From: Cyanobium sp. WAJ14-Wanaka
GTDB lineage: Bacteria > Cyanobacteriota > Cyanobacteriia > PCC-6307 > Cyanobiaceae
Length of the DNA: 64,000 bases
Reading direction: 5' to 3'
Assembly (NCBI RefSeq): GCF_024345375.1
Contig: NZ_JAGQAZ010000002.1
Location: forward strand, 248,001-312,000
Each line of letters starts with the position of its first letter. Within the stretch, counting starts at the first letter, position 1. Positions 1 through 64,000 of the stretch are shown piece after piece. A program made the position numbers and the translations under genes. The notes beneath the pieces were generated by a model, which was not told the DNA's origin, searched no databases, and worked only from the letters and a program-made list of their open reading frames with translations.

Positions 1-109
1 GGCTGAAATTGGTCGCTTGATCAATGTCTCGCGCGAGCGGGTGCGCCAACTGGAGTCAAAGGCGATTCTCAAATTGCGGATGATGAGCGACGTGCAGCAG
101 GCGGCCTAG
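1..109 (+). CDS. RNA polymerase sigma-70 family factor, C-terminal end (partial)
   Basis: The window opens inside a reading frame (codons from base 2) that ends at the TAG at 107-109. The 35 visible residues are the end of sigma region 4.2: the recognition helix and following segment read VSRERVRQLESKAILKLR, the part that contacts the -35 promoter element. The form resembles cyanobacterial group 2 (RpoD-like) factors more than the primary sigma factor, but the rest of the protein is outside the window, so the subgroup is an inference. The next gene starts 33 bases downstream on the same strand and could be cotranscribed. Confidence 0.85.
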   Translation, partial: AEIGRLINVSRERVRQLESKAILKLRMMSDVQQAA

Positions 110-142
110 GTATTGGCCATCGCCTGGCAAGGGATCTGACAG

Positions 143-832
143 ATGGCCTGGTGGTCGCAGCAATTTCTAGGCATAACAGCAATTGCCCTCTGGCTAACCC
201 TGCTGGCGTTCCTGGCGATTCAAGTTCGCCGCCGCTGGCATGGCCAAAGGGAGTGGAGCAGAAAACTGGTCCACATGGGCACGGGCCTGGTGGTGTTGAT
301 TGCCTGGGCCTGCGCCATTGACCGGCGCATCGCCCTACCCGCCGCCGCCCTGATCACCCTGCTGGCCCTGCTCAATCACCGCCTACGGGTATTGCCAGCC
401 ATAGAGGATGTGGGCCGCTCCAGCTACGGCACGGTCGCCTACGGCGCCTCTATCACCATTTTGCTGGCCATCTATTGGCCGTCCAGGCCCGATGCCGTGG
501 CGGCAGGTGTGCTGGTGATGGCCATTGGTGATGGCCTGGCGGGCCTGATCGGGCCCCTGATTCCATCGCCCTGCTGGCAGGTACTCGGCCAACGAAAATC
601 CCTAGTCGGCACTGGCGCCATGGCCGCAGGCAGCCTGGGGGTATTGCTCCTTCTGCGCCAGTTGGCTGGCGTCGAAGGGCTGGCGGCCCCAAATCCTGCA
701 GCCCTCGGGGCGATAGTCCTGGTGAGTGTGCTGCTCGAACAGCTGGCGATCCTGGGCATCGACAACCTCACCGTGCCCATTGCCGCCGGTTGGCTGTGGA
801 GCCTGCTCAGCCAGCCCCTAGGCCAGGGCTAG
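143..832 (+). CDS. Phytol kinase-like membrane protein (dolichol/phytol kinase family)
   Basis: A 229-residue, very hydrophobic protein with about six to seven membrane segments. Family signatures are RKLVHMGTG near residue 40, YGTVAYG near 95, the acidic MAIGDGLAG motif near 125 and QRKSLVGTGAM near 152. These match the cyanobacterial/plant VTE5-type kinases that use CTP to phosphorylate phytol released from chlorophyll, feeding tocopherol and chlorophyll synthesis. Membrane location and family are seen in the sequence; phytol as substrate is inferred from cyanobacterial relatives. Its 3' end overlaps the convergent DAHP synthase gene by 15 bases. Confidence 0.82.
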   Translation: MAWWSQQFLGITAIALWLTLLAFLAIQVRRRWHGQREWSRKLVHMGTGLVVLIAWACAIDRRIALPAAALITLLALLNHRLRVLPAIEDVGRSSYGTVAYGASITILLAIYWPSRPDAVAAGVLVMAIGDGLAGLIGPLIPSPCWQVLGQRKSLVGTGAMAAGSLGVLLLLRQLAGVEGLAAPNPAALGAIVLVSVLLEQLAILGIDNLTVPIAAGWLWSLLSQPLGQG

Positions 833-1897
833 GGGTTCAACTGTCCGAGCTGCCCGCACCGCGTCGGCCAAGCCAGCCAGCACCTCGCAGGTGGTGGCCA
901 GGTCGATGCAGGCATCGGTCACGCTCTGGCCATAAGTGAGCTTGGAGCGATCTGGCTGAAGCTTCTGGTTGCCAGCCACCAGATGGCTCTCGAGCATCAC
1001 TCCCATCACCGGGCTAGAGCCGCTGCGCAACTGCCCAGCCACCTGCTCGGCCACCTCCCCCTGGCGGCGGTAGTCCTTGTTGGAATTGCCATGGCTGCAA
1101 TCCACCATCAGCCTGGCGGGCAAGCCTGCCTTGGCCAGCTCTGCCGCCGCCTCAGCCACGGCCTCGGGGTGGTAGTTAGTGCCCCGCTTGCCGCCGCGCA
1201 ACACCAGGTGGCCATCGGGATTACCGGTGGTGGCCACAATCGCGGCCTGACCCTCCCCATTAATTCCCAGGAAATGGTGGGGCATGGCGGCCGACTCCAT
1301 GGCGTTGATCGCGGTGATCGCACTGCCATCGGTGCCGTTCTTGAAACCAATCGGCATCGAGAGGCCAGAGGCCATTTCGCGATGGGTTTGGCTTTCGGTG
1401 GTGCGGGCGCCAATCGCTGTCCAACTGATCAAATCAGCGATGTATTGGGGCACCACGGGATCTAGCAACTCGGTGGCTGCCGGCAGGCCCATCTCGGCCA
1501 AATGGAGCAACAAACCCCGCGCCAGGCGCAGACCCGTATTGATGTCGTAGCTGTCGTCGAGGTGGGGATCGTTGATCAGCCCCTTCCAGCCCACCGTGGT
1601 GCGGGGTTTTTCGAAGTAGACCCTCATCACGATCTCGAGCTGGTCCCTGTGGCGCTCCTGCTCCAGGGCAATGGCGTTGGCGTACTCCTTTGCAGCCCCT
1701 ACATCGTGCACAGAACAGGGGCCAACGATCACCAGCAGGCGCTGGTCGCGGCCGTGCATGATCGCCTGAATGCGTTGGCGGGCCTGCTGCACCGTGGCCG
1801 CCGAGCGCTCGGTGATCGGCAATTCCCGATGGAGCAGGGCTGGGGCCATCAAGGGCCTGGTTTCCACCACATGCAGATCTGAGGTGGTGGAATTCAT
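818..1897 (-). CDS. aroG: 3-deoxy-7-phosphoheptulonate (DAHP) synthase, class I
   Basis: Condenses phosphoenolpyruvate and erythrose 4-phosphate in the first step of the shikimate pathway; cytosolic. From the ATG at 1897 the protein has 359 residues, normal for the AroG/AroF type. Visible motifs are VGPCSVHD (about 58-65), the PEP-binding [11 protein letters not shown] (96-106), IGARTTESQ, and the metal-site VDCSHGNS. The open frame extends upstream to 1954, but the added residues lack family similarity, so 1897 is preferred. It is divergent from acnB, with 180 bases between the starts. A second shikimate-pathway enzyme, AroE, lies at about 15 kb. Confidence 0.95.
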
Positions 1898-2077
1898 GGC
1901 CTGGGCTGGCGCTGCTGCCGGGAGGTAGGGGTCCACCCTAAACAGCGGAACCATTTAGCCCTTGGCGGCAAGCCTTTGCCCTGGCTTTTGCAGCCATGCA
2001 CACCAAGGCGGGGCCAGGCGACCAAGAAGAATGGCTGCATCGTTTGCCCTGCGGGGATCTCCCTGCCTGCAAAGCCC

Positions 2078-4690
2078 ATGGCCGTCGCCCTGCTTGCCAG
2101 CTATCGCCAAGCCGAAGCCGAACGGGCCGCCCTGGGTGTGCCAGCCCTGCCCCTAGACGCGCCCCAGGCCCAGGCCCTAACCGAATTGCTGGAGCAGCCC
2201 CCCGCTGGCGAGGAGGCTTTCCTGTTGCACCTACTGGGTGAACGAATCCCACCCGGTGTGGATGAGGCCGCCTACGTGAAAGCAGGCTGGCTCGCGGCCG
2301 TGGCCAAGGGCAGCCGCACCAGCCCCCTGGTGAGCCCGGTGGAAGCCGTGAAGCTCCTGGCCACGATGATCGGCGGCTACAACGTGGGCGCCCTGATCGA
2401 GTTGCTCTCCAGCCCTGAGCCTGCCATTGCCCAGCAGGCCGCCACGGGGCTGAGCCGCACCGTGCTCGTCTACGACGCCTTCCACGATGTGTTGGAACTG
2501 GCCCAGGGCAATGCCTACGCCAAACAGGTGGTGGAGGCCTGGGCCACGGCGGCATGGTTCACATCCAAGCCAGAGCTGGCAGCGGAGATCACCGTCACGG
2601 TGTTCAAGGTGGAGGGCGAAACCAACACCGACGACCTCTCCCCCGCCACCCACGCCACCACCCGTCCAGACATCCCCCTGCACGCCACGGCGATGCTGGA
2701 AACCCGCATGCCCGGCGGGCTGGCGCTGATCAATGAGCTGAAAGGCAAGGGCCATCCGGTGGCCTACGTGGGTGATGTGGTGGGCACCGGCAGCTCCCGC
2801 AAATCCGCGATCAACTCGGTGCTGTGGCACACCGGCACCAACATTCCCCATGTGCCCAATAAGCGCTCTGGCGGAGTGGTGCTGGGGGGCAAGATTGCCC
2901 CGATCTTCTTCAACACCGCCGAAGACTCTGGTGCCCTGCCGATCGAGTGCAACGTAAGCGCCCTGAACAGTGGCGACGTAATCACGATCCGTCCTTACGC
3001 CGGCACGATCGAACGGGCAGCCGGCGAACCAAATGCCGGTGAAATCGTGGCCCGCTTTGAGCTCAAGCCCAGCACGATCACCGATGAGGTGCGCGCCGGC
3101 GGCCGCATCCCCCTGCTGATTGGCCGCTCACTTACAGACAAGGTGCGCTCCCAGCTGGGCATGGCCCCATCGGAGCTCTTCATCCGCCCGAGCGCCCCGG
3201 CCGACACCGGCAAGGGCTACACCCTGGCCCAAAAGATGGTGGGCAAGGCCTGCGGTCTGGCGGGCGTGCGCCCAGGCACCAGCTGCGAACCGCTGATGAC
3301 CACCGTGGGCTCCCAGGACACCACCGGGCCGATGACCCGCGATGAGATGAAGGAGCTGGCCTGCCTGGGCTTCAGCGCCGATCTGGTGATGCAGAGCTTC
3401 TGCCACACGGCCGCCTATCCCAAGCCGGTGGACCTCAAAACCCACGCCGAGCTCCCCGATTTCATGGCGTCCCGCGGCGGAGTGGCCCTGCGCCCCGGCG
3501 ACGGCATCATCCACAGCTGGCTGAATCGCATGCTGCTGCCCGACAGCGTCGGCACCGGCGGTGACAGCCACACCCGCTTCCCCCTGGGCATTTCCTTCCC
3601 GGCCGGCTCAGGCCTGGTGGCCTTTGCCGCCGCCATCGGCGCCATGCCCCTGGACATGCCCGAATCGGTGCTGATCAAATTTTCAGGCTCCCTGCAGCCG
3701 GGCGTCACCCTGCGCGATGTGGTGAATGCCATCCCCTACGTGGCGATCCAGCAGGGCCTGCTCACGGTGGAAAAAGCCGGCAAGAAAAATGTATTTAGTG
3801 GCCGGATTATGGAGATCGAGGGCCTGCCAGACCTCAAGCTGGAGCAGGCATTTGAGCTGACAGATGCCACCGCTGAGAGGTCCTGTGCCGGCAGCACGAT
3901 CAAGCTTTCCGTGGAAACGGTGAGCGAATACCTGCGCAGCAACGTGGCCCTGCTCAAAAACATGATTGCCCGGGGCTATAGCGATGGCCGCACCCTGGCC
4001 CGCCGCATCAAGGCGATGCAGGCCTGGCTGGCCAATCCGGTGTTGATGGAGGCCGACGCCGATGCCGAATACGCCGCCGTAATTGAAATCAACCTCGATC
4101 AACTGACTGAGCCGATCCTGGCCTGCCCCAACGACCCCGACAACGTCAAATTGCTCTCCGATGTGGCGGGAGAAAGGATCGATGAGGTATTCATCGGCTC
4201 ATGCATGACCAACATCGGCCATTACCGCGCCGCCGCCAAGGTGCTGGAGGGCCAAGGTGCCAACTCGGCGCAGCTGTGGGTATGTCCCCCAACCCGGATG
4301 GATGAGGAGATGCTTAAACAGGAGGGCTACTACGCCACCTTTGAGGCGGCCGGCTCCCGCATGGAGATGCCGGGTTGCTCCCTATGCATGGGCAACCAGG
4401 CCAGGGTCGAGGAGAACACCACGGTGTTTTCCACCAGCACCCGCAACTTCAACAACCGCCTCGGCAATGGCGCCCAGGTGTACCTGGGCAGCGCCGAACT
4501 GGCCGCCGTATGTGCCCAGCTGGGCCGCATTCCCTCCAAAACCGACTACCTGGCCGTGGCAGCAGCCAAAATCGACCCCCATAGCGCCGAGCTCTACCGC
4601 TACCTCAACTTCGACCAACTGGCGGGCTTTGCAGACGAGGGCCGGGTAATGAGCGCCGAGCAGGAGGCCAAAGTGCTGGCAGAGGTCTAA
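2078..4690 (+). CDS. acnB: Bifunctional aconitate hydratase 2 / 2-methylisocitrate dehydratase
   Basis: Interconverts citrate and isocitrate through cis-aconitate. With the ATG at 2078 the product has 870 residues, close to E. coli AcnB. The AcnB-type domain order is visible: helical HEAT-like N-terminus, swivel domain ([13 protein letters not shown]), then the catalytic domains (GGDSHTRFP). The three iron-sulfur ligands are Cys709 in GSCMTNIGH and Cys767 and Cys770 in GCSLCMG. The open frame reaches back to 1976, but the extra 34 residues are unlike the family, so the internal ATG is chosen. A fragment of a radical SAM gene begins 6-7 bases after its stop. Confidence 0.96.
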
Positions 4691-4696
4691 GACGCG

Positions 4697-4966
4697 CCTG
4701 AACCAGGAAACCCTGCTGTTTGAACCCGCCCAGCCCCAGGTTGGAGCGCTTAAAGCGGTGCTGGCCTTTCCCAGCACCTACACAGTGGGGATCACCAGCC
4801 TGGGCTACCAGGTGGTCTGGGCCAGCCTGGCCCAGCTCAGCGATCTGGATGTGCGCCCCCTGTTCACCGACCAGGGCGACCCGGCCCACGACTCCCAAGG
4901 ATGTCGGAGCCCCAATCTCGATCTGTTTGGTCTGTCTTTGAGCTGGGAACAGAATGGCCTGGCGCG
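4697..4966 (+). repeat. Long direct repeat, left copy (partner at 7043-7312)
   Basis: Imperfect direct repeat of about 270 bases spanning the start of the radical SAM gene. Alignment by eye needs no gaps. Identity falls from about 98 percent in the first 120 bases to about two thirds at the 3' end, where similarity stops near GAATGGCCT. The two copies bracket the accessory segment 4967-7042. Confidence 0.85.
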
Positions 4967-4971
4967 GTGAC
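4697..4971 (+). pseudogene. Orphan 5' fragment of the radical SAM gene (partial duplicate)
   Basis: These bases repeat the first part of the intact gene at 7104 (repeat 7043-7312, offset 2346). The first 120 bases differ at only two positions; the last 70 are only about two thirds identical. Translated from the GTG at 4758 the fragment reads LAFPSTYTVGITSLGYQVVW and onward through SLSWEQNGLAR before a TGA at 4968-4970, about 70 codons in place of 523. No cysteine cluster is present, so it cannot be a radical SAM enzyme. Many differences in the 3' half are synonymous, suggesting that it was once part of a working, diverged allele. It sits directly behind acnB, probably the ancestral site of the gene. 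Confidence 0.8.
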
Positions 4972-5003
4972 TTTCAGGAAAGGTGCCACTCCTCGGCTGC
5001 CGC

Positions 5004-5195
5004 TCAGGCGGCCAGGATTAAGGGTAGTGGCTGAATTGAATTGGGTTCCTCTGGTGGCTTGTTGATCCACACTTCAGCCGGTTGACGCCAACAGCGGATC
5101 TGCCTGCTCCAACGCGATGGATTAGCCCGGCGGGCCTTCTCATAGACGTCAATGCGCTGCTGACAAATAGCCGTAGCGGCGCCACAGTGGCGCAG
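5004..5195 (-). pseudogene. Transposase C-terminal relic, left-pointing (IS3-like DDE family)
   Basis: On the minus strand an open frame closes at 5004 and carries about 60 residues that look like the extreme C-terminus of an IS3-type transposase: LRHCGAATAICQQR, VYEKARRANPSRWSR and then AEVWINKPPEEP. In that family the corresponding stretch is the HYGRA...ANPERF...WINKP tail after the DDE catalytic core. The catalytic domain is missing, so this is a remnant. The frame stays open upstream to 5270 only because it reads backwards through the neighbouring relic. Family assignment is from motif memory, not a search. Confidence 0.55.
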
Positions 5196-5212
5196 ATGGG
5201 GCGTCACTGTGG
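5182..5212. repeat. Inverted repeat at the junction of the two transposase relics
   Basis: CCACAGTGGCGC at 5182-5193 pairs with GCGTCACTGTGG at 5201-5212 with one mismatch and a 7-base spacer. Each arm encodes the HCG codons of one relic, so the palindrome is the nucleotide-level meeting point of two oppositely directed transposase tails. Confidence 0.75.
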
Positions 5213-5390
5213 AGATGCCATGGAGATCTGCCGTCACCGGGCTGTTGTCTACGAGCAGGCACGGCAGCAAAACCCGCGCCGCTGGTCACGATCAACGCGT
5301 AGCTGGCATCAACCAAAAGTGGTTTGGATCAATCCACCACCACCTGAGGAAAACAACGCCAAAAAACCTACATTTGCGATGGCTGCCTGA
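5198..5390 (+). pseudogene. Transposase C-terminal relic, right-pointing (IS3-like DDE family)
   Basis: Plus-strand counterpart of the relic at 5004-5195. It encodes RHCGDAMEICRHR, VYEQARQQNPRRWSR and VVWINPPPPEEN and ends at 5390. About 57 percent of aligned residues match the left-pointing relic, so the two come from related but distinct elements. Both are cut at the same codon region (HCG), where a 12-base inverted repeat (5182-5193 and 5201-5212) joins them head to head. No catalytic core is present. Confidence 0.55.
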
Positions 5391-5456
5391 GCAGCAGCAT
5401 CGGCGTCATCCTTCCTGGCGGTCACCGCATCGGATACCCACTGCATACGAATCAAT

Positions 5457-5485
5457 TGACTTAAAAAGTCATGGGTGCTAGTGTA
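5457..5485 (+). promoter_or_regulatory. Candidate promoter of the AT-rich orphan gene
   Basis: TTGACT at 5457-5462 is a near-consensus -35 box, followed after 17 bases by TAGTGT at 5480-5485, a weak -10 box. The start codon is at 5506. Overlapping the -35 box is a perfect inverted repeat, TGACTT-AAA-AAGTCA (5458-5472), which could be an operator. The boxes are seen directly; function is inference. Confidence 0.33.
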
Positions 5486-5505
5486 GATCTCAAAATAAGC
5501 ATAAA

Positions 5506-6690
5506 ATGTCAAACCCAACCTTCTTTCAGCCGTTTGTCTCGACATCAGTCACCATTGACAGCACCGCCAATTCGCTGCAAGGCATCAAGAAAAACCATCT
5601 ATCTCCTAACTCATACCTTCTGGCCGGAACAACAGGAGACGGCCTTGCCCCTCCGGGCTATGGAGCCCTTTATATAGGCGCCATCGATGGATCATCCACA
5701 TCCAGTGGAAGTGGCAGCGGCACTTGGTACAACTTTTCAGTTCCTTCAACATGGAATCCACAGCAGACCTCTGCTTACGGGCCAGATATTCTCACAGCAG
5801 GAACCGGCCCTGGTGGCATCGGGGATGTGGCACTGACAGGAACTTGGATTAATTCTTCTGGGGTTACAACTGGTTGGTATTACAAAGGTGACATCTCAGC
5901 TCTCAATGGTGATACCTCGGGTGCAATTACAAAAGGCTTTCAAAATTTTCAGGCTACAACAAAAAATAATTCTCCTGCCAATTATACCTATCTCCATAGT
6001 GTTGATGGAGGATATGTAGCCGGCAACTACACCACAAGCGGTGGCCCGATTGGGCTTACAATTAATGTTGGACCAGGAGCTGGTTCTTTTGTTTTCAACC
6101 CACTGACCAATAAACAAACCAACATAACTTACTCAGACAATGCCACATACCACAGCACTTTTGGCATTTGGGAAAATGATAACAATACCTACACAGTTTC
6201 AGGGGGGGCTTCCTACTCTCGAAGATTCTTACGTAATAGAAATATGGTCAATGCTATTGCTAGGGTCGCCAAAATTTTGCCTGATGCCGCCCTGGGCCAT
6301 GGCATGCTTGCCGACATTGACCCAATTACCGGCATAGCAACCAATATTCATTATTATAATTATAATAATGACAATAACAGATATTCAAGTGTCATTACAC
6401 ATTTTCAAGGCATATACCATATGGGGGATGATGTTTATCAGGCACCTTTCTTTGCTGTCAAAACCAATGGAGAAATCTATGGTGGAAATGCTTACATACA
6501 CCGCCTGAAGAACGGGCAATTTTCAGACAACGCTATCTGGCAGACATTTGAACCAACCTTACAAGGTAGTGCTTTAGGGCCCACATCAGTCGCAGGTGAA
6601 GCCAATACAGGGATTTTTGACGGAGGCCAGCCATTCGCATCGATCGGTAGCACTCTGTCCTATTTTACGGCAGCTCAAATTCTTAAATAG
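5506..6690 (+). CDS. AT-rich orphan gene, unknown protein (accessory)
   Basis: A 394-residue protein I do not recognise. It has no evident signal peptide or membrane segment and is rich in Gly, Ser, Thr, Asn and Tyr, suggesting a beta-rich, possibly extracellular protein. The middle section has spaced phrases such as YLHSVDGGYVAGNY, SFVFNPLT and FGIWENDNNTYTVSGG, which loosely recall bacterial repeat proteins with GNY...F.Y...YGIW...Y.I.GG units; this likeness is weak. Base composition is clearly AT-richer than all neighbours, with codons such as aat, aca and tat, which points to horizontal acquisition. The ATG at 5506 has no strong ribosome-binding site but has a candidate promoter upstream. 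It lies between transposase relics and the repeat-flanked radical SAM gene. Confidence 0.7.
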   Translation: MSNPTFFQPFVSTSVTIDSTANSLQGIKKNHLSPNSYLLAGTTGDGLAPPGYGALYIGAIDGSSTSSGSGSGTWYNFSVPSTWNPQQTSAYGPDILTAGTGPGGIGDVALTGTWINSSGVTTGWYYKGDISALNGDTSGAITKGFQNFQATTKNNSPANYTYLHSVDGGYVAGNYTTSGGPIGLTINVGPGAGSFVFNPLTNKQTNITYSDNATYHSTFGIWENDNNTYTVSGGASYSRRFLRNRNMVNAIARVAKILPDAALGHGMLADIDPITGIATNIHYYNYNNDNNRYSSVITHFQGIYHMGDDVYQAPFFAVKTNGEIYGGNAYIHRLKNGQFSDNAIWQTFEPTLQGSALGPTSVAGEANTGIFDGGQPFASIGSTLSYFTAAQILK

Positions 6691-6774
6691 CAATACGACG
6701 ATGGCGAAACATAATCGCTACTTAAATATCCTCCCAACCTATTAAGCTTTATACCTAAAAGATTAAAAGCATTT

Positions 6775-6792
6775 AAATAGTTCGAACTATTT
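6775..6792. repeat. Perfect 18-base palindrome
   Basis: AAATAGTTCGAACTATTT reads the same on both strands. It lies 85 bases beyond the stop of the orphan gene. It could be a protein-binding site, or a rho-independent hairpin lacking a T tract. Its presence is certain, its role unknown. Confidence 0.8.
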
Positions 6793-6940
6793 CAAGCCAA
6801 CTCTAAAATCCACTCTTCTTCTTCGCTGTGAATGCGGTACAACTCTTATTTTTGACAGAAAAAGCGTGCCGACCCAACTAGATCAACACAATCACTATAA
6901 CTCATAAAAGTACCTCGTTACGTCAAAGCAACGTCCTGCT

Positions 6941-6984
6941 GATGCTGCTGAATTGCCGAAGTTGATGCAAATTCAACCAGCATC
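6941..6984. repeat. Imperfect inverted repeat near the right edge of the accessory segment
   Basis: GATGCTGCTGAATT (6941-6954) pairs with AATTCAACCAGCATC (6970-6984), with one bulged base and one mismatch, around a 15-base loop. No T tract follows, so it is not a standard terminator. It sits about 60 bases before the right copy of the long direct repeat and could be a remnant of an element end. Confidence 0.6.
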
Positions 6985-7042
6985 CAGCCTATGGTTCAAG
7001 CTGCCCAGGTGTCAGTCTGGGAGCAGTCAACTAGCCTCCACC

Positions 7043-7312
7043 CCTGAACCAAGAAACCCTGCTGTTTGAACCCGCCCAGCCCCAGGTTGGAGCGCTTAAA
7101 GCGGTGCTGGCCTTTCCCAGCACCTACACAGTGGGGATCACAAGCCTGGGCTACCAGGTGGTCTGGGCCACCCTGGCCCAGCGCTCCGATATGGATGTGC
7201 GCCGCCTGTTCACCGACCAGGGCGACCCGGCCCACGGCTCCCAGAGGGGTCGCGGTGCCGATCTAGACCTCTTTGGCCTGTCGCTGAGCTGGGAGCTCGA
7301 TGGACCGGTGTT
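7043..7312 (+). repeat. Long direct repeat, right copy (partner at 4697-4966)
   Basis: Covers the region just upstream of and including the first 70 codons of the intact radical SAM gene. See the left copy for alignment. The repeat starts at nearly the same short distance before the coding region in both places, and flanks the orphan-gene segment. Confidence 0.85.
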
Positions 7313-8675
7313 GCTCGAGCTACTGGAACAGCAACGCATTCCAATCTGGGCCAGCGAAAGAGACGATAACGATCCAATCGTGTTCGGTGGCGGGCCCGTG
7401 CTCACCGCCAACCCCGAACCCCTGGCGCCCTTCTTCGATGTGGTGCTGCTTGGAGATGGCGAACTGCTACTGCCTACCTTCATCGACGCCATCCAGGCCT
7501 GCCGGCATACCCCCCGAGCCGAACGCCTACACCAGCTGGCCCAGGTGCCGGGCGTGTATGTGCCATCGCTCTATGCCCCCCGCTATGGCCCAGACGGGCA
7601 GCTATTGGCCATTGAGCCAACAGACACCGGCATCCCAGCAACAGTGGCCAAGCAGACCTGGCGCGGCAACACCCTCAGCCACTCGATGGTGATCACCCCA
7701 GAGGCGGCCTGGCCCTCGATCCACATGGTGGAGGTGGTGCGCAGCTGCCCCGAGCTCTGCCGCTTTTGCCTGGCCAGCTACCTCACCCTGCCCTTTCGGA
7801 CCCCATCCCTGGATGATGGCCTGATTCCAGCGGTGGAAAAGGGTTTAGCCGCCACCCAGCGTCTCGGGCTGCTCGGGGCATCCGTAACCCAGCACCCCCA
7901 GTTCGCCGACCTACTGGCCTGGCTAGATCAGGATCGCTTTGAGGGCACCCGGGTAAGCGTGAGTTCCGTGCGGGCCGCCACCGTGACCCCAGAGCTGGGC
8001 CGAATCCTGGCCAAACGGGGCAGCAAGTCGCTCACGATCGCCATCGAATCCGGCAGCGAGCGCATGCGCCAGGTGGTCAACAAAAAACTCGCCAATGAAG
8101 AGATTTACGCCGCCGCCCGCTATGCAAAGGAAGGGGGTCTCACGGGCCTGAAGCTCTACGGAATGGTGGGCCTACCCACGGAAGAGGAGGCCGACATTGA
8201 AACCACCGCCGACCTACTACTGGCCCTAAAGAAGGCCACTCCGGGCCTGCGGCTTTCCTTTGGGGTGAGCACCTTTGTGCCCAAGGCCCACACGCCTTTC
8301 CAGTGGCAAGGAGTACGCCCAGAAGCCGAAAAACGTCTCAAGCTTCTCGGCAAACGGCTCAAGCCCAAGGGCATCGAGCTGCGGCCCGAGAGTTACGGCT
8401 GGAGCGTGATCCAGGCCCTGCTGTCGCGCAGCGATCGGCGCCTGGCGCCCGTGATCGCCGCCGCCCGCGGTCGCAACGAAAGCCTGGGGGGCTGGAAAAA
8501 GGCCTACAGGGAGCTACTGGAGCAAGGGCCAGCCGCAAACTCGGCTCCATTGCCCCCCTGGGAGGAGGTGATCCACGCCAGCTGGGATCCCGGGCGCGTA
8601 TTGCCCTGGGATCACCTGGAAGGACCCCTGCCAAAAACCACCCTGGCCAACCACCACAAAGGAGCACTGGAGTAG
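7104..8675 (+). CDS. Radical SAM protein (cyanobacterial B12-binding-like family)
   Basis: The 523-residue protein has an N-terminal cobalamin-binding-like region (LAFPSTYTVGITSLGYQ, then FGGGPVLTANPEP) and a radical SAM core with the [4Fe-4S] cluster motif CPELCRFC (Cys215, Cys219, Cys222). It continues through IAIESGSERMR and GLKLYGMVGLPTEEE, typical of the Elp3/MiaB-like half-barrel. The substrate is unknown. The start used is the GTG at 7104. The frame is open back to 7035, and the residues LFEPAQPQVG encoded upstream are also preserved in the duplicated copy, so a CTG start near 7059 is possible. The gene normally follows acnB, as its orphan fragment does here. Confidence 0.85.
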   Translation: MLAFPSTYTVGITSLGYQVVWATLAQRSDMDVRRLFTDQGDPAHGSQRGRGADLDLFGLSLSWELDGPVLLELLEQQRIPIWASERDDNDPIVFGGGPVLTANPEPLAPFFDVVLLGDGELLLPTFIDAIQACRHTPRAERLHQLAQVPGVYVPSLYAPRYGPDGQLLAIEPTDTGIPATVAKQTWRGNTLSHSMVITPEAAWPSIHMVEVVRSCPELCRFCLASYLTLPFRTPSLDDGLIPAVEKGLAATQRLGLLGASVTQHPQFADLLAWLDQDRFEGTRVSVSSVRAATVTPELGRILAKRGSKSLTIAIESGSERMRQVVNKKLANEEIYAAARYAKEGGLTGLKLYGMVGLPTEEEADIETTADLLLALKKATPGLRLSFGVSTFVPKAHTPFQWQGVRPEAEKRLKLLGKRLKPKGIELRPESYGWSVIQALLSRSDRRLAPVIAAARGRNESLGGWKKAYRELLEQGPAANSAPLPPWEEVIHASWDPGRVLPWDHLEGPLPKTTLANHHKGALE

Positions 8676-8703
8676 TAAGTTTAGTCAAAGAGAGGTCATT
8701 AAA

Positions 8704-10422
8704 ATGTCGACTGAAGTTTTTGATTGGGCTTTCGCCCAACAATTCATTGCAGGTGGATCTGCAGCTGCCGCGGATCAAAATTTGCTGTTGGCTAACACCT
8801 CCCTCCAATCTGATCCAGAAAACCGTCTCACCTATTTGGTTTTCCTGAAGGGACCAATAGAACCTGAAAAGCTTGATCAGGCAGTACGGCAACTGTTAAA
8901 GGAAGTCATACCGGACAGCACCCCGAGTCTGCTTTTTGAACAGCTCGGGGGCTTTGCCATCGACCTCAACCAACGCCAAGCTGAGCGGCTGAGCCAAAGA
9001 CGTGAGGTGATTAGCCTGGAGCTGGATCGGCCGATGCGGCTAGATCCACCCATGCTTCAAGACTCGGAAAAGAACGACGTTTTTGTGCCCCAGGCACTTG
9101 TCAGCTATACCAACGCTATTATATCAAACCGAGAAACCGTGCCCTGGGGTGTACGGGCGATATGGCAGGGTAGAGATATATCTAGCATGGGCAACTCCGG
9201 CGCAGGCAGCTTCGCATTCGTAATCGATTCGGGAGTCCTAGCAACCACAGGTGACCTCAACCTCAATACCAGCTGGTCCCGTAGCTGGATCTCCGGCCAG
9301 GACGCATTCACGGACGATGATGGTCACGGCACCCATGTGGCGGGCACTATTGGTGCCCTAGTCAATGGGTTAGGGATGGTCGGTGTTGCACCCGGTGCTT
9401 CGATCGTTTCCCTGAAAGTGTTCGACAGCTCCGGCAATGGCAGCAGTCTCAACATCATTGCCGCAATCGATTATGCAGTATCGGTAATAAGGACTAATAA
9501 ACTTGATCTCTCAAAAGTAGTAATCAACCTTAGCCTTGCCGGCGGGCTCAACTCCGCCTTGAATTCGGCAATGCTGAATGCGGCCAATCTAGGCATCCGT
9601 TTCGCCGTCGCTGCCGGCAACAACGGGGCAGACGCCGACACAATGTCTCCAGCTAGTTCCGGGACCCACCCAAATGTATATACGGTATCAGCGGTCGACA
9701 GCGCCTATCAAATGCCCAGTTGGTCAAACTGGGATCAGGTCACCTCCACTGACCCTAACGACAGCGTCGACTTCGCGGCTCCAGGGGTAAATGTGTTGTC
9801 CTATTACACTAACGGGGCTCTAGCCAACCTCAGCGGCACCTCCATGGCCTCCCCCCACGTGGCGGGAGCTCTATTGATGGGGGGCGTAACAACCGGCGAC
9901 ATGGTCAAACCCTCGGTCGCAGGTACTGCAGACCCCTTCGCTTGGGCTATCAACTTCCCAGGCACCACCATCACCTCAAGTGCAGCTGTCCAAAATAAGG
10001 TTCTTTGGGGCACAGCCGCTAGCGACATTCTCATCGGCGGCAATGGCAACGACAGCATCACTGGGGTGCAAGCAAACGGAACCACGGGCGCAGCAATGGG
10101 TCTGGGACAGATTGACATACTCACAGGTGGTCCTGGTGCAGACACCTTTCTGCTAGGAGATTCCCGCGGGGTCTTCTACGACGACCGCAGCAACAACAAC
10201 ATCGGCCTCAGCGATTATGCCCGGATCACTGACTTCAACACCGGCATAGACAAGCTACAGTTCCACAACGGAACTTACTTCACTACTGTCAGTACAGGCA
10301 TAACTTCGATCTACTGGGATCGCAATGGCAATAACCAATTTGATACCACAGGAAAAGATCAGGACGAATTGATCGCCATGGTGACTGGCGCAATTACTAG
10401 CAAAGACATCATCTTGGCCTGA
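8704..10422 (+). CDS. Secreted subtilisin-like serine protease (S8) with RTX-type calcium repeats
   Basis: A 572-residue protein. Residues about 40-120 resemble an inhibitor I9-type propeptide (LTYLVFLKGP). The peptidase S8 domain has the full catalytic set: Asp175 in FVIDSG, His208 in DGHGTHVAG, oxyanion-hole Asn306 in AAGNNG and Ser380 in SGTSMASPHVAG. The C-terminus has hemolysin-type glycine/aspartate repeats (SDILIGGNGNDSITG, DILTGGPGADTFLLG), typical of proteins exported by type I secretion; there is no N-terminal signal peptide. No ABC exporter is in the window. A good ribosome-binding site (AGAGAGG) precedes the ATG. It is wedged between radical SAM and purU, 28 bases after the former. 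Confidence 0.9.
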   Translation: MSTEVFDWAFAQQFIAGGSAAAADQNLLLANTSLQSDPENRLTYLVFLKGPIEPEKLDQAVRQLLKEVIPDSTPSLLFEQLGGFAIDLNQRQAERLSQRREVISLELDRPMRLDPPMLQDSEKNDVFVPQALVSYTNAIISNRETVPWGVRAIWQGRDISSMGNSGAGSFAFVIDSGVLATTGDLNLNTSWSRSWISGQDAFTDDDGHGTHVAGTIGALVNGLGMVGVAPGASIVSLKVFDSSGNGSSLNIIAAIDYAVSVIRTNKLDLSKVVINLSLAGGLNSALNSAMLNAANLGIRFAVAAGNNGADADTMSPASSGTHPNVYTVSAVDSAYQMPSWSNWDQVTSTDPNDSVDFAAPGVNVLSYYTNGALANLSGTSMASPHVAGALLMGGVTTGDMVKPSVAGTADPFAWAINFPGTTITSSAAVQNKVLWGTAASDILIGGNGNDSITGVQANGTTGAAMGLGQIDILTGGPGADTFLLGDSRGVFYDDRSNNNIGLSDYARITDFNTGIDKLQFHNGTYFTTVSTGITSIYWDRNGNNQFDTTGKDQDELIAMVTGAITSKDIILA

Positions 10423-10451
10423 AAACTCTCTAAACTCCTGAGCCGAAGCCC

Positions 10452-11324
10452 TCAATCAAAAACAGCCGTACGACTGCCATAGACCATCACCTGGCGCTTG
10501 AGGTGCAACAGCACGGCCTTGACCAGGGCCAGACGTTCGGTGTCGCGGCCCTTGCGGATCAAATCGCCCACCTCATCACGGTGCTTCACCGGCACGGTCT
10601 CCTGGGTAATGATTGGCCCCCCATCCAGCTCCTCACTTACGTAGTGGGCCGTGGCGCCAATCAATTTGACGCCCCGATCCCAGGCCCGGTGGTAGGGCTG
10701 GGCTCCCATGAAGGCGGGCAAGAAGGAATGGTGAATGTTGATCACCTTGTGAAAAGCATCCGGGGGATCAAAGGCAACTAAAAATTCCTTGCTCAATACC
10801 TGCATGTATTTGGCCAAGATCACCAACTCGATCTTGTGTTCAGCCAACAGCTCCAGGTGGCGCGCCTCTGCCTCGGGTTTGCCATCTGGATCAACCGGCA
10901 CGTGCTCAAAGCGGGCCCCAAATTCAGTGGCAATCGGGCCCAGATCAGGGTGGTTGGAGATCACCAAAGGCACCTCCATGGGCAGCTCTCCGGTGCGCTT
11001 ACGCCAGAGCAAATCCAGCAGGCAGTGGTCCTGCTTGCTCACGAAAATCGCCACCGGCGGGCGGTAATCGGAGAAGTTGACCTTGTATTCACCGTGCAGC
11101 CGTTCGGCCAGGGCATGGGCCGTGGGGCAAATCGCCTCCCTGGGTAAACCAAACCCCTCTAGCTCCCACTCAATGCGGCTCAGGAAAAGGCCCGCCGTGG
11201 GGTCGCTGTGGTGGTCGGCATGGACGATGTTGCCGCCATTGGATGTGACCCAACCGGAAAGCTCCCGCACCAGCCCCGGTTGATCGGGGCAGATCATCTG
11301 CAGGATCGCCGTGGGGGAGCTCAT
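10452..11324 (-). CDS. purU: Formyltetrahydrofolate deformylase
   Basis: Hydrolyses 10-formyl-tetrahydrofolate to formate and tetrahydrofolate. From the ATG at 11324 it has 290 residues: an N-terminal ACT domain (LQMICPDQPGLVREL, about 8-80) and a C-terminal formyltransferase-fold domain with INIHHSFLPAFMGA and ELDGGPIITQE, which hold the catalytic His and Asp. A second ATG at 11351 adds nine residues; 11324 fits relatives better. The formate can be used by PurT, encoded at about 20.8 kb. Divergent from psbQ. Confidence 0.93.
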   Translation of the reverse strand: MSSPTAILQMICPDQPGLVRELSGWVTSNGGNIVHADHHSDPTAGLFLSRIEWELEGFGLPREAICPTAHALAERLHGEYKVNFSDYRPPVAIFVSKQDHCLLDLLWRKRTGELPMEVPLVISNHPDLGPIATEFGARFEHVPVDPDGKPEAEARHLELLAEHKIELVILAKYMQVLSKEFLVAFDPPDAFHKVINIHHSFLPAFMGAQPYHRAWDRGVKLIGATAHYVSEELDGGPIITQETVPVKHRDEVGDLIRKGRDTERLALVKAVLLHLKRQVMVYGSRTAVFD

Positions 11325-11449
11325 CGTCGAATTAGGCAGTATTGGCAGCATGGCCCAAGGCGCTCCAGGTTGCGAGGGGCTACAGCAAGTGTCAAAGCCC
11401 GGGGGGCACGGATAAAGTCGCCAGCACGAACCACCCTCCGGTGCCCCCC

Positions 11450-11944
11450 ATGCTTACTGGGCTGCTCTCTGCGCTCACCCAACAGCTCCGCCGCCTCGCC
11501 TTGCTGGGCCTGGCCGCAGTGCTCTGTTTTGGGCTGGCCGCCTGTGGTGATCAAAGCCGCAAGACCGCCACGATCAGCGACACCGACATGGCGGCGATTG
11601 AACGCCAGGCCAAGGGCTTCCTCTCCGCCCGAGATCGCCTCCCCGAACTGGCTGCCCTGGTCAACGAGCGCAACTGGGTGTTCACGGCCAACCTGATCCA
11701 TGGCCCCATGCAGGAAGTGGGTCGCGAAATGAGCTACATCAATCAGCGCCTGCTGCCCGCCGATCGCCCCGAGGCCAACGAGCTGGCCCAAAACCTCAAA
11801 ACAGCCCTCGCCCAACTGGATGAGGCCGCCAAAATCCAGGACGGCGACAAGCTGCGTAAGGCCTATATCCAAGTCGCCAGCGGCTTCGGTCTCTACGCCG
11901 ACGTACTGCCCGCCCAGGTTCAAGCTGATCTGAAGCAGGCCTGA
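11450..11944 (+). CDS. psbQ: Photosystem II protein PsbQ (CyanoQ lipoprotein)
   Basis: The 164-residue protein begins with a lipoprotein signal: hydrophobic segment LALLGLAAVLCFGLAAC, the Cys at about residue 28 being the likely acylated residue. The rest is a predicted four-helix bundle, with NERNWVFTANLIHGPMQEVG, characteristic of cyanobacterial PsbQ. It is anchored on the lumenal side of the thylakoid, where it stabilises the oxygen-evolving complex. The ATG at 11450 is chosen because the signal peptide starts there; the frame is open back to 11342. Confidence 0.88.
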   Translation: MLTGLLSALTQQLRRLALLGLAAVLCFGLAACGDQSRKTATISDTDMAAIERQAKGFLSARDRLPELAALVNERNWVFTANLIHGPMQEVGREMSYINQRLLPADRPEANELAQNLKTALAQLDEAAKIQDGDKLRKAYIQVASGFGLYADVLPAQVQADLKQA

Positions 11945-11966
11945 TCTAGGCCAAACCTGCCCTCAA

Positions 11967-13035
11967 TTGGCCCCCCAGGACCCCAACTTCCAGAGCCAGT
12001 CCGTACTGGTGGTGGGAGCGGGAATGGTGGGCCTTTCCATTGCCTGGTGGCTACAGCTCCAGGGCCACCGGGTGGAGCTGATCGACCCGCAGCCAGCTGC
12101 CAGCCCCGCAGCCCTGGGGGTGTTGATGGCCCAGGTGTTTCACCGCTCCAGCGGAAGGGGTTGGCGGCTGCGCCAGCGCAGCCTCGAGCTCTGGAACCAA
12201 TGGCTGCCGCTGCTAGCCGACCAGGGGCACCCGATCCATTGGCGCCCAGGTCTGCTGCTGCTGGCCGCCAGCCCGGAAGAGCGCAGCCGCCAAGAACGAC
12301 TGGCCAAAGAACGCCAAGGCCAGGGTTTGCCCCTCACCCTATGGAACCAGGACCAACTAGCCCAGCTCCAGCCCCAGCTGCCCCCTGGGGGCTCGGGTGC
12401 AATCCATTCAGCCGCCGACGGCCAACTCGATCCAGCCCAAGCCCTACGGGCATTTCGCCTGGATGGGGAGCGCCTTGGCATGGCCACCCACCAGGATCGG
12501 GTAGTAATCCTGCGGCGGAGCGGCGCCGGCCAGCGCTGGCAGGCAGAGGGTCAAAGCGGCCGCAGCTGGCAAGCCGATTGGTGCGTAGTTAGCGCCGCTG
12601 TGGCCAGCTCTGCACTCCTGGAACCCCTGGGATACCAGCTGCCGATGGAGCCCGTACTGGGCCAAGCCCTGGAGCTGGAACTGCAGGAAGAGCCCGGCTG
12701 GAACTGGCCAGGAGCCGTGCTTTGGCAGGGCATCAACCTCGTACCACGTCCTGATTTGGGCGGGGGCCGCAGGCTCTGGCTGGGGGCCACCCTCGAACCG
12801 GGGGAGCTGGCGGCAACGGAGGCACTCAGCCAACTGCGCCAGCTAAATGGAAACGCACCGCCCTGGCTCGAGAAAGCCCAGGTGGTGCGCCAGTGGCAGG
12901 GCCACCGGCCCCACCCGATTGGACAGCCAGCCCCCCTGCTTCAAAAGCTGGATGATGGCCTAGTTCTGGCCAGCGGCCACTACCGCAACGGCGTGCTACT
13001 TGCACCGGCCACCGCTGAATGGGTGGCCGGCCAGA

Positions 13036-13052
<17 letters not shown>
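11967..13052 (+). CDS. FAD-dependent glycine/D-amino-acid oxidase family protein
   Basis: The 361-residue protein has an N-terminal Rossmann FAD site ([17 protein letters not shown], about 13-29) with the acidic end of strand two in VELIDPQ. It ends with the DAO-type phrase [19 protein letters not shown], which closes the FAD pocket. This is the family of ThiO glycine oxidase and DadA. ThiO, which supplies dehydroglycine for thiamine synthesis, is a reasonable guess, but no thi gene is adjacent. The TTG start at 11967 lies 22 bases after psbQ. The 3' end overlaps convergent dnaK by 17 bases. Confidence 0.82.
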
Positions 13053-14943
<1,891 letters not shown>

Positions 14944-15066
14944 GGGTTACCACCTGCTTACGGTGAACGAATCAGAACTGAATGCATCTTCAGCAGCAGG
15001 GCCTGGCCCAGGCGAGGTGTGGTTCCCGAACAGGCGTTTACGGTGCCGCCCACCAGACCCCAAGCC

Positions 15067-15972
15067 ATGGCTTCTGAGATCACTGGCCGCACTGCTCTTC
15101 TGGGGGTCCTGGGCGATCCCGTGCGCCACTCGCTCTCCCCCACCCTGCACAACGCGGCAATCCCTGAACTGGGGCTGGAGTGGATCTATCTGGCCCTGCC
15201 GACCCCGGCTGCCCAGCTGACAGCAGTGGTGCAGGCGCTTGAGGCCATCGGCTGCCGCGGCCTAAGCGTCACGATCCCCCACAAGCAGGCGGTGGCGGCG
15301 CTCTGCCGGGAGCTAAGCCCCCTTGCCCAACGGGTCGGGGCGGTGAACACCCTGGTGCCCCTCGAGGGCGGCGGCTGGCATGGCACCAACACCGATGTGG
15401 AGGGCTTTCTGGCGCCGCTGCGACAGCGCCAATGGCAGGGCAAAAGGGCGGTGGTGCTTGGCTGCGGAGGTAGCGCCCGGGCAGTGGTGGCCGGTCTGGT
15501 GGAGCTCAATTGCGACCTAATCACCGTTGTGGGCAGGCGGCCCGATGCCCTGGAGGCCTTTGCGAGCAGTTGCCACGCCTGGGCGCCCCAGCTGCAAACC
15601 CTTTGCTGGGGCGCCGAACTGAATGCCGCCGATCTGGTGGTCAACACCACTCCGGTGGGCATGGCCTCGCCGGTAGGCATGGCCTCGCCAACAAATCCGG
15701 CAGCGGTGGATCAAAGCCCCCTCAGCCCGGCCCAGCTTGACCAACTCCAGAGCAGCTGCCTTGTCTACGACTTGATCTACACACCCCGACCCACGGCCCT
15801 GCTGCTGCAGGCCGCGGACCGGGGCTGCCCCACCCAGGATGGCCTGGAGATGCTGGTGCAACAGGGGGCCGCCGCCCTGCGGCTTTGGAGTGGCCGCAGC
15901 GAAGTGCCCGTAGCCAGCATGCGCAGCGCGGTTGAGACCAGCCTTGACTCCAGCCTCCGGCGCCTTTCCTAG
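15067..15972 (+). CDS. aroE: Shikimate dehydrogenase
   Basis: NADPH-dependent reduction of 3-dehydroshikimate. It has 301 residues from the ATG at 15067. Motifs are GDPVRHSLSPTLHN (substrate Ser residues, about 16-29), VTIPHKQA with the catalytic Lys, NTDVEGF, the nucleotide-binding VLGCGGSARAV and NTTPVGM (193-199). Immediately after NTTP an 18-base unit is duplicated in frame, giving VGMASP twice (15655-15690), which lengthens a loop. The end QDGLEMLVQQGAAALRLWSG is canonical. Confidence 0.95.
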   Translation: MASEITGRTALLGVLGDPVRHSLSPTLHNAAIPELGLEWIYLALPTPAAQLTAVVQALEAIGCRGLSVTIPHKQAVAALCRELSPLAQRVGAVNTLVPLEGGGWHGTNTDVEGFLAPLRQRQWQGKRAVVLGCGGSARAVVAGLVELNCDLITVVGRRPDALEAFASSCHAWAPQLQTLCWGAELNAADLVVNTTPVGMASPVGMASPTNPAAVDQSPLSPAQLDQLQSSCLVYDLIYTPRPTALLLQAADRGCPTQDGLEMLVQQGAAALRLWSGRSEVPVASMRSAVETSLDSSLRRLS

Positions 15973-16019
15973 GCAGGTTCGACAGCCCTAGCCTGGGCCC
16001 CTTCGGCAGAGTCGTGTCC

Positions 16020-16484
16020 ATGGAAGGTCCACCGATCTGGCAACGGTTACTCGCGGCCGCGGCCTACCTGCTGCCCTGGAGTGATGCCCTGCCCTTCGGC
16101 CAAGGCTTGTTTGGTGTTTTTCCCCTGCTGCAGTGGCTGCAACTGCCTGCCCTGCCGGTGGTGATGGTGCAGCAATTGGTGCCCTTCGGCAGCCTGGTGC
16201 TGTTCCTGGTGCTCTACCTGGCCGTGGTGCGCAACAGCAAGGTGCCCTACTTCCTGCGCTTCAACGTGCTGCAGGCAATCCTTGTCGACATCGTGCTGGT
16301 GTTGATCAACCTGGCTTTTGGGGTTTTGCGCCTGGGCAACGGCAGTTTTGCCGGACGCACCCTGGGCAACACGGTGTTCCTGGCGATCCTGGTGCTGGTC
16401 GCTTTTGCAGTGGTGGAGAGCCTGCGGGGCAAGGAAGCCGATATCCCCTCGATATCAGAAGCGGTGCGGCTGCAGCTCAACTAA
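16020..16484 (+). CDS. Tic20 family membrane protein (Ycf60-like)
   Basis: A protein of about 154 residues with four membrane segments and the Tic20 phrases AAAYLLPWSDALPFG and VPYFLRFNVLQAILVDI. In chloroplasts Tic20 is part of the inner-envelope import channel; the role of the cyanobacterial ancestor is not settled. The ATG at 16020 is chosen; a GTG at 16014 is also possible. It lies between aroE and rpsF, an order typical of picocyanobacteria. Confidence 0.86.
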   Translation: MEGPPIWQRLLAAAAYLLPWSDALPFGQGLFGVFPLLQWLQLPALPVVMVQQLVPFGSLVLFLVLYLAVVRNSKVPYFLRFNVLQAILVDIVLVLINLAFGVLRLGNGSFAGRTLGNTVFLAILVLVAFAVVESLRGKEADIPSISEAVRLQLN

Positions 16485-16572
16485 CCCCGCTGCGATAGGT
16501 TGACCAATCCGTCGCTGGTGGGTCCCTGACCTGCTGGCCCCTGCCCCCAAAGGCTTTCTCCGACAGGCGACC

Positions 16573-16959
16573 ATGACGCAGTCCTATTACGAGACCATGT
16601 ACATCCTTCGTCCGGACATCCCGGAGGAAGAGGTGGAAACCCATGTGACCAAATACCGCGACCTCGTAACAGAGGCGGGTGGAGTGGTTCTGGATTGCCA
16701 AATGCGCGGCAAGCGCCGCCTGGCCTACACGATTGCCAAGCACCGTGAAGGCATCTACGTGCAGCTCAACCACGATGGTGATGGCCAACACGTGGCTCCC
16801 CTGGAGCGGGCCATGCGCCTCTCGGAAGACGTGATCCGCTACCTCACCATCAAGCAGGACGGCCCCATGCCGGCACCTCGCACCATCCCCGGTGCCGCCA
16901 GCGAAGCCGCTCCAATGCAGCCCGCCACCAGCGAAATCGAAGTAGTCCCAGCCTTGTAA
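16573..16959 (+). CDS. rpsF: 30S ribosomal protein S6
   Basis: The 128-residue protein starts [20 protein letters not shown] and contains the conserved [20 protein letters not shown] of the S6 fold. A low-complexity Pro/Ala/Glu C-terminal tail after about residue 95 is common in cyanobacterial S6. S6 binds 16S rRNA together with S18 in the central domain of the small subunit. Confidence 0.96.
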
Positions 16960-16988
16960 AGCTGCCTTCCGATCTGTATGGTCCGGCG

Positions 16989-17372
16989 ATGGAGCCAGAT
17001 CTACACCAATCACCTGAACCGGAGTGGTCCTCCAAGACCGCTTCGGTTTTTGCTTGGGCGAACGCTGTGCTGGCTGCCGAGCAGGCCCAGGCCCAGGGGC
17101 AGCCTCAAGCCCTGCAGCTGGTCGAGCAAGAACTGGCCCAAGCGCGGGCCGAGCTGGCCACCTTGCACGAGTTGCTGGAAGACATCCCGGAAATTTTTGA
17201 GCGCAAATTTAACCAGCGGCTCCAACCACTGCTGGCCGAAAATCGGACCCTCCGCCAGCAGTTACTCGCCCCGAAGCAATTGGCCCTGCTTCAGCCGAGA
17301 CAAACCAGCGGGCTCGCAGATCTCGAGCTCTCTGATCTCAACGACGACGAGCTGCTGCCCAAAGCCGGGTAG
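16989..17372 (+). CDS. Conserved cyanobacterial coiled-coil protein, unknown function
   Basis: A 127-residue soluble protein with a long Ala/Gln/Leu-rich helix (about 25-100) of coiled-coil character, including [20 protein letters not shown] and [20 protein letters not shown] recognise no catalytic motif. It follows rpsF by 29 bases and ends inside the 3' end of convergent argG, overlapping by 35 bases. The ATG at 16989 is used; a GTG-type start at 16978 lies in another frame and is rejected. Confidence 0.72.
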
Positions 17373-18543
17373 GCAGTCCCCAGACATAGATAAAGCCCTC
17401 CGCTGCACGGTGGTCGAACTGGTCATCGGAGCCGTAGGTGGCCATGTCTGGCACATAGAGGCTGTGGGTTTCACTGCTGCGGCCCACCACCGTGGCGTTG
17501 CCCCTGTGCAACTTCACCCGCACCGTGCCGGTGACGGTCTGCTGGCTGCGATCGATGAAACCATCGAGGGCATCCTTCAGGGGGCCAAACCAGAGACCCT
17601 GGTACACCAGGTCTGCCCACTGCATTTCCAGCTGGCGCTTGGTGCGCAGCACGTCGGCGGCCAGGGTGAGGCTTTCAAGCTCCTGGTGGGCCTTGATCAA
17701 AAGCAGCAGGCCAGGGGTTTCGTAAATCTCCCGGCTCTTGATGCCCACCACCCGGTTTTCGATCATGTCGAGCCGGCCGAAACCGTGGCTACCGGCCAGG
17801 GCGTTGGCCTGGCGAATCAAACTCACCGGATCAAGCCGCACCCCATCGATGCTCACGGGATTGCCCTGCTCAAAACCGATCTCCACAGTTTGGGCAGTGG
17901 CTGGGGCCGCATCCACCGCCACGGTCATGGCATAGATCTCCTCAGGTGGCTCCACATTTGGATCCTCCAGGGGTCCGGCTTCGATCGAGCGACCCAGCAG
18001 GTTTAGGTCGATCGAATAGGGGGATTTTTTGCTTACCGGCGAAGGGATCCCACAGCGCTCGCCGTAGGCAATCGTTTCCTCGCGGCTCATGCCCCATTCG
18101 CGGGCCGGAGTGAGCACCTTGAGATCGGGGGCAAGGGCACCTATCGCCACATCAAAACGCACCTGATCGTTGCCCTTGCCAGTGCAGCCGTGGGCCACCG
18201 CATCGGCGCCTACCTCCCGGGCAATTTCCACCAGGCGGCGGGCAATCAGGGGCCGCGCCAGGGCAGTGGAGAGGGGATAGCGACCCTCGTAGAGGGCATT
18301 GGCCCGGATCGCGGGGAAGGCGAACTCCGTAATGAAGGGCTCAATCAGATCCCCAACGATCGACTGACTGGCTCCCGAATCCAGCGCCTTCTGGCGAATC
18401 GGCTCGAGCTCATCACCCTGGCCCAGGTCGGCGGCGAAGGTGATCACCTCCTCCACGCCCCATTCCTTGATCAAGTAGGGGATGCAAACGCTGGTGTCCA
18501 CACCACCGGAATAGGCCAAAACTGCCTTTTTTGCCCGACCCAT
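17338..18543 (-). CDS. argG: Argininosuccinate synthase
   Basis: ATP-dependent joining of citrulline and aspartate, the penultimate step of arginine synthesis. From the ATG at 18543 the protein has 401 residues, the normal length, starting [17 protein letters not shown] with the PP-loop SGGVDTS. Other motifs are [13 protein letters not shown] and [13 protein letters not shown]. The open frame extends to 18855, but those extra codons do not resemble the family. ArgH, the next enzyme, is encoded at about 47 kb. Confidence 0.96.
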
Positions 18544-18560
18544 TAGGCGGTCTCCTGCGC

Positions 18561-18758
18561 TCAATTCTCCGATTCTCCCTTGCCGTCGATCCGCCATCGA
18601 CTTAATAGCCAGATGCCCATCAAGGCGGGAGGCGCCAGCACCAAACCCCAGACAAGCAATGGTTGCAGCTGCAACGGCTCTGGCCAACGGTCTCCCGCTG
18701 CCACCAAAACCACACTCAGGGCCAGGGCTAGGGCCCAAAGCTGCAGGACTTGACGCAT
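18561..18758 (-). CDS. Small two-helix membrane protein, conserved hypothetical
   Basis: A 65-residue protein with two hydrophobic segments ([15 protein letters not shown] and [19 protein letters not shown]) and a charged C-terminal tail. It lies directly upstream of argG on the same strand, with 17 bases between, suggesting cotranscription. Similar small proteins sit next to argG in other picocyanobacteria, from memory. No function can be assigned. Confidence 0.6.
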
Positions 18759-18839
18759 CGGGGCTATCCGCTGAGCACTGGAAGCTATGGTGGAGGATTG
18801 GGGAAGCAGGCTCCAGCCTGTCCCGTAATTGGATACAGC

Positions 18840-19115
18840 ATGAGCACGCTTGCAACCAGCGGCAGCAGTCGCCTCGACACGATCAACCCCTCGTTGACCC
18901 GCTACGGCCGCACCGAAATGGCGCCCGTACTGCCCCTGCGCGATGAACCGGATCTGTTGAGCTGGCTGGAAAGCAGCGGCCGCCTGGTGGCCGATGAGGA
19001 AACCGCCAGCACCGATGTGAGCACGGTGGAAGAGGAAGAGCTCTCGGCACTGATGGGCGAAAAAGAGGACTACAACAAGGACGACGAACAGCAGGAAGAA
19101 AACTGGGAAGACTGA
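18840..19115 (+). CDS. DUF3134-type conserved cyanobacterial protein
   Basis: The 91-residue product from the ATG at 18840 has the conserved core [19 protein letters not shown] followed by [15 protein letters not shown], matching my memory of the cyanobacteria-specific DUF3134 family. The C-terminus is a strongly acidic Glu/Asp tail ([17 protein letters not shown]). It is probably cytosolic. The frame is open to 18750, but similarity begins at 18840. It is followed by mraY. Confidence 0.78.
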
Positions 19116-19146
19116 ATTCCCGCCTGTTCAAGCCCAAGCCCATCCC

Positions 19147-20244
19147 TTGCAGCTTCCCTTGCAACTCTCCTGGCCCAGCAACAGTCGCTCCACGGCGGCC
19201 CTGCTGGGCTTTTTGCTGCTTGGAGCCTGCCTGATCTGCGACGGCCTGGTGGCCAACTCCAGGCTGGCCCTGCCCCTGCTGCTTACGGCCTTGATCAGCT
19301 GGACAGTTACCCGCTGGGGCCTACCCCGGTTGCGGGCCCTCAAGCTCGGACAGGTGATCCGCGAAGAGGGGCCTAAGGGTCACCAGAGCAAGGCAGGCAC
19401 TCCCACCATGGGTGGGCTGTTGGTGGTGCCGGTTGGGATTTTAGTGGGGGGGTTGATCAACCCCGCCGATCCCCGGCTGCTGGCCATTGCGGCCATCACC
19501 CTGGCCTACATGGCGATTGGGGCCATCGATGACTGGCGCAGCCTCACCAAGCGCACCAACACCGGCCTAGGGCCAAAGGGCAAATTGGTACTGCAGGGCG
19601 GTGCAGCCCTTCTTTTTCTTGCTTGGGCCGCCTACGGACAGTGGCTAGGTGGGGCCGGGGCTGGCGACGTGGCCCTACCTATGGGCTGGGTATTGCCCCT
19701 GGGGCTACTGATCTGGCCCCTGGGCCTGTTTGTGTTCCTGGCGGAAAGCAACGCCACCAACCTCACCGATGGCCTCGATGGCCTAGCTGCTGGTTGCGGG
19801 GCAGTGGTGTTCACGGGCATGGGCCTGCAACTGATGCTGCGGGGCAACCAGGGTGATCCCTCCCTGGCGGCCTTTTCCGTGGCGATGGCTGGCTGCTGGC
19901 TGGGCTTTTTAGCCCACAACCGCCACCCGGCTCGGCTGTTCATGGGTGATACGGGCTCCCTGGCGATGGGGGCAAGCCTCAGCGCCGTGGCCCTGCTTTC
20001 CAACAGCCTCTGGCCCCTACTGGTGATGGGCGGCGTGTTTTTAGCTGAATCCCTCTCAGTGATCCTGCAGGTATGGGTGTTCAAAGCCACCAAAGGCCCC
20101 GATGGCCAAGGCAAACGGCTGTTTCGGATGGCCCCACTGCACCATCACTTTGAGCTGGGGGGCATGGCTGAACAACAGGTGGTAATCAATTTTTGGCTGG
20201 CCAGCCTGTTGCTGGTAGGAGTGGGTTTGGTCTTGCTGCCCTAG
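19147..20244 (+). CDS. mraY: Phospho-N-acetylmuramoyl-pentapeptide transferase
   Basis: Transfers phospho-MurNAc-pentapeptide from UDP to undecaprenyl phosphate, making lipid I at the inner membrane. It has 365 residues with about ten membrane segments. Signature motifs are [18 protein letters not shown], the Asp-rich [13 protein letters not shown] and [12 protein letters not shown], and the C-terminal [10 protein letters not shown]. The start is uncertain: TTG at 19147, or another TTG four codons later. Confidence 0.95.
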
Positions 20245-20256
20245 CCAGCTCCAAAG

Positions 20257-20499
20257 ATGGCCTACTTCACCTGGAAGGAAACCGGTCTCACCGGCGATTG
20301 CGCCAGCCTCGAGGCGATGGCAGCCCGATTTGAAGAGGCGGCAAAACTGATGCGGCGCATGGCCCAGGAGGGCTTCAGCATCGAGCGCCACAGCGACGGT
20401 CAGCACATCACCCACCCCGATCCAGCGGTCTTTGAGGCCTATGGATTTGTGAGTGAGGAGTCCCCCGTGCGCCAGCTGACCCTGCTCTGCGAGCCCTAA
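20257..20499 (+). CDS. Conserved hypothetical protein, 80 residues
   Basis: A small soluble protein (AYFTWKETGLTGDCASLEAM, then AARFEEAAKLMRRMAQEGF) with a helical middle and the phrase HITHPDPAVFEAYGFVSEE. It lies 12 bases after mraY on the same strand. Similar short proteins are found in picocyanobacteria; the function is unknown to me. Confidence 0.68.
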   Translation: MAYFTWKETGLTGDCASLEAMAARFEEAAKLMRRMAQEGFSIERHSDGQHITHPDPAVFEAYGFVSEESPVRQLTLLCEP

Positions 20500-20516
20500 G
20501 GGCTAGCCAGGGAGTC

Positions 20517-20714
20517 CTAGGCCCGGCGCAGGTAACCCACCACCCAAACCACCACAAAAGCCAGGGAAGAGATGCCCAAGTAAATCAGGGCCCACTTCTG
20601 GAAATCGGCGATATCCCAGCCAAACAACAGTCCATTGGCCGCATCACCGGCGGTGCTGAAGCCCAAGTAAGGGGCTCCCATGGCAGCCAGCAGACCCCGC
20701 TCCATAAAACCCAT
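20517..20714 (-). CDS. Small membrane protein, conserved hypothetical
   Basis: A 65-residue protein with a C-terminal membrane segment (ALIYLGISSLAFVVVWVVGYL) ending in Arg-Arg, and an amphipathic N-terminal half (YLGFSTAGDAANGLLFGWDI). It is convergent with the 80-residue gene and divergent from purT. Small single-span proteins of this kind are common near photosystem or membrane complexes in cyanobacteria, but nothing here shows a partner. Confidence 0.62.
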   Translation of the reverse strand: MGFMERGLLAAMGAPYLGFSTAGDAANGLLFGWDIADFQKWALIYLGISSLAFVVVWVVGYLRRA

Positions 20715-20803
20715 ATCCCAAGCCGTATCTAGGGATCCTGTTTAGCAGGAATAGGGGATTGGCAGGGGTCAGGCAGGATCAAGGCAGCTTGCCCTTAAGT
20801 GCA

Positions 20804-22000
20804 GTGACAAAGAGCGCAGCCCAGGCCTTCCCCCGCACCCTGATGCTGCTGGGCAGTGGGGAGCTGGGCAAGGAGGTGGCGATCGCAGCCCAGCGACTTG
20901 GTTGCAGGGTTATTGCGGTGGACCGTTATCCAGGCGCCCCGGCCATGCAGGTGGCTGACCAGGCCGAAGTGGTGGCCATGGCCGACCCTGAAGCCCTAAA
21001 AGCCGTGGTGCGCCGGCACCGACCCGATCTGGTGATTCCCGAGATCGAAGCCCTGGCGGTGGATGCCCTGGCCGAACTGGAAGCGGAGGGAATCACCGTG
21101 ATTCCCACGGCCCGGGCCACGGCGGTGACGATGAACCGCGACCGCATCAGAGATCTGGCGGCCCGGGAGCTGGGCCTGCGCACGGCGCGTTTTGCCTATG
21201 CCGAAAGTGCAACCGAACTGGCGGCCAGGGCCGAACCCTTGGGTTGGCCCGTGGTGGTGAAACCGGTGATGAGCTCCTCTGGCAAGGGCCAAAGCGTGGT
21301 CAAAGGCCCGGAAGAGATTCCAGCCGCATGGGAGGCCGCCATGGCCGGAGCCAGGGGCCAGGGAGCCCGGGTGATCGTGGAGGAGTTCCTTGATTTTGAG
21401 CTGGAGATCACCCTGCTCACGGTTAAGCAATGGCACGGACCCACCCTGTTTTGCCCGCCAATTGGCCACATCCAAGAGCGGGGCGACTACCAGTGCAGCT
21501 GGCAGCCGGCCGCCATGGGCAGCAACGAACTTGCCGAAGCCCAGGCCATGGCAAGGGCTGTCACCGACAACCTGGGGGGGGCGGGGTTATTTGGGGTGGA
21601 ATTTTTCCTCTGCCGGCGTTCAGAAAAGCTGGAAGTCGTTTTCTCGGAGCTGTCGCCCCGGCCCCACGACACCGGCCTGGTGACCCTGATGGGCCAAAAC
21701 CTAAGTGAATTTGAGCTTCACCTGCGGGCGATTTTGGGGCTGCCGATTCCCGAAATCACCTCACTTGGACCAGCCGCCAGCCGGGTGGTACTTGCCACGG
21801 AAAGCTCTGCCGCAGTGTGCTTTGAAGGGGTGGCCGAGGCCCTGGCTGAGGCCGATACCCAGTTGCTGCTCTTCGGCAAAGCTGATGCCAGACCCCAGCG
21901 CCGCATGGGCGTTGCCATAGCCCGGGGTGTCAACGAAGTGGAAGCCCGCCGCAAAGCCGACACCGCCGCCGCCCAGGTGCGGGTGGTCCCAATGGGATGA
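20804..22000 (+). CDS. purT: Formate-dependent phosphoribosylglycinamide formyltransferase
   Basis: Uses formate and ATP to formylate GAR in purine synthesis. It is an ATP-grasp protein: MLLGSGELGKEVAIAAQRLG at the N-terminus, VVKPVMSSSGKGQS binding ATP, VEEFLDFELEITLL, and metal ligands in GVEFFLC and SELSPRPHDTGLVT. Start choice is uncertain: GTG at 20804 gives 398 residues, near the E. coli length, while the frame is open to a TTG at 20759. PurU, which makes formate, is 10 kb away. Confidence 0.93.
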   Translation: MTKSAAQAFPRTLMLLGSGELGKEVAIAAQRLGCRVIAVDRYPGAPAMQVADQAEVVAMADPEALKAVVRRHRPDLVIPEIEALAVDALAELEAEGITVIPTARATAVTMNRDRIRDLAARELGLRTARFAYAESATELAARAEPLGWPVVVKPVMSSSGKGQSVVKGPEEIPAAWEAAMAGARGQGARVIVEEFLDFELEITLLTVKQWHGPTLFCPPIGHIQERGDYQCSWQPAAMGSNELAEAQAMARAVTDNLGGAGLFGVEFFLCRRSEKLEVVFSELSPRPHDTGLVTLMGQNLSEFELHLRAILGLPIPEITSLGPAASRVVLATESSAAVCFEGVAEALAEADTQLLLFGKADARPQRRMGVAIARGVNEVEARRKADTAAAQVRVVPMG

Positions 22001-22064
22001 AAAGCTGCCACCCCCCTGGCGCGCAAGGGATCTGAACCTTATGGTGCGCCGAGCGTGCTGCACC

Positions 22065-23102
22065 ATGACCCAGGCCCAACCCCGTCCGCCTCGCCGCAGG
22101 GAGTTCGATCGCGAAATTCGCCGCGAAGAGCGCCGCGAAATTCGCCGCAAAGAGCGTCGCGTCAGCGGCCAGGGGTCCAGCCAACGCCGTGAAAAACCCA
22201 GCGCACAGCAGAAAAAGCAAAAAAATCAGCCAGCTCGCCGCAGGGGCTCGCCCCTCAAACCATTTGCCGTAGGGATCGCCGTCGGCTGGGCACTAGCAGG
22301 CCCCTTGCCCCACCTTGCAGGAGGTGCCGTTGCGGCCCTGCTCCATGGCCCGCAAGGCCTCGGGGCCCTGATCAATCCCTTTGGCATAGGCGATCGACGC
22401 ATTCTGGTGATGGGCGCCGACAAGGTGGCAGGCAACACCGATGTGATGTTCACCGTTCAGATCAAGGACGGCAAAACCCAACTCACCCAGGTGCCCAGGG
22501 ACACCTTCGTGGAATCCCAGGAGTATGGGGTGCTCAAGGCCAATGCCCTGCTCAATTACGGGGGCATCAAGGGGGTGAAACAGGAATTGAGCAACCTGCT
22601 GCAGGTGCCGGTGGATCGCTATGTGAGCGTCGACATGCGGGCAATCAAGCGGCTTGGTGATGCCCTAGGCGGGGTGGAAGTCAATGTGCCCAAGCGGATG
22701 TATTACGTCGACAACAGCCAGGGGCTCTACATCGACCTCTATCCAGGCACCCAGCTACTCAAAGGCGACCAGCTCGAGGGCTTCCTGCGTTTCCGCCACG
22801 ACGAAATGGGCGATCTGGGTCGCATGGAACGGCAAAAACTTGTGCTCGCTGAGCTGTTCAAAAAACTGGGCCAGCCCAGCACCTTGGCCCAATTGCCCAG
22901 GTTGCTAAAAATCGCTGGCAGCGATGTGAAAACCGATCTATCGGCCCTGGAAATGGGCCAACTGGTAACGGCCATGGCCGGCACCAAGCTGACGACAAAC
23001 CAGCTTCCCGGCAGGATTTTCTGGCAAAACGACCTCAGCTTCTGGATGCCCGATGCCAATAACCACTACACCGGCGTAGATGGGCCAGCCCCTGGGCCCT
23101 AG
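22065..23102 (+). CDS. LytR-CpsA-Psr (LCP) family cell-wall/polymer ligase
   Basis: The 345-residue protein has a highly basic cytoplasmic N-terminus, one membrane segment (about 65-90) and an extracytoplasmic LCP domain beginning ILVMGADKVAGNTDVMF. Conserved Arg/Asp sites follow in TQVPRDTFV and LRFRHDEMGDLGRMERQ. LCP enzymes move polymers from lipid carriers onto peptidoglycan. The N-terminus contains a 24-base tandem duplication (22110-22157), giving REIRREER then REIRRKER. The ATG at 22065 is used. Its stop overlaps that of convergent uvrA by 4 bases. Confidence 0.9.
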   Translation: MTQAQPRPPRRREFDREIRREERREIRRKERRVSGQGSSQRREKPSAQQKKQKNQPARRRGSPLKPFAVGIAVGWALAGPLPHLAGGAVAALLHGPQGLGALINPFGIGDRRILVMGADKVAGNTDVMFTVQIKDGKTQLTQVPRDTFVESQEYGVLKANALLNYGGIKGVKQELSNLLQVPVDRYVSVDMRAIKRLGDALGGVEVNVPKRMYYVDNSQGLYIDLYPGTQLLKGDQLEGFLRFRHDEMGDLGRMERQKLVLAELFKKLGQPSTLAQLPRLLKIAGSDVKTDLSALEMGQLVTAMAGTKLTTNQLPGRIFWQNDLSFWMPDANNHYTGVDGPAPGP

Positions 23103-26062
23103 CCCACCACCTCAGGCGGATGCTGCTTCAGCACCTGCTTGAGATACCTGCCCGTGTGGCTGGTGGCATGCTCAGCCACCTCCTCAGGCGTGCCCATTAC
23201 CACCAAGTCGCCGCCCTTGTCACCGCCTTCTGGACCGAGATCAATAACCCAGTCGGCACAGCGAATTACATCCAGGTTGTGCTCAATCACCAGGATCGAA
23301 TTGCCCTTATCCACCAAGCGTTGCATCACATCCATCAGCTTATGCACGTCAAAGAAGCTCAAGCCCGTGGTGGGTTCGTCAATCAGGTAAAGGGTTTTGC
23401 CGGTGGCCCGCTTAGAAAGCTCGGTGGCCAATTTGACCCGCTGGGCCTCACCGCCGGAAAGGGTGGGTGCTGGTTGTCCCAACTTGACGTAACCCAGGCC
23501 CACATCCACCAGGGTGCGCAGGCGATCCGCCGCCTGGGGAATCGCTGAAAACACCTCCGCCGCCTGCTCCACGGTCATCTCCAGCACATCGGCAATGGTG
23601 TGGCCCTTGTAGGTCACCTGCAGGGTTTCGCGGTTATAGCGGGCCCCCTTACACACATCACACTGCACATAGACATCCGGCAGGAAGTTCATCTCAATCA
23701 CATTCACGCCCTGGCCACTGCAGGCCTCGCAGCGGCCACCCTTGACGTTGAAGCTGAACTGGCCCACCAGATAACCGCGGGCCTTCGCCTCCACGGTGGC
23801 GGCAAAAATCTGACGAATCGGATCAAAGGCCCCCGTATAGGTGGCGGGGTTGGAGCGTGGGGTGCGGCCAATGGGTGATTGGTCGATCACGATCACCTTG
23901 TCGATCGCCTTAATTCCCCGCAGCTCAGCAAGGCCCGCAGGGAATGGCACCTTCATGCCCAATTGATGTTCCAGGGCTGGATGGAGTAATTCATTCACCA
24001 AGGTGCTCTTGCCGCTACCACTAACTCCGGTAACGCAGACCAACCTGCCCAGGGGAATCTCCACGCTGATGCCGTTGAGATTGTTGCGGGCGCAATCCAC
24101 CATCGTGATCTTGCGGCTGCCTTCGGTGCGGCGTTCTGCCGGTGTGGGAATTGAACGGCGACCACTCAAATAGGCACCCGTCAGGGAGTCTTCCGCCGCC
24201 AAGAGGTCCTGAAAATCACCCTGCGCCACGATGTGGCCACCGTGGACTCCCGCACCGGGGCCAATGTCCACGATGTAATCGGCTGCACGGATTGTGTCTT
24301 CGTCGTGCTCCACCACGATCAAGGTATTGCCCAGGTCGCGGAGCTTCATCAGGGTGGTGAGCAGGCGATCGTTATCGCGCTGGTGCAAGCCAATGCTGGG
24401 CTCATCGAGCACATACAAAACTCCGGTAAGGCCGGCACCGATCTGGGTGGCCAGGCGAATCCGCTGGGCTTCCCCCCCTGAGAGGGTCATGGCTGGCCGA
24501 TCCAGGCTCAGATAGTCGAGCCCCACATCCAACAAAAACTTTAAGCGCATGCGGACCTCCCGCAGCACCAGGTCGCCGATCTGGATCTGGCGGGCATTGA
24601 GCAAGGGATCCACTCCCTCACTTGCTCCCACCCCCATCAGGGCCTCAATACGGGCCAGGGTTTCACCCACGCTCACGGAAGTGAGCTCATGGATCCCGTA
24701 GGGGCCGACCCTCACCGCCAGGGCCTCCGGCTTGAGCCTCAATCCATGGCAGGTGGAGCAGGGCACCAGCTCCAGGTATTTCTCCAGCTTCTGGCGCACC
24801 GATTCCCCACTGGCATCGCGCAGCTGACGCTCCAGGATTGGCAGGACACCTTCAAAGGGCCGCTCAAAGCCCGCACTCTTGCGATAACGGCTATCCGCCT
24901 GGATCAGGATTGGCTCCTTGCTGCCGGTTAACAGCACCTCCCGTTGCTCGTCGCTGAGTTGGTTCCAGGGGGTTTTTAACTCAAACTTGAAGGCCTCTCC
25001 CACCGAATAGAGCAAGGAGAAGTAATAGGAATTGTCCTTATCTGCCCAGGGGGCAATGGCGGCATAAACGGGCAAATTGGGGTCCGGCACCACCCGTTCG
25101 GCCGTGAATTTGCGCAGGTGGCCAATGCCATGGCAGTCGGCACAGGCGCCATAGGGGCTGTTGAAGGAGAACAGCCGCGGCGAAAGCTCCTCCATGACAG
25201 CCCCATGGACCGGGCAGGCAAAGTTTTCGGAGTAGAGCCGCTCCCGCTCCACCCCTTCCGGCAACTCCTCACCCGCCTTGGGCACCACCTCCACCAGGGC
25301 CAGACCATCGCCGCGCTTAAGGGAAGTGCGCAGGGAATCGGTCAGCCGCTCCTGGACTCCTTCGCGAGCCACCAGGCGATCGACCACCACCTCAATGTTG
25401 TGGGCGTGATTTTTGTCGAGCTCGATGTTGTCGGCGAGTTCACGCACCTCACCGTTGATTCGCACCCGGGCAAAGCCCTCGGCCACCAGGCCCCCCAGCA
25501 ACTTCACGTGGGTGCCCTTCTTGCCCCGCACCAGCGGCGCCAGGAGTTGGTAACGGGTGCCCTCTGGCAAAGCGAGGATTTGGTCCACCATCTCATCGAT
25601 GGTTTGGGGCCTAATCGAGCGGTCGCACTGGGGGCAATGGGGTTCCCCAGCCCGGCCATAGAGCAGGCGCAAGTAATCCTGAATTTCCGTCACCGTGCCC
25701 ACGGTGGAGCGGGGGTTGTGGCTGGTGGATTTCTGATCGATCGAAATGGCCGGTGAGAGGCCTTCGATCGCATCCACATCGGGCTTGTCGACCTGCCCTA
25801 AAAACTGCCGGGCGTAGGCCGAGAGACTCTCCACGTAGCGGCGCTGGCCCTCCGCAAAAATGGTGTCAAAGGCCAGGGAGCTCTTACCGCTACCGCTCAC
25901 CCCGGTGAACACCACCAGGCGATTGCGCGGAATGGTGAGATCGATGTTTTTGAGGTTGTGCTGGCGGGCACCCCGCACCCGGATCACGTCCTCCAGGGAA
26001 CCGCCATTGAGCGACTGCAGCGCCGCTTTTTCGTTCACGCTCTTGGCGAGGGCGCGGGGCAT
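23099..26062 (-). CDS. uvrA: Excinuclease ABC subunit A
   Basis: Damage-recognition ATPase of nucleotide excision repair. It has 987 residues from the ATG at 26062. Two ABC ATPase modules are visible: Walker A GVSGSGKSSLAF near residue 60 and GVSGSGKSTLVN near 680, with signatures TLSGGEAQRIRLA and TLSGGEAQRVKLA. Zinc-finger cysteines are in CPQCD, CPVHG...CADCHG and CEACSG...CDVCKG. The open frame extends to 26149 inside recN, but similarity starts at MPRALAKSV. It lies 25 bases downstream of recN on the same strand. Confidence 0.96.
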   Translation of the reverse strand: MPRALAKSVNEKAALQSLNGGSLEDVIRVRGARQHNLKNIDLTIPRNRLVVFTGVSGSGKSSLAFDTIFAEGQRRYVESLSAYARQFLGQVDKPDVDAIEGLSPAISIDQKSTSHNPRSTVGTVTEIQDYLRLLYGRAGEPHCPQCDRSIRPQTIDEMVDQILALPEGTRYQLLAPLVRGKKGTHVKLLGGLVAEGFARVRINGEVRELADNIELDKNHAHNIEVVVDRLVAREGVQERLTDSLRTSLKRGDGLALVEVVPKAGEELPEGVERERLYSENFACPVHGAVMEELSPRLFSFNSPYGACADCHGIGHLRKFTAERVVPDPNLPVYAAIAPWADKDNSYYFSLLYSVGEAFKFELKTPWNQLSDEQREVLLTGSKEPILIQADSRYRKSAGFERPFEGVLPILERQLRDASGESVRQKLEKYLELVPCSTCHGLRLKPEALAVRVGPYGIHELTSVSVGETLARIEALMGVGASEGVDPLLNARQIQIGDLVLREVRMRLKFLLDVGLDYLSLDRPAMTLSGGEAQRIRLATQIGAGLTGVLYVLDEPSIGLHQRDNDRLLTTLMKLRDLGNTLIVVEHDEDTIRAADYIVDIGPGAGVHGGHIVAQGDFQDLLAAEDSLTGAYLSGRRSIPTPAERRTEGSRKITMVDCARNNLNGISVEIPLGRLVCVTGVSGSGKSTLVNELLHPALEHQLGMKVPFPAGLAELRGIKAIDKVIVIDQSPIGRTPRSNPATYTGAFDPIRQIFAATVEAKARGYLVGQFSFNVKGGRCEACSGQGVNVIEMNFLPDVYVQCDVCKGARYNRETLQVTYKGHTIADVLEMTVEQAAEVFSAIPQAADRLRTLVDVGLGYVKLGQPAPTLSGGEAQRVKLATELSKRATGKTLYLIDEPTTGLSFFDVHKLMDVMQRLVDKGNSILVIEHNLDVIRCADWVIDLGPEGGDKGGDLVVMGTPEEVAEHATSHTGRYLKQVLKQHPPEVVG

Positions 26063-26087
26063 CCGGGCGACTACGTAACAGGTAATC

Positions 26088-27764
26088 CTACGGGCGCCGC
26101 TCCGGACCCAGCAGGCTGGCCGCATAACTGCGGGCTTCCCCGGAATCACCCCCCGCCAGTTCCGCCAGTTCGGCTTCGCGGGCCTGGATGTCCCGCAGTT
26201 GGGACACCCGCGTGTGGGTGGAACCCTTGAGCACCTCCTTGACCACCCGGAAGTGGTGGTCAGCCGCGGCCGCCACCAGGGGCTGGTGGGTCACACAGAA
26301 CACCTGGCGCTGGGCCGCCAACCGCTGCAACAGCTCGGCCATGGCCCCACTAACCCGGCCGCTCACGCCCGCATCGATCTCGTCGAATAGCAGGGTCACG
26401 TGGGGATCCGCCGCCGCCAGGCAGGTTTTTAGGGCCAGCAGGAAACGCGACATCTCGCCGCCCGAGGCGACTTCCGCCAAAGGTGCCAGGGCCTGGCCCG
26501 GATTGGCAGAAAACAGAAACTGCACCCCATCGGCCCCCTCCTCCCCCGGTGCTGTTGGCTCAATGGCCACGGAAAAACGCACGTTTGCCAGGCCCATCGG
26601 CCGCAGGGCGGCCATCAACTGCTGCTCCAGCTCGCTGGCGGCGCTGCGGCGGGCGGCGCTGAGCCGACCATTGACCAGGTCACGCCCAGCCCTGGCTGCC
26701 GATTCAGCGGCCTCGAGGGCCTCCAGGGAAGCTTCCGCTCCGCCGGGGGCTAGTTGCTGACGCAACTGGTCGCGCCAGAGGATTAATTCGGCCAGATCCT
26801 TGCCGTGGCGGCGCTCCAAGGCCTTGATCTGGGCGATGCGCTCCTGGAGCTGCCCGAGGCTTTCGGGATCGCTCTCGAGGCCAGAGCCATAGCGATCAAG
26901 ATCCCGAGCCAAATCCTGAACCAGGGCCAGGCCATCAATGCAACTGGTGGCCAGCTCCAATAGGGATGGATCGAGCTGCTGCATCAGGTCAAGCTCGGCC
27001 CCACAGGCCGCCAGATGGTCCAGCACCGATGGGGCCTGCTCGGCGCCCTCCACCAGACGCCCAAGCAGGGTCATCACCCCCTCCTGGAGGCGCACCCCAT
27101 GGGCCAGGCGGTTTTCCTCGACCTGGAGCCGCTCCCGCTCCGCCGGATCCTCCAAGCCAGCAGCCTCCAGATCCGCCAGCAGCTGTTCCTGGCGCTCCCG
27201 CTCCTGTTGCAGCTGTAGCCAATCCCTGCGGGCCTCCTCCAAACCAAGAACGGCCCGCTTCCAGGCCCGATAAGCCTCCGCAACCGGGCCAAGTTGCTGC
27301 TGGTGCTCAGCTCCGGCAAAGCGATCTAGCCAGCGCCGCTGCTGACCGGGCTTGCCCAGCTGCTGGGTTTGGCCCTGCACGGTGAGATCGAGCAGTAGGG
27401 GCCGCAGTTCCTGGATTTGAGCCCGATTGACGGCCACACCGTTGAGGCGGTGGCGACTGCTAAGCCTGTCGTCGCTGAGCCGCCACTCCCGGCTCAGGAG
27501 AATTTCCTGCTCATCGGCATCCAGTTGCTGCTGCTCGAGCCAGGCCTGCAGCGGCGGGGTGAGGCTGAAGCTGGCCTCGATCAGGGCCCGCTCCGAACCC
27601 TGGCGAAGCAAACGGGGGCCACCACCCAGCAGGGCATCGAGGGCATCGAGCAAAATCGATTTACCTGCCCCGGTTTCACCAGTAAGCACGGTGAAACCAG
27701 CGCTGAACTCCAGCTGGAGCTGCTCAATTAGGGCAATGTTTTCGAGGCGCAGTCCGGTGAGCAC
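26088..27764 (-). CDS. recN: DNA repair protein RecN
   Basis: An SMC-like ATPase for double-strand-break repair, 558 residues. It begins LTGLRLENIALIEQLQLEFS with Walker A GETGAGKSILLDALD, has long coiled-coil arms rich in Gln, Glu and Leu through the middle, and ends with ASGGEMSRFLLALK (ABC signature) and LLFDEIDAGVSG (Walker B). Together with downstream uvrA it forms a repair pair. Confidence 0.95.
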   Translation of the reverse strand: MLTGLRLENIALIEQLQLEFSAGFTVLTGETGAGKSILLDALDALLGGGPRLLRQGSERALIEASFSLTPPLQAWLEQQQLDADEQEILLSREWRLSDDRLSSRHRLNGVAVNRAQIQELRPLLLDLTVQGQTQQLGKPGQQRRWLDRFAGAEHQQQLGPVAEAYRAWKRAVLGLEEARRDWLQLQQERERQEQLLADLEAAGLEDPAERERLQVEENRLAHGVRLQEGVMTLLGRLVEGAEQAPSVLDHLAACGAELDLMQQLDPSLLELATSCIDGLALVQDLARDLDRYGSGLESDPESLGQLQERIAQIKALERRHGKDLAELILWRDQLRQQLAPGGAEASLEALEAAESAARAGRDLVNGRLSAARRSAASELEQQLMAALRPMGLANVRFSVAIEPTAPGEEGADGVQFLFSANPGQALAPLAEVASGGEMSRFLLALKTCLAAADPHVTLLFDEIDAGVSGRVSGAMAELLQRLAAQRQVFCVTHQPLVAAAADHHFRVVKEVLKGSTHTRVSQLRDIQAREAELAELAGGDSGEARSYAASLLGPERRP

Positions 27765-27892
27765 AGGCCCTTCCGCCAGCCAAAGAGTGATCGGCCCGAC
27801 CGTAGCGGCTGTGTCTTTCGTTTAGAAGGGGCTCAGATTTAAAGGGACCCTCCGCGATGGGCGGGGGAATCCATGTTGTGAGCCTGTGGGTC

Positions 27893-29755
27893 ATGAGTGA
27901 ACTCGGCGATTTCATTGAGGCCTCTGGCCTGCTCAGCTACGACCCAGCTGCCATTACCCGGATTTATGCCGGCCACCCGCAAAGGCTGATCAAGAGGCTC
28001 TGGCAAACCCTGGTACCGATCGGCCTCTACCTATTGGGAGTGGCAAGCGACTGGCTATTCGGTCTCTTGCGCAATTCGGAGCGGGCCCGCAACCGGTCCC
28101 GGGAAGCCGCAGAACTGCTGGTGGCCCTGGGGCCTGCCTTCATCAAGGCCGGCCAGGCCCTATCCACCCGGCCAGACATCGTGCCCCCGGTGCTGCTGGA
28201 GGAACTAGCCCAACTCCAAGACCAACTACCCGGTTTCGACAGCGCCCTGGCGATGGCCTGCATTGAGGAGGACCTGGGCGCACCAATCAGCACGATCTAT
28301 GCCCAGCTGGATGCCGAACCCATCTCGGCGGCCTCCCTGGGCCAGGTGCACAAGGGGGTTTTACCCACTGGCCAAACGGTGGCCGTGAAGGTGCAAAGGC
28401 CTGGCCTGCGGGAGCAAATCACGCTCGATCTATACATCGTGCGCAATATCGCCGCCTGGCTCAACCGCAACGTGGGCCTGATCCGCTCCGACCTGGTCGC
28501 CCTGATCGACGAACTGGGCAAGCGGGTGTTTGAGGAGATGGACTACCTAAATGAAGCGAGCAACGCCGAGGCCTTTGCCCGGCTCCACAGCCAAAACCCC
28601 CGCATAGCAGTACCAGCCATCTACCGGCACGCCACCAGCCGCCGGGTGCTGACGATGGAATGGATTGATGGGGTAAAGCTCACCAATCTGGAGGCGGTTC
28701 GCCAGCTGGGTATCGACCCCGACGACATGGTGAACGTAGGGGTGAACTGCAGCCTGCAACAACTGCTGGAGCACGGCTTCTTCCACGCCGATCCCCATCC
28801 CGGCAACCTGCTGGCCCTGCCCGATGGCCGTTTGGCCTACCTGGACTTCGGAATGATGAGTGAGGTGAGCCGTGAATCGCGCACCGGCCTGATCCAGGCG
28901 GTGGTGCATCTGGTCAACCGCAACTTCTCAAAACTGTCCAAGGATTTTGTATCCCTCGGCTTCCTCGCGGAAGACGTGAACCTCGAGCCGATCGTGCCCG
29001 CCTTCGAAAATGTCTTTGGCCAGGCGATCGAAATGGGCGTCAGCAGGATGGATTTCAAGGCCGTCACCGACGACCTTTCCGGTGTGATGTATCGCTTCCC
29101 CTTCCGGGTGCCCCCCTATTACGCCCTGATCATCAGGTCACTGGTGACCCTCGAGGGGATCGCCCTAAGCGTGGATCCCGATTTCAAAATCCTCGGAGCG
29201 GCCTACCCCTATTTCGCCAGGCGCCTAATGGAAGATCCCGATCCATCCCTGCGGGAAAGCCTCAAGGAAATGCTGTTTGACGGCGAAATCTTCCGCTGGC
29301 AAAGGCTCGACAACCTGATTGCCAGTGCCTCCCAGGGCAGCCAACTGGATCTGGAAAGCCTGCTGGATCAAGTTCTCGATTTTCTGTTCTCCGCCAATGG
29401 GGGGCTGTTGCGCCAGCAGCTGGTGGAGGCCGCGATCGAACAGGTGGATGCGGTTGCCTGGAGCGCCACCCTGCAACTCAGCCAGCGGATCCCAGCGCGG
29501 TTACAACCACCTGGGCTCAAAAAAGGCTCCTGGAAGGCCAGCCAGGATCCATTGCCAATGCTGAATCTGGAGCCGATTCGGCAACTGGTGGCAATTCTGC
29601 AGGCCCTACCTGGGTTCGAGCCCCAGCTCCTGCTCAAACGCCTGCCCCGGGTCCTGGGGGAACCCAACCTGCGCCAGATGGGTGTGCAAATGGCAAAGGG
29701 CCTGGCGGAGCGCAGCGTGGTGCGTCTCTTGAGGGATGTGCTTGTTCCCGCTTGA
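27893..29755 (+). CDS. UbiB/AarF/ABC1 family kinase-like protein
   Basis: A protein of about 620 residues with the atypical kinase signature: KAGQALSTRPDIVPP (KxGQ motif), the Ala-rich ASLGQVHKGVL, VAVKVQRPG, then the catalytic-type HADPHPGNLL and YLDFGMMSE. The family is linked to quinone/prenyl-lipid synthesis (UbiB) and plastoglobule lipid metabolism in plants. The ATG at 27893 is preferred; another ATG at 27857 adds 12 residues. It is divergent from recN. Confidence 0.92.
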   Translation: MSELGDFIEASGLLSYDPAAITRIYAGHPQRLIKRLWQTLVPIGLYLLGVASDWLFGLLRNSERARNRSREAAELLVALGPAFIKAGQALSTRPDIVPPVLLEELAQLQDQLPGFDSALAMACIEEDLGAPISTIYAQLDAEPISAASLGQVHKGVLPTGQTVAVKVQRPGLREQITLDLYIVRNIAAWLNRNVGLIRSDLVALIDELGKRVFEEMDYLNEASNAEAFARLHSQNPRIAVPAIYRHATSRRVLTMEWIDGVKLTNLEAVRQLGIDPDDMVNVGVNCSLQQLLEHGFFHADPHPGNLLALPDGRLAYLDFGMMSEVSRESRTGLIQAVVHLVNRNFSKLSKDFVSLGFLAEDVNLEPIVPAFENVFGQAIEMGVSRMDFKAVTDDLSGVMYRFPFRVPPYYALIIRSLVTLEGIALSVDPDFKILGAAYPYFARRLMEDPDPSLRESLKEMLFDGEIFRWQRLDNLIASASQGSQLDLESLLDQVLDFLFSANGGLLRQQLVEAAIEQVDAVAWSATLQLSQRIPARLQPPGLKKGSWKASQDPLPMLNLEPIRQLVAILQALPGFEPQLLLKRLPRVLGEPNLRQMGVQMAKGLAERSVVRLLRDVLVPA

Positions 29756-29795
29756 GCAGTTGGGCTAAAGCACCTAGGGTTTCGGTCATATTGGT

Positions 29796-30362
29796 TTGAG
29801 CTCCTTGAACAAGCGCCGCGCTCTTTTCGCTGCAGCTGCAGCCCTGGGCCTAGCTGTCGGCTCGCCGGCTGGCCTGGCAGCCGAAAACCTAGTTTTCGTT
29901 AGCGGTGCCTTTCGCCGCTCAATTCCCGTGGCCGAATTAGAGCACCTGGCCCAGACAGGCCAAGCCGTTGGTCTGACCGCAGATGTGCTGGCCATAAGCA
30001 AGCAAAAGCCCGCGGAAGTGGCAAAAATGCTCAACCAATCGCTGAGCATGCCGGTCACCTTGGTCAGTCGCCTGCTCAATACCCGCATAGGCGAAGCAAT
30101 CTTGGCCCGCCTGGCGAAGGTGGTCTATCCGCTCAAGGCATCCCAAGAAGGCGTCCTAGCCCTACGCGCAGCTGTGATCATTGCCATCGCCAACGGCAAT
30201 GGCTCGATCAACGCCATTTCCTTTTTAAAGGCCTATCCGGTGGCGGAAATGGAAGTGAGCATTCCAGCCTTGATGGCCGCCCTGAAGAAAGCCCGTTCCC
30301 TCGCCGAACTGGTGAGATTTTTCAGTGAATCGCCCCTCGATGGTCTGAAGCCCGCGCCCTAG
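29796..30362 (+). CDS. DUF1400-type exported protein
   Basis: The 188-residue protein has an N-terminal signal peptide (KRRALFAAAAALGLAVGSPAG, cleavage after about LAA). It has the phrase ENLVFVSGAFRRSIPVAELE, which resembles the DUF1400 domain found before alpha/beta hydrolases in cyanobacteria. Here the hydrolase part is absent; the DUF1400-like unit stands alone, probably in the periplasm or lumen. The start is TTG at 29796 or 29805. Function unknown. Confidence 0.7.
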   Translation: MSSLNKRRALFAAAAALGLAVGSPAGLAAENLVFVSGAFRRSIPVAELEHLAQTGQAVGLTADVLAISKQKPAEVAKMLNQSLSMPVTLVSRLLNTRIGEAILARLAKVVYPLKASQEGVLALRAAVIIAIANGNGSINAISFLKAYPVAEMEVSIPALMAALKKARSLAELVRFFSESPLDGLKPAP

Positions 30363-30447
30363 ATTCGAAACGCAAACCCTTTTGCCCGTGCCCGTGCTCC
30401 GATCCATCCGGCGTCTGGGCAATTTGAGCTTCGGGGCTAAGCCGACC

Positions 30448-31506
30448 ATGCAGGACTGGCCTGGCCTGATTGAGGCCTACCGCCACTGGCTGCCGGTATC
30501 AGCAAAAACACCAGTCATCACCCTGCGGGAGGGGGCCACACCCCTGATCCCAGCTCCCGTAATTGCTGGCGAAATAGGTAGGGGCGTAAAGGTATTTCTC
30601 AAGTACGACGGCCTGAACCCCACCGGCTCCTTTAAGGACAGGGGCATGACCATGGCCATAAGCAAGGCCAAGGAGGCCGGCTCAGAGGCGGTGATCTGTG
30701 CCAGCACCGGCAACACCTCGGCCGCCGCCGCCGCCTACGCCCGCCGGGGGGGCATGAGGGCCTTTGTGCTGATTCCAGATGGCTATGTGGCCCAGGGGAA
30801 ATTGGCCCAGGCCCTGCTCTACGGAGCTGAAGTGGTGGCCGTGCAGGGCAATTTCGATGCGGCCTTGGAAATCGTGCGCGATGTGGCCGATCGCTACCCG
30901 ATCACCCTGGTGAACTCAGTAAATCCCTACAGACTTCAGGGCCAAAAAACTGCCGCCTTTGAGGTCGTAGACGCCCTGGGGGAAGCACCGGATTGGCTCT
31001 GCATCCCCGTGGGCAATGCCGGCAACATCTCCGCCTATTGGATGGGCTTCAACGAATACAAGGAAGCTGGCCACAGCCGCAAATTGCCCAAAATGATGGG
31101 CTTCCAGGCAGCTGGCTCAGCCCCCCTCGTATTGGGGCACAAGGTTGAACAACCGGACACCATTGCCACAGCGATCCGCATCGGCAATCCGGTAAACCGC
31201 GAGAAAGCCTTAGACGTCCGCCAGGCCAGTGGGGGCGATTTCATGGCGGTCAGCGACGCCGAGATCATCACCGCCTACAAGCTGCTGGGGGCCGGTGAAG
31301 GGGTCTTCTGCGAACCGGCCAGCGCGGCCTCCGTAGCGGGCCTTCTCAAGCGCAAGCACGAAGTGCCCAACGGGGCAACGGTCGTTTGCGTACTCACCGG
31401 CAATGGCCTTAAAGACCCCACCACTGCAATCGAGCACAACGATGCCAAGTTCCATACGGGTTTAGCTGCCAACACCGAAGTAGTTGCCAAGGTTTTGGGT
31501 TTCTAA
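30448..31506 (+). CDS. thrC: Threonine synthase
   Basis: A PLP enzyme converting O-phosphohomoserine to threonine. It has 352 residues from the ATG at 30448. The PLP-binding Lys lies in NPTGSFKDRGMT (about 55-66), with ASTGNTSAAAAAYARRGG and the glycine-rich IPVGNAGNISAYW. The open frame extends back to 30382 without family similarity. It is the last gene before the putative origin. Confidence 0.95.
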   Translation: MQDWPGLIEAYRHWLPVSAKTPVITLREGATPLIPAPVIAGEIGRGVKVFLKYDGLNPTGSFKDRGMTMAISKAKEAGSEAVICASTGNTSAAAAAYARRGGMRAFVLIPDGYVAQGKLAQALLYGAEVVAVQGNFDAALEIVRDVADRYPITLVNSVNPYRLQGQKTAAFEVVDALGEAPDWLCIPVGNAGNISAYWMGFNEYKEAGHSRKLPKMMGFQAAGSAPLVLGHKVEQPDTIATAIRIGNPVNREKALDVRQASGGDFMAVSDAEIITAYKLLGAGEGVFCEPASAASVAGLLKRKHEVPNGATVVCVLTGNGLKDPTTAIEHNDAKFHTGLAANTEVVAKVLGF

Positions 31507-31917
31507 AAATTCCAAGGGCTCCGGGAAAAATCAGCACAACCAATCGACAAAGCGTCTGCCCAAAACCTGGGGGAAACCCCGCAAAAGCTGGGCAGGGAAC
31601 ACCCCGTGCTCGATTTTTAAAAAGATCGGCTTTTCCGCAGGCAAGGGAAAAGGTGGAAAACGATCGGCTTTACCCATTTGGCAAATCTCAATCCCCAGGC
31701 CTGCAATGGCAACATCTCTTTAGTAGCAATGCTTCCAAAGGTTTTCCCAAGAACCACCAGCCCCTACTACGGCGATTTTGATTTTGTCCTTTAAATCAAT
31801 TAATCCTTTAAGAACAGAGCCTGGGGAGGACGGTTCACAGGCGTTGCGCAAAAGGCGGCCCTATGGAAGCGTGGGTGTCATCGTTTGCAGGCCACCTGGC
31901 TCGAAGGTCCGAATCCC
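31507..31917. other. Putative chromosomal replication origin (oriC) upstream of dnaN
   Basis: A gene-free stretch of about 410 bases, AT-richer than its flanks. It holds three to four DnaA-box-like nonamers (31631, 31652, 31742, with a weaker one near 31669), a direct repeat GATCGGCTTT at 31624 and 31662, an AT-rich tract CGATTTTTAAAAAGATCG at 31611-31628 suited to strand opening, and a small GGGG-AAA-CCCC hairpin near 31570. The flanking gene order (thrC, then dnaN, purL, purF, gyrA) is the origin-proximal order known in picocyanobacteria. The + strand base bias changes across it. The start point itself is not visible. Confidence 0.65.
31631..31660. promoter_or_regulatory. dnaA box: Pair of DnaA-box-like sequences, opposed
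   Basis: TTTTCCGCA on the plus strand (31631-31639) and TTTTCCACC on the minus strand (31652-31660) each differ at one base from the cyanobacterial-type box TTTTCCACA. A weaker TTTTCCCAA lies at 31742-31750. The sites face each other 12 bases apart. Confidence 0.5.
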
Positions 31918-33090
31918 ATGAAGCTGGTTTGCTCCCAATCGGAACTCAACGCCAGCCTCCAGCTGGTCAGCCGCGCAGTAGCAGGAAGGCCTACCCACCC
32001 GGTCTTGGCGAATGTGCTGCTTACGGCCGATGCAGGCACTGGCAGGCTGAGCCTCACGGGCTTTGATCTCAGCTTGGGCATTCAGACCAGCCTGGCGGCC
32101 AGTGTCGAAGCCAGTGGTGCCATCACCCTGCCCGCCCGCATGTTTGGTGAGATCGTCTCCAGGATGTCGGCGGATAGTCCGATCACCCTGCATTGCCCTG
32201 AGGGTTCTGAGCAGGTTGAGCTCACCAGTCTCTCGGGTAGCTACCAGATGCGGGGCATGCCAGCTGATGATTTTCCAGACTTGCCCCTGGTACAAAGCGG
32301 CACTCCGATCAAGCTGGAGGCTGAATCGCTGGTTAAGGGGCTACGGGCAAGCCTGTTTGCCAGTAGTGCCGATGAAGCCAAGCAAATCCTCACCGGCGTC
32401 CACCTCGCCCTGGATGCAGATGGTCTCGAATGCGCAGCCACCGACGGCCACCGTCTAGCGGTTTTGCGTCTGGACCATGCCACAAAAAACCCTGCCACAG
32501 AAAGCCACTCCGCAGAAACCAGTGAAAACGACGGCGAACCCTTTTCCGTAACGGTGCCCGCCCGCTCATTGCGTGAATTGGAGAGGTTGCTCTCCGGTCG
32601 CCAATCCAACGAGCCCCTGAGCCTTTTTTGCGACCGGGGCCAGGTGGTGTTTCTTTGGGCTGATCAGGTGCTGACCAGTCGCAGCCTGGATGGCAATTAC
32701 CCCAACTATCGACAGTTGATTCCCGAGGCTTTCAACCGCCAACTTCAGCTCGATCGTCGGGGTCTTATCTCTGCTTTAGAGCGCGTGGCGGTCCTCGCTG
32801 ACCAACACAACAACGTGGTCAAGTTCAGCGCCGATTCAGCCAAGGGCCAGGTGTTGATCCAGGCTGATGCCCAGGATGTGGGCAGTGGTTCAGAGGCCCT
32901 CGCCGCCGACATCAGTGGTGAAGACATTCAGATTGCCTTCAATGTTCGCTACCTGCTTGATGGTCTCAAGGCCATGGCCACCGATCAGGTGGTTTTGCAG
33001 TGCAACGCCCCAACTACTCCGGCGATTCTTACTCCCGTAGATGGTGGTCGCTTCACCTACCTGGTGATGCCCGTTCAAATCCGTAGCTGA
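31918..33090 (+). CDS. dnaN: DNA polymerase III sliding clamp, beta subunit
   Basis: The 390-residue ring-clamp protein starts MKLVCSQSELNASLQLVSRA and has the three-fold repeated clamp domains. Recognisable segments are FGEIVSRMSAD, ATDGHRLAVLRLD near 175 and the terminal FTYLVMPVQIRS. The ATG at 31918 matches the family start; the frame is open to 31885. It is the traditional first gene of picocyanobacterial genome maps. Confidence 0.97.
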   Translation: MKLVCSQSELNASLQLVSRAVAGRPTHPVLANVLLTADAGTGRLSLTGFDLSLGIQTSLAASVEASGAITLPARMFGEIVSRMSADSPITLHCPEGSEQVELTSLSGSYQMRGMPADDFPDLPLVQSGTPIKLEAESLVKGLRASLFASSADEAKQILTGVHLALDADGLECAATDGHRLAVLRLDHATKNPATESHSAETSENDGEPFSVTVPARSLRELERLLSGRQSNEPLSLFCDRGQVVFLWADQVLTSRSLDGNYPNYRQLIPEAFNRQLQLDRRGLISALERVAVLADQHNNVVKFSADSAKGQVLIQADAQDVGSGSEALAADISGEDIQIAFNVRYLLDGLKAMATDQVVLQCNAPTTPAILTPVDGGRFTYLVMPVQIRS

Positions 33091-33095
33091 TTGCC

Positions 33096-33800
33096 TTGGC
33101 GCTTCCCGAGCAGCTGCTGTTGCGTGATCTCCTGCGCCTGCGGGTGATGGACGAGCAGGTCGGCGACCAGGGCTCAGGGGTCAGTGTCTGGATGCATCCC
33201 CCCGTGCACCGTGTTTTGGGGTGGATTAGTAAGCCCGCCTCCTTTGGTAACCAGCGTTTGGTTTGGCGCCTCAACCAATTGCGTTCTCTGGCTGAGACCG
33301 AGCTGTTTGTGAAGGGCGATCCCAGCGAAACAGATCAGGCCACGGTGGAGCGCCTACCAACCTTGATAGATGCCACCCTCTTGGATCGCCGCCAGGAGGC
33401 CATTGGTTTTGTGGCGGATGCGGCCATTGAGCTCAAAACCGGCAGGATTCTCCATTACCTGGTCAGTCGCAGCGATCCCCGAGTGCCTGGGAGCAGCCGT
33501 TGGCGGCTCACTCCTGATCGGATTGTCGATCAAAAACCTGGCCAGGTTTTGACACCACTGGAAGGTTTGGACGACTTACCGCTCGCTAAGGCCAGCGTGC
33601 GCCAGGAGTTTCTGCGCAGGTCCAGGCGCTGGCGAGATCAGTTCCAGCAGGTTGGGGACCGCTTCGAAGAGCGGGTTGAGGGTTGGCTTGAGGAGCCCCC
33701 TTGGCAAAAAGATGGGTGGGAGCAACCCCAGGAACGGAATGGGCCCGGGCGGGGCCCAGCATCAGGTCGCCCAGAAACCGATGAAGACCCCTGGATCTGA
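33096..33800 (+). CDS. PRC-barrel domain protein, conserved next to dnaN
   Basis: The 234-residue protein starts at a TTG (33096) only five bases after dnaN. It contains PRC-barrel-like beta-strand segments twice, around LRDLLRLRVMDEQV and DATLLDRRQEAIGFVADAAI, with GRILHYLVSRSDPRVPG SSRW in between and a charged Pro/Gly-rich tail. PRC barrels occur in photosynthetic reaction-centre subunit H and RimM. The gene regularly separates dnaN from purL in picocyanobacteria. Specific function unknown. Confidence 0.8.
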   Translation: MALPEQLLLRDLLRLRVMDEQVGDQGSGVSVWMHPPVHRVLGWISKPASFGNQRLVWRLNQLRSLAETELFVKGDPSETDQATVERLPTLIDATLLDRRQEAIGFVADAAIELKTGRILHYLVSRSDPRVPGSSRWRLTPDRIVDQKPGQVLTPLEGLDDLPLAKASVRQEFLRRSRRWRDQFQQVGDRFEERVEGWLEEPPWQKDGWEQPQERNGPGRGPASGRPETDEDPWI

Positions 33801-33826
33801 TACTGGAAGCCTGCTGCTGATCCGTT

Positions 33827-36202
33827 GTGGTTGCTGTCCGCTTCGATGCGCCGGACTACTCCGTGTCCGATGCGCTCCGTAAGGAGAACCTCAGCCAGTC
33901 TGACTACGACGAGATTTGCCGACGTTTGGGCCGATCTCCCAACCGCGCCGAGCTGGGGATGTTTGGGGTGATGTGGTCGGAGCACTGTTGCTACCGCAAT
34001 TCCAGGCCCCTGCTCCAGGGTTTTCCCACCACCGGCCCCAGGATTCTGGTGGGCCCTGGAGAAAATGCCGGAGTGGTGGATCTGGGGGATGGGCAGCGCC
34101 TCGCTTTCAAGATTGAAAGCCACAACCACCCATCTGCAGTTGAGCCCTTCCAGGGGGCCGCCACCGGGGTGGGAGGGATTCTTCGCGACATCTTCACCAT
34201 GGGTGCCAGGCCCATTGCCCTGCTGAATGCCCTGCGCTTTGGCCCCCTAGATGAGGAGAGCAATGTGGGCTTGATGGAGGGGGTTGTGGCAGGCATTGCC
34301 CACTACGGCAACTGCGTTGGCGTGCCAACGGTTGGTGGAGAGGTGGCATTTGACCCCAGTTATTCCGGTAATCCCCTGGTCAATGCCATGGCCCTTGGGC
34401 TGATGGAGACCGAGGAGATCGTCTGCTCCGGCGCCAGGGGTGTGGGCAATCCGGTGGTTTACGTGGGCAGTACCACGGGCCGTGACGGCATGGGTGGTGC
34501 CAGCTTTGCCAGTGCGGAGCTCACCGAAGCCTCCCTGGATGATCGCCCTGCGGTGCAGGTGGGAGATCCATTCCTGGAGAAGGGTTTGATTGAGGCCTGT
34601 TTAGAGGCCTTCCAGAGCGGCGATGTGCTGGCCGCCCAGGATATGGGAGCTGCGGGTCTTACCTGTAGTTGCTCGGAAATGGCCGCAAAAGGTGGCTTGG
34701 GGATCGAGCTTGATCTCGACAAGGTGCCGGCCCGGGAAGCAGGCATGACCCCCTATGAGTTCTTGCTCAGCGAATCCCAGGAGCGGATGCTGTTTGTGGT
34801 GAAACCAGGTAAGGAGGAGGCCTTGATGGCCCGTTTCCGCCGCTGGGGTCTCCAGGCTGCCGTGGTGGGTCGGGTCTTGCCCGACAACATTGTGCGGGTG
34901 TTGCAAAACGGTGAGGTGGCAGCGGAGGTGCCAGCTAATGCCCTGGCTGACGACACCCCGATCAATCACCATGAATTGATCAGTGAACCCCCAGCGGAAA
35001 TCCAGGCCCATTGGCGCTGGCAAGAATCCCAGCTGCCCCAGGCTTCCTTAGCTGGCATTGCCACCGGCAATCCCCAAACCTGGGGCCAGGTGCTGTTGGC
35101 CCTGCTCGACGATCCCACGATCGGCAGTAAGCGGTGGGTTTATCGCCAATACGACCACCAGGTCCAGGCAAACACGGTGGTGCCGCCGGGGGGAGCTGAT
35201 GCCGCCGTGGTGCGCTTGCGACCCCAGCAGGGGCCCGATGCGATGGCCAAGGCGAACCGCGGCGTGGCCGCTGTGGTCGACTGCCCCAATCGTTGGGTCT
35301 ATTTAGATCCGGAAAGGGGTGGCATGGCGGCGGTGGCAGAGGCTGCTCGCAACCTCAGTTGTGTGGGGGCAGAGCCCCTGGCCGTAACCGACAACCTCAA
35401 CTTTCCTTCCCCGGAAACTCCGACCGGTTATTGGCAACTTGCCCTGTCCTGTCGGGGTTTATCGGCCGCTTGTATGGCCCTTGATACCCCGGTTACGGGG
35501 GGCAATGTCTCCCTCTACAACGAAACCCGCCTCCCCGACGGAAGGATGCAACCGATTCACCCCACTCCGGTGGTGGGAATGGTGGGCTTGGTCCACGATC
35601 TGGCCCACGTAACCGGTTTGGCCTGGCGGGAACCAGGTGATCGGATTTGGCTCTTGGGAGCACCTTTGACCGATGGTTTGGATCCGAGGGTGAGCCTTGC
35701 CGGCACCAGCTATCTGGAGGTTGTCCACGGTTTGGTGACCGGTAGGCCCCCGGAGATTGATTTAGTTCTAGAGAGGGACGTTCAGGCCTTCCTACGCCAG
35801 GCCATTGCGGCTGGTCTGGTTGCCTCTGCCCACGACCTCAGTGATGGGGGTTTGGCGGTCGCTGCAGCTGAGGCTTGCATTGCTTCCGGGTATGGCGCCC
35901 ACCTGGAGCTGCCTTCCTCCCCAGCTCGCCTGGACCATCTTTTGTTTGGCGAGGGCGGGGCACGCATTTTGGTGAGCATTAAGCCCGCCCAGGCTGCGGC
36001 CTGGCAGCAGGCCCTAGATCAATTTGGTGCCGCAGGTAACCAGGTGCCAGCCCAGTGTCTGGGGGTGGTGGAGGCGGGTGATCAATTTTTGATCAGCCAG
36101 GCCGGGGTTGATCTGCTGCAACTGCCGGTGGCCGAACTCCGCGAAAGTTTTGAGCAGGCCCTGCCCAGGCGTTTGGGGGCTGATCTGGCGCCCCCGCTTT
36201 GA
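33827..36202 (+). CDS. purL: Phosphoribosylformylglycinamidine synthase subunit PurL
   Basis: The 791-residue synthetase subunit of FGAM synthase, fourth step of purine synthesis; it works with PurQ and PurS encoded elsewhere. Motifs are [11 protein letters not shown], the substrate/ATP site [20 protein letters not shown] and GGDVxG-like metal sites repeated in the second half ([13 protein letters not shown]). The GTG start at 33827 is used. The stop TGA overlaps the purF ATG by one base, indicating translational coupling. Confidence 0.96.
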
Positions 36203-37710
36203 TGGGCTCGCTGATGCAGAATGAAATCCCCTATCGGTTTGTCCAGGCGCCTGTGGTTAAAGAGCGTCCCGACAAGCCAGAAGAAGCCTGTGGTGTGTAT
36301 GCCGTTCTGGCATCCGACCAGCCAGTTGCAAACCTCACCTATTTCGGTCTCTATGCCCTCCAGCACCGCGGTCAGGAATCGGCGGGCATAGCTGTTTTTG
36401 ATGGAGAGCACAAGGTCAGGCTCCATAAAGACATGGGTTTGGTGAGCCAGGTCTTTGACCAGGACATGCTTGAGCGGATGCAGGGTCAATTGGCCATCGG
36501 CCATAACCGCTATTCCACAACTGGCAGCAGCAAGGTCTGTAACGCCCAGCCGGTGGTTTTGATGACCCGTCTGGGTCCATTTGCCCTCGCCCACAACGGC
36601 AATTTGGTCAATGCTCCCGAATTGCGCCAGAAGCTGGCCGACATTGCCAATGAGCTCACCTCCACCACCGATTCTGAGCTGATTGCTTTCTGTCTTCAAA
36701 AGGCAGTCAATGAGGGCAAGGATTGGGATGGGGCTTTGCGCTCAGCTGCTGGCTGCTGTCGGGGTGCTTTTAGCCTGGTGATCGGTACTCCGGTGGGCCT
36801 TTTTGCCCTTAGGGATGGCCATGGGATAAGGCCGCTGGTTTTTGGCCATATTGGTGATATTGAAAAGGCCCAGTGGGTTGTAAGTAGTGAAAGCTGTGGT
36901 TTAGATATTATCGGCGCCAAATTTGATGGTGATGTGAATCCAGGTGAAATTATCCATTTTAAACCGGGGAATTCCCAGCCCCAGCGCAGTCAATGGACTA
37001 GCGAGCCGGTCAAGCTTTGTGTGTTTGAAATGATCTATTTTGCCAGGCCAGACAGCCGTTTCTTTGGCGAATCACTGTATAGCTATAGGGTGCGTATTGG
37101 TGAAACCCTGGCCCGTGAGAATCCCGTAGAAGCAGATATCGTAATTGGCGTTCCTGATTCCGGAATCCCCGCCGCGATTGGCTATTCACAATTCAGCGGC
37201 ATTCCCTTTGGAGATGGGTTGATAAAAAATCGCTATGTTGGTCGCACATTTATTCAGCCCACCCAGGCGATGCGTGAGGCAGGTATCCGGGTAAAGCTCA
37301 ATCCTTTGCCGGATGTGCTATCCGGTAAAAGGGTTGTTGTGATTGATGATTCGATTGTGCGAGGTACCACCAGCAGGAAGCTGGTGGCGGCCCTCCGGGA
37401 TGCCGGTGCCACCGAAGTGCACATGCGGATTAGTTCGCCGCCCGTAACCCACCCCTGCTTCTACGGAATAGACACGGATACCCAGGATCAGTTGATTGCT
37501 GCCCGCCTCACCTTGGCAGAGATAGCTGAGCACTTGGGAGTGGATTCCCTTGCCTATCTAAGTAAATCTGGCATGGTTGATGCAGCAAAGGACAATTCCA
37601 GTCATTTCTGCTCTGCTTGCTTCGATGGTGCCTATCCCATTGAAATGGAAGAATCAGTGAGCTCCAGTAAACTGATGTTGGAGCCCGCTGGTATTGCGGC
37701 CACTGTTTAA
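36202..37710 (+). CDS. purF: Amidophosphoribosyltransferase
   Basis: Commits PRPP to purine synthesis. It has 502 residues from the ATG in the TGATG overlap with purL. An N-terminal propeptide of about 29 residues precedes the nucleophile Cys30 in EEACGVYAV. The glutaminase domain shows HRGQESAGIA and GHNRYST; the PRPP loop is VVVIDDSIVRGTTS. The C-terminal SSHFCSACFDGAYP has Cys residues of the iron-sulfur cluster seen in the Bacillus-type enzyme. Composition here is slightly more AT-rich than upstream. Confidence 0.96.
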   Translation: MGSLMQNEIPYRFVQAPVVKERPDKPEEACGVYAVLASDQPVANLTYFGLYALQHRGQESAGIAVFDGEHKVRLHKDMGLVSQVFDQDMLERMQGQLAIGHNRYSTTGSSKVCNAQPVVLMTRLGPFALAHNGNLVNAPELRQKLADIANELTSTTDSELIAFCLQKAVNEGKDWDGALRSAAGCCRGAFSLVIGTPVGLFALRDGHGIRPLVFGHIGDIEKAQWVVSSESCGLDIIGAKFDGDVNPGEIIHFKPGNSQPQRSQWTSEPVKLCVFEMIYFARPDSRFFGESLYSYRVRIGETLARENPVEADIVIGVPDSGIPAAIGYSQFSGIPFGDGLIKNRYVGRTFIQPTQAMREAGIRVKLNPLPDVLSGKRVVVIDDSIVRGTTSRKLVAALRDAGATEVHMRISSPPVTHPCFYGIDTDTQDQLIAARLTLAEIAEHLGVDSLAYLSKSGMVDAAKDNSSHFCSACFDGAYPIEMEESVSSSKLMLEPAGIAATV

Positions 37711-37719
37711 ATTCTTAAT

Positions 37720-37765
37720 AGGCTAGATTTTAAGGGCTTAGATTGTTAACTGCTTAGATTGTTAA
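37720..37765. repeat. Short tandem repeats at the purF/gyrA 3' junction
   Basis: GCTTAGATTGTTAA occurs at 37736-37749 and again at 37752-37765, a 16-base period, with a decayed third unit (GGCTAGATTTTAA) from about 37721. The right copy contains the last codons and the stop of the minus-strand gyrA-like gene, so the others are extra copies of that gene's end. Confidence 0.75.
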
Positions 37766-40228
37766 GAGAGGGACCAACCTTTGTAGGTGTTCTCCAGCCT
37801 TAAGCCCCATATTATCGCCGCTGCCTGCGGTGTCTTGCGCCTCGATTTCATCGGGTTTAAGGCGAATGTTTCTGGTTTCACTCACCACTGCGCTGATCAG
37901 GCCAAATGAAGCCCCGCAGAGATCAACTAGCTGATCACCGCGCTGTTCAAATCTCAGCCCGATTTGTCCTAGATCTCCCCTCTGGCAGATGCGGCAATCG
38001 TCCAAGTTGAGCCGTTTTATTTGGCCATAGCTGGTGGCCAGCACCAGGCTGCTAAGGGAGTTTTCGCTGGATTTGCCAACGCAGGCTGCGCCTACCACCG
38101 CTTCTCCCGGCAGCAGACGCATAAGCGTTGGGCCCTGGGCAGCCCTACCCATTAGGGGCAGATTCCCTTCATTTACCTCCAGGCGCAGCACCCTGCCGGT
38201 GCTGCTTGCCACCACTAAATCGCTGTTTTCTCGGCAGACCACCGCCCGCTGTAGACACACCCCCTCCTTCAGCTTGAGCACCGTGGCAGCCCTGCCGGAG
38301 AGCTCCTGAAAATCTTCAAGCGACAGCCTTTTGAAGCGCCCGTCGCTACTCAATAAACCAATGCTGCTACTGGTTTCAGTGGGAAGTGGAACCACCTGGA
38401 CGACCCTTTCACCCTCCATGCTGTCGGGTAAAAATTTCTCGAGGGAGCCATTCAGCTGGCCGGCAAATTCCCACCTCAATAGGGCAACTCGGCCGCTTTC
38501 GCTGAAGGCCAACAACAGAGGTTGCTGGGCTATGGGATAGATCAGCTGGGCCGGTGAGGGGTTGTCGCCTAACGGACTCACCTCCTCGAGGTGCATTCGC
38601 CCCAGCATTTGGGGGCTAACAATCTTGACCGCCCCGTCGGCTTGGATAAGCAGGCGGCTTTCACTGGCCAATGCGGCAAAAGCCTGCTGCCGTTGCAGTT
38701 CGGCATTGGGGCGAACCGCGGCTGCCCGCTGGGCCACCAATTCATCTCCACCTTCCACCAGGCGGGTGCGCCGGGGCGTGGAAAAGCGTTTTTTTAGGGC
38801 TTTCAGTTCGCTTACCAGGGTGTCCAGCAGGACCTCCCGGTTATCGAGCAGATGGCGCAGTTCCTTGCGCTCAAGTCCCAGTTCTTCCGCCTCCTTGCGC
38901 AGGCTTTCTTGCTCAAGGCCGGTGAGCCTGCGCAGGGGCATCGCCAAAACGGCATCGGCCTGGCGTTCGCTCAGATCCAGGTGCACCTGCAGGCTTGCCT
39001 TGGCGCTGGCCGCATCGGCGGCGGCGGTGATCATTTCAATTACCTGTTTCAGGGCCCGGAGGGCCTTCAGCAGCCCCTCCACCACCTCAAGCCTGTCCTC
39101 ACAGCGCTTTAGGGCATGGCGGGTGCGGCGCAGGATTGTCAGTTCCCGGTATTCGAGGAAGTGCTGGAGCATGCGGCGCAGGCTCAGCTGCACCGGTTGG
39201 CCGTTCACCAGGGCCAGCAGAATTGCTCCGAAATTGCTCTGGAGGGCAGTGCGCCGTTGCAGATCGGCCAGCACCGCTTCCGGACTTGCATCCCGACGCA
39301 ACTCCACCACTACCCTCATGCCGTCGCGATCGCTTTCATCGCGAATGTCTGAAATGCCGCCGATCTTGCCCTCATTGACCTGGTCGGCCAATTTTTCAAT
39401 CCAGCCAGCTTTGCTGAGTTGGTAGGGAAGTTCAGTGATCACCACCGCAGAGCGTTTGTGGCGGCCCTTGCCCATTTGGATTTCTTCAATGTGGGCAACA
39501 CCGCGCATGGGAATGCTGCCCCGGCCGCCCAGGTAGGTCTCGCGCAGGCCGCTGCCAATAAGCACCTCACCACCGGTGGGAAAGTCGGGTCCGGGCACCA
39601 GTTCCAGCAGCTTTTCATCGCTTAGGTCCGGTTTGCGGATTAGGGCAATCAGGGCATCCACCACTTCGCCGAGGTTGTGGGGCGGAATGCTGGTGGCCAT
39701 GCCCACGGCGATTCCGGTGCAGCCATTCAGCAGCAGGAATGGCAGCTGGGCCGGCAGCACCGTGGGTTCCTGTTGGGAGCTGTCGAAGTTGGGGGCGAAA
39801 TCAACCGTGTCGCTGCTGATTTCATCGAGCATCCCCTCGTTGGCGATCGGGGCCAGCCGGGTTTCGGTGTATCGCATGGCGGCCGGGGGGTCGTCATCGA
39901 CCGAGCCGAAGTTGCCGTGGCCATCCAGCAGGGGATGGCGGCTGGCGAAGGTCTGTACCAGCCGTACAAGGGCGTCATAGACGGCCTGGTCGCCGTGGGG
40001 GTGATATTTGCCAAGCACGTCGCCCACCACCCGGGCGCACTTGCGGTAGGGGCGATCTGGGGTCAGGCCCAGCTCATGCATCGCAAACAGGATCCGCCTC
40101 TGTACGGGCTTGAGGCCATCGCGTACATCGGGCAGGGCCCGACCCACGATCACGCTCATCGCGTATTCGAGGTAGGAGCGCTGCATCTCCTGATGCAGGG
40201 CTATCGGTTGGATCCGTTCTTCGGCCAT
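37754..40228 (-). CDS. gyrA: Type IIA DNA topoisomerase subunit A (GyrA/ParC-like)
   Basis: An 824-residue DNA-cleaving subunit. The N-terminal domain has [20 protein letters not shown], the [17 protein letters not shown] quinolone-region motif and the active Tyr in AMRYTETRL. The C-terminal beta-pinwheel follows from about 500. I do not see the exact GyrA-box QRRGGKG, so gyrase or topoisomerase IV cannot be decided by motif; picocyanobacterial annotation calls the gene in this position gyrA or parC. It is transcribed against purF. Confidence 0.9.
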
Positions 40229-40295
40229 CCGATGCTGCTGGGAGAAGGCTGAATTTTGGGCTCAGCCTACAGATGGTGCCTAGACCCCGGAATTC

Positions 40296-41204
40296 CTACT
40301 CCTCTTCGTTGCCATCGGGGTTGGCATTGGCCAGGGCCCTTTCCACCGCTGCCTTAAGCCCACTTTGCTGAAGTAACTCCTGGGTTATAAGGCGCAGTTT
40401 TGGCCCCCAGAGCTGGTCTTTTTGGTAGCTATCCAGCACGTAGTTGGGGTCAGCTGCCAGGGCCTTGTTGGCTAGGGCCAAGGCCTCCTGATATTTGCTG
40501 TCCTGGCGTCCTGCTGCTTCGCTGAAAAGGCCCGTGGCCAAGGCCAGGTTTGTCTCGGCTGCATCCGGTTTAAGGCTGAGCACCTGGCGCCAGCGACCAA
40601 GGGCCTCCTTGGTTTTACCCATGTCGAACAGCACCAATCCCTGGTTGTTGATCGCTTCCCAGAAATCACGGCGCAGTTTGGCGGCCTGTTCAAAGGCCTT
40701 TAGGGCAGGGCCTGGTTGGGCCAGCTGGATGTGGGCATTGCCGATGTCGAAATAGGCACCCGCATTGTTGGAATCGAGCTTGAGGCCCTGGCCCAAAAGC
40801 TCAATGGCAGCTTCCGGCTTGCCTTCCCGCAGGGCGAGGGAGCCCTGGGCAAACCAGATGCCCGGATTGCGCGGATCCAATTCCTTTGCCCGAGCCAGGG
40901 AAGTTCCCGCTTCCTTGAGCTGTTTGCTGCGTAGTTGGGCTTCTGCAAGCAGCAGCCAGCCCCTTGGGTCATCGGGCAAAAGCTGCACGGTGAGGGCGGC
41001 CAATTGGGCGGCTTCCGCCGCCTGGCCTAGGCGCAGTAGGCGTGATGCGGCTTGGGCGATACCTAGACCAGCCCCTTCCAACTCAACCCTTTGGGGGATG
41101 TAGACGTAGGGCACCAGGTTTGCCCTCGCAGCTGGCAGGTTTCCCAGGGAGAGCCCCAACATCAGGGGTGCTGCCACTCCAGCTCGGAGCCAGCGGGGGG
41201 CCAT
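40296..41204 (-). CDS. Exported tetratricopeptide-repeat protein
   Basis: The 302-residue protein has a signal peptide (LRAGVAAPLMLGLSLGNLPAARA) followed by about six TPR units from residue 45 on, such as RGWLLLAEAQLRSKQLKEAG and AYFDIGNAHIQLAQPGPALK. TPR superhelices bind partner proteins; the partner is unknown. The ATG at 41204 is preferred over the long open frame to 41483 because the signal peptide begins there. The same gene follows gyrA in picocyanobacteria. Confidence 0.85.
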   Translation of the reverse strand: MAPRWLRAGVAAPLMLGLSLGNLPAARANLVPYVYIPQRVELEGAGLGIAQAASRLLRLGQAAEAAQLAALTVQLLPDDPRGWLLLAEAQLRSKQLKEAGTSLARAKELDPRNPGIWFAQGSLALREGKPEAAIELLGQGLKLDSNNAGAYFDIGNAHIQLAQPGPALKAFEQAAKLRRDFWEAINNQGLVLFDMGKTKEALGRWRQVLSLKPDAAETNLALATGLFSEAAGRQDSKYQEALALANKALAADPNYVLDSYQKDQLWGPKLRLITQELLQQSGLKAAVERALANANPDGNEEE

Positions 41205-41230
41205 GGGGCAAGAAATAGGGGTAACCCACC

Positions 41231-42178
41231 CTAGGGAGGTAGTTGCTGGGCAAGGGATTTTTCGGCGGCCTGGATATTGCGGCGCCACATCCAGGGTTTG
41301 ATCCGCCTCAAGGCCGAGGCCCGGAGCTTGCCATCCCAGTTTTGATCGCTCCATTTCAGGGCTTCTGTGGCCTGGAGATTGAGCACCCATGGCCGGGGCT
41401 GTAGATCCGGATCGGTGCTGCTTTCCAGCTCCCGCTGATTCCAGGGGCAGACGTCCTGGCAGATATCGCAACCTGCCACCCACGGCCCCATGCCCTTTTC
41501 GATGGCCGCTGGCAGCTCCGCATCCCGGTTTTCGATGGTGTGGAAGGCGATGCAGCGGCGGCTATCCACCACGAAGGGCTCGCGAATTGCGCCGGTTGGG
41601 CAGGCTTCGATACAGGCGGTGCATCTACCGCAGAGTGGTTGGCCAGGGCCATCGGCGGGCAATTCCAAATCGGTGAGCAGGTGGCCGATCAATAGCCAGG
41701 AGCCCTGGTCGCGATTTATCAGGTTGCCGTGTTTGCCAATCCAGCCAAGGCCGGCCTCCTCAGCCCAGGCCTTATCCATCAAGGGAGCGCTGTCGACGCA
41801 GGCCCGCCAACCCACCCCTGGCACCTGCTGCTCAAGCCAACGGCCAAGCTGCCGCAAGCGGCGATCAATGGTGCGGTGGTAATCGCGGCCCCAGCCGTAG
41901 CGCGCCACGGCAAGGGAACCCTCGGCGCGCTCGGTTTTCACGTAGTAGTTCAGGCCCACCGCCAGCAGGCTGCGCACCCCGGGAAGCAATTTTTCTATGG
42001 CCCGTCGTTTTGGGTCTGCCATCCAGCCCATGTCGGCCTGGTATCCCGCCGCCAGCCACCGTTGGAGGGCGGCAGTTCTCAGGGCGATCCTCTCCCCCCC
42101 CGGCACGGCCGCCAGACCGACCGGGTTGAAGCCCAGGGAGCGGGCCTGCTCCTTGAGCTGGAGGGCTAGGGCTAACAC
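41231..42178 (-). CDS. queG: Epoxyqueuosine reductase
   Basis: The 315-residue cobalamin and iron-sulfur enzyme performs the last step of queuosine synthesis in tRNA. Two ferredoxin-type clusters are visible: CGRCTACIEACPTGAI and CDICQDVCPWN, with the DUF1730-like N-terminal half (VGLNYYVKTE; YHRTIDRRLRQLG). The start is GTG at 42178. It lies 26 bases upstream of the TPR gene on the same strand. Confidence 0.93.
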   Translation of the reverse strand: MLALALQLKEQARSLGFNPVGLAAVPGGERIALRTAALQRWLAAGYQADMGWMADPKRRAIEKLLPGVRSLLAVGLNYYVKTERAEGSLAVARYGWGRDYHRTIDRRLRQLGRWLEQQVPGVGWRACVDSAPLMDKAWAEEAGLGWIGKHGNLINRDQGSWLLIGHLLTDLELPADGPGQPLCGRCTACIEACPTGAIREPFVVDSRRCIAFHTIENRDAELPAAIEKGMGPWVAGCDICQDVCPWNQRELESSTDPDLQPRPWVLNLQATEALKWSDQNWDGKLRASALRRIKPWMWRRNIQAAEKSLAQQLPP

Positions 42179-42220
42179 CCGTAAAGTTGCGCCATCCCCA
42201 TAGTTTGCTGCGTAAACCCC

Positions 42221-42892
42221 GTGAGCACCGCGTCAATTACCCGTTTCGGCCACCTGCTTCGTTGGGTGGGCATCACCTTGGTGGTGCTGCTGGCGCTGCA
42301 AATGCTGGTGCTGTTGGCCTCCTGGAACTGGGCCTTGGAGCCCTTTCGCCAATTATTTGTAGACCGTCTGGTGGGTGAATCCCCGATGGCCCTGTTGGGT
42401 CTGGTGTTGATGCTTTACGGCTCCAGGCTTGATCAACCGGGCCCCGAACGCACCCCCATCCGCTGGGTGGTGGGCCTGGTAAGCATCGTGCTTGCCATCA
42501 CGATGGTGGTGGCGGTGCCCGTTTCGATCGGCTCTGAAAAGGCCACGGGCGAACAGGTGGCCCAGGCCGATGGCGCCCTAGCTATGCAGACCCTGCAACT
42601 GGAGCGAGAGAAGCAGCAATTGGCCGATCCCAAGGCGGTGGACCAGGTGATTGCCCAGGCGGAGAAGGCCGGTCAAATTCCAGCCACGATGTCGGAGCAG
42701 GAAAAGCAGCTCAAGGCCCGTCAATTTATTGATACCCAGCTCAAGCCCCAGCTCGAGAAGCAGGAACAGCAACTGGGTCAGGCCAAGTTGGGCAGGGATT
42801 TGGCGGTGCAGCAGAGGCGCTTTGGTGGCACCTGGCGTGCGGCAGTTTTGGCCATTGCCTTTGGGGTGTTGGCCCTGGTGGCCCTGATCTGA
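42221..42892 (+). CDS. HpsJ-like conserved membrane protein
   Basis: The 223-residue protein has two to three N-terminal membrane helices (about 12-35, 55-65, 85-105), a Gln/Glu/Lys-rich coiled-coil middle (about 120-200) and a C-terminal membrane helix (AAVLAIAFGVLALVALI). The layout fits the cyanobacterial HpsJ family, named after a hormogonium polysaccharide gene, but this is a unicellular lineage and the role is unknown. It starts 42 bases from divergent queG. Confidence 0.68.
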   Translation: MSTASITRFGHLLRWVGITLVVLLALQMLVLLASWNWALEPFRQLFVDRLVGESPMALLGLVLMLYGSRLDQPGPERTPIRWVVGLVSIVLAITMVVAVPVSIGSEKATGEQVAQADGALAMQTLQLEREKQQLADPKAVDQVIAQAEKAGQIPATMSEQEKQLKARQFIDTQLKPQLEKQEQQLGQAKLGRDLAVQQRRFGGTWRAAVLAIAFGVLALVALI

Positions 42893-42949
42893 GACGTGCC
42901 TCGCTAGGTTGCCCCCAGACAGCTGAATACCGGATTTCCGGATTGTTCC

Positions 42950-43675
42950 TTGGTTCAGTCCAATCCCAAATCTGACCAGCCGCTGGCCAATCGGTTTCAG
43001 CAGGACCTCAAGAACGACCTGATTGCAGGTCTGTTGGTGGTGATTCCGCTGGCCACCACCATTTGGCTGGCCACCACGGTCAGCCGTTTTGTGCTGGCTT
43101 TTCTCACCTCCATACCCAAACAGTTCAACCCCTTCAACACCCTTAATCCGCTGTTGCTGGAGCTGATCAACCTGGGCGTGGGCCTCCTGGTTCCCCTGCT
43201 CGGGATCCTGCTGATTGGCTTGATGGCCCGCAACATTGTCGGCCGTTGGTTGCTCGAGTTTGGGGAGGGCACCCTGCTGCGGATTCCCGTGGCTGGTTCG
43301 GTTTACAAAACCCTCAAGCAGCTGCTTGAGACCTTTCTTCAGGGCAGTTCAAGCAAGTTTCGCCGGGTTGTGATGGTGGAATATCCCAGGGAGGGTCTAT
43401 TTGCCCTTGGTTTTGTCACGGGCGTGCTGGGATCAGCCATGCAGGCTGGATTTACCGAACCGATGCTCAGCGTGTTTATTCCCACCGCCCCTAACCCAAC
43501 CACCGGCTGGTACACCGTTGTGCCAGAGCGCTCCGTTAAGGATCTTGATCTCTCCGTGGAGGATGCCTTCCGCACGATCATTTCCGCGGGCATCGTCAAC
43601 CCCGATGAGCGTGAAACCCCCAATCGCAGCTTTTCCAGCTTGCTGGCCCAGCTGCGCGCCCCCCAGATGTCTTGA
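42950..43675 (+). CDS. DUF502 family membrane protein
   Basis: The 241-residue protein has two membrane segments (LIAGLLVVIPLATTIWLATT and LINLGVGLLVPLLGILLIGL) and a soluble C-terminal half with VEYPREGLFALGFVTG and VFIPTAPNPTTGWYTVVP. These are hallmarks of DUF502 (LIKE-COV family of plants and bacteria). Biochemical role unknown. The start is TTG at 42950. The stop overlaps the nusB ATG (TGATG). Confidence 0.85.
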   Translation: MVQSNPKSDQPLANRFQQDLKNDLIAGLLVVIPLATTIWLATTVSRFVLAFLTSIPKQFNPFNTLNPLLLELINLGVGLLVPLLGILLIGLMARNIVGRWLLEFGEGTLLRIPVAGSVYKTLKQLLETFLQGSSSKFRRVVMVEYPREGLFALGFVTGVLGSAMQAGFTEPMLSVFIPTAPNPTTGWYTVVPERSVKDLDLSVEDAFRTIISAGIVNPDERETPNRSFSSLLAQLRAPQMS

Positions 43676-44346
43676 TGCAGAGCCGCACCCTTTCCCGTGA
43701 ACTGGCCCTGCTGATGTTGGGTCAGACCAGTGACCGGGGTCCGGGCCCGAAGAGCTTGGCCGATGGGGCCATGGATGTCCTGCTGCAACAGGCCCTATCC
43801 ACCCTTCAGCAGCATGTGCGCGAGGCCTTGGACCTATCGGCCGAAAATCTGCAAACGGCCCAGCAGCAACTGCTCGACAGTGAGTTGCAGGAGCAGGGTG
43901 ACCAGCAATTGCCGCGGGTTCGAAAGCACCTCCAAGCCGGCCTGGAATCGGCCGAGCAGGCCCTTAATCGCCTCTCAGCCAGCCTGGAATTGCCCCGTCT
44001 TTTGCTCCTGGCCGATCAGGAGAGCGTGCGGATGGGGGCCATTCAGCGGTCCCGGGCGGTTTTGGCCCAAAGGGAAACCATCGACGTTGAATTGGATGGG
44101 GTGATGGAGGGATGGCGTTTGGGTCGTTTGCCCAGGATTGATCGCGACATCCTGCGCCTGGCCGTAGTCGATTTGGGCCAGTTCGCCACTCCGGCGGCCG
44201 TGGCCTGCAATGAGGCGGTGGAGTTGGCCAACCGCTACAGCGATGAGCAGGGCCGGCGCATGATCAATGGGGTGCTGCGCCGTTACACCGCCGCCAAGGC
44301 GGCTGGCCATATCCCCAGCCAGGTTCTGACAAGCGGGGAGGCCTGA
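43675..44346 (+). CDS. nusB: Transcription antitermination factor NusB
   Basis: A 223-residue helical protein. The N-terminal RTLSRELALLMLGQ and the C-terminal LPRIDRDILRLAVVDLGQF with AVACNEAVELANRYSDEQGRR are typical NusB. The central insertion of about 70 residues lengthens it beyond the usual 140-150, as is common in cyanobacteria. With NusE it promotes antitermination on rRNA operons. It is translationally coupled to the DUF502 gene and followed by ftsY after 7 bases. Confidence 0.92.
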   Translation: MQSRTLSRELALLMLGQTSDRGPGPKSLADGAMDVLLQQALSTLQQHVREALDLSAENLQTAQQQLLDSELQEQGDQQLPRVRKHLQAGLESAEQALNRLSASLELPRLLLLADQESVRMGAIQRSRAVLAQRETIDVELDGVMEGWRLGRLPRIDRDILRLAVVDLGQFATPAAVACNEAVELANRYSDEQGRRMINGVLRRYTAAKAAGHIPSQVLTSGEA

Positions 44347-44353
44347 TTTAGCC

Positions 44354-45838
44354 ATGGTTTACGACTGGTTTAACCGCACTGGCGAAGGGGGCCAGGCTCC
44401 CCAGGAAGAGACCCCCGCCGCCGAACAGGCGGCCCCCGTAGATCCCAATGCTGAGGCCCTGGAGTGGGCGAAGCAGGCCTATGCGCGTCTAAAGGCCCAG
44501 CAGCAGGCGGCCAAGGAGGAAGCTGCCATACAGGAAACCGCCAAAGAGCAGCATGCACCCCAGCCCGATCCAGTTCAAGAGCAAGTAGTCCCTGCGGAAC
44601 CTGCACAACAACAGCCATTAGCGGACCCCCAAACAGCAGCCCCCCCAACAACAGCCCCCGAAACCCCCGCTCCGGTGCAGGGTCTTTCGCTGCTGGAGCA
44701 GGCCGCAGCCGAGCGGGTCCAGCGCCAACAGAGCATCGCCGCCCATGCAGAAGTTGTCGCTCCGGCAGAAGTTGGCGCCCTAGCTGATGCTTCTGGGCCG
44801 GCGCGGGCCAGCGCCGAGCCCCAGTTGGGGGAATTTGACGAGACCTTCACCTGGTCGGCCGAGGTGCTCGCAGCCCAGGGCAAGCGGGTTGATCAGATTT
44901 CCCTAGAGGAGATCGATTGGCTGTCTCGCCTGCGCCAGGGGTTGGAGAAAACCCGCCAGGGTTTTGTCACCCAGTTGCTCGACAACCTCGGTGACGATCC
45001 CCTCACCCCTGAAATCCTTGACGACCTAGAAGGGGCCCTATTGCGGGCCGATGTGGGGGTTCAGGCCACCGACCGGGTGCTCGATGCCCTACGCAAGCGT
45101 CTTAACGAGGAGGTGGTGGATCCCACGGAGGGGATTCGCTTCCTCAAGGACCAGCTGCGGCAGGTGCTGCAGGGCCCGATTAAGGAGAGCGGCCAAGACC
45201 TTTTGGCCCCCCAGCGGGATCGCCTCAATGTTTGGCTGATGGTGGGGGTGAACGGGGTAGGTAAAACCACCACCCTGGGCAAGTTGGCCAACCTGGCAGT
45301 GCGCAGTGGCTACAGCTGCCTGATTGCGGCTGCGGATACTTTTCGGGCCGCGGCCGTCCAACAGGTGCAGGTTTGGGGTGATCGCAGCGACGTGCCGGTG
45401 ATTGCCAACACCACTGCTAATGCCGATCCAGCGGCGGTCGTTTTTGATGCAATTGGGGCTGCCAAGGCCAAGGGCACCGAGCTGGTGCTTGTCGATACGG
45501 CTGGGCGCCTGCAGACCAAGCACAACCTGATGGAGGAGCTGGCCAAGGTGCGCCGGATCGTCGACAAATTGGCGCCGGAGGCGGCCGTGGAGTCGTTGTT
45601 GGTGCTTGATGCCAGCCAGGGTCAAAACGGCCTGAGGCAGGCCATGGCCTTTGCCAAGGCCGCTGGTTTGACTGGGGTTGTGATCACCAAGCTCGATGGC
45701 AGTGCCCGCGGGGGTGTGGCCCTGGCGGTGGCCTCCGAGGCGGGTCTGCCGATTCGTTTTGTGGGCGCGGGAGAGGGGATTCGCGATCTGCGACCGTTCA
45801 ACAGTTTTGAGTTTGTGGAAGCGCTCCTGGCCAGTTAG
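44354..45838 (+). CDS. ftsY: Signal recognition particle receptor FtsY
   Basis: The 494-residue SRP GTPase docks ribosome-SRP complexes on the membrane. The first 170 residues are a low-complexity Gln/Ala/Pro/Glu domain. The N domain follows, then the G domain with VNGVGKTTTLGKLA (about 297-310), DTFRAAAVQQ, DTAGRLQTK and TKLDGSARGG, ending in GAGEGIRDLRPFNS. Confidence 0.96.
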   Translation: MVYDWFNRTGEGGQAPQEETPAAEQAAPVDPNAEALEWAKQAYARLKAQQQAAKEEAAIQETAKEQHAPQPDPVQEQVVPAEPAQQQPLADPQTAAPPTTAPETPAPVQGLSLLEQAAAERVQRQQSIAAHAEVVAPAEVGALADASGPARASAEPQLGEFDETFTWSAEVLAAQGKRVDQISLEEIDWLSRLRQGLEKTRQGFVTQLLDNLGDDPLTPEILDDLEGALLRADVGVQATDRVLDALRKRLNEEVVDPTEGIRFLKDQLRQVLQGPIKESGQDLLAPQRDRLNVWLMVGVNGVGKTTTLGKLANLAVRSGYSCLIAAADTFRAAAVQQVQVWGDRSDVPVIANTTANADPAAVVFDAIGAAKAKGTELVLVDTAGRLQTKHNLMEELAKVRRIVDKLAPEAAVESLLVLDASQGQNGLRQAMAFAKAAGLTGVVITKLDGSARGGVALAVASEAGLPIRFVGAGEGIRDLRPFNSFEFVEALLAS

Positions 45839-45871
45839 GTCGCTATCTTTCGGGTCTCTTGAGGCCGTTTG

Positions 45872-47224
45872 GTGAGCACCATGCCGCCCAATGGCTCCGT
45901 TTTCTCGGCTTCGGCGTCTTTAAGCCAGTTGCTCGACAGCCTCAGCCAGGAGCAACGCCACAACCAGGAGCTGCTGGCCTCCCTGGCATTTGCCCTGCGC
46001 AGTTTCACCAACCTCAGCCGCTTTCTCGAGTTGGTGCCCCTGCTCACCAGCCGGCTGGTGAATGCCGAGGGTGCGATTTTGCTGGTCTTCCATGACGACG
46101 GACGCCTCTGGCACGACCAGCTACAGGCCACCCCAGCTGATCGTTGCGCCGAGCTGTTGCGCCAGCTTGCCGCCTTACCTGATGCTGATTTAGCTGCCTG
46201 CAGCGATCACCAATCGCTGGTGGCCCTGCTCGATGGATTGGTGGGGCGACTTTTGGGGGAGGTCGAGGTGGTCGCCACTTCCGTGGTGGCCCGCAACCGC
46301 CAGCGCGGACGTTTGTACGTTTTTGGCAACTCCCACGGTTTGCCCTGGAGTGGGATTCATCGCCGCCATCTCCAGTTGGTCGCCGATCTCACCGGGGTGG
46401 CCTTGGAAAGTGAGAGCCTCCTGCAGGCGAAGCAGCGCCACGAGCGGCTAGATCGCCAAATGAGCATTGGCGCAGAGATTCAAGCCCAGCTCCTGCCGGA
46501 CCGTTGCCCGGTGATTGAGGGGGTTGATCTAGCTGCCCGATGTCGCTCGGCCTTTGCCGTTGGCGGCGACTATTACGACTTCATTCCCACTAGGCCCCAG
46601 CTGACGGGGCGCCGGCGGCAGGCCAGCCGCTGGGCCCTTGTGATGGGGGATGTGATGGGTAAGGGGGTGCCCGCTGGTCTGTTGATGACCCTGTTGCGCG
46701 GCATGTTGCGGGCAGAGGTTTTAAGCGGCCATCGCCCGGATCGGATTCTCCACGATCTCAACCAGCTGGCCCAGGAGGACCTGGACCATTCCCACCGCTT
46801 TGTGACCCTCTTCTATTCCGATTTCGATCCCCGCACCCGTCTGCTGCGCTATGCGAATGCGGCCCACAACCCCCCCCTGCTCTGGCGCCAAGCCCGCCGG
46901 CGGATCGAGCGCCTCGATGCACCGGGGTTATTAATTGGTCTCCAGCTGGATGTGAATTACGGATTAGGGCAGATCGTGCTGGAGCCAGGCGATGTGCTGC
47001 TCTATTACACCGATGGGGTTACGGAGGCCACGGGCTTAAACGGCGAACGCTTTGCTGAGCAACGCCTGCTAGCCCATCTCCAGACTGTCTGCGCATCGGG
47101 TCTGGGGGCCCAGGGCATCCTCGATGAGGTCTTTGCCCGCCTCGATCGCTTTGTGGGGGTAGATCACCAGCTCGAAGATGACGCCTCGATGGTGGTGCTG
47201 AAGGTGGAAGGGGGCATCCCTTGA
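45872..47224 (+). CDS. PP2C-type (SpoIIE/RsbU) protein phosphatase with GAF-like domain
   Basis: A protein of about 450 residues. Residues about 25-200 are GAF-like (NLSRFLELVPLLTSRLVNAE; LVADLTGVALESES). Then comes the SpoIIE-type phosphatase: MSIGAEIQAQLLP, the metal-binding GGDYYDF, GDVMGKGVPAGLLM, NAAHNPPLLW and YYTDGVTEA. Such proteins dephosphorylate anti-sigma antagonist proteins in partner-switching systems; no partner is nearby. GTG at 45872 has GAGG seven bases upstream; TTG 45869 and ATG 45881 are alternatives. Confidence 0.9.
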   Translation: MSTMPPNGSVFSASASLSQLLDSLSQEQRHNQELLASLAFALRSFTNLSRFLELVPLLTSRLVNAEGAILLVFHDDGRLWHDQLQATPADRCAELLRQLAALPDADLAACSDHQSLVALLDGLVGRLLGEVEVVATSVVARNRQRGRLYVFGNSHGLPWSGIHRRHLQLVADLTGVALESESLLQAKQRHERLDRQMSIGAEIQAQLLPDRCPVIEGVDLAARCRSAFAVGGDYYDFIPTRPQLTGRRRQASRWALVMGDVMGKGVPAGLLMTLLRGMLRAEVLSGHRPDRILHDLNQLAQEDLDHSHRFVTLFYSDFDPRTRLLRYANAAHNPPLLWRQARRRIERLDAPGLLIGLQLDVNYGLGQIVLEPGDVLLYYTDGVTEATGLNGERFAEQRLLAHLQTVCASGLGAQGILDEVFARLDRFVGVDHQLEDDASMVVLKVEGGIP

Positions 47225-47268
47225 CCTTCCTGCCAAGCTGAGGGCTCGCTTCCAGCCAGCAGCGCCCA

Positions 47269-48681
47269 ATGGCCGCCGAGCCCAATTCCGCTTCTTCGAT
47301 TCCGGCCAGCACCTGGAGTGATCGCTTTGAGGAGGGCCTCAACCCCGCCATTGAGCGTTTTAACGCTTCGATCGGCTTCGACATTGCCCTGCTCCAGCAG
47401 GACATCGATGGATCCGTGGCCCATGCCCGCATGTTGGGCTCCTGTGGGGTGATTTCCGAGCAGGAGGCTTCCCAGTTGATTGGGGGCCTGGAGACGGTGC
47501 GCTCCGAGGCGGCGGCCGGCCAGTTCAACCCTGGCCTGGAGGCGGAAGACGTGCACTTTGCCGTTGAGCACCGCCTCATTGAATTGCTCGGACCCCTGGG
47601 CAAAAAACTGCATACCGGTCGCTCCCGCAACGACCAGGTGGGCACCGATGTGCGGCTCTGGTTGCGCGGCCAGATCGATGCCATCGATGCTGCCCTGATT
47701 CGCTACGAAAGGGCCCTCTTGAGCCAGGCGGAAACCCACCGCAGCACCTTGATCCCTGGCTACACCCACCTGCAGCGGGCCCAGCCTGTCTGCCTGGCCC
47801 ACCATCTGCTGGCCTACATCGAGATGGCCGAGCGGGATCGCTGTCGTCTGGCCGATGTGCGCGGCAGGGTCAATATCTGTCCCCTGGGGGCGGCGGCCCT
47901 GGCCGGAACGCCCGTGCCGATTGATCGCAGGCAAACGGCCAGCGAATTGGGCTTCGCCGAGATCTATGCCAACAGCCTGGATGCCGTAAGCGATCGTGAT
48001 TTCGCCGTGGAATTCATGGCGGCGGCGAGTTTGGTGTTGGTGCACCTCAGCCGCCTAAGTGAGGAGGTGATTCTCTGGGCCAGTGAGGAATTTGGCTTTA
48101 TCGGCCTGACCGACCGCTGTGCCACCGGCAGCAGCCTGATGCCCCAGAAAAAGAACCCAGATGTGCCCGAATTGGTGCGCGGCAAGAGCGGCCGGGTGTT
48201 TGGTCATCTGGTGGGCCTGCTCACCATGATTAAGGGCCTACCCCTTGCCTACAACAAGGATTTCCAGGAAGACAAGGAGGCCCTTTTCGACGGCGTGCGC
48301 ACCTGCCTGGATTGCCTAGAAGCGATGGCAATTTTGTTTGAGGAGGGCCTCGAGTTTCGCCCCCAACGCCTGGAGGCAGCAGTGGCTGCCGACTTCTCCA
48401 ATGCCACTGATGTGGCCGATTATTTGGTGGCCAAGGGGGTGCCCTTTCGGGAGGCCTACCAACTGGTGGGTGGCCTGGTGAAAAGTTCCTTGGCGGAGGG
48501 GCTCCTGCTCAAGGACCTTCGCCTCGATCGCTGGAAAGAGCTTCATCCCTCCTTTGAAGCCGACATTTATGCGGCCATTGCCCCCCGCCAGGTTGTGGCG
48601 GCCCGCCGCAGTGAGGGTGGTACTGGCTTCGAGCAGGTGGATCAACAGCTGCAACGAATGCGCAGCCGCTTGGCTTGCTAG
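47269..48681 (+). CDS. argH: Argininosuccinate lyase
   Basis: The 470-residue enzyme splits argininosuccinate into arginine and fumarate. Conserved sites are [25 protein letters not shown]-like ([18 protein letters not shown]) and the fumarase-family signature [15 protein letters not shown] with the catalytic Ser. It lies 44 bases after the phosphatase gene. Completes arginine synthesis together with ArgG at 18 kb. Confidence 0.96.
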
Positions 48682-48771
48682 GCCCGGCCAGATGTAATTA
48701 GGCGATTTAGGCTTGCTTGGTTAGAGGCCCTTGGGCCCACATTTCAGCGGCCCCGGGGCCGACCTTGGTTC
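48682..48771 (+). promoter_or_regulatory. GC-rich palindromes in the leader of the RNA-binding protein gene
   Basis: The 90-base gap before the RNA-binding protein gene contains GGCCCTTGGGCC (48726-48737) and a perfect palindrome CGGCCCCGGGGCCG (48748-48761) ending 10 bases before the GTG start. They could fold in the mRNA leader and mask the start region, or the first could end argH transcription, though no T run follows. Function is inference. Confidence 0.4.
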
Positions 48772-49275
48772 GTGAGCATTTTTGTTGGCAATCTCCCCTT
48801 CCGCGCAGAGCAGGAAGACGTGGCTGAGTTGTTTGCACCTTTTGGTGAAGTTGCGAATTGCGCCCTGCCCCTGGAGCGCGATACCGGGCGCAAGCGCGGT
48901 TTTGCCTTTGTGGAAATGGTCGATGACGCCGCCGAACTGAAGGCAATTGATGCCCTTCAGGGTGTGGAATTGATGGGTCGCCCCCTGCGGATCAACAAGG
49001 CGGAACCCCGCAGTGCTGGCGGTGGCGGCGGTGGGGCCCCCCGCCGCAACGAGGGCGGCTATGGCGGGGGCAGCTACTCAGGAGCTGGTGGGGGTGGGGG
49101 CTATGGCGCTGGTCGTGGCGCCTATGGCGGCGGTGCTGAGCGTGGATCAGCCCCTGAACGGGGATCGGGCGCCAAGGGATGGGAGGACCGCAGCTATGGC
49201 AGTGGAGCGCCTGCTGGAGACAGCTTTGATGCGGGCCGCACCCGTCGCCGCCGTAGCGGCAGCAGCGAGGCCTGA
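48772..49275 (+). CDS. rbp: Glycine-rich RNA-binding protein with one RRM domain
   Basis: The 167-residue protein has an N-terminal RRM (RNP2 IFVGNLPF at 3-10, RNP1 KRGFAFVEM at 41-49), followed by a Gly/Tyr/Ala-rich tail (about 80-150) and a basic Arg-rich end TRRRRSGSSEA. Cyanobacterial Rbp proteins bind mRNA, are often cold-induced, and help place some mRNAs near thylakoids. GTG start with no obvious ribosome-binding site; GC palindromes precede it. Confidence 0.92.
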   Translation: MSIFVGNLPFRAEQEDVAELFAPFGEVANCALPLERDTGRKRGFAFVEMVDDAAELKAIDALQGVELMGRPLRINKAEPRSAGGGGGGAPRRNEGGYGGGSYSGAGGGGGYGAGRGAYGGGAERGSAPERGSGAKGWEDRSYGSGAPAGDSFDAGRTRRRRSGSSEA

Positions 49276-49296
49276 CGGCTAGCCCAGGGTTTGGGC

Positions 49297-50322
49297 CTAG
49301 TAACCCCGCTCTTCCAGGGCCCGGGCAGCCTGGTCCAGCACCTCCGTGCCGGCGTCTTTTTGGCCAGCGGCCACACCGAGCTGGTGTCGCCAGGCCCGGG
49401 CGCCGTTTACCCCTTCCACCACATGAACCAAATGGCGGGCGATGGACCAAAGCCGATTGCCCCGCTGGAGCCAACCCTCGGCATAGGGAATCAGACCCCG
49501 CACCACTGTTGAGGCTTTGATCGGCGCAGCTTGGCTGTCGCCAAAAATGTCCCGGTCGACCCCAGCCCAGCGCAGGGGGTGGTCGTACACGGCCCTGCCC
49601 ACCATCGCCCCATCCACCAGGGTCAGTTGTTCCTGGCAGGCAGCCAGGGTCTGGAGCCCCCCGTTGATTTCGATCCTGAGGTCAGGCCGATCGATCTTTA
49701 GTTGGTGCACCAACTCGTAGCGCAGGGGAGGGATCGTGCGGTTTTGCTTGGGATCGAGGCCCTCCAGCCAGGCCTTGCGGGCGTGCACGCTGAAGCGGCT
49801 TGCTCCGGCGGCGGCCACCGTGTCAACAAATTGCAGCAACTCCCCATAGGAATCGCGCTCGTCGATGCCGATGCGGTGTTTCACCGTTACGGGCAGGGCA
49901 CTGGCGGCGGCCATGGCGGCAATGCAGCGGGCCACCTGGTCGGGTTCGGCCATCAGGCAGGCCCCAAACCTGCCTTTCTGCACCTTTTCGCTGGGGCAGC
50001 CCACGTTGAGATTGACCTCGTCGTAGCCCCAATCGGCCGCCAGGGCTGCAGCCTCCGCCAGCAGGACCGGATCGTCACCGCCCACCTGGAGGGCCAGCGG
50101 GTGTTCGCTTGGATCAAAGCCGATCAGGCGCTCCAGGCGGCCACCGGGCTGGCTGGCCTCCGGCAGTTTGCGGGCATGGTGCAGGGCCTGGGCCACCACC
50201 ATTTCGGTGTAGAGCAGGCTGCGCTTGGTTATTTGGCGCATCGACACCCGGAAGTGCCGATCCGTGTAGTCCATCATTGGAGCCACACTGAAGCGATAGC
50301 TACTCCCGTCGACGTGCTCCAT
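49297..50322 (-). CDS. dusA: tRNA-dihydrouridine synthase (DusA type)
   Basis: The 341-residue FMN enzyme reduces uridine in the tRNA D-loop. Motifs are SVAPMMDYTDRHFR, VNLNVGCPSEKVQKGRFGAC with the catalytic Cys, VTVKHRIGID and SVHARKAWLEG. The DusA-type start MEHVDGSSYRFSVAP is taken at 50322; the open frame to 50532 runs into the divergent gene. Only 6 bases separate the two start codons. Confidence 0.92.
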   Translation of the reverse strand: MEHVDGSSYRFSVAPMMDYTDRHFRVSMRQITKRSLLYTEMVVAQALHHARKLPEASQPGGRLERLIGFDPSEHPLALQVGGDDPVLLAEAAALAADWGYDEVNLNVGCPSEKVQKGRFGACLMAEPDQVARCIAAMAAASALPVTVKHRIGIDERDSYGELLQFVDTVAAAGASRFSVHARKAWLEGLDPKQNRTIPPLRYELVHQLKIDRPDLRIEINGGLQTLAACQEQLTLVDGAMVGRAVYDHPLRWAGVDRDIFGDSQAAPIKASTVVRGLIPYAEGWLQRGNRLWSIARHLVHVVEGVNGARAWRHQLGVAAGQKDAGTEVLDQAARALEERGY

Positions 50323-50328
50323 TCCCCC

Positions 50329-51639
50329 ATGCTGCCCACCCGTGCCGCCGTGGTGGTGGCCGGCGGCGGGGCGGCGGGATTTATGGCCGCAATTGCCGCG
50401 GCCGAAGCCGGAGCTAGGGATGTCCATCTGCTGGAGGCGACCCCCGAACCCCTGGCCAAGGTGCGAATCAGTGGCGGTGGCCGCTGCAACGTCACCCATG
50501 CCTGTTGGGATCCCAGGGTTTTGGTAGGCCATTACCCCCGGGGATCCCAGGCCCTACGCGGCCCCTTTAGCCGTTTTGCCACGGGCGATGCCGTCGCCTG
50601 GTTTGACGACCACGGCCTGGAGCTGGTTGAGGAAGGCGATGGGCGGATGTTTCCCCGCTCCAATCGCTCGGAATCGGTAATTAAGACCCTGCGCCGGGCG
50701 GCCCAGTTGGCCGGGGTAGAGCTCCACCTCGGCACCGCCCTTCAAACGGCAGTGCCAATTGGCGCTCCTGGGGAGGGCTTTGAGCTGAAGCTGCGCTGTC
50801 CGGGGCCCGATGGTTCCCGCAGTGCGGCCATGCAGGCCGGTCAGCTTGTCTTGGCCACGGGTAGTCACCCAAGCGGCAGGCAGTTGGCCGCTGGCCTGGG
50901 CCACACCCTGGTGGCGCCCGTGCCCTCGCTGTTCACCCTGGCCCTCGCCGCTGACCCCCTGCGGCAGCTGGCGGGGGTGGCGATGGATCCGGTGGCAATG
51001 GAGCTGGAACTTTCCGCCGACTTGGCAACCGGCGATAGGGCAGTTGGCACAAAACGTTTTTGCCAACAGGGTCCGGTGCTGATTACCCACTGGGGCCTAA
51101 GTGGGCCGGCAACCCTGCGGCTGACGGCCTTTGCCGCCCGCGCCTTGAAGCAGGTGGGCTATCGCGCCGTCTTGAAGCTGGATTGGAGCGGCGGCCGCTC
51201 CCAGGCCCAGCTGGAGGGTTGGTTTGCCGAGGCCCGCAGCCACCAGGCCAAGCGCCAATTGACTAATTGGCGTCCCTGGCCCGAGCTGAGTCGCCGCCTT
51301 TGGGGGCATCTTTTGGTTCAGGTGGGGGCCGATCCAGAGCGGCGCTGGGCCGATCTCTCCAAGGTCCATCAGATCGGCCTGATTCAGGCCCTGCGGGCCA
51401 GCCGCTACGAAGTTACCGGCAGGGGACCCTTTGGCGAGGAGTTTGTAACCGCCGGTGGCGTGCCCTTGGCGGAATTGAGCTTGGCCACGATGGAAAGTCG
51501 GATTAGCAGCGGGCTTTATCTGGCCGGTGAGCTACTCGATGTCGATGGAATCACCGGTGGGTTCAACTTCCAACACTGCTGGAGTTCCGGTTGGCTGGTG
51601 GGGCAGGCGATTGCCGCTCGCCAGGGCTACTTGATCTGA
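50329..51639 (+). CDS. HI0933-type NAD(P)/FAD-dependent oxidoreductase
   Basis: The 436-residue flavoprotein starts with AAVVVAGGGAAGFMAAIAAA and has the HI0933 hallmarks KVRISGGGRCNVTH, GRMFPRSNRSESVI, LATGSHPSGRQLAAGLGHT and VTAGGVPLAELSLATMESR, ending GFNFQHCWSSGWLVGQAI. Substrate unknown for most members. The frame is open upstream to 49702 across dusA, but similarity starts at 50329. Its end overlaps convergent pilC by 13 bases. Confidence 0.92.
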   Translation: MLPTRAAVVVAGGGAAGFMAAIAAAEAGARDVHLLEATPEPLAKVRISGGGRCNVTHACWDPRVLVGHYPRGSQALRGPFSRFATGDAVAWFDDHGLELVEEGDGRMFPRSNRSESVIKTLRRAAQLAGVELHLGTALQTAVPIGAPGEGFELKLRCPGPDGSRSAAMQAGQLVLATGSHPSGRQLAAGLGHTLVAPVPSLFTLALAADPLRQLAGVAMDPVAMELELSADLATGDRAVGTKRFCQQGPVLITHWGLSGPATLRLTAFAARALKQVGYRAVLKLDWSGGRSQAQLEGWFAEARSHQAKRQLTNWRPWPELSRRLWGHLLVQVGADPERRWADLSKVHQIGLIQALRASRYEVTGRGPFGEEFVTAGGVPLAELSLATMESRISSGLYLAGELLDVDGITGGFNFQHCWSSGWLVGQAIAARQGYLI

Positions 51640-52877
51640 TCAAAGATCGAAAACATTGGCAAATACATCGCCAGCAGGATCGATCCCACAATCCCGCCCA
51701 CAACCACGATCATCGCCGGTTCGAGCATGGCCGTGATCGCTTTTACGGCAGCCCCCACCTCGTCTTCGTAGAAGTCGGCCACCTTTGAGAGCATGGTGTC
51801 CATGCCACCGGTTTCTTCGCCAATGGCAAGCATGCTCAGGGCCATCTCTGGAAATACCTTTTTGCGCGATAGGGCCAGGCTGAGGGGCATTCCCTCCTGC
51901 ACTTCGTTGCGGGAGGCTGTGATCGCATCGGCAATCAGGATGTTGCCAGCTATTTCGCGCACTATTTCTAGGGAATAGAGGATCGGAACACCTGCCCGGG
52001 TTAGGGAGCTGAAGGCTCTGCAGAACTGGGCTGTGGCTGTTTTTTGCAGCAGATCTCCAAATAGGGGCAGTTTCAGTAGCCAGCCATCTATGCGGCGCCG
52101 GCCATGGGCGCTGGCGTAATAGCGGCTAAATAGCCAACCCCCCAGCAATAGGGCGGCAGCCGCAAAGAGGGAAAAGATCGAGCGCAGCAGCTGGCTTAGG
52201 GTCACCATTAGTTGGGTGAATGGGGGCAGCTGGGCTCCTAAATCTTCGAAGATTCCTGAAAAGGTGGGGATTAAAAATATTGTCATACCTAGGAAAACTA
52301 AAACTGCAATTAAAAGCACCGCCATTGGATAGCCCAATGCCCCCTTGATTTGATTTTGCAATTTGGCGTTGTCTTCCAGCAGTTTGGCCAGGCGCTTTAG
52401 GGATTCATCCATTACCCCGCCGGCCTCGCCCGCTTCCACCATGGCAACCGTGAGCCGGTCAAATACCTGGGGCCATGCCCGCATCGCGGCTCCCAAGCTG
52501 CTGCCTTCGTTCACCTCACGGCAAAGGCTCACCAGGGACCGCTTGAACAGGGGCATTTTTTGCTGGGCTGCCAGCAAATCCAGGCTGCGCACGATGGGCA
52601 CACCGGCATCCACCATGGCGGCCAATTTGTTGGCAAAGAGGGCCTTCTCCCTGATCCCAGGCCTGGCCTCAAGCAGTCTTTCAAGCTGCATAAAGCCGCC
52701 TGAGCTCCCTGAAATGTCAGGGCCTGGAGGTTGGGAGGCAGTTAGGAGCTCCAGTTGGCTGGCCCGGATTCCCCGCCGCCTCAGTTGCCTTTTGGCATCA
52801 AACCAATCAACCGCCTCAACCCGCAGTTGGCGGGGTTCGCCGTTTTTGCCGACGTAGGTACTTACAAAGCGCGCCAC
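51627..52877 (-). CDS. pilC: Type IV pilus / type II secretion inner-membrane protein PilC
   Basis: The 416-residue platform protein has two repeated GspF domains (about 65-195 and 270-390). The first includes FANKLAAMVDAGVPIVRSLD and the second [20 protein letters not shown], with three membrane helices (LIAVLVFLGMTIFLIPTF; FAAAALLLGGWLF; MIVVVGGIVGSILLAMYLPM). It couples the PilB and PilT motors to pilin movement. Last gene of the pilB-pilT-pilC minus-strand operon. Confidence 0.95.
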   Translation of the reverse strand: MARFVSTYVGKNGEPRQLRVEAVDWFDAKRQLRRRGIRASQLELLTASQPPGPDISGSSGGFMQLERLLEARPGIREKALFANKLAAMVDAGVPIVRSLDLLAAQQKMPLFKRSLVSLCREVNEGSSLGAAMRAWPQVFDRLTVAMVEAGEAGGVMDESLKRLAKLLEDNAKLQNQIKGALGYPMAVLLIAVLVFLGMTIFLIPTFSGIFEDLGAQLPPFTQLMVTLSQLLRSIFSLFAAAALLLGGWLFSRYYASAHGRRRIDGWLLKLPLFGDLLQKTATAQFCRAFSSLTRAGVPILYSLEIVREIAGNILIADAITASRNEVQEGMPLSLALSRKKVFPEMALSMLAIGEETGGMDTMLSKVADFYEDEVGAAVKAITAMLEPAMIVVVGGIVGSILLAMYLPMFSIFDQIK

Positions 52878-52880
52878 GGC

Positions 52881-53957
52881 CTAGGGGCGCTCCAGCAGCC
52901 TTTGTAGTTCCTCCGGTTTGCCGGTTTTGTTGAGGGCTTCCTCCAGGTTTACCGTGCCCGCCTGCACCAGGTTTGCCAGCGCCTTTTCCAGGGTTTGCAT
53001 CGCAAATTGCCCTCCCGTTTGGATCTGGGAGTAGAGCTGGGCCGTTTTGCCCTCGCGAATCAGGTTGGCGATGGCGGGGGTGTTGACCATGATTTCCTGG
53101 GCCATCACCCTGCCCTGTTGCTCCGGCCCGGCCTGACTTCGCCGGCAAAGGGTTTGGCAGAACACCGCCACCAGGCTGTTGCTGAGTTGCACCCGAATTT
53201 GGGTCTGTTGGCTGGCGGGGAAGACATCCACCATCCGATCAACGGTTTGGGCGGCTGAGCTGGTGTGCAAGGTGCCGAGTACTAAATGGCCGGTTTCGGC
53301 AGCGCTGATGGCCAATTGGATGGTTTCCAGATCCCTCAGTTCTCCCACCAGGATTACGTCGGGGTCTTCCCGTAGGGCAGAGCGCAGGGCATTGGCAAAG
53401 CTGCGGGTGTCTTCGTTTACCTCCCTTTGGTGAATCAGGCTGCGGGCACTGGTGTAGGTGAACTCAATCGGATCTTCGATCGTCAGGATGTGTTCCACCC
53501 GGCTTTGATTGATGTGCTCAACCAGGGCCGCCAGGGTTGTGGTTTTGCCGGAGCCAGTGGGCCCTGTTACCAGCAGTAAACCCTTGGGTTTACGGGCCAT
53601 GGCTTCGATCACCGGGGGCAGGCCCAGGGCTTCCAGGCTGGGAATCTGCTGACCCAGCGCCCTCAGGCAGGCGGCGTAACCGCCCCGTTGGCGATATACG
53701 TTCACCCGGAAGCGCGAGACCCCCTGCAGTTCGTAGGAGCAGTCCAACTCCCAAGTTTGCTCCAGTTGTTTGCGCTGGGTGTTGTTAAGCAGCGCCAAGA
53801 CCAGCCTGTTGCAGCTCTCCCCATCAAGGGCTTCTGCTGCCATGGCTTTGAGTTGGCCGTTGAAGCGTCCGTAGGGGGGTTGGCCCGCGCCCAGGTGCAG
53901 GTCGCTTCCGCCCGCCTGCACCAGCCTGGTCATTAGGTCTTCGAGATAAGGCTCCAT
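52881..53957 (-). CDS. pilT: Twitching motility / retraction ATPase PilT
   Basis: The 358-residue hexameric ATPase drives pilus retraction. It has Walker A VTGPTGSGKTTTLAALV (about 135), the Asp box ILTIEDPIEF, Walker B DPDVILVGELRD and the His box GHLVLGTLHTSSA. The AIRNLIRE-type retraction motif is present as AIANLIREGKTAQLYSQIQ. It starts 21 bases after pilB and ends 3 bases before pilC. Confidence 0.95.
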   Translation of the reverse strand: MEPYLEDLMTRLVQAGGSDLHLGAGQPPYGRFNGQLKAMAAEALDGESCNRLVLALLNNTQRKQLEQTWELDCSYELQGVSRFRVNVYRQRGGYAACLRALGQQIPSLEALGLPPVIEAMARKPKGLLLVTGPTGSGKTTTLAALVEHINQSRVEHILTIEDPIEFTYTSARSLIHQREVNEDTRSFANALRSALREDPDVILVGELRDLETIQLAISAAETGHLVLGTLHTSSAAQTVDRMVDVFPASQQTQIRVQLSNSLVAVFCQTLCRRSQAGPEQQGRVMAQEIMVNTPAIANLIREGKTAQLYSQIQTGGQFAMQTLEKALANLVQAGTVNLEEALNKTGKPEELQRLLERP

Positions 53958-53978
53958 GGCCCCTAGCTCCGCCGCAAC

Positions 53979-55826
53979 TCAGTTCCTTGCGGTCAGACAG
54001 TAAGGACATTCCAGCCATTCGTCCCGCAGTCCCGCCCCGCAGCTGCCGCAACTCAAGGCGGCCAGGGAGCGGGCTCGACGCTCCGATTCCAGGCCCGCAT
54101 CGGTCAGCAACATCCGCTCCACCTCCTCCAGGGTGGTGTGGCCCTGGCGCACCAGGTCGAGGCCGTAGCCCAGCAGGGTTTTCATGCCGCTTTCCAGGGC
54201 CAGGCGCCGCAACGCATCGGTGCTGGAGCGTTTGGCCACGGCCGCGGCGATGGTTTCATTCATCCGCAGGATCTCGTAGACACCAATCCGTCCCCTATAG
54301 CCATTGCCCAGGCAGTGGGGGCAGCTATCTGCCGTGGGGTTGCCCTGCTGAGCCCTGGCGGAGTGCTGAGCCCTGGCGGAGGTCTGGGCCCTGTAAAAAC
54401 TGACCGCTGTTTCATGGCTGGCCAGTAGGCCAAAGCGCCCCAGTTCCTCACTGCTGGGCTGGTAGGGGATTCGGCAATGGCGGCATACCCGTCTCAATAA
54501 ACGCTGCGACACGATCCCCAATAGGGATGCGCTCACCATGAACGGCTCCACCCCCATCTCATCCAGGCGGGCGATGGCGCTGGCGGCGTCGTTGCAGTGC
54601 AGGGTGGTAAGCACCAGGTGACCGGTCAGGGCAGCCTCCAGGGCCGTTTTGGCAGTTTCGGTATCCCGGGTTTCCCCCACCAGCAGCACGTCTGGGTCCT
54701 GGCGCATGAAGGCCCGTAGGGCGGTGCTGAAGTCGAAGCCCTTTTCGCGATTCACCTGGGTCTGGGTGATGCCCTGCAGGCAGTATTCGATCGGGTCTTC
54801 CACCGTCGAAATGTTGATGCCCGGCCCATTGCGCTCCGAGAGCAGGGCGTAGAGGGTGGTGGATTTCCCTGAGCCGGTGGGGCCTGTCACCAGGATCATG
54901 CCGAAGGGCTTGGAGCCCAGGGCCCGCAGGGCCTGGCGGGCATCGGGATCCGTGATCAGGCTGTCGAGCCCAAGCTGGGTGGCACCGCTATCTAGGAGCC
55001 TTAGACACACCTTTTCGCCGTGGCGACTGGGCAGGGTGCTCACCCGGAAATCCATGGTTCGGCCGCGGTAATTGCGTCGAATCCGGCCGTCTTGGGGTAG
55101 GCGCCGCTCGGCGATATCCAGGTCGGCCATGATTTTCAGCCTGGAGGTGATGGCGGGCACCAGGTGTTTGGGCAGGTCATCCAGTTGCTTCTGGAGAACC
55201 CCATCGAGGCGAAAGCGGATTGCCAGCCCCGTCTCCTGGGGCTCCACATGGATATCGCTGGCCCCACTCTCGAGGGCCTCGATCATGATGCGATCCACCA
55301 GGCTCACCACTGGTGAACCGTTGTTGGCGGCTGAAGTTTCGAGATCCTCCGGATTACCCCCCTCCTGGAGGGCCCTGTCGGTTGCGGGCAGGGTGAGGCC
55401 CTCGGTGAGCGATCGGGTGCGGACCATCGGCGCAGGGGTTACTTGTTGCTCCAGGGCCCTGTTGATGTCCGCCGCCAAAGCGAGTTGGAATTGGGTTTCT
55501 TCTGCTGGCCGGCCCAGCTGGTGGAGGAGTTGCTGGCGCTGCTCGGGGCCCCAGTTGCAGGGAATGGCCACCCTCAGGATCTGGCCCTCCTGCTGCAGGG
55601 GCATGGCCCCCCAGCTCCGCCAAATCTCCAAACTGGCGCCTGCTCCCCCCAGGAGGGTTGCATCGGCCTGGCCCAGTTCCCCTGGGGTCAACACCGGTTT
55701 TTGCAGCAGCAGTTCCGCCTCCAGGCGCTGTTGCTCGAGGATGCGGGCTTCGGGTATGGGAAGGCCGGAGGGAAAAATCATCGGAACAAAAGGTGCGGGC
55801 TTCCGCCGCTTGTGGGAGGTGCCCAT
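53979..55826 (-). CDS. pilB: Type IV pilus assembly ATPase PilB (GspE family)
   Basis: The 615-residue extension motor has a degenerate N-terminal GspE domain, then IHVEPQETGLAIRFRLDGVL, Walker A VTGPTGSGKSTTLYALL, Walker B DPDVLLVGETRD and the family zinc site (CRHCRIPYQ; CPHCLGNGYRGR). Between the two cysteine pairs an 18-base duplication (54347-54381) gives repeated SARAQ. The extreme C-terminus carries an extra CGSCGAG...CPYC ribbon after residue 590. A later ATG at 55781 is an alternative start. Confidence 0.94.
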   Translation of the reverse strand: MGTSHKRRKPAPFVPMIFPSGLPIPEARILEQQRLEAELLLQKPVLTPGELGQADATLLGGAGASLEIWRSWGAMPLQQEGQILRVAIPCNWGPEQRQQLLHQLGRPAEETQFQLALAADINRALEQQVTPAPMVRTRSLTEGLTLPATDRALQEGGNPEDLETSAANNGSPVVSLVDRIMIEALESGASDIHVEPQETGLAIRFRLDGVLQKQLDDLPKHLVPAITSRLKIMADLDIAERRLPQDGRIRRNYRGRTMDFRVSTLPSRHGEKVCLRLLDSGATQLGLDSLITDPDARQALRALGSKPFGMILVTGPTGSGKSTTLYALLSERNGPGINISTVEDPIEYCLQGITQTQVNREKGFDFSTALRAFMRQDPDVLLVGETRDTETAKTALEAALTGHLVLTTLHCNDAASAIARLDEMGVEPFMVSASLLGIVSQRLLRRVCRHCRIPYQPSSEELGRFGLLASHETAVSFYRAQTSARAQHSARAQQGNPTADSCPHCLGNGYRGRIGVYEILRMNETIAAAVAKRSSTDALRRLALESGMKTLLGYGLDLVRQGHTTLEEVERMLLTDAGLESERRARSLAALSCGSCGAGLRDEWLECPYCLTARN

Positions 55827-55869
55827 CTGCCTCCAACATGTCTAGATCTGATTTGTGCCCCCGTCAGCC

Positions 55870-56574
55870 ATGAGCGGCGACTCCTCCATGAGCGGTGAGA
55901 GCAATTTCGAGGGCAGCCCCCAGGGCGCGCCAGAACAGGCTTTAGAGGGTGAAACCACCCCCCTTGCAGGCGAACAACCTGCTGCTGTTGACCCTGAACA
56001 ACCAGGGGAAGAGCCAATTACTTCCCAGGAAACTGGCGAGAGCCCGGTCAATCTGGAGGCCGAGCTAGCCAGCCTTAGGGAGCAGAACGAAGCGCTCAAC
56101 GGCCAGTACATGCGCCTGGCGGCTGATTTCGACAACTTCCGCAAGCGTCAGAGCCGGGATAGCGAGGACCAGCGCCTGCAGATCACCTGCACCACCCTCA
56201 GCGAAATCCTGCCGGTCGTCGACAACTTCGACCGGGCCCGCCAGCAGCTCAATCCCCAGCACGAGGAGGCCCAGGCCCTCCATCGCAGCTACCAGGGCCT
56301 CTACAAGCAGCTGGTGGATGTTTTTAAACAGCTCGGGGTTTCGCCGATGCGGGTTGAGGGCGAATCCTTTGATCCCAGCCTCCATGAGGCGGTTTTGCGG
56401 GAGCCCAGCGAAACCCATCCGGAGGATGTGGTGATCGAGGAATTGCAGCGGGGCTATCACCTAAATGGCCGGGTGCTGCGCCATGCCCTGGTCAAGGTGT
56501 CGATGGGTCCTGGGCCGGCAGACGGCCAATCCCCAGCTGCTGGGGCCGGTCCCGTGGACCACCAGGACGGCTGA
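55870..56574 (+). CDS. grpE: Nucleotide exchange factor GrpE
   Basis: The 234-residue co-chaperone releases ADP from DnaK. A long acidic, disordered N-terminus (about 1-60) precedes the coiled coil and the conserved [30 protein letters not shown] and the beta-domain [12 protein letters not shown] with [17 protein letters not shown]. The ATG at 55870 is preferred to the GTG at 55855. It overlaps dnaJ by one base (TGATG) and is divergent from pilB. Confidence 0.94.
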
Positions 56575-57695
56575 TGGCCGATTACTACGACCTGCTCGGA
56601 GTCGCCCGGGATTCCGACCCAGACACCCTCAAGCGGGCCTACCGGCGTCTGGCGCGCCAGTACCACCCCGATGTCAACAAGGACCCCGGTGCGGAAGACA
56701 AATTCAAGGAGGTGGGACGCGCCTATGAGGTGCTGAGCGATCCCCAAAGCCGGGCCCGTTATGACCAGTTTGGGGAAGCCGGCCTGGGCGGTGGCGGCGG
56801 TGCGCCCGACATGGGCGACATGGGCGGCTTTGCCGACCTGTTTGAAACTTTTTTCAGTGGCTTTGGTGGGGCCCAGCAGGCTGGTGCGGGACAGCGCCGT
56901 AGGGGCCCCCGCCAGGGCGATGACCTTCGGCTTGATCTGACGATCAGCTTTCAGGAGGCGGTCTTTGGAATCGAAAAGGAGGTGCAGATCCGCCACCTGG
57001 AGACCTGTGGCACCTGCCAGGGAACCGGCGCCAAGGCCGGCAGTGGTCCCACCAGCTGTGGCACCTGTGGGGGCCAGGGCCAGGTGCGTAGGGCCACCCG
57101 GACCCCCTTTGGGAACTTCACCCAGGTGGCCCCATGCCCCAGCTGTGAGGGCAGCGGTCAGGTGATTGCCGATCCCTGCGGAGCCTGTGGCGGCCAGGGT
57201 CTCCAGCAGGTGCGTAAAAAACTGCGGATCAATATTCCCGCCGGGGTAGATACCGGCACCCGGCTAAGGGTGGCCAATGAGGGCAATGCGGGCCAAAGGG
57301 GCGGCCCGGCGGGCGATCTCTATGTGTTTTTGAGCGTGCAATCCCATGGCCAGCTGCGCCGTGATGGGATCAACATCGGCTCGGAGATCAACCTGAATTA
57401 TCTCCAGGCGATTCTCGGCGACACCATCGAGGTGGAAACCGTGGATGGCCTCGAACAACTGCCGATTCCGGCTGGCACCCAACCCGGTGCCGTACTGACG
57501 CTCCAGGGCAAGGGGGTGCCGAAATTGGGCAATCCCGTGGCCCGGGGCAACCACCTCTTTAGCGTCAAGGTGCAGTTGCCCACCAAGCTCAACTCTGAGG
57601 AGCGGGAGCTGTTGCAGCAACTGGCAGGTCACCACAGCAACAAGGGCCAAAAGCATCCCCATAAAAGTGGGCTTTTTGGCGGTTTGTTCGGCTAG
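56574..57695 (+). CDS. dnaJ: Chaperone protein DnaJ (Hsp40)
   Basis: A 373-residue class A J-protein. It has a J domain with HPD at 31-33, a Gly/Phe-rich linker (about 75-110) and four CxxCxGxG zinc repeats ([32 protein letters not shown], about 143-213). The substrate-binding C-terminal domains follow, with [17 protein letters not shown]. Second gene of the grpE-dnaJ-tusA-rsgA coupled operon. Confidence 0.96.
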
Positions 57696-57940
57696 TGGGG
57701 GTAAGCCCTGCTGTAAGGCTGGATTTGCGGGGCACGCCCTGCCCGATGAACTTCATTCGCACCCGCCTGGCCCTCGAAAAAATCCCCGTCGGCGCCCTAT
57801 TGGAAGTGGATCTCGACCGGGGTGAGCCGGAACAAACGGTGGCTGAAGGTCTCCGCGGCGAAGGCCATGCCCTTAGCGCCCTGCCCCATCCCAGCGATGG
57901 CTCCGCCGTGCGTCTGTTGATTACCCGCCATGGCGGCTGA
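57695..57940 (+). CDS. TusA/SirA-family sulfur-carrier protein
   Basis: The 81-residue protein has the family motif DLRGTPCPMNFIRTR, with the persulfide-carrying Cys at about residue 16. TusA-like proteins relay sulfur for tRNA thiolation and cofactor synthesis. The GTG start overlaps the dnaJ stop (TAGTG), and the end overlaps rsgA by 11 bases, so it is translationally linked to both. Confidence 0.88.
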   Translation: MGVSPAVRLDLRGTPCPMNFIRTRLALEKIPVGALLEVDLDRGEPEQTVAEGLRGEGHALSALPHPSDGSAVRLLITRHGG

Positions 57941-58952
57941 GGGGCTGTCGGGTTTGGTGGTGGCCCTGGTGGCCAATTTTTGTTGGGTGCAATTGGATCA
58001 ACAGGGCCCAGGCGGGGTGGAACGGCTGCTCTGCACGCGCCGCACCAGGCTGGCCAAGGGGGGGCAAACGGTCTGGGTGGGGGATCGGGTGAGGGTGGAG
58101 GGCATCGACTGGGTGCAGGCCCGTGCTGCGGTGTCTGCGGTGGATCCGCGGCGCTCCCTGCTGCAGCGCCCGGCCGTGGCAAATGTGAACCGGGTGGTCG
58201 TGGTGGTGGCCATGGCAGAGCCGGCCCTGGATCCCTTTCAGCTCTGTCGCTTTTTGATCACTGCTGAGGCCAGTGGCCAGGAGGTGCTGTTGGTGCTTTC
58301 CAAGGCGGATTTAGTGCCCCCCCAGGAGTTGGCTGGCTGGCTGGCACGGATTAGCTCTTGGGGCTATGGGGTCCAAGCGATCTCCACCCATTCAGGTGCG
58401 GGCCTGCCGGAGTTGCGGGCGCTGTTGGCAAAGCCTGGAATCAGCGTCTTGAGTGGCCCCTCTGGGGTTGGTAAGAGCAGCCTGCTCAATTGCCTGAAGC
58501 CTGATTTGGAGTTGCGGGTCGGGGCAGTTTCTGGACGTCTGCAGCGGGGTCGACACACCACCCGCCACGTGGAACTCTTTGCATTGGCAGCGGGGGCGTT
58601 GGTGGCCGATACCCCCGGTTTCAACCGACCCGAATGGCCCTCAGATCCCTCGGCCTTGGCAGCTCTGTTTCCAGAGTTGCGCCAGGGCCTGGCCCTGGGT
58701 GAATGCCGCTTCAGTAATTGTTTGCACCAGGGTGATCCCGGCTGCGCGATCGGCACAGATTGGGACCGCTACGGCCTCTACGGCCAGTGCTTGGCTGAGG
58801 TGATCGCGGTGTCGGAGCGGCTGGCAGTGGCCACGGTTAGGCCCCAGCCCGGCCTCAGGCAGCGGGGCGGGCGCCTGGAGCTCCGGTTGGATCCCAGCCT
58901 GCGGCAGGCCTCCAGGCGGCGCCAGCGCCAGGGTGAACCGGAGGCGGATTAA
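57930..58952 (+). CDS. rsgA: Ribosome small subunit-dependent GTPase A
   Basis: A 340-residue, circularly permuted GTPase for 30S maturation. After an OB-fold N-terminus, the G4-like LSKADL comes first, then the P-loop [12 protein letters not shown] (about 175) and [10 protein letters not shown]-terminal zinc finger follows: [16 protein letters not shown]. It ends in a basic Arg/Gln tail. Its stop overlaps that of convergent ybaB by 4 bases. Confidence 0.95.
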
Positions 58953-59290
58953 CCGCCCAGGCCAGGCAGGTTCAAATTGAGACCACCGGTGAGCTCTTCC
59001 ATGCGACCTTTCATCGTGCCGGTCGATTCGGCATAGGCGGCCTTTAGGGCCTCCAGGACGGCGGCCTCGGCCGTCTCCTGGCCCTGCGCCAATAGGGCTG
59101 GATCCAGCCGCACCTTGAGGGGTTGCTGGTTGCCCGATAGCCAGACGCTGGCGCGGCCATCGCTGCTTTGGCCCTCCAGCTCCATGGCATCGAGCTCCTC
59201 CTGGAGCTTTTGGGCGTTTTGCTGCAGTTCTTGGGCCTTTTTGAAGGCTTCGGTCAGCTGGCCAAAATTGGGTAGTCCGAAGCCAGCCAT
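58949..59290 (-). CDS. YbaB/EbfC nucleoid-associated protein
   Basis: The 113-residue DNA-binding protein starts [20 protein letters not shown] and has the Gln/Glu-rich helix [20 protein letters not shown], followed by a beta sheet and C-terminal helix. YbaB dimers bind DNA like tweezers. It lies downstream of murB on the same strand (24-base gap). Confidence 0.92.
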
Positions 59291-59314
59291 ATGGGGTGGG
59301 TTATTGGTTGCAGG

Positions 59315-60217
59315 CTAATCGCCCAGGCGCCTCACCTCGGTGTGCAGGCGCATGCCATGGGCCAACTGCACCTGGTCCTGAACTTCGGCAATCAGGGCCT
59401 CGATATCTGCGGCCGTGGCGCCACCGCTGTTGACGATGAAATTGGCATGCATGGGCGAAATTTGGGCCCCACCCACCTGGCGGCCCTTGAGCCCAAGGGC
59501 CTCAATCAATTGCCCCGCCTTGTGGGGTTCGGGGTTGCGAAAAACGCTGCCGCAACTGGGCTGTTGATAGGGCTGGCTGCTGGTGCGGCTGTGCAAATTG
59601 GCGCTGGTGCGTTCCGTAATTGCAGCTGGGTCATGGCCGCTTTCAAGTTGAAAGCGGGCCGAAAGCACAATCCATGGTTCCTGTTGCAGAAGGCTCTGCC
59701 TGTATCCGAAGGCGAGTTCAGCGGCAAGTAACTCGATTGGTTTTTCTGGTTGAAGGGGATTGAGAAGCGTCACTGAATGCAGCCATTCGGCCGTGCATCC
59801 CCCTTGGGCGCCGGCGTTCATCACCACCGCCCCACCAACCGTGCCTGGGATGCCCACGGCCCACTCCAGGCCGCTGAGGCCGGCCCGGGCGGCCTTGCGG
59901 GCCAGGGTTGGGATCGGCTCGCCAGCTTCGGCCTCCACCAATCCGCTCGAGCCATCCAGCTGGCTGCCCTGGAGGCGGCGATGGCAAAGGGTGAGGCCCC
60001 CCAAGCCCCCATCGGCGATCAGCAGGTTGGAGCCGGCCCCGATGCAATGCAAGGGAAGCTTTTGCAGTTGGGCCCAACGGACCAGGGCCCATAGCTCCGC
60101 CCCGGTTGCCGGTTCGCCAAACCATTGCGCCTCACCCCCCACTTTCCAGGTGGTGAAGGCATCCAAGCGGACGGCCCGCTGCAGGCCCAGGGGCGGGTGG
60201 TTAGGCAAGGCCGCCAA
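59315..60217 (-). CDS. murB: UDP-N-acetylenolpyruvoylglucosamine reductase
   Basis: A 300-residue FAD enzyme making UDP-MurNAc. FAD-binding segments are [16 protein letters not shown] and [18 protein letters not shown], with [20 protein letters not shown]. The Ser/Glu catalytic region is [20 protein letters not shown]. The Ser proton donor in CGSVFRNP is typical of type IIa MurB. It is 4 bases downstream of murC. Confidence 0.95.
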
Positions 60218-60221
60218 GGCC

Positions 60222-61685
60222 CTAGGCCGCCATGGCCACGTTGGTGGCCTGCTCGCTGGGCAACTTGACCTTCAGAAGCCGGTCCCAGAGGTTGTTCACA
60301 TCGCCTGCCCCCATGGCCAGCACCAGGTCGCCGGCCAGGCTGATCTCGGCCACCAGCTGGGCCAATTCCTTAATGCTGCCGGCAACGTGCACCTGGCTCT
60401 TGGGCGCCAACTTCTTAATTGATTGGCCCAGGGCCGCACTGCTGATCCCCGGAATCGGGGCCTCACCGGCGCCATAAAGGGGGGCGATTATCACGAGGTC
60501 CGCCTGGCTGAGGGCCTGGGCAAAACCCTCGAGGAATTGGGCGGTGCGGCTGTAGCGGTGGGGCTGGAACACGGCCACCAGCCGCTTCGGATTAATCGGC
60601 AGGGTGCTGCGGCCACTGCTGAGCATCAACTGGGCCATTGCCAGGGTGGCGGCCACCTCGCTGGGGTGGTGGGCGTAGTCGTCCACGATTAGGCGGCCGT
60701 GCCAATCGCCGCGGAAATCAAAGCGCCTGCCTGGCGGCTTAAGGGCGGCTACGGCCAGCCGCAATTCAGCAAAGGAAACCCCCACCAGGCGGCAGGCCGC
60801 CATGGCTGCCGTGGCGTTGCTGAGGTTGTGGCGTCCCGGCAGGGGCAGCTCAAAGGAGCCGACCTTTTCGCCCTTTTCATAGAAGTCGGCACTGGTGCCA
60901 TCGCCGCGCTCATCGGTGGCGATGGCGGCGAAGCTCACCTGGGCGGGATTTTCGTTTGACCACCAGTGGCGGGCCTTGAAGTGCTCCTTCAGTACCGGGC
61001 AATCCCTATTGGCCAGGAGCCCCTTGGAGCGCTTGGCAAAGCGCTGCAGGGTGCTGATCAGGGCCTCCAGGTTTGGGTAGTGGTCGGTGTGATCGAGCTC
61101 CACATTGGTAAGGACCCCCCATTCGGGTTGAAATTTCACCAGGGAGCCATCCGATTCATCGGCCTCGGCCACCAAAAGCCGGCCAGCTCCAGAACGCCCA
61201 TTGCTGCCAAAGGCGGGAACGATCCCGCCAATTACGGCGGTGGGATCGTGGTTGGTGGCCGCCAGCAGGGTGGCGATCAGGGTGCTGGTGGTGGTTTTGC
61301 CGTGGCTACCTGCCACCGCAATGGAAGGTTGGGCATTGATCAGCGCGGCCAACACATCCGATCGATGGCAGATGCTCAGGCCCAGGCGCCGGGCTTCCCG
61401 CAGTTCGGGGTTCGTTTCCGGTACGGCCGAACTGATTACCACCAGTGGTTGGCGGGAGGTGCCGCTGCGGATTGCGGCCACCGTGGCAGCGCTTTGCTGA
61501 CGGAAAACCCGCACCCCATTGCGTCGCAGGTTGTCGAGAACTTCGTTGTCGCGGGCATCGGAGCCGCTGACGACAAAGCCCCTGAGGGCAAGGATTTCGG
61601 CTATGGCTGACATGCCGATGCCACCAACACCGATGAAGTGGACAGGCTGGTGGCGATCAAGCAACGGGGCCAAGGGCAACTCCAA
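60222..61685 (-). CDS. murC: UDP-N-acetylmuramate--L-alanine ligase
   Basis: The 487-residue Mur ligase adds L-Ala to UDP-MurNAc. It begins [20 protein letters not shown], with ATP P-loop [16 protein letters not shown] (about 110-125), metal-binding EADESDGS and the C-terminal [10 protein letters not shown]. The start is TTG at 61685. It forms an operon with murB and probably ybaB, divergent from gap2. Confidence 0.95.
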
Positions 61686-61862
61686 TCCGGGATGGTGGCC
61701 AGTCTGAAATTAGGCCGGCGGGGCCCAGAACTCTGCAAAGAGTTGCTGCGCGTTTTGGCATGGTCCTGCCTGATCGCCTCCGCCGCAAGAGGGTTCGGCA
61801 AAACTGTTTCTGTATGATCTGCAGCCAAAACCCCTCTTCTCGCGGCTTTGCTGCGGTTTGCC

Positions 61863-62885
61863 ATGACCTTGCGCGTTGCAATTAACGGATTCGGACGAAT
61901 CGGACGCAACTTCATGCGCTGCTGGCTGAGTAGAGGTGCAGACACAAACATTGAGATTGTTGGTCTCAATGGTTCGGGCGATATGAAAACTAATGCCCAC
62001 CTGCTCAAGTACGACACCATGCTTGGCCCCCTCCGCAATGCGGAGGTGACCTATACCGAAGACACAATTATTGTCAACGGAAAAGAGATCAAGACCTTCT
62101 GCGATCGCAATCCAGCCAACCTGCCCTGGAAGGAGTGGGGCGTGGATTTGGTAATTGAGTCCACCGGTGTTTTCAACGACGATGTTGGTGCCAGCAAGCA
62201 CTTTGAGGCTGGCGCCAAGAAGGTCATCCTCACGGCCCCCGGTAAAGGCGCAAAGGTTGGAACCTTTGTGGTGGGTGTTAACGCTGACCAGTACCGCCAC
62301 GAAGATTGGGACATCCTCAGCAACGCCAGCTGCACCACCAACTGCATGGCTCCGGTGGTGAAGGTGCTGGATCAGGAGTTCGGCATCGTCAAGGGCACCA
62401 TGACGACCACCCACAGCTACACCGGTGACCAGCGTATCCTGGATTCCGCCCACCGCGACCTGCGCCGGGCAAGGGCCGCAGCCGTCAACATTGTGCCCAC
62501 CAGCACCGGTGCTGCCCAGGCAGTTGCCTTGGTCTATCCGCCGATGAAGGGCAAGTTGAGTGGCATCGCCATGCGCGTTCCGACCCCCAACGTGTCCGTC
62601 GTTGACATCGTCCTCGACATCAGCCGCGACACGACCAAAGAAGAGGTAAACGCCCTGCTCAAGGCCTCTTCCGAGGGCTCGATGAAGGGCATCATCAAGT
62701 ACTGCGATTTGCCCCTGGTATCAAGCGACCACGCCGGCACCGATGAGAGCACCATCATCGACTCCGAACTCACCCTGGTGATGGGCGGCAACATGCTGAA
62801 GGTGATCTGCTGGTACGACAACGAGTGGGGCTACAGCCAGCGCGTTGTTGATCTCGCTGAGATAGTTGCCAAACAATGGAAGTGA
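61863..62885 (+). CDS. gap2: NAD(P)-dependent glyceraldehyde-3-phosphate dehydrogenase (Gap2 type)
   Basis: The 340-residue enzyme of the Calvin cycle begins [20 protein letters not shown] and has the catalytic Cys157 in [12 protein letters not shown], with the GapA/B-like plant-type sequence [19 protein letters not shown]. In cyanobacteria the Gap2 isoform uses NADPH and NADH and works in carbon fixation. An extended -10-like TGTATGAT (61811-61818) lies 45 bases upstream as a possible promoter. A strong terminator follows. Confidence 0.96.
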
Positions 62886-62894
62886 TCTTCCAGG

Positions 62895-62920
62895 CCGCCC
62901 CGAACGGGGCGGTTTTTTTT
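62895..62920 (+). terminator. Rho-independent terminator of gap2
   Basis: A perfect stem CCGCCCCG / CGGGGCGG around an AA centre (62895-62912; effectively a 7-base-pair stem with a GAAC loop) is followed by eight T residues (62913-62920). It begins 9 bases after the gap2 stop. This is the clearest intrinsic terminator in the window. Confidence 0.9.
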
Positions 62921-62945
62921 GTCTATTTGCCTAGTCCCGATGGGG

Positions 62946-63986
62946 TTAGGCGTGGGGCTGGAGGTTTGATCCACCCTCGACAACCTTGGCTTTGACGATG
63001 CCGTCATCGGCCGTGAGCTCTTCGAGCACATCAAAGCCATCCACCACGTAGCCAAAGGCGGCATAGCGCCCATCGATCAGGTTTAGCCCGGCCGGAGTTA
63101 GTTCTGGCTCAAACAGAAAGAGGAAGAACTGGGATGAACCATCGGCAAGCCCCTCGTCGGAGTGGGCCCAGCCCAGGGTTCCCTTGGTGGAGAAGGGCAG
63201 TTCCGGCGCTGCCTTGAACATGCCCAGGTCTTCGAATGTCTGGTTGTAGAAGGGGGTTTCCTGGCCCGGCACCTTGATTTCTAGTGGCACCTTGCGCTCC
63301 AGCTTGGTTTGGGGATCGATAAAGCCCTCTTCGGGGCCCTTGGGGTCCCCCGTTTGCAGGACGTAGAAGTCTTCGGCCCTGATGAAGGGCAGCCCGTCAT
63401 AGAAACCCCGCTGCACCAGGTCCACAAAGGCGCCAGCAGTCAGGGGGGCGTTGTAGCCGTCCACCACGGCGGTCAGATCGCCTTTGGTGGTGGTGAGTTG
63501 CACGGTGGCGCGGCCCAGCAGCCTGGGCAGGTCGTCGTATTCGGCTGGAAGGGTATAGGGGAAGGGACCGACCAACAGGTCTTCGGCTGTGCCAATCGTG
63601 GTTAGGGCAGTGCGGCGAGCTTCTAGAAAGCGGTCGCGGTCCTGGGCTTCGGCGGCGGCGGCCAGGGTTTGTAGCTGTCCATTGAGCTGGCCCAGCAGCT
63701 CATCAGCTGTGACGTGGTCCTGTTGCTTAAAGCTGGCCAGGATCGGGCCCTGGCGGGTGGTCAGCAGCGCTTGGCTCTTGCGAACGGAGTTTTCTAGGGC
63801 TGGCCAGCGCTTGGCCCGTAGATCGTCGCTGGTGCCCTCAATTTTGTGTTGGAGGTTCTGCAGATCTGGGGCATCGATCGGCAGGGCGTTGCGCAGCAGG
63901 GCTGCTGGATCGGTTACCGCATTGCCCTGGGGCAGCGCGGCCCAGGCAGGTGGCAGGGCCACCAGTAATCCGAGCAATAGGGACAT
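62946..63986 (-). CDS. Exported cyclophilin-type peptidyl-prolyl isomerase (TLP40-like)
   Basis: A protein of at least 346 residues with an N-terminal signal (LLLGLLVALPPAWA), a helical domain of about 140 residues and a C-terminal cyclophilin fold from about 165: VQLTTTKGDLTAVVDGYNAP, GAFVDLVQRGFYDGLPFIRA, GTLGWAHSDEGLADGSSQFF and NLIDGRYAAFGYVVDG. The layout matches the thylakoid-lumen TLP40 of plants. The frame has no stop upstream to the window edge, so the true start may lie beyond 64000. Confidence 0.88.
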   Translation of the reverse strand: MSLLLGLLVALPPAWAALPQGNAVTDPAALLRNALPIDAPDLQNLQHKIEGTSDDLRAKRWPALENSVRKSQALLTTRQGPILASFKQQDHVTADELLGQLNGQLQTLAAAAEAQDRDRFLEARRTALTTIGTAEDLLVGPFPYTLPAEYDDLPRLLGRATVQLTTTKGDLTAVVDGYNAPLTAGAFVDLVQRGFYDGLPFIRAEDFYVLQTGDPKGPEEGFIDPQTKLERKVPLEIKVPGQETPFYNQTFEDLGMFKAAPELPFSTKGTLGWAHSDEGLADGSSQFFLFLFEPELTPAGLNLIDGRYAAFGYVVDGFDVLEELTADDGIVKAKVVEGGSNLQPHA

Positions 63987-64000
63987 TGCCCAGGCCCACC

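What the first reader, a model, noticed from the sequence alone, without database searches (positions are those of the whole stretch)
4697..7312. Accessory segment bracketed by two copies of the same gene start
The first 270 bases of the radical SAM gene occur twice, 2346 bases apart, with foreign-looking DNA in between. The left copy is only a fragment, still in the expected place just behind acnB. The 5' 120 bases are almost identical, while the 3' 70 bases are only about two thirds identical, and many changes there are synonymous. So the fragment derives from a once-functional diverged allele, not from a simple decayed duplicate. The layout suggests that an incoming block carried its own full radical SAM gene, split off the resident 5' end and restored the locus.
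Basis: partly seen in the sequence, partly recalled or inferred. Interest (0 to 1): 0.72.

Follow-up and report, generated by a model that had tools for sequence, protein, structure and literature searches.

The report
Cargo insertion left duplicated gene start
A cyanobacterium carries an extra gene beside a broken spare copy of the start of a neighbouring gene, a scar most simply read as DNA spliced into a busy exchange site of the chromosome; this kind of event is already known.

Summary
The repeat is real. Window 4698-4964 is a stop-free copy of codons 1-89 of the radical SAM gene (7044-8675), 2346 bases upstream of it. The copies differ at 9 of the first 200 bases and 22 of the last 67.

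The copy sits where four related genomes have the whole gene abutting acnB. Two such ends, fused outward (about 4965-5427), precede a patchily distributed beta-propeller gene.

The acnB-radSAM gap is a variable slot. Three genomes of another genus share one scar: cargo X, radSAM start, acnB end, unrelated cargo Y, full radSAM. That is the footprint expected of a second slot allele stacked beside the first, so an incoming block is plausible.

Not shown: that the intact gene here is foreign (p-AU 0.267). The near-identical 5' 200 bases need later homogenisation or a local duplication.

Verdict: a genuine recombination scar of a known kind, recurrent at this slot. Side finding: the radical SAM gene appears to start with CTG in 53 of 55 family loci examined.

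The parts
2048..4690 (+). acnB, aconitate hydratase 2 (left core flank of the slot; start approximate, the ORF listing opens the frame at 1976)
   Evidence: Pfam Aconitase_2_N, Aconitase_B_N, Aconitase above cut-offs; conserved order cdsA-aroG-acnB-radSAM
4698..4964 (+). 5' fragment of the radical SAM gene, codons 1-89, no stop or frameshift; changed at residues that are the same in the 18 relatives counted (R47L, R54P, L85Q, D86N)
4965..5207 (-). 3' end of an IS3-type element (transposase C-terminus; right tip at 4960-4965)
   Evidence: 91% to G000:C4:48147-48394, the end of a longer element with rve and HTH_Tnp_1 domains; tip from where most full-length copies in G004, G005, G006, G008, G010 and G011 stop
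5201..5427 (+). 3' end of a second, related IS3-type element in the opposite orientation, fused to the first at about 5200-5207
   Evidence: 79% to G000:C2:426745-426969; tip motif CGGTGAC on the minus strand at 5427
5506..6690 (+). accessory gene, 394 aa, predicted six-bladed beta-propeller (sialidase-like fold, function unknown)
   Evidence: 28 of 400 family genomes, own included, carry a relative; model pLDDT 81, pTM 0.86; NanI Z 25.1, 9% identity; nothing significant in Pfam, NCBIfam or PHROGs
6691..7043 (.). unmatched DNA between the accessory gene and the intact radical SAM gene
   Evidence: query 6650-7043 found only 25-34-base matches, in 3 of 299 other family genomes
7044..8675 (+). 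intact radical SAM gene, 543 codons, apparent start codon CTG
   Evidence: PF19864 and PF04055 above cut-offs; start position

Best explanation
The gap between acnB and the radical SAM gene is a variable cargo slot that exchanges DNA by recombination in its core-gene flanks. In this lineage the ancestral state was acnB directly followed by the radical SAM gene. A block carrying the propeller gene was inserted so that the resident gene kept its first 89 codons behind acnB, while a complete gene was left, or rebuilt, at the right end. I infer that the right end joined through homology in the radical SAM gene and the left end without homology, with IS3-type elements at that junction (homology-facilitated illegitimate recombination, or the same outcome through an element already sitting in the gene). 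The two element copies later collapsed to a remnant of about 463 bases. The first ~200 bases of the two copies were homogenised by gene conversion, or reflect one recent crossover near base 200, and the fragment has since decayed. Shown: layout, empty state in relatives, element tips, mosaic divergence, recurrence at this slot. Inferred: direction, donor, order of events, gene conversion.
For: Directly abutting junction in G002, G003, G009 and G010, the group with which aroG and purU place the genome. In 31 further loci with acnB upstream the gap is 45 to 5095 bases; ORFs of many kinds lie in 23 slots listed, while three genomes have gaps of 45-47 bases and no room for cargo. Fragment cut at an IS3-type tip. 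Sharp change at base 200, 9/200 against 22/67 differences, reached by 0 of 20,000 shuffles; changes on the intact gene's own side also rise, 2/200 to 6/64 (Fisher p 0.003), so decay of the fragment alone does not explain it. Parallel in genus g6: G195, G302 and G347 share [X-radSAM start to base 393][last 21 codons of acnB-Y-radSAM], X unlike Y. In G302 the fragment is itself a mosaic: 30/43 identical to its own full gene over bases 1-72, then 303/319 over 73-391. A second acnB 3' end lies in the G374 slot and a decayed radSAM start in the G176 slot.
Against: No duplicated acnB end is found in this insert (best matches 13 bases), unlike in g6. The intact gene is not shown to be foreign. No donor for 6691-7043 was found. 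The head-to-head element ends need an extra rearrangement. The nearest relatives held are about 79-87% identical in acnB and radSAM, so the event cannot be dated or placed among close strains. For the g6 fragments themselves, descent as one clade is neither shown nor rejected (51/89).
Confidence: 0.55

Rival explanations
1. Local duplication. The start of the resident gene was duplicated in place, the spare copy was broken by an IS3-type element, and further insertions brought the propeller gene between the copies. No radical SAM DNA came from outside.
For: Over the first 200 bases the two copies are closer to each other than to the 20 relatives compared. Placing the intact gene with the relatives of its flanks is not rejected. 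The parts of the insert could be separate insertions.
Against: Bases 199-264 of the fragment are as far from the intact gene (45/66) as from G002 (47/66), and the differences there are more synonymous than chance. A neutral copy that old might be expected to carry frameshifts or stops; it has none, though 267 bases are few. In g6 the duplicated flank ends bracket two different cargos.
Confidence: 0.27
2. Rescue of a broken gene. An IS3-type element first broke the resident gene at codon 89, and recombination with a strain that carried the propeller gene beside an element and an intact gene then restored the locus.
For: Element tips bound both the fragment (4960-4965) and the DNA before the propeller gene (5427). 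The fragment has no stop or frameshift.
Against: The two element ends differ in type (91% and 79% to different copies) and lie in opposite orientation, so a plain crossover between them would not give this order. Neither parent state was seen in the genomes examined.
Confidence: 0.13
3. A site-specific integrating element uses the start of the gene as attachment site and carries a replacement start.
For: Gene-start fragments recur at this slot.
Against: No site-specific integrase was recognised in the three insert ORFs scanned against Pfam (not every small ORF was scanned). Breakpoints differ: base 267 here, 393 in g6, about 134-177 in G176. g6 adds an acnB end, not a fixed core.
Confidence: 0.03
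4. Assembly artefact.
For: Local repeats can be misassembled; one suspect contig was met in another genome (G232).
Against: Here the copies differ by 12% (31/267), the window lies inside a 629-kb contig of a 7-contig, 99.93% complete assembly, and analogous scars occur in other genomes.
Confidence: 0.02

Closest known systems
Homology-facilitated illegitimate recombination, as proposed for immunity-gene arrays in Vibrio cholerae (PMC5361080, passages seen)
   Same: Incoming cargo joins by homology at one end and without homology at the other, displacing part of the resident locus; repeated events stack.
   Different: There the retained pieces are immunity genes with a proposed benefit; here the scar is the start of a core gene, bounded by an insertion-sequence tip, and the intact copy lies downstream.
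Hotspots that diversify by recombination in flanking core genes (PMC5635113, passages seen)
   Same: A fixed pair of core genes with fast-changing cargo between them, often without an integrase.
   Different: The model there is double homologous recombination at the flanks; here and in g6 pieces of the flanking genes are duplicated.
Insertion-sequence-mediated gene disruption (IS3-type; general knowledge, recalled)
   Same: Element tip abuts the truncated gene.
   Different: Only two outward-facing 3' ends remain, with no whole element and no target duplication.

Membership tests
Homology-facilitated illegitimate recombination event | one junction inside long homology (radical SAM gene) | tested here: inconclusive
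   An identity step at base 200 fits a crossover or conversion edge, but donor and direction are unknown
Homology-facilitated illegitimate recombination event | other junction without long homology | tested here: met
   Fragment|element junction at about 4964/4965; identity to the intact gene falls to chance beyond it
Homology-facilitated illegitimate recombination event | single transfer event from a donor | not testable with these tools
   needs close strains or an experiment
Core-gene-flanked recombination hotspot | same core flanks, different cargo in relatives | tested here: met
   36 loci with acnB upstream of radSAM, gap 3 (the acnB stop) to 5095 bases (two of these loci are one genome, G117, and the G284 row rests on a decayed acnB piece); varied ORFs in 23 slots
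Core-gene-flanked recombination hotspot | raised recombination in the flanking genes | tested here: inconclusive
   acnB and radSAM trees do not clearly agree with aroG and purU, but p-AU 0.192 and 0.267; no genome-wide rate was measured
IS3-type insertion sequence (remnants 4965-5427) | two-gene transposase with HTH_Tnp_1 and rve domains | tested here: met
   met by the longer relative in L036; the window keeps only 3' ends, and its 88-aa ORF alone matches no Pfam family. The name IS3 is recalled from the domain layout
IS3-type insertion sequence (remnants 4965-5427) | short target duplication at both ends | tested here: not met
   left flank ends GGCG, right flank begins CATC; expected for a rearranged remnant
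TIGR03960 B12-binding radical SAM family (intact gene) | curated score cut-off | tested here: not met
   266.6 bits against 462.3; Pfam radical SAM models are met; both scans used the frame from 7104
Sialidase (propeller gene) | overall six-bladed propeller fold | tested here: met
   NanI Z 25.1, rmsd 3.5, 305 residues, 9% identity; the blade number is recalled for sialidases
Sialidase (propeller gene) | catalytic arginine triad | tested here: inconclusive
   only one arginine is invariant in the 16-member alignment; the triad as a requirement is recalled, residues were not superposed

The most novel reading that the evidence does not exclude
The acnB-radSAM slot of these cyanobacteria is a cargo-stacking site: incoming slot alleles arrive with pieces of both core flanks, are added beside the old cargo instead of replacing it, and the duplicated flank ends persist for long times, are kept alike by gene conversion, and serve as anchors for the next exchange.
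Probability: 0.25. Interest if true: 0.55.

Novelty: new member of a known kind. Interest (0 to 1): 0.36.

Why it matters
Clean double crossovers leave no trace, so it is hard to tell how hotspots without integrases gain cargo. Scars such as this one, and the shared g6 scar with an acnB end, record the joins themselves. They make the mechanism testable by comparing strains at one named slot. The practical point is that a gene-start fragment beside an intact copy need not be a simple decayed duplicate.

Tried and rejected
G232 looked like an intact parallel (two whole radSAM genes about 2.1 kb apart). It was set aside: its contig puts one copy downstream of a DnaB-like ORF (my reading), joins a 5'-truncated acnB to other sequence, and the rest of acnB lies on another contig, so a chimeric assembly is likely. 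G327 was read as one gene split by contig ends and G117 as uncertain; neither is counted. G284's upstream acnB piece is weak (46% over 69 aa) and is not counted as a scar.

The idea that the propeller gene is the resident gene of this slot was tested. Relatives lie between acnB and radSAM in G005, G006, G061, G101, G106, G168, G183 and G208, a decayed piece perhaps also in G285, but on the opposite strand to radSAM and at about 30% identity. The nearest relatives (G195, G302, G347; 49-51%) lie on other contigs than radSAM. The window's copy therefore probably arrived separately.

No phage record of 50,697 encodes a relative of the propeller protein at E 1e-5. A sialidase function was not claimed: fold only. 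A tree test for a foreign intact gene gave no rejection.

Rows dropped: L023 and L027 from the codon table (18 of 20 relatives kept); 4 of 19 propeller loci, broken or incomplete (L068, L070, L080, L081), from the alignment; four repeat loci.

Sampling bias: the 41 loci include genomes fetched because they had a second match or a propeller gene. The less biased figure is: 240 of 400 family genomes matched the gene start, 8 had two matches, and 5 of these are local pieces (G000, G195, G302, G347, G176).

The p for bases 199-267 depends on a breakpoint chosen from the same data; the 36-base sub-window (p 0.0008) was picked by eye and is not used.
Full report
What is there. acnB ends at 4690. From 4698 to 4964 runs a copy of the first 89 codons of the radical SAM gene whose complete version is 7044-8675.

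Start of the gene. Both copies begin with CTG. In G002, G003, G009 and G010 the in-frame codon before this CTG is the acnB stop, so the start that the ORF listing gives, GTG at 7104, is probably 20 codons short.

Ancestral state. In those four relatives the acnB stop is directly followed by the gene (4 of 4). aroG and purU place the window's genome with the members of this group present in each alignment (97/96 and 100/100 support). They also share with both copies a seven-codon stretch near codon 67 that the 11 other genus members compared lack. That is weak evidence, since several loci of other genera have the same length there. None of the 15 other genus members has a second match to the gene start. 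The insert is therefore most simply derived in the window's lineage, and the fragment lies in the old place.

What cuts the fragment. Bases 4960-5207 are 91% identical to the end of a longer element on G000:C4, whose two reading frames carry HTH_Tnp_1 and rve domains. Most full-length copies of that element in other genus genomes stop at the base corresponding to window 4964 or 4965, a few in G004 up to three bases further. The window and the C4 copy also share bases 4960-4963, so the tip is at 4960-4965. Bases 5201-5428 are 79% identical to the 3' end of a related element elsewhere in the genome, in the opposite orientation, with the same CGGTGAC tip at 5427. Two outward-facing 3' ends are thus fused at a short shared stretch. 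I infer a collapsed pair of inverted elements.

Cargo. The 394-residue protein of 5506-6690 has no significant match in Pfam, NCBIfam or PHROGs. Relatives occur in 28 of 400 family genomes, the window's own included. The predicted model (pLDDT 81, pTM 0.86) is a propeller, closest to sialidases by fold (Z 25.1, 9% identity). Function remains unknown. In eight other genomes a relative lies in the same slot, on the opposite strand to radSAM. The window's copy is nearer to proteins encoded elsewhere (49-50% against about 30%).

Mosaic divergence. Of 267 positions 31 differ. The best single breakpoint is base 200 (window 4897/4898): 9 of 200 against 22 of 67, reached by none of 20,000 shuffles. 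Left of it the differences look neutral (2 synonymous, 7 not), some at residues that are the same in all 18 relatives counted, as in a decaying fragment. Right of it about 12.5 are synonymous and 9.5 not, more synonymous than chance (p 0.011). Polarised with the four relatives, the intact gene's own changes rise from 2/200 to 6/64 (Fisher p 0.003), so the step is not only decay. In bases 199-264 the copies (45/66 identical) are no closer to each other than each is to G002 (47/66 and 49/66). A caveat: codons 66-73 are a length-variable linker in the family, which adds some of the difference.

Meaning. Two functional alleles had diverged, and the left 200 bases are younger. Either one crossover near base 200 made the fragment a hybrid, or gene conversion later overwrote the left part. 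G302 offers a parallel: its fragment is 30/43 identical to its own gene over bases 1-72 and 303/319 over 73-391, while it is 35/43 and 284/319 to the G195 fragment.

Recurrence. Among 400 family genomes 240 have the gene start at E 1e-8 or better, and 8 have two matches. On inspection five are local pieces in front of the whole gene: the window's, G176 (decayed, with a stop) and G195, G302 and G347. The last three share one layout: a DnaJ-like gene (X, my reading of the sequence), the radSAM start up to base 393, the last 21 codons of acnB with its stop, an esterase-like gene (Y, my reading), radSAM, purU. G195 and G302 show acnB before X; the G347 contig begins about there. The G302 fragment is decayed in its first 72 bases, and G347's has an internal deletion. 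X and Y are unrelated to each other, and each is conserved between the genomes (G195-G302 93% for both; G195-G347 87% and 83%). Most simply, one ancestral event set two slot alleles side by side. G374 has a second acnB 3' end in its slot (93% over 197 bases), and G183 a 90-base radSAM piece at 79%.

The slot. In 36 loci in which the script placed acnB upstream of radSAM, the distance is 3 bases (the acnB stop) to 5095 bases. Two of these loci are one genome (G117), and the G284 row rests on a decayed acnB piece. Varied ORFs lie in the 23 slots listed (mechanical ORFs, not tested by family searches). The window's next gap, radSAM-purU, varies too: it holds a subtilase gene, with relatives in G009 and G003.

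Mechanism. I favour a block joining by homology in the radical SAM gene on its right and without homology on its left, with IS3-type elements at the left join. The model has been proposed for Vibrio arrays (PMC5361080, passages). Recombination in flanking core genes as a driver of hotspots was proposed from a study of 80 species (PMC5635113, passages). A simple local duplication remains possible (0.27), mainly because of the 5' identity.

Not in print, as far as searched: the terms acnB, radical SAM, Synechococcus and insertion together gave no paper in the held library. Searches listed papers on islands and hotspots, of which I saw only passages of PMC5635113; no listed title or abstract start names this slot. 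Tycheposons, mobile elements of Prochlorococcus (recalled), were seen only as a search term in listings.

Side finding. In 55 family loci (54 plus the window; four repeat loci dropped; two, from G232 and G327, have doubtful contigs) codon 1 of radSAM is CTG in 53, TTG in 1 and ATG in 1. Its third base never varies, whereas CTG is used in only 35-47 of 55 at the invariant leucines of codons 6, 7, 22 and 35. Only 2 of 58 loci have another ATG, GTG or TTG upstream before a stop within the 25 codons looked at, and eight have none in codons 1-21. All 20 class-level relatives examined instead have ATG, GTG or TTG upstream of the aligned position. This points to a conserved CUG start, untested by experiment. 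Searches listed no paper on it.

Noticed in passing
window 7044-7046, and 53 of 55 family loci: The radical SAM gene appears to use CTG as a conserved start codon across the family (TTG in one, ATG in one); 20 of 20 more distant relatives examined have ATG, GTG or TTG upstream of it.
   Followed up: partly
L013-L019 and L021, just upstream of radSAM codon 1: A hairpin-like stretch, GTGAGACGC ... TCTCA, ends directly before the CTG in 8 genus members whose radSAM does not abut acnB; it could be a terminator or a regulatory site. Not folded.
   Followed up: no
window 8704-10422: Subtilase (S8) gene with one weak calcium-repeat match in the next gap (radSAM-purU); relatives downstream of radSAM in G009 and G003, partial matches in G117 and G075: a second variable slot.
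   Followed up: partly
L059, L062, L107, L114, L117, L119, L177, L183 slots: The acnB-radSAM slot repeatedly begins with a ~450-490-residue membrane protein that reads like a ClC-type chloride channel (recalled motif, not tested by a family search).
   Followed up: no
G000:C2:414-427 kb (partly in L037): Several decayed IS3-type pieces in the window's own genome, near the best match to the second element end.
   Followed up: no
L110 (G232:C4:44000-60000): Two whole radSAM genes with a truncated acnB between them and a DnaB-like ORF upstream; probably a chimeric contig, but a real rearrangement is not excluded.
   Followed up: partly
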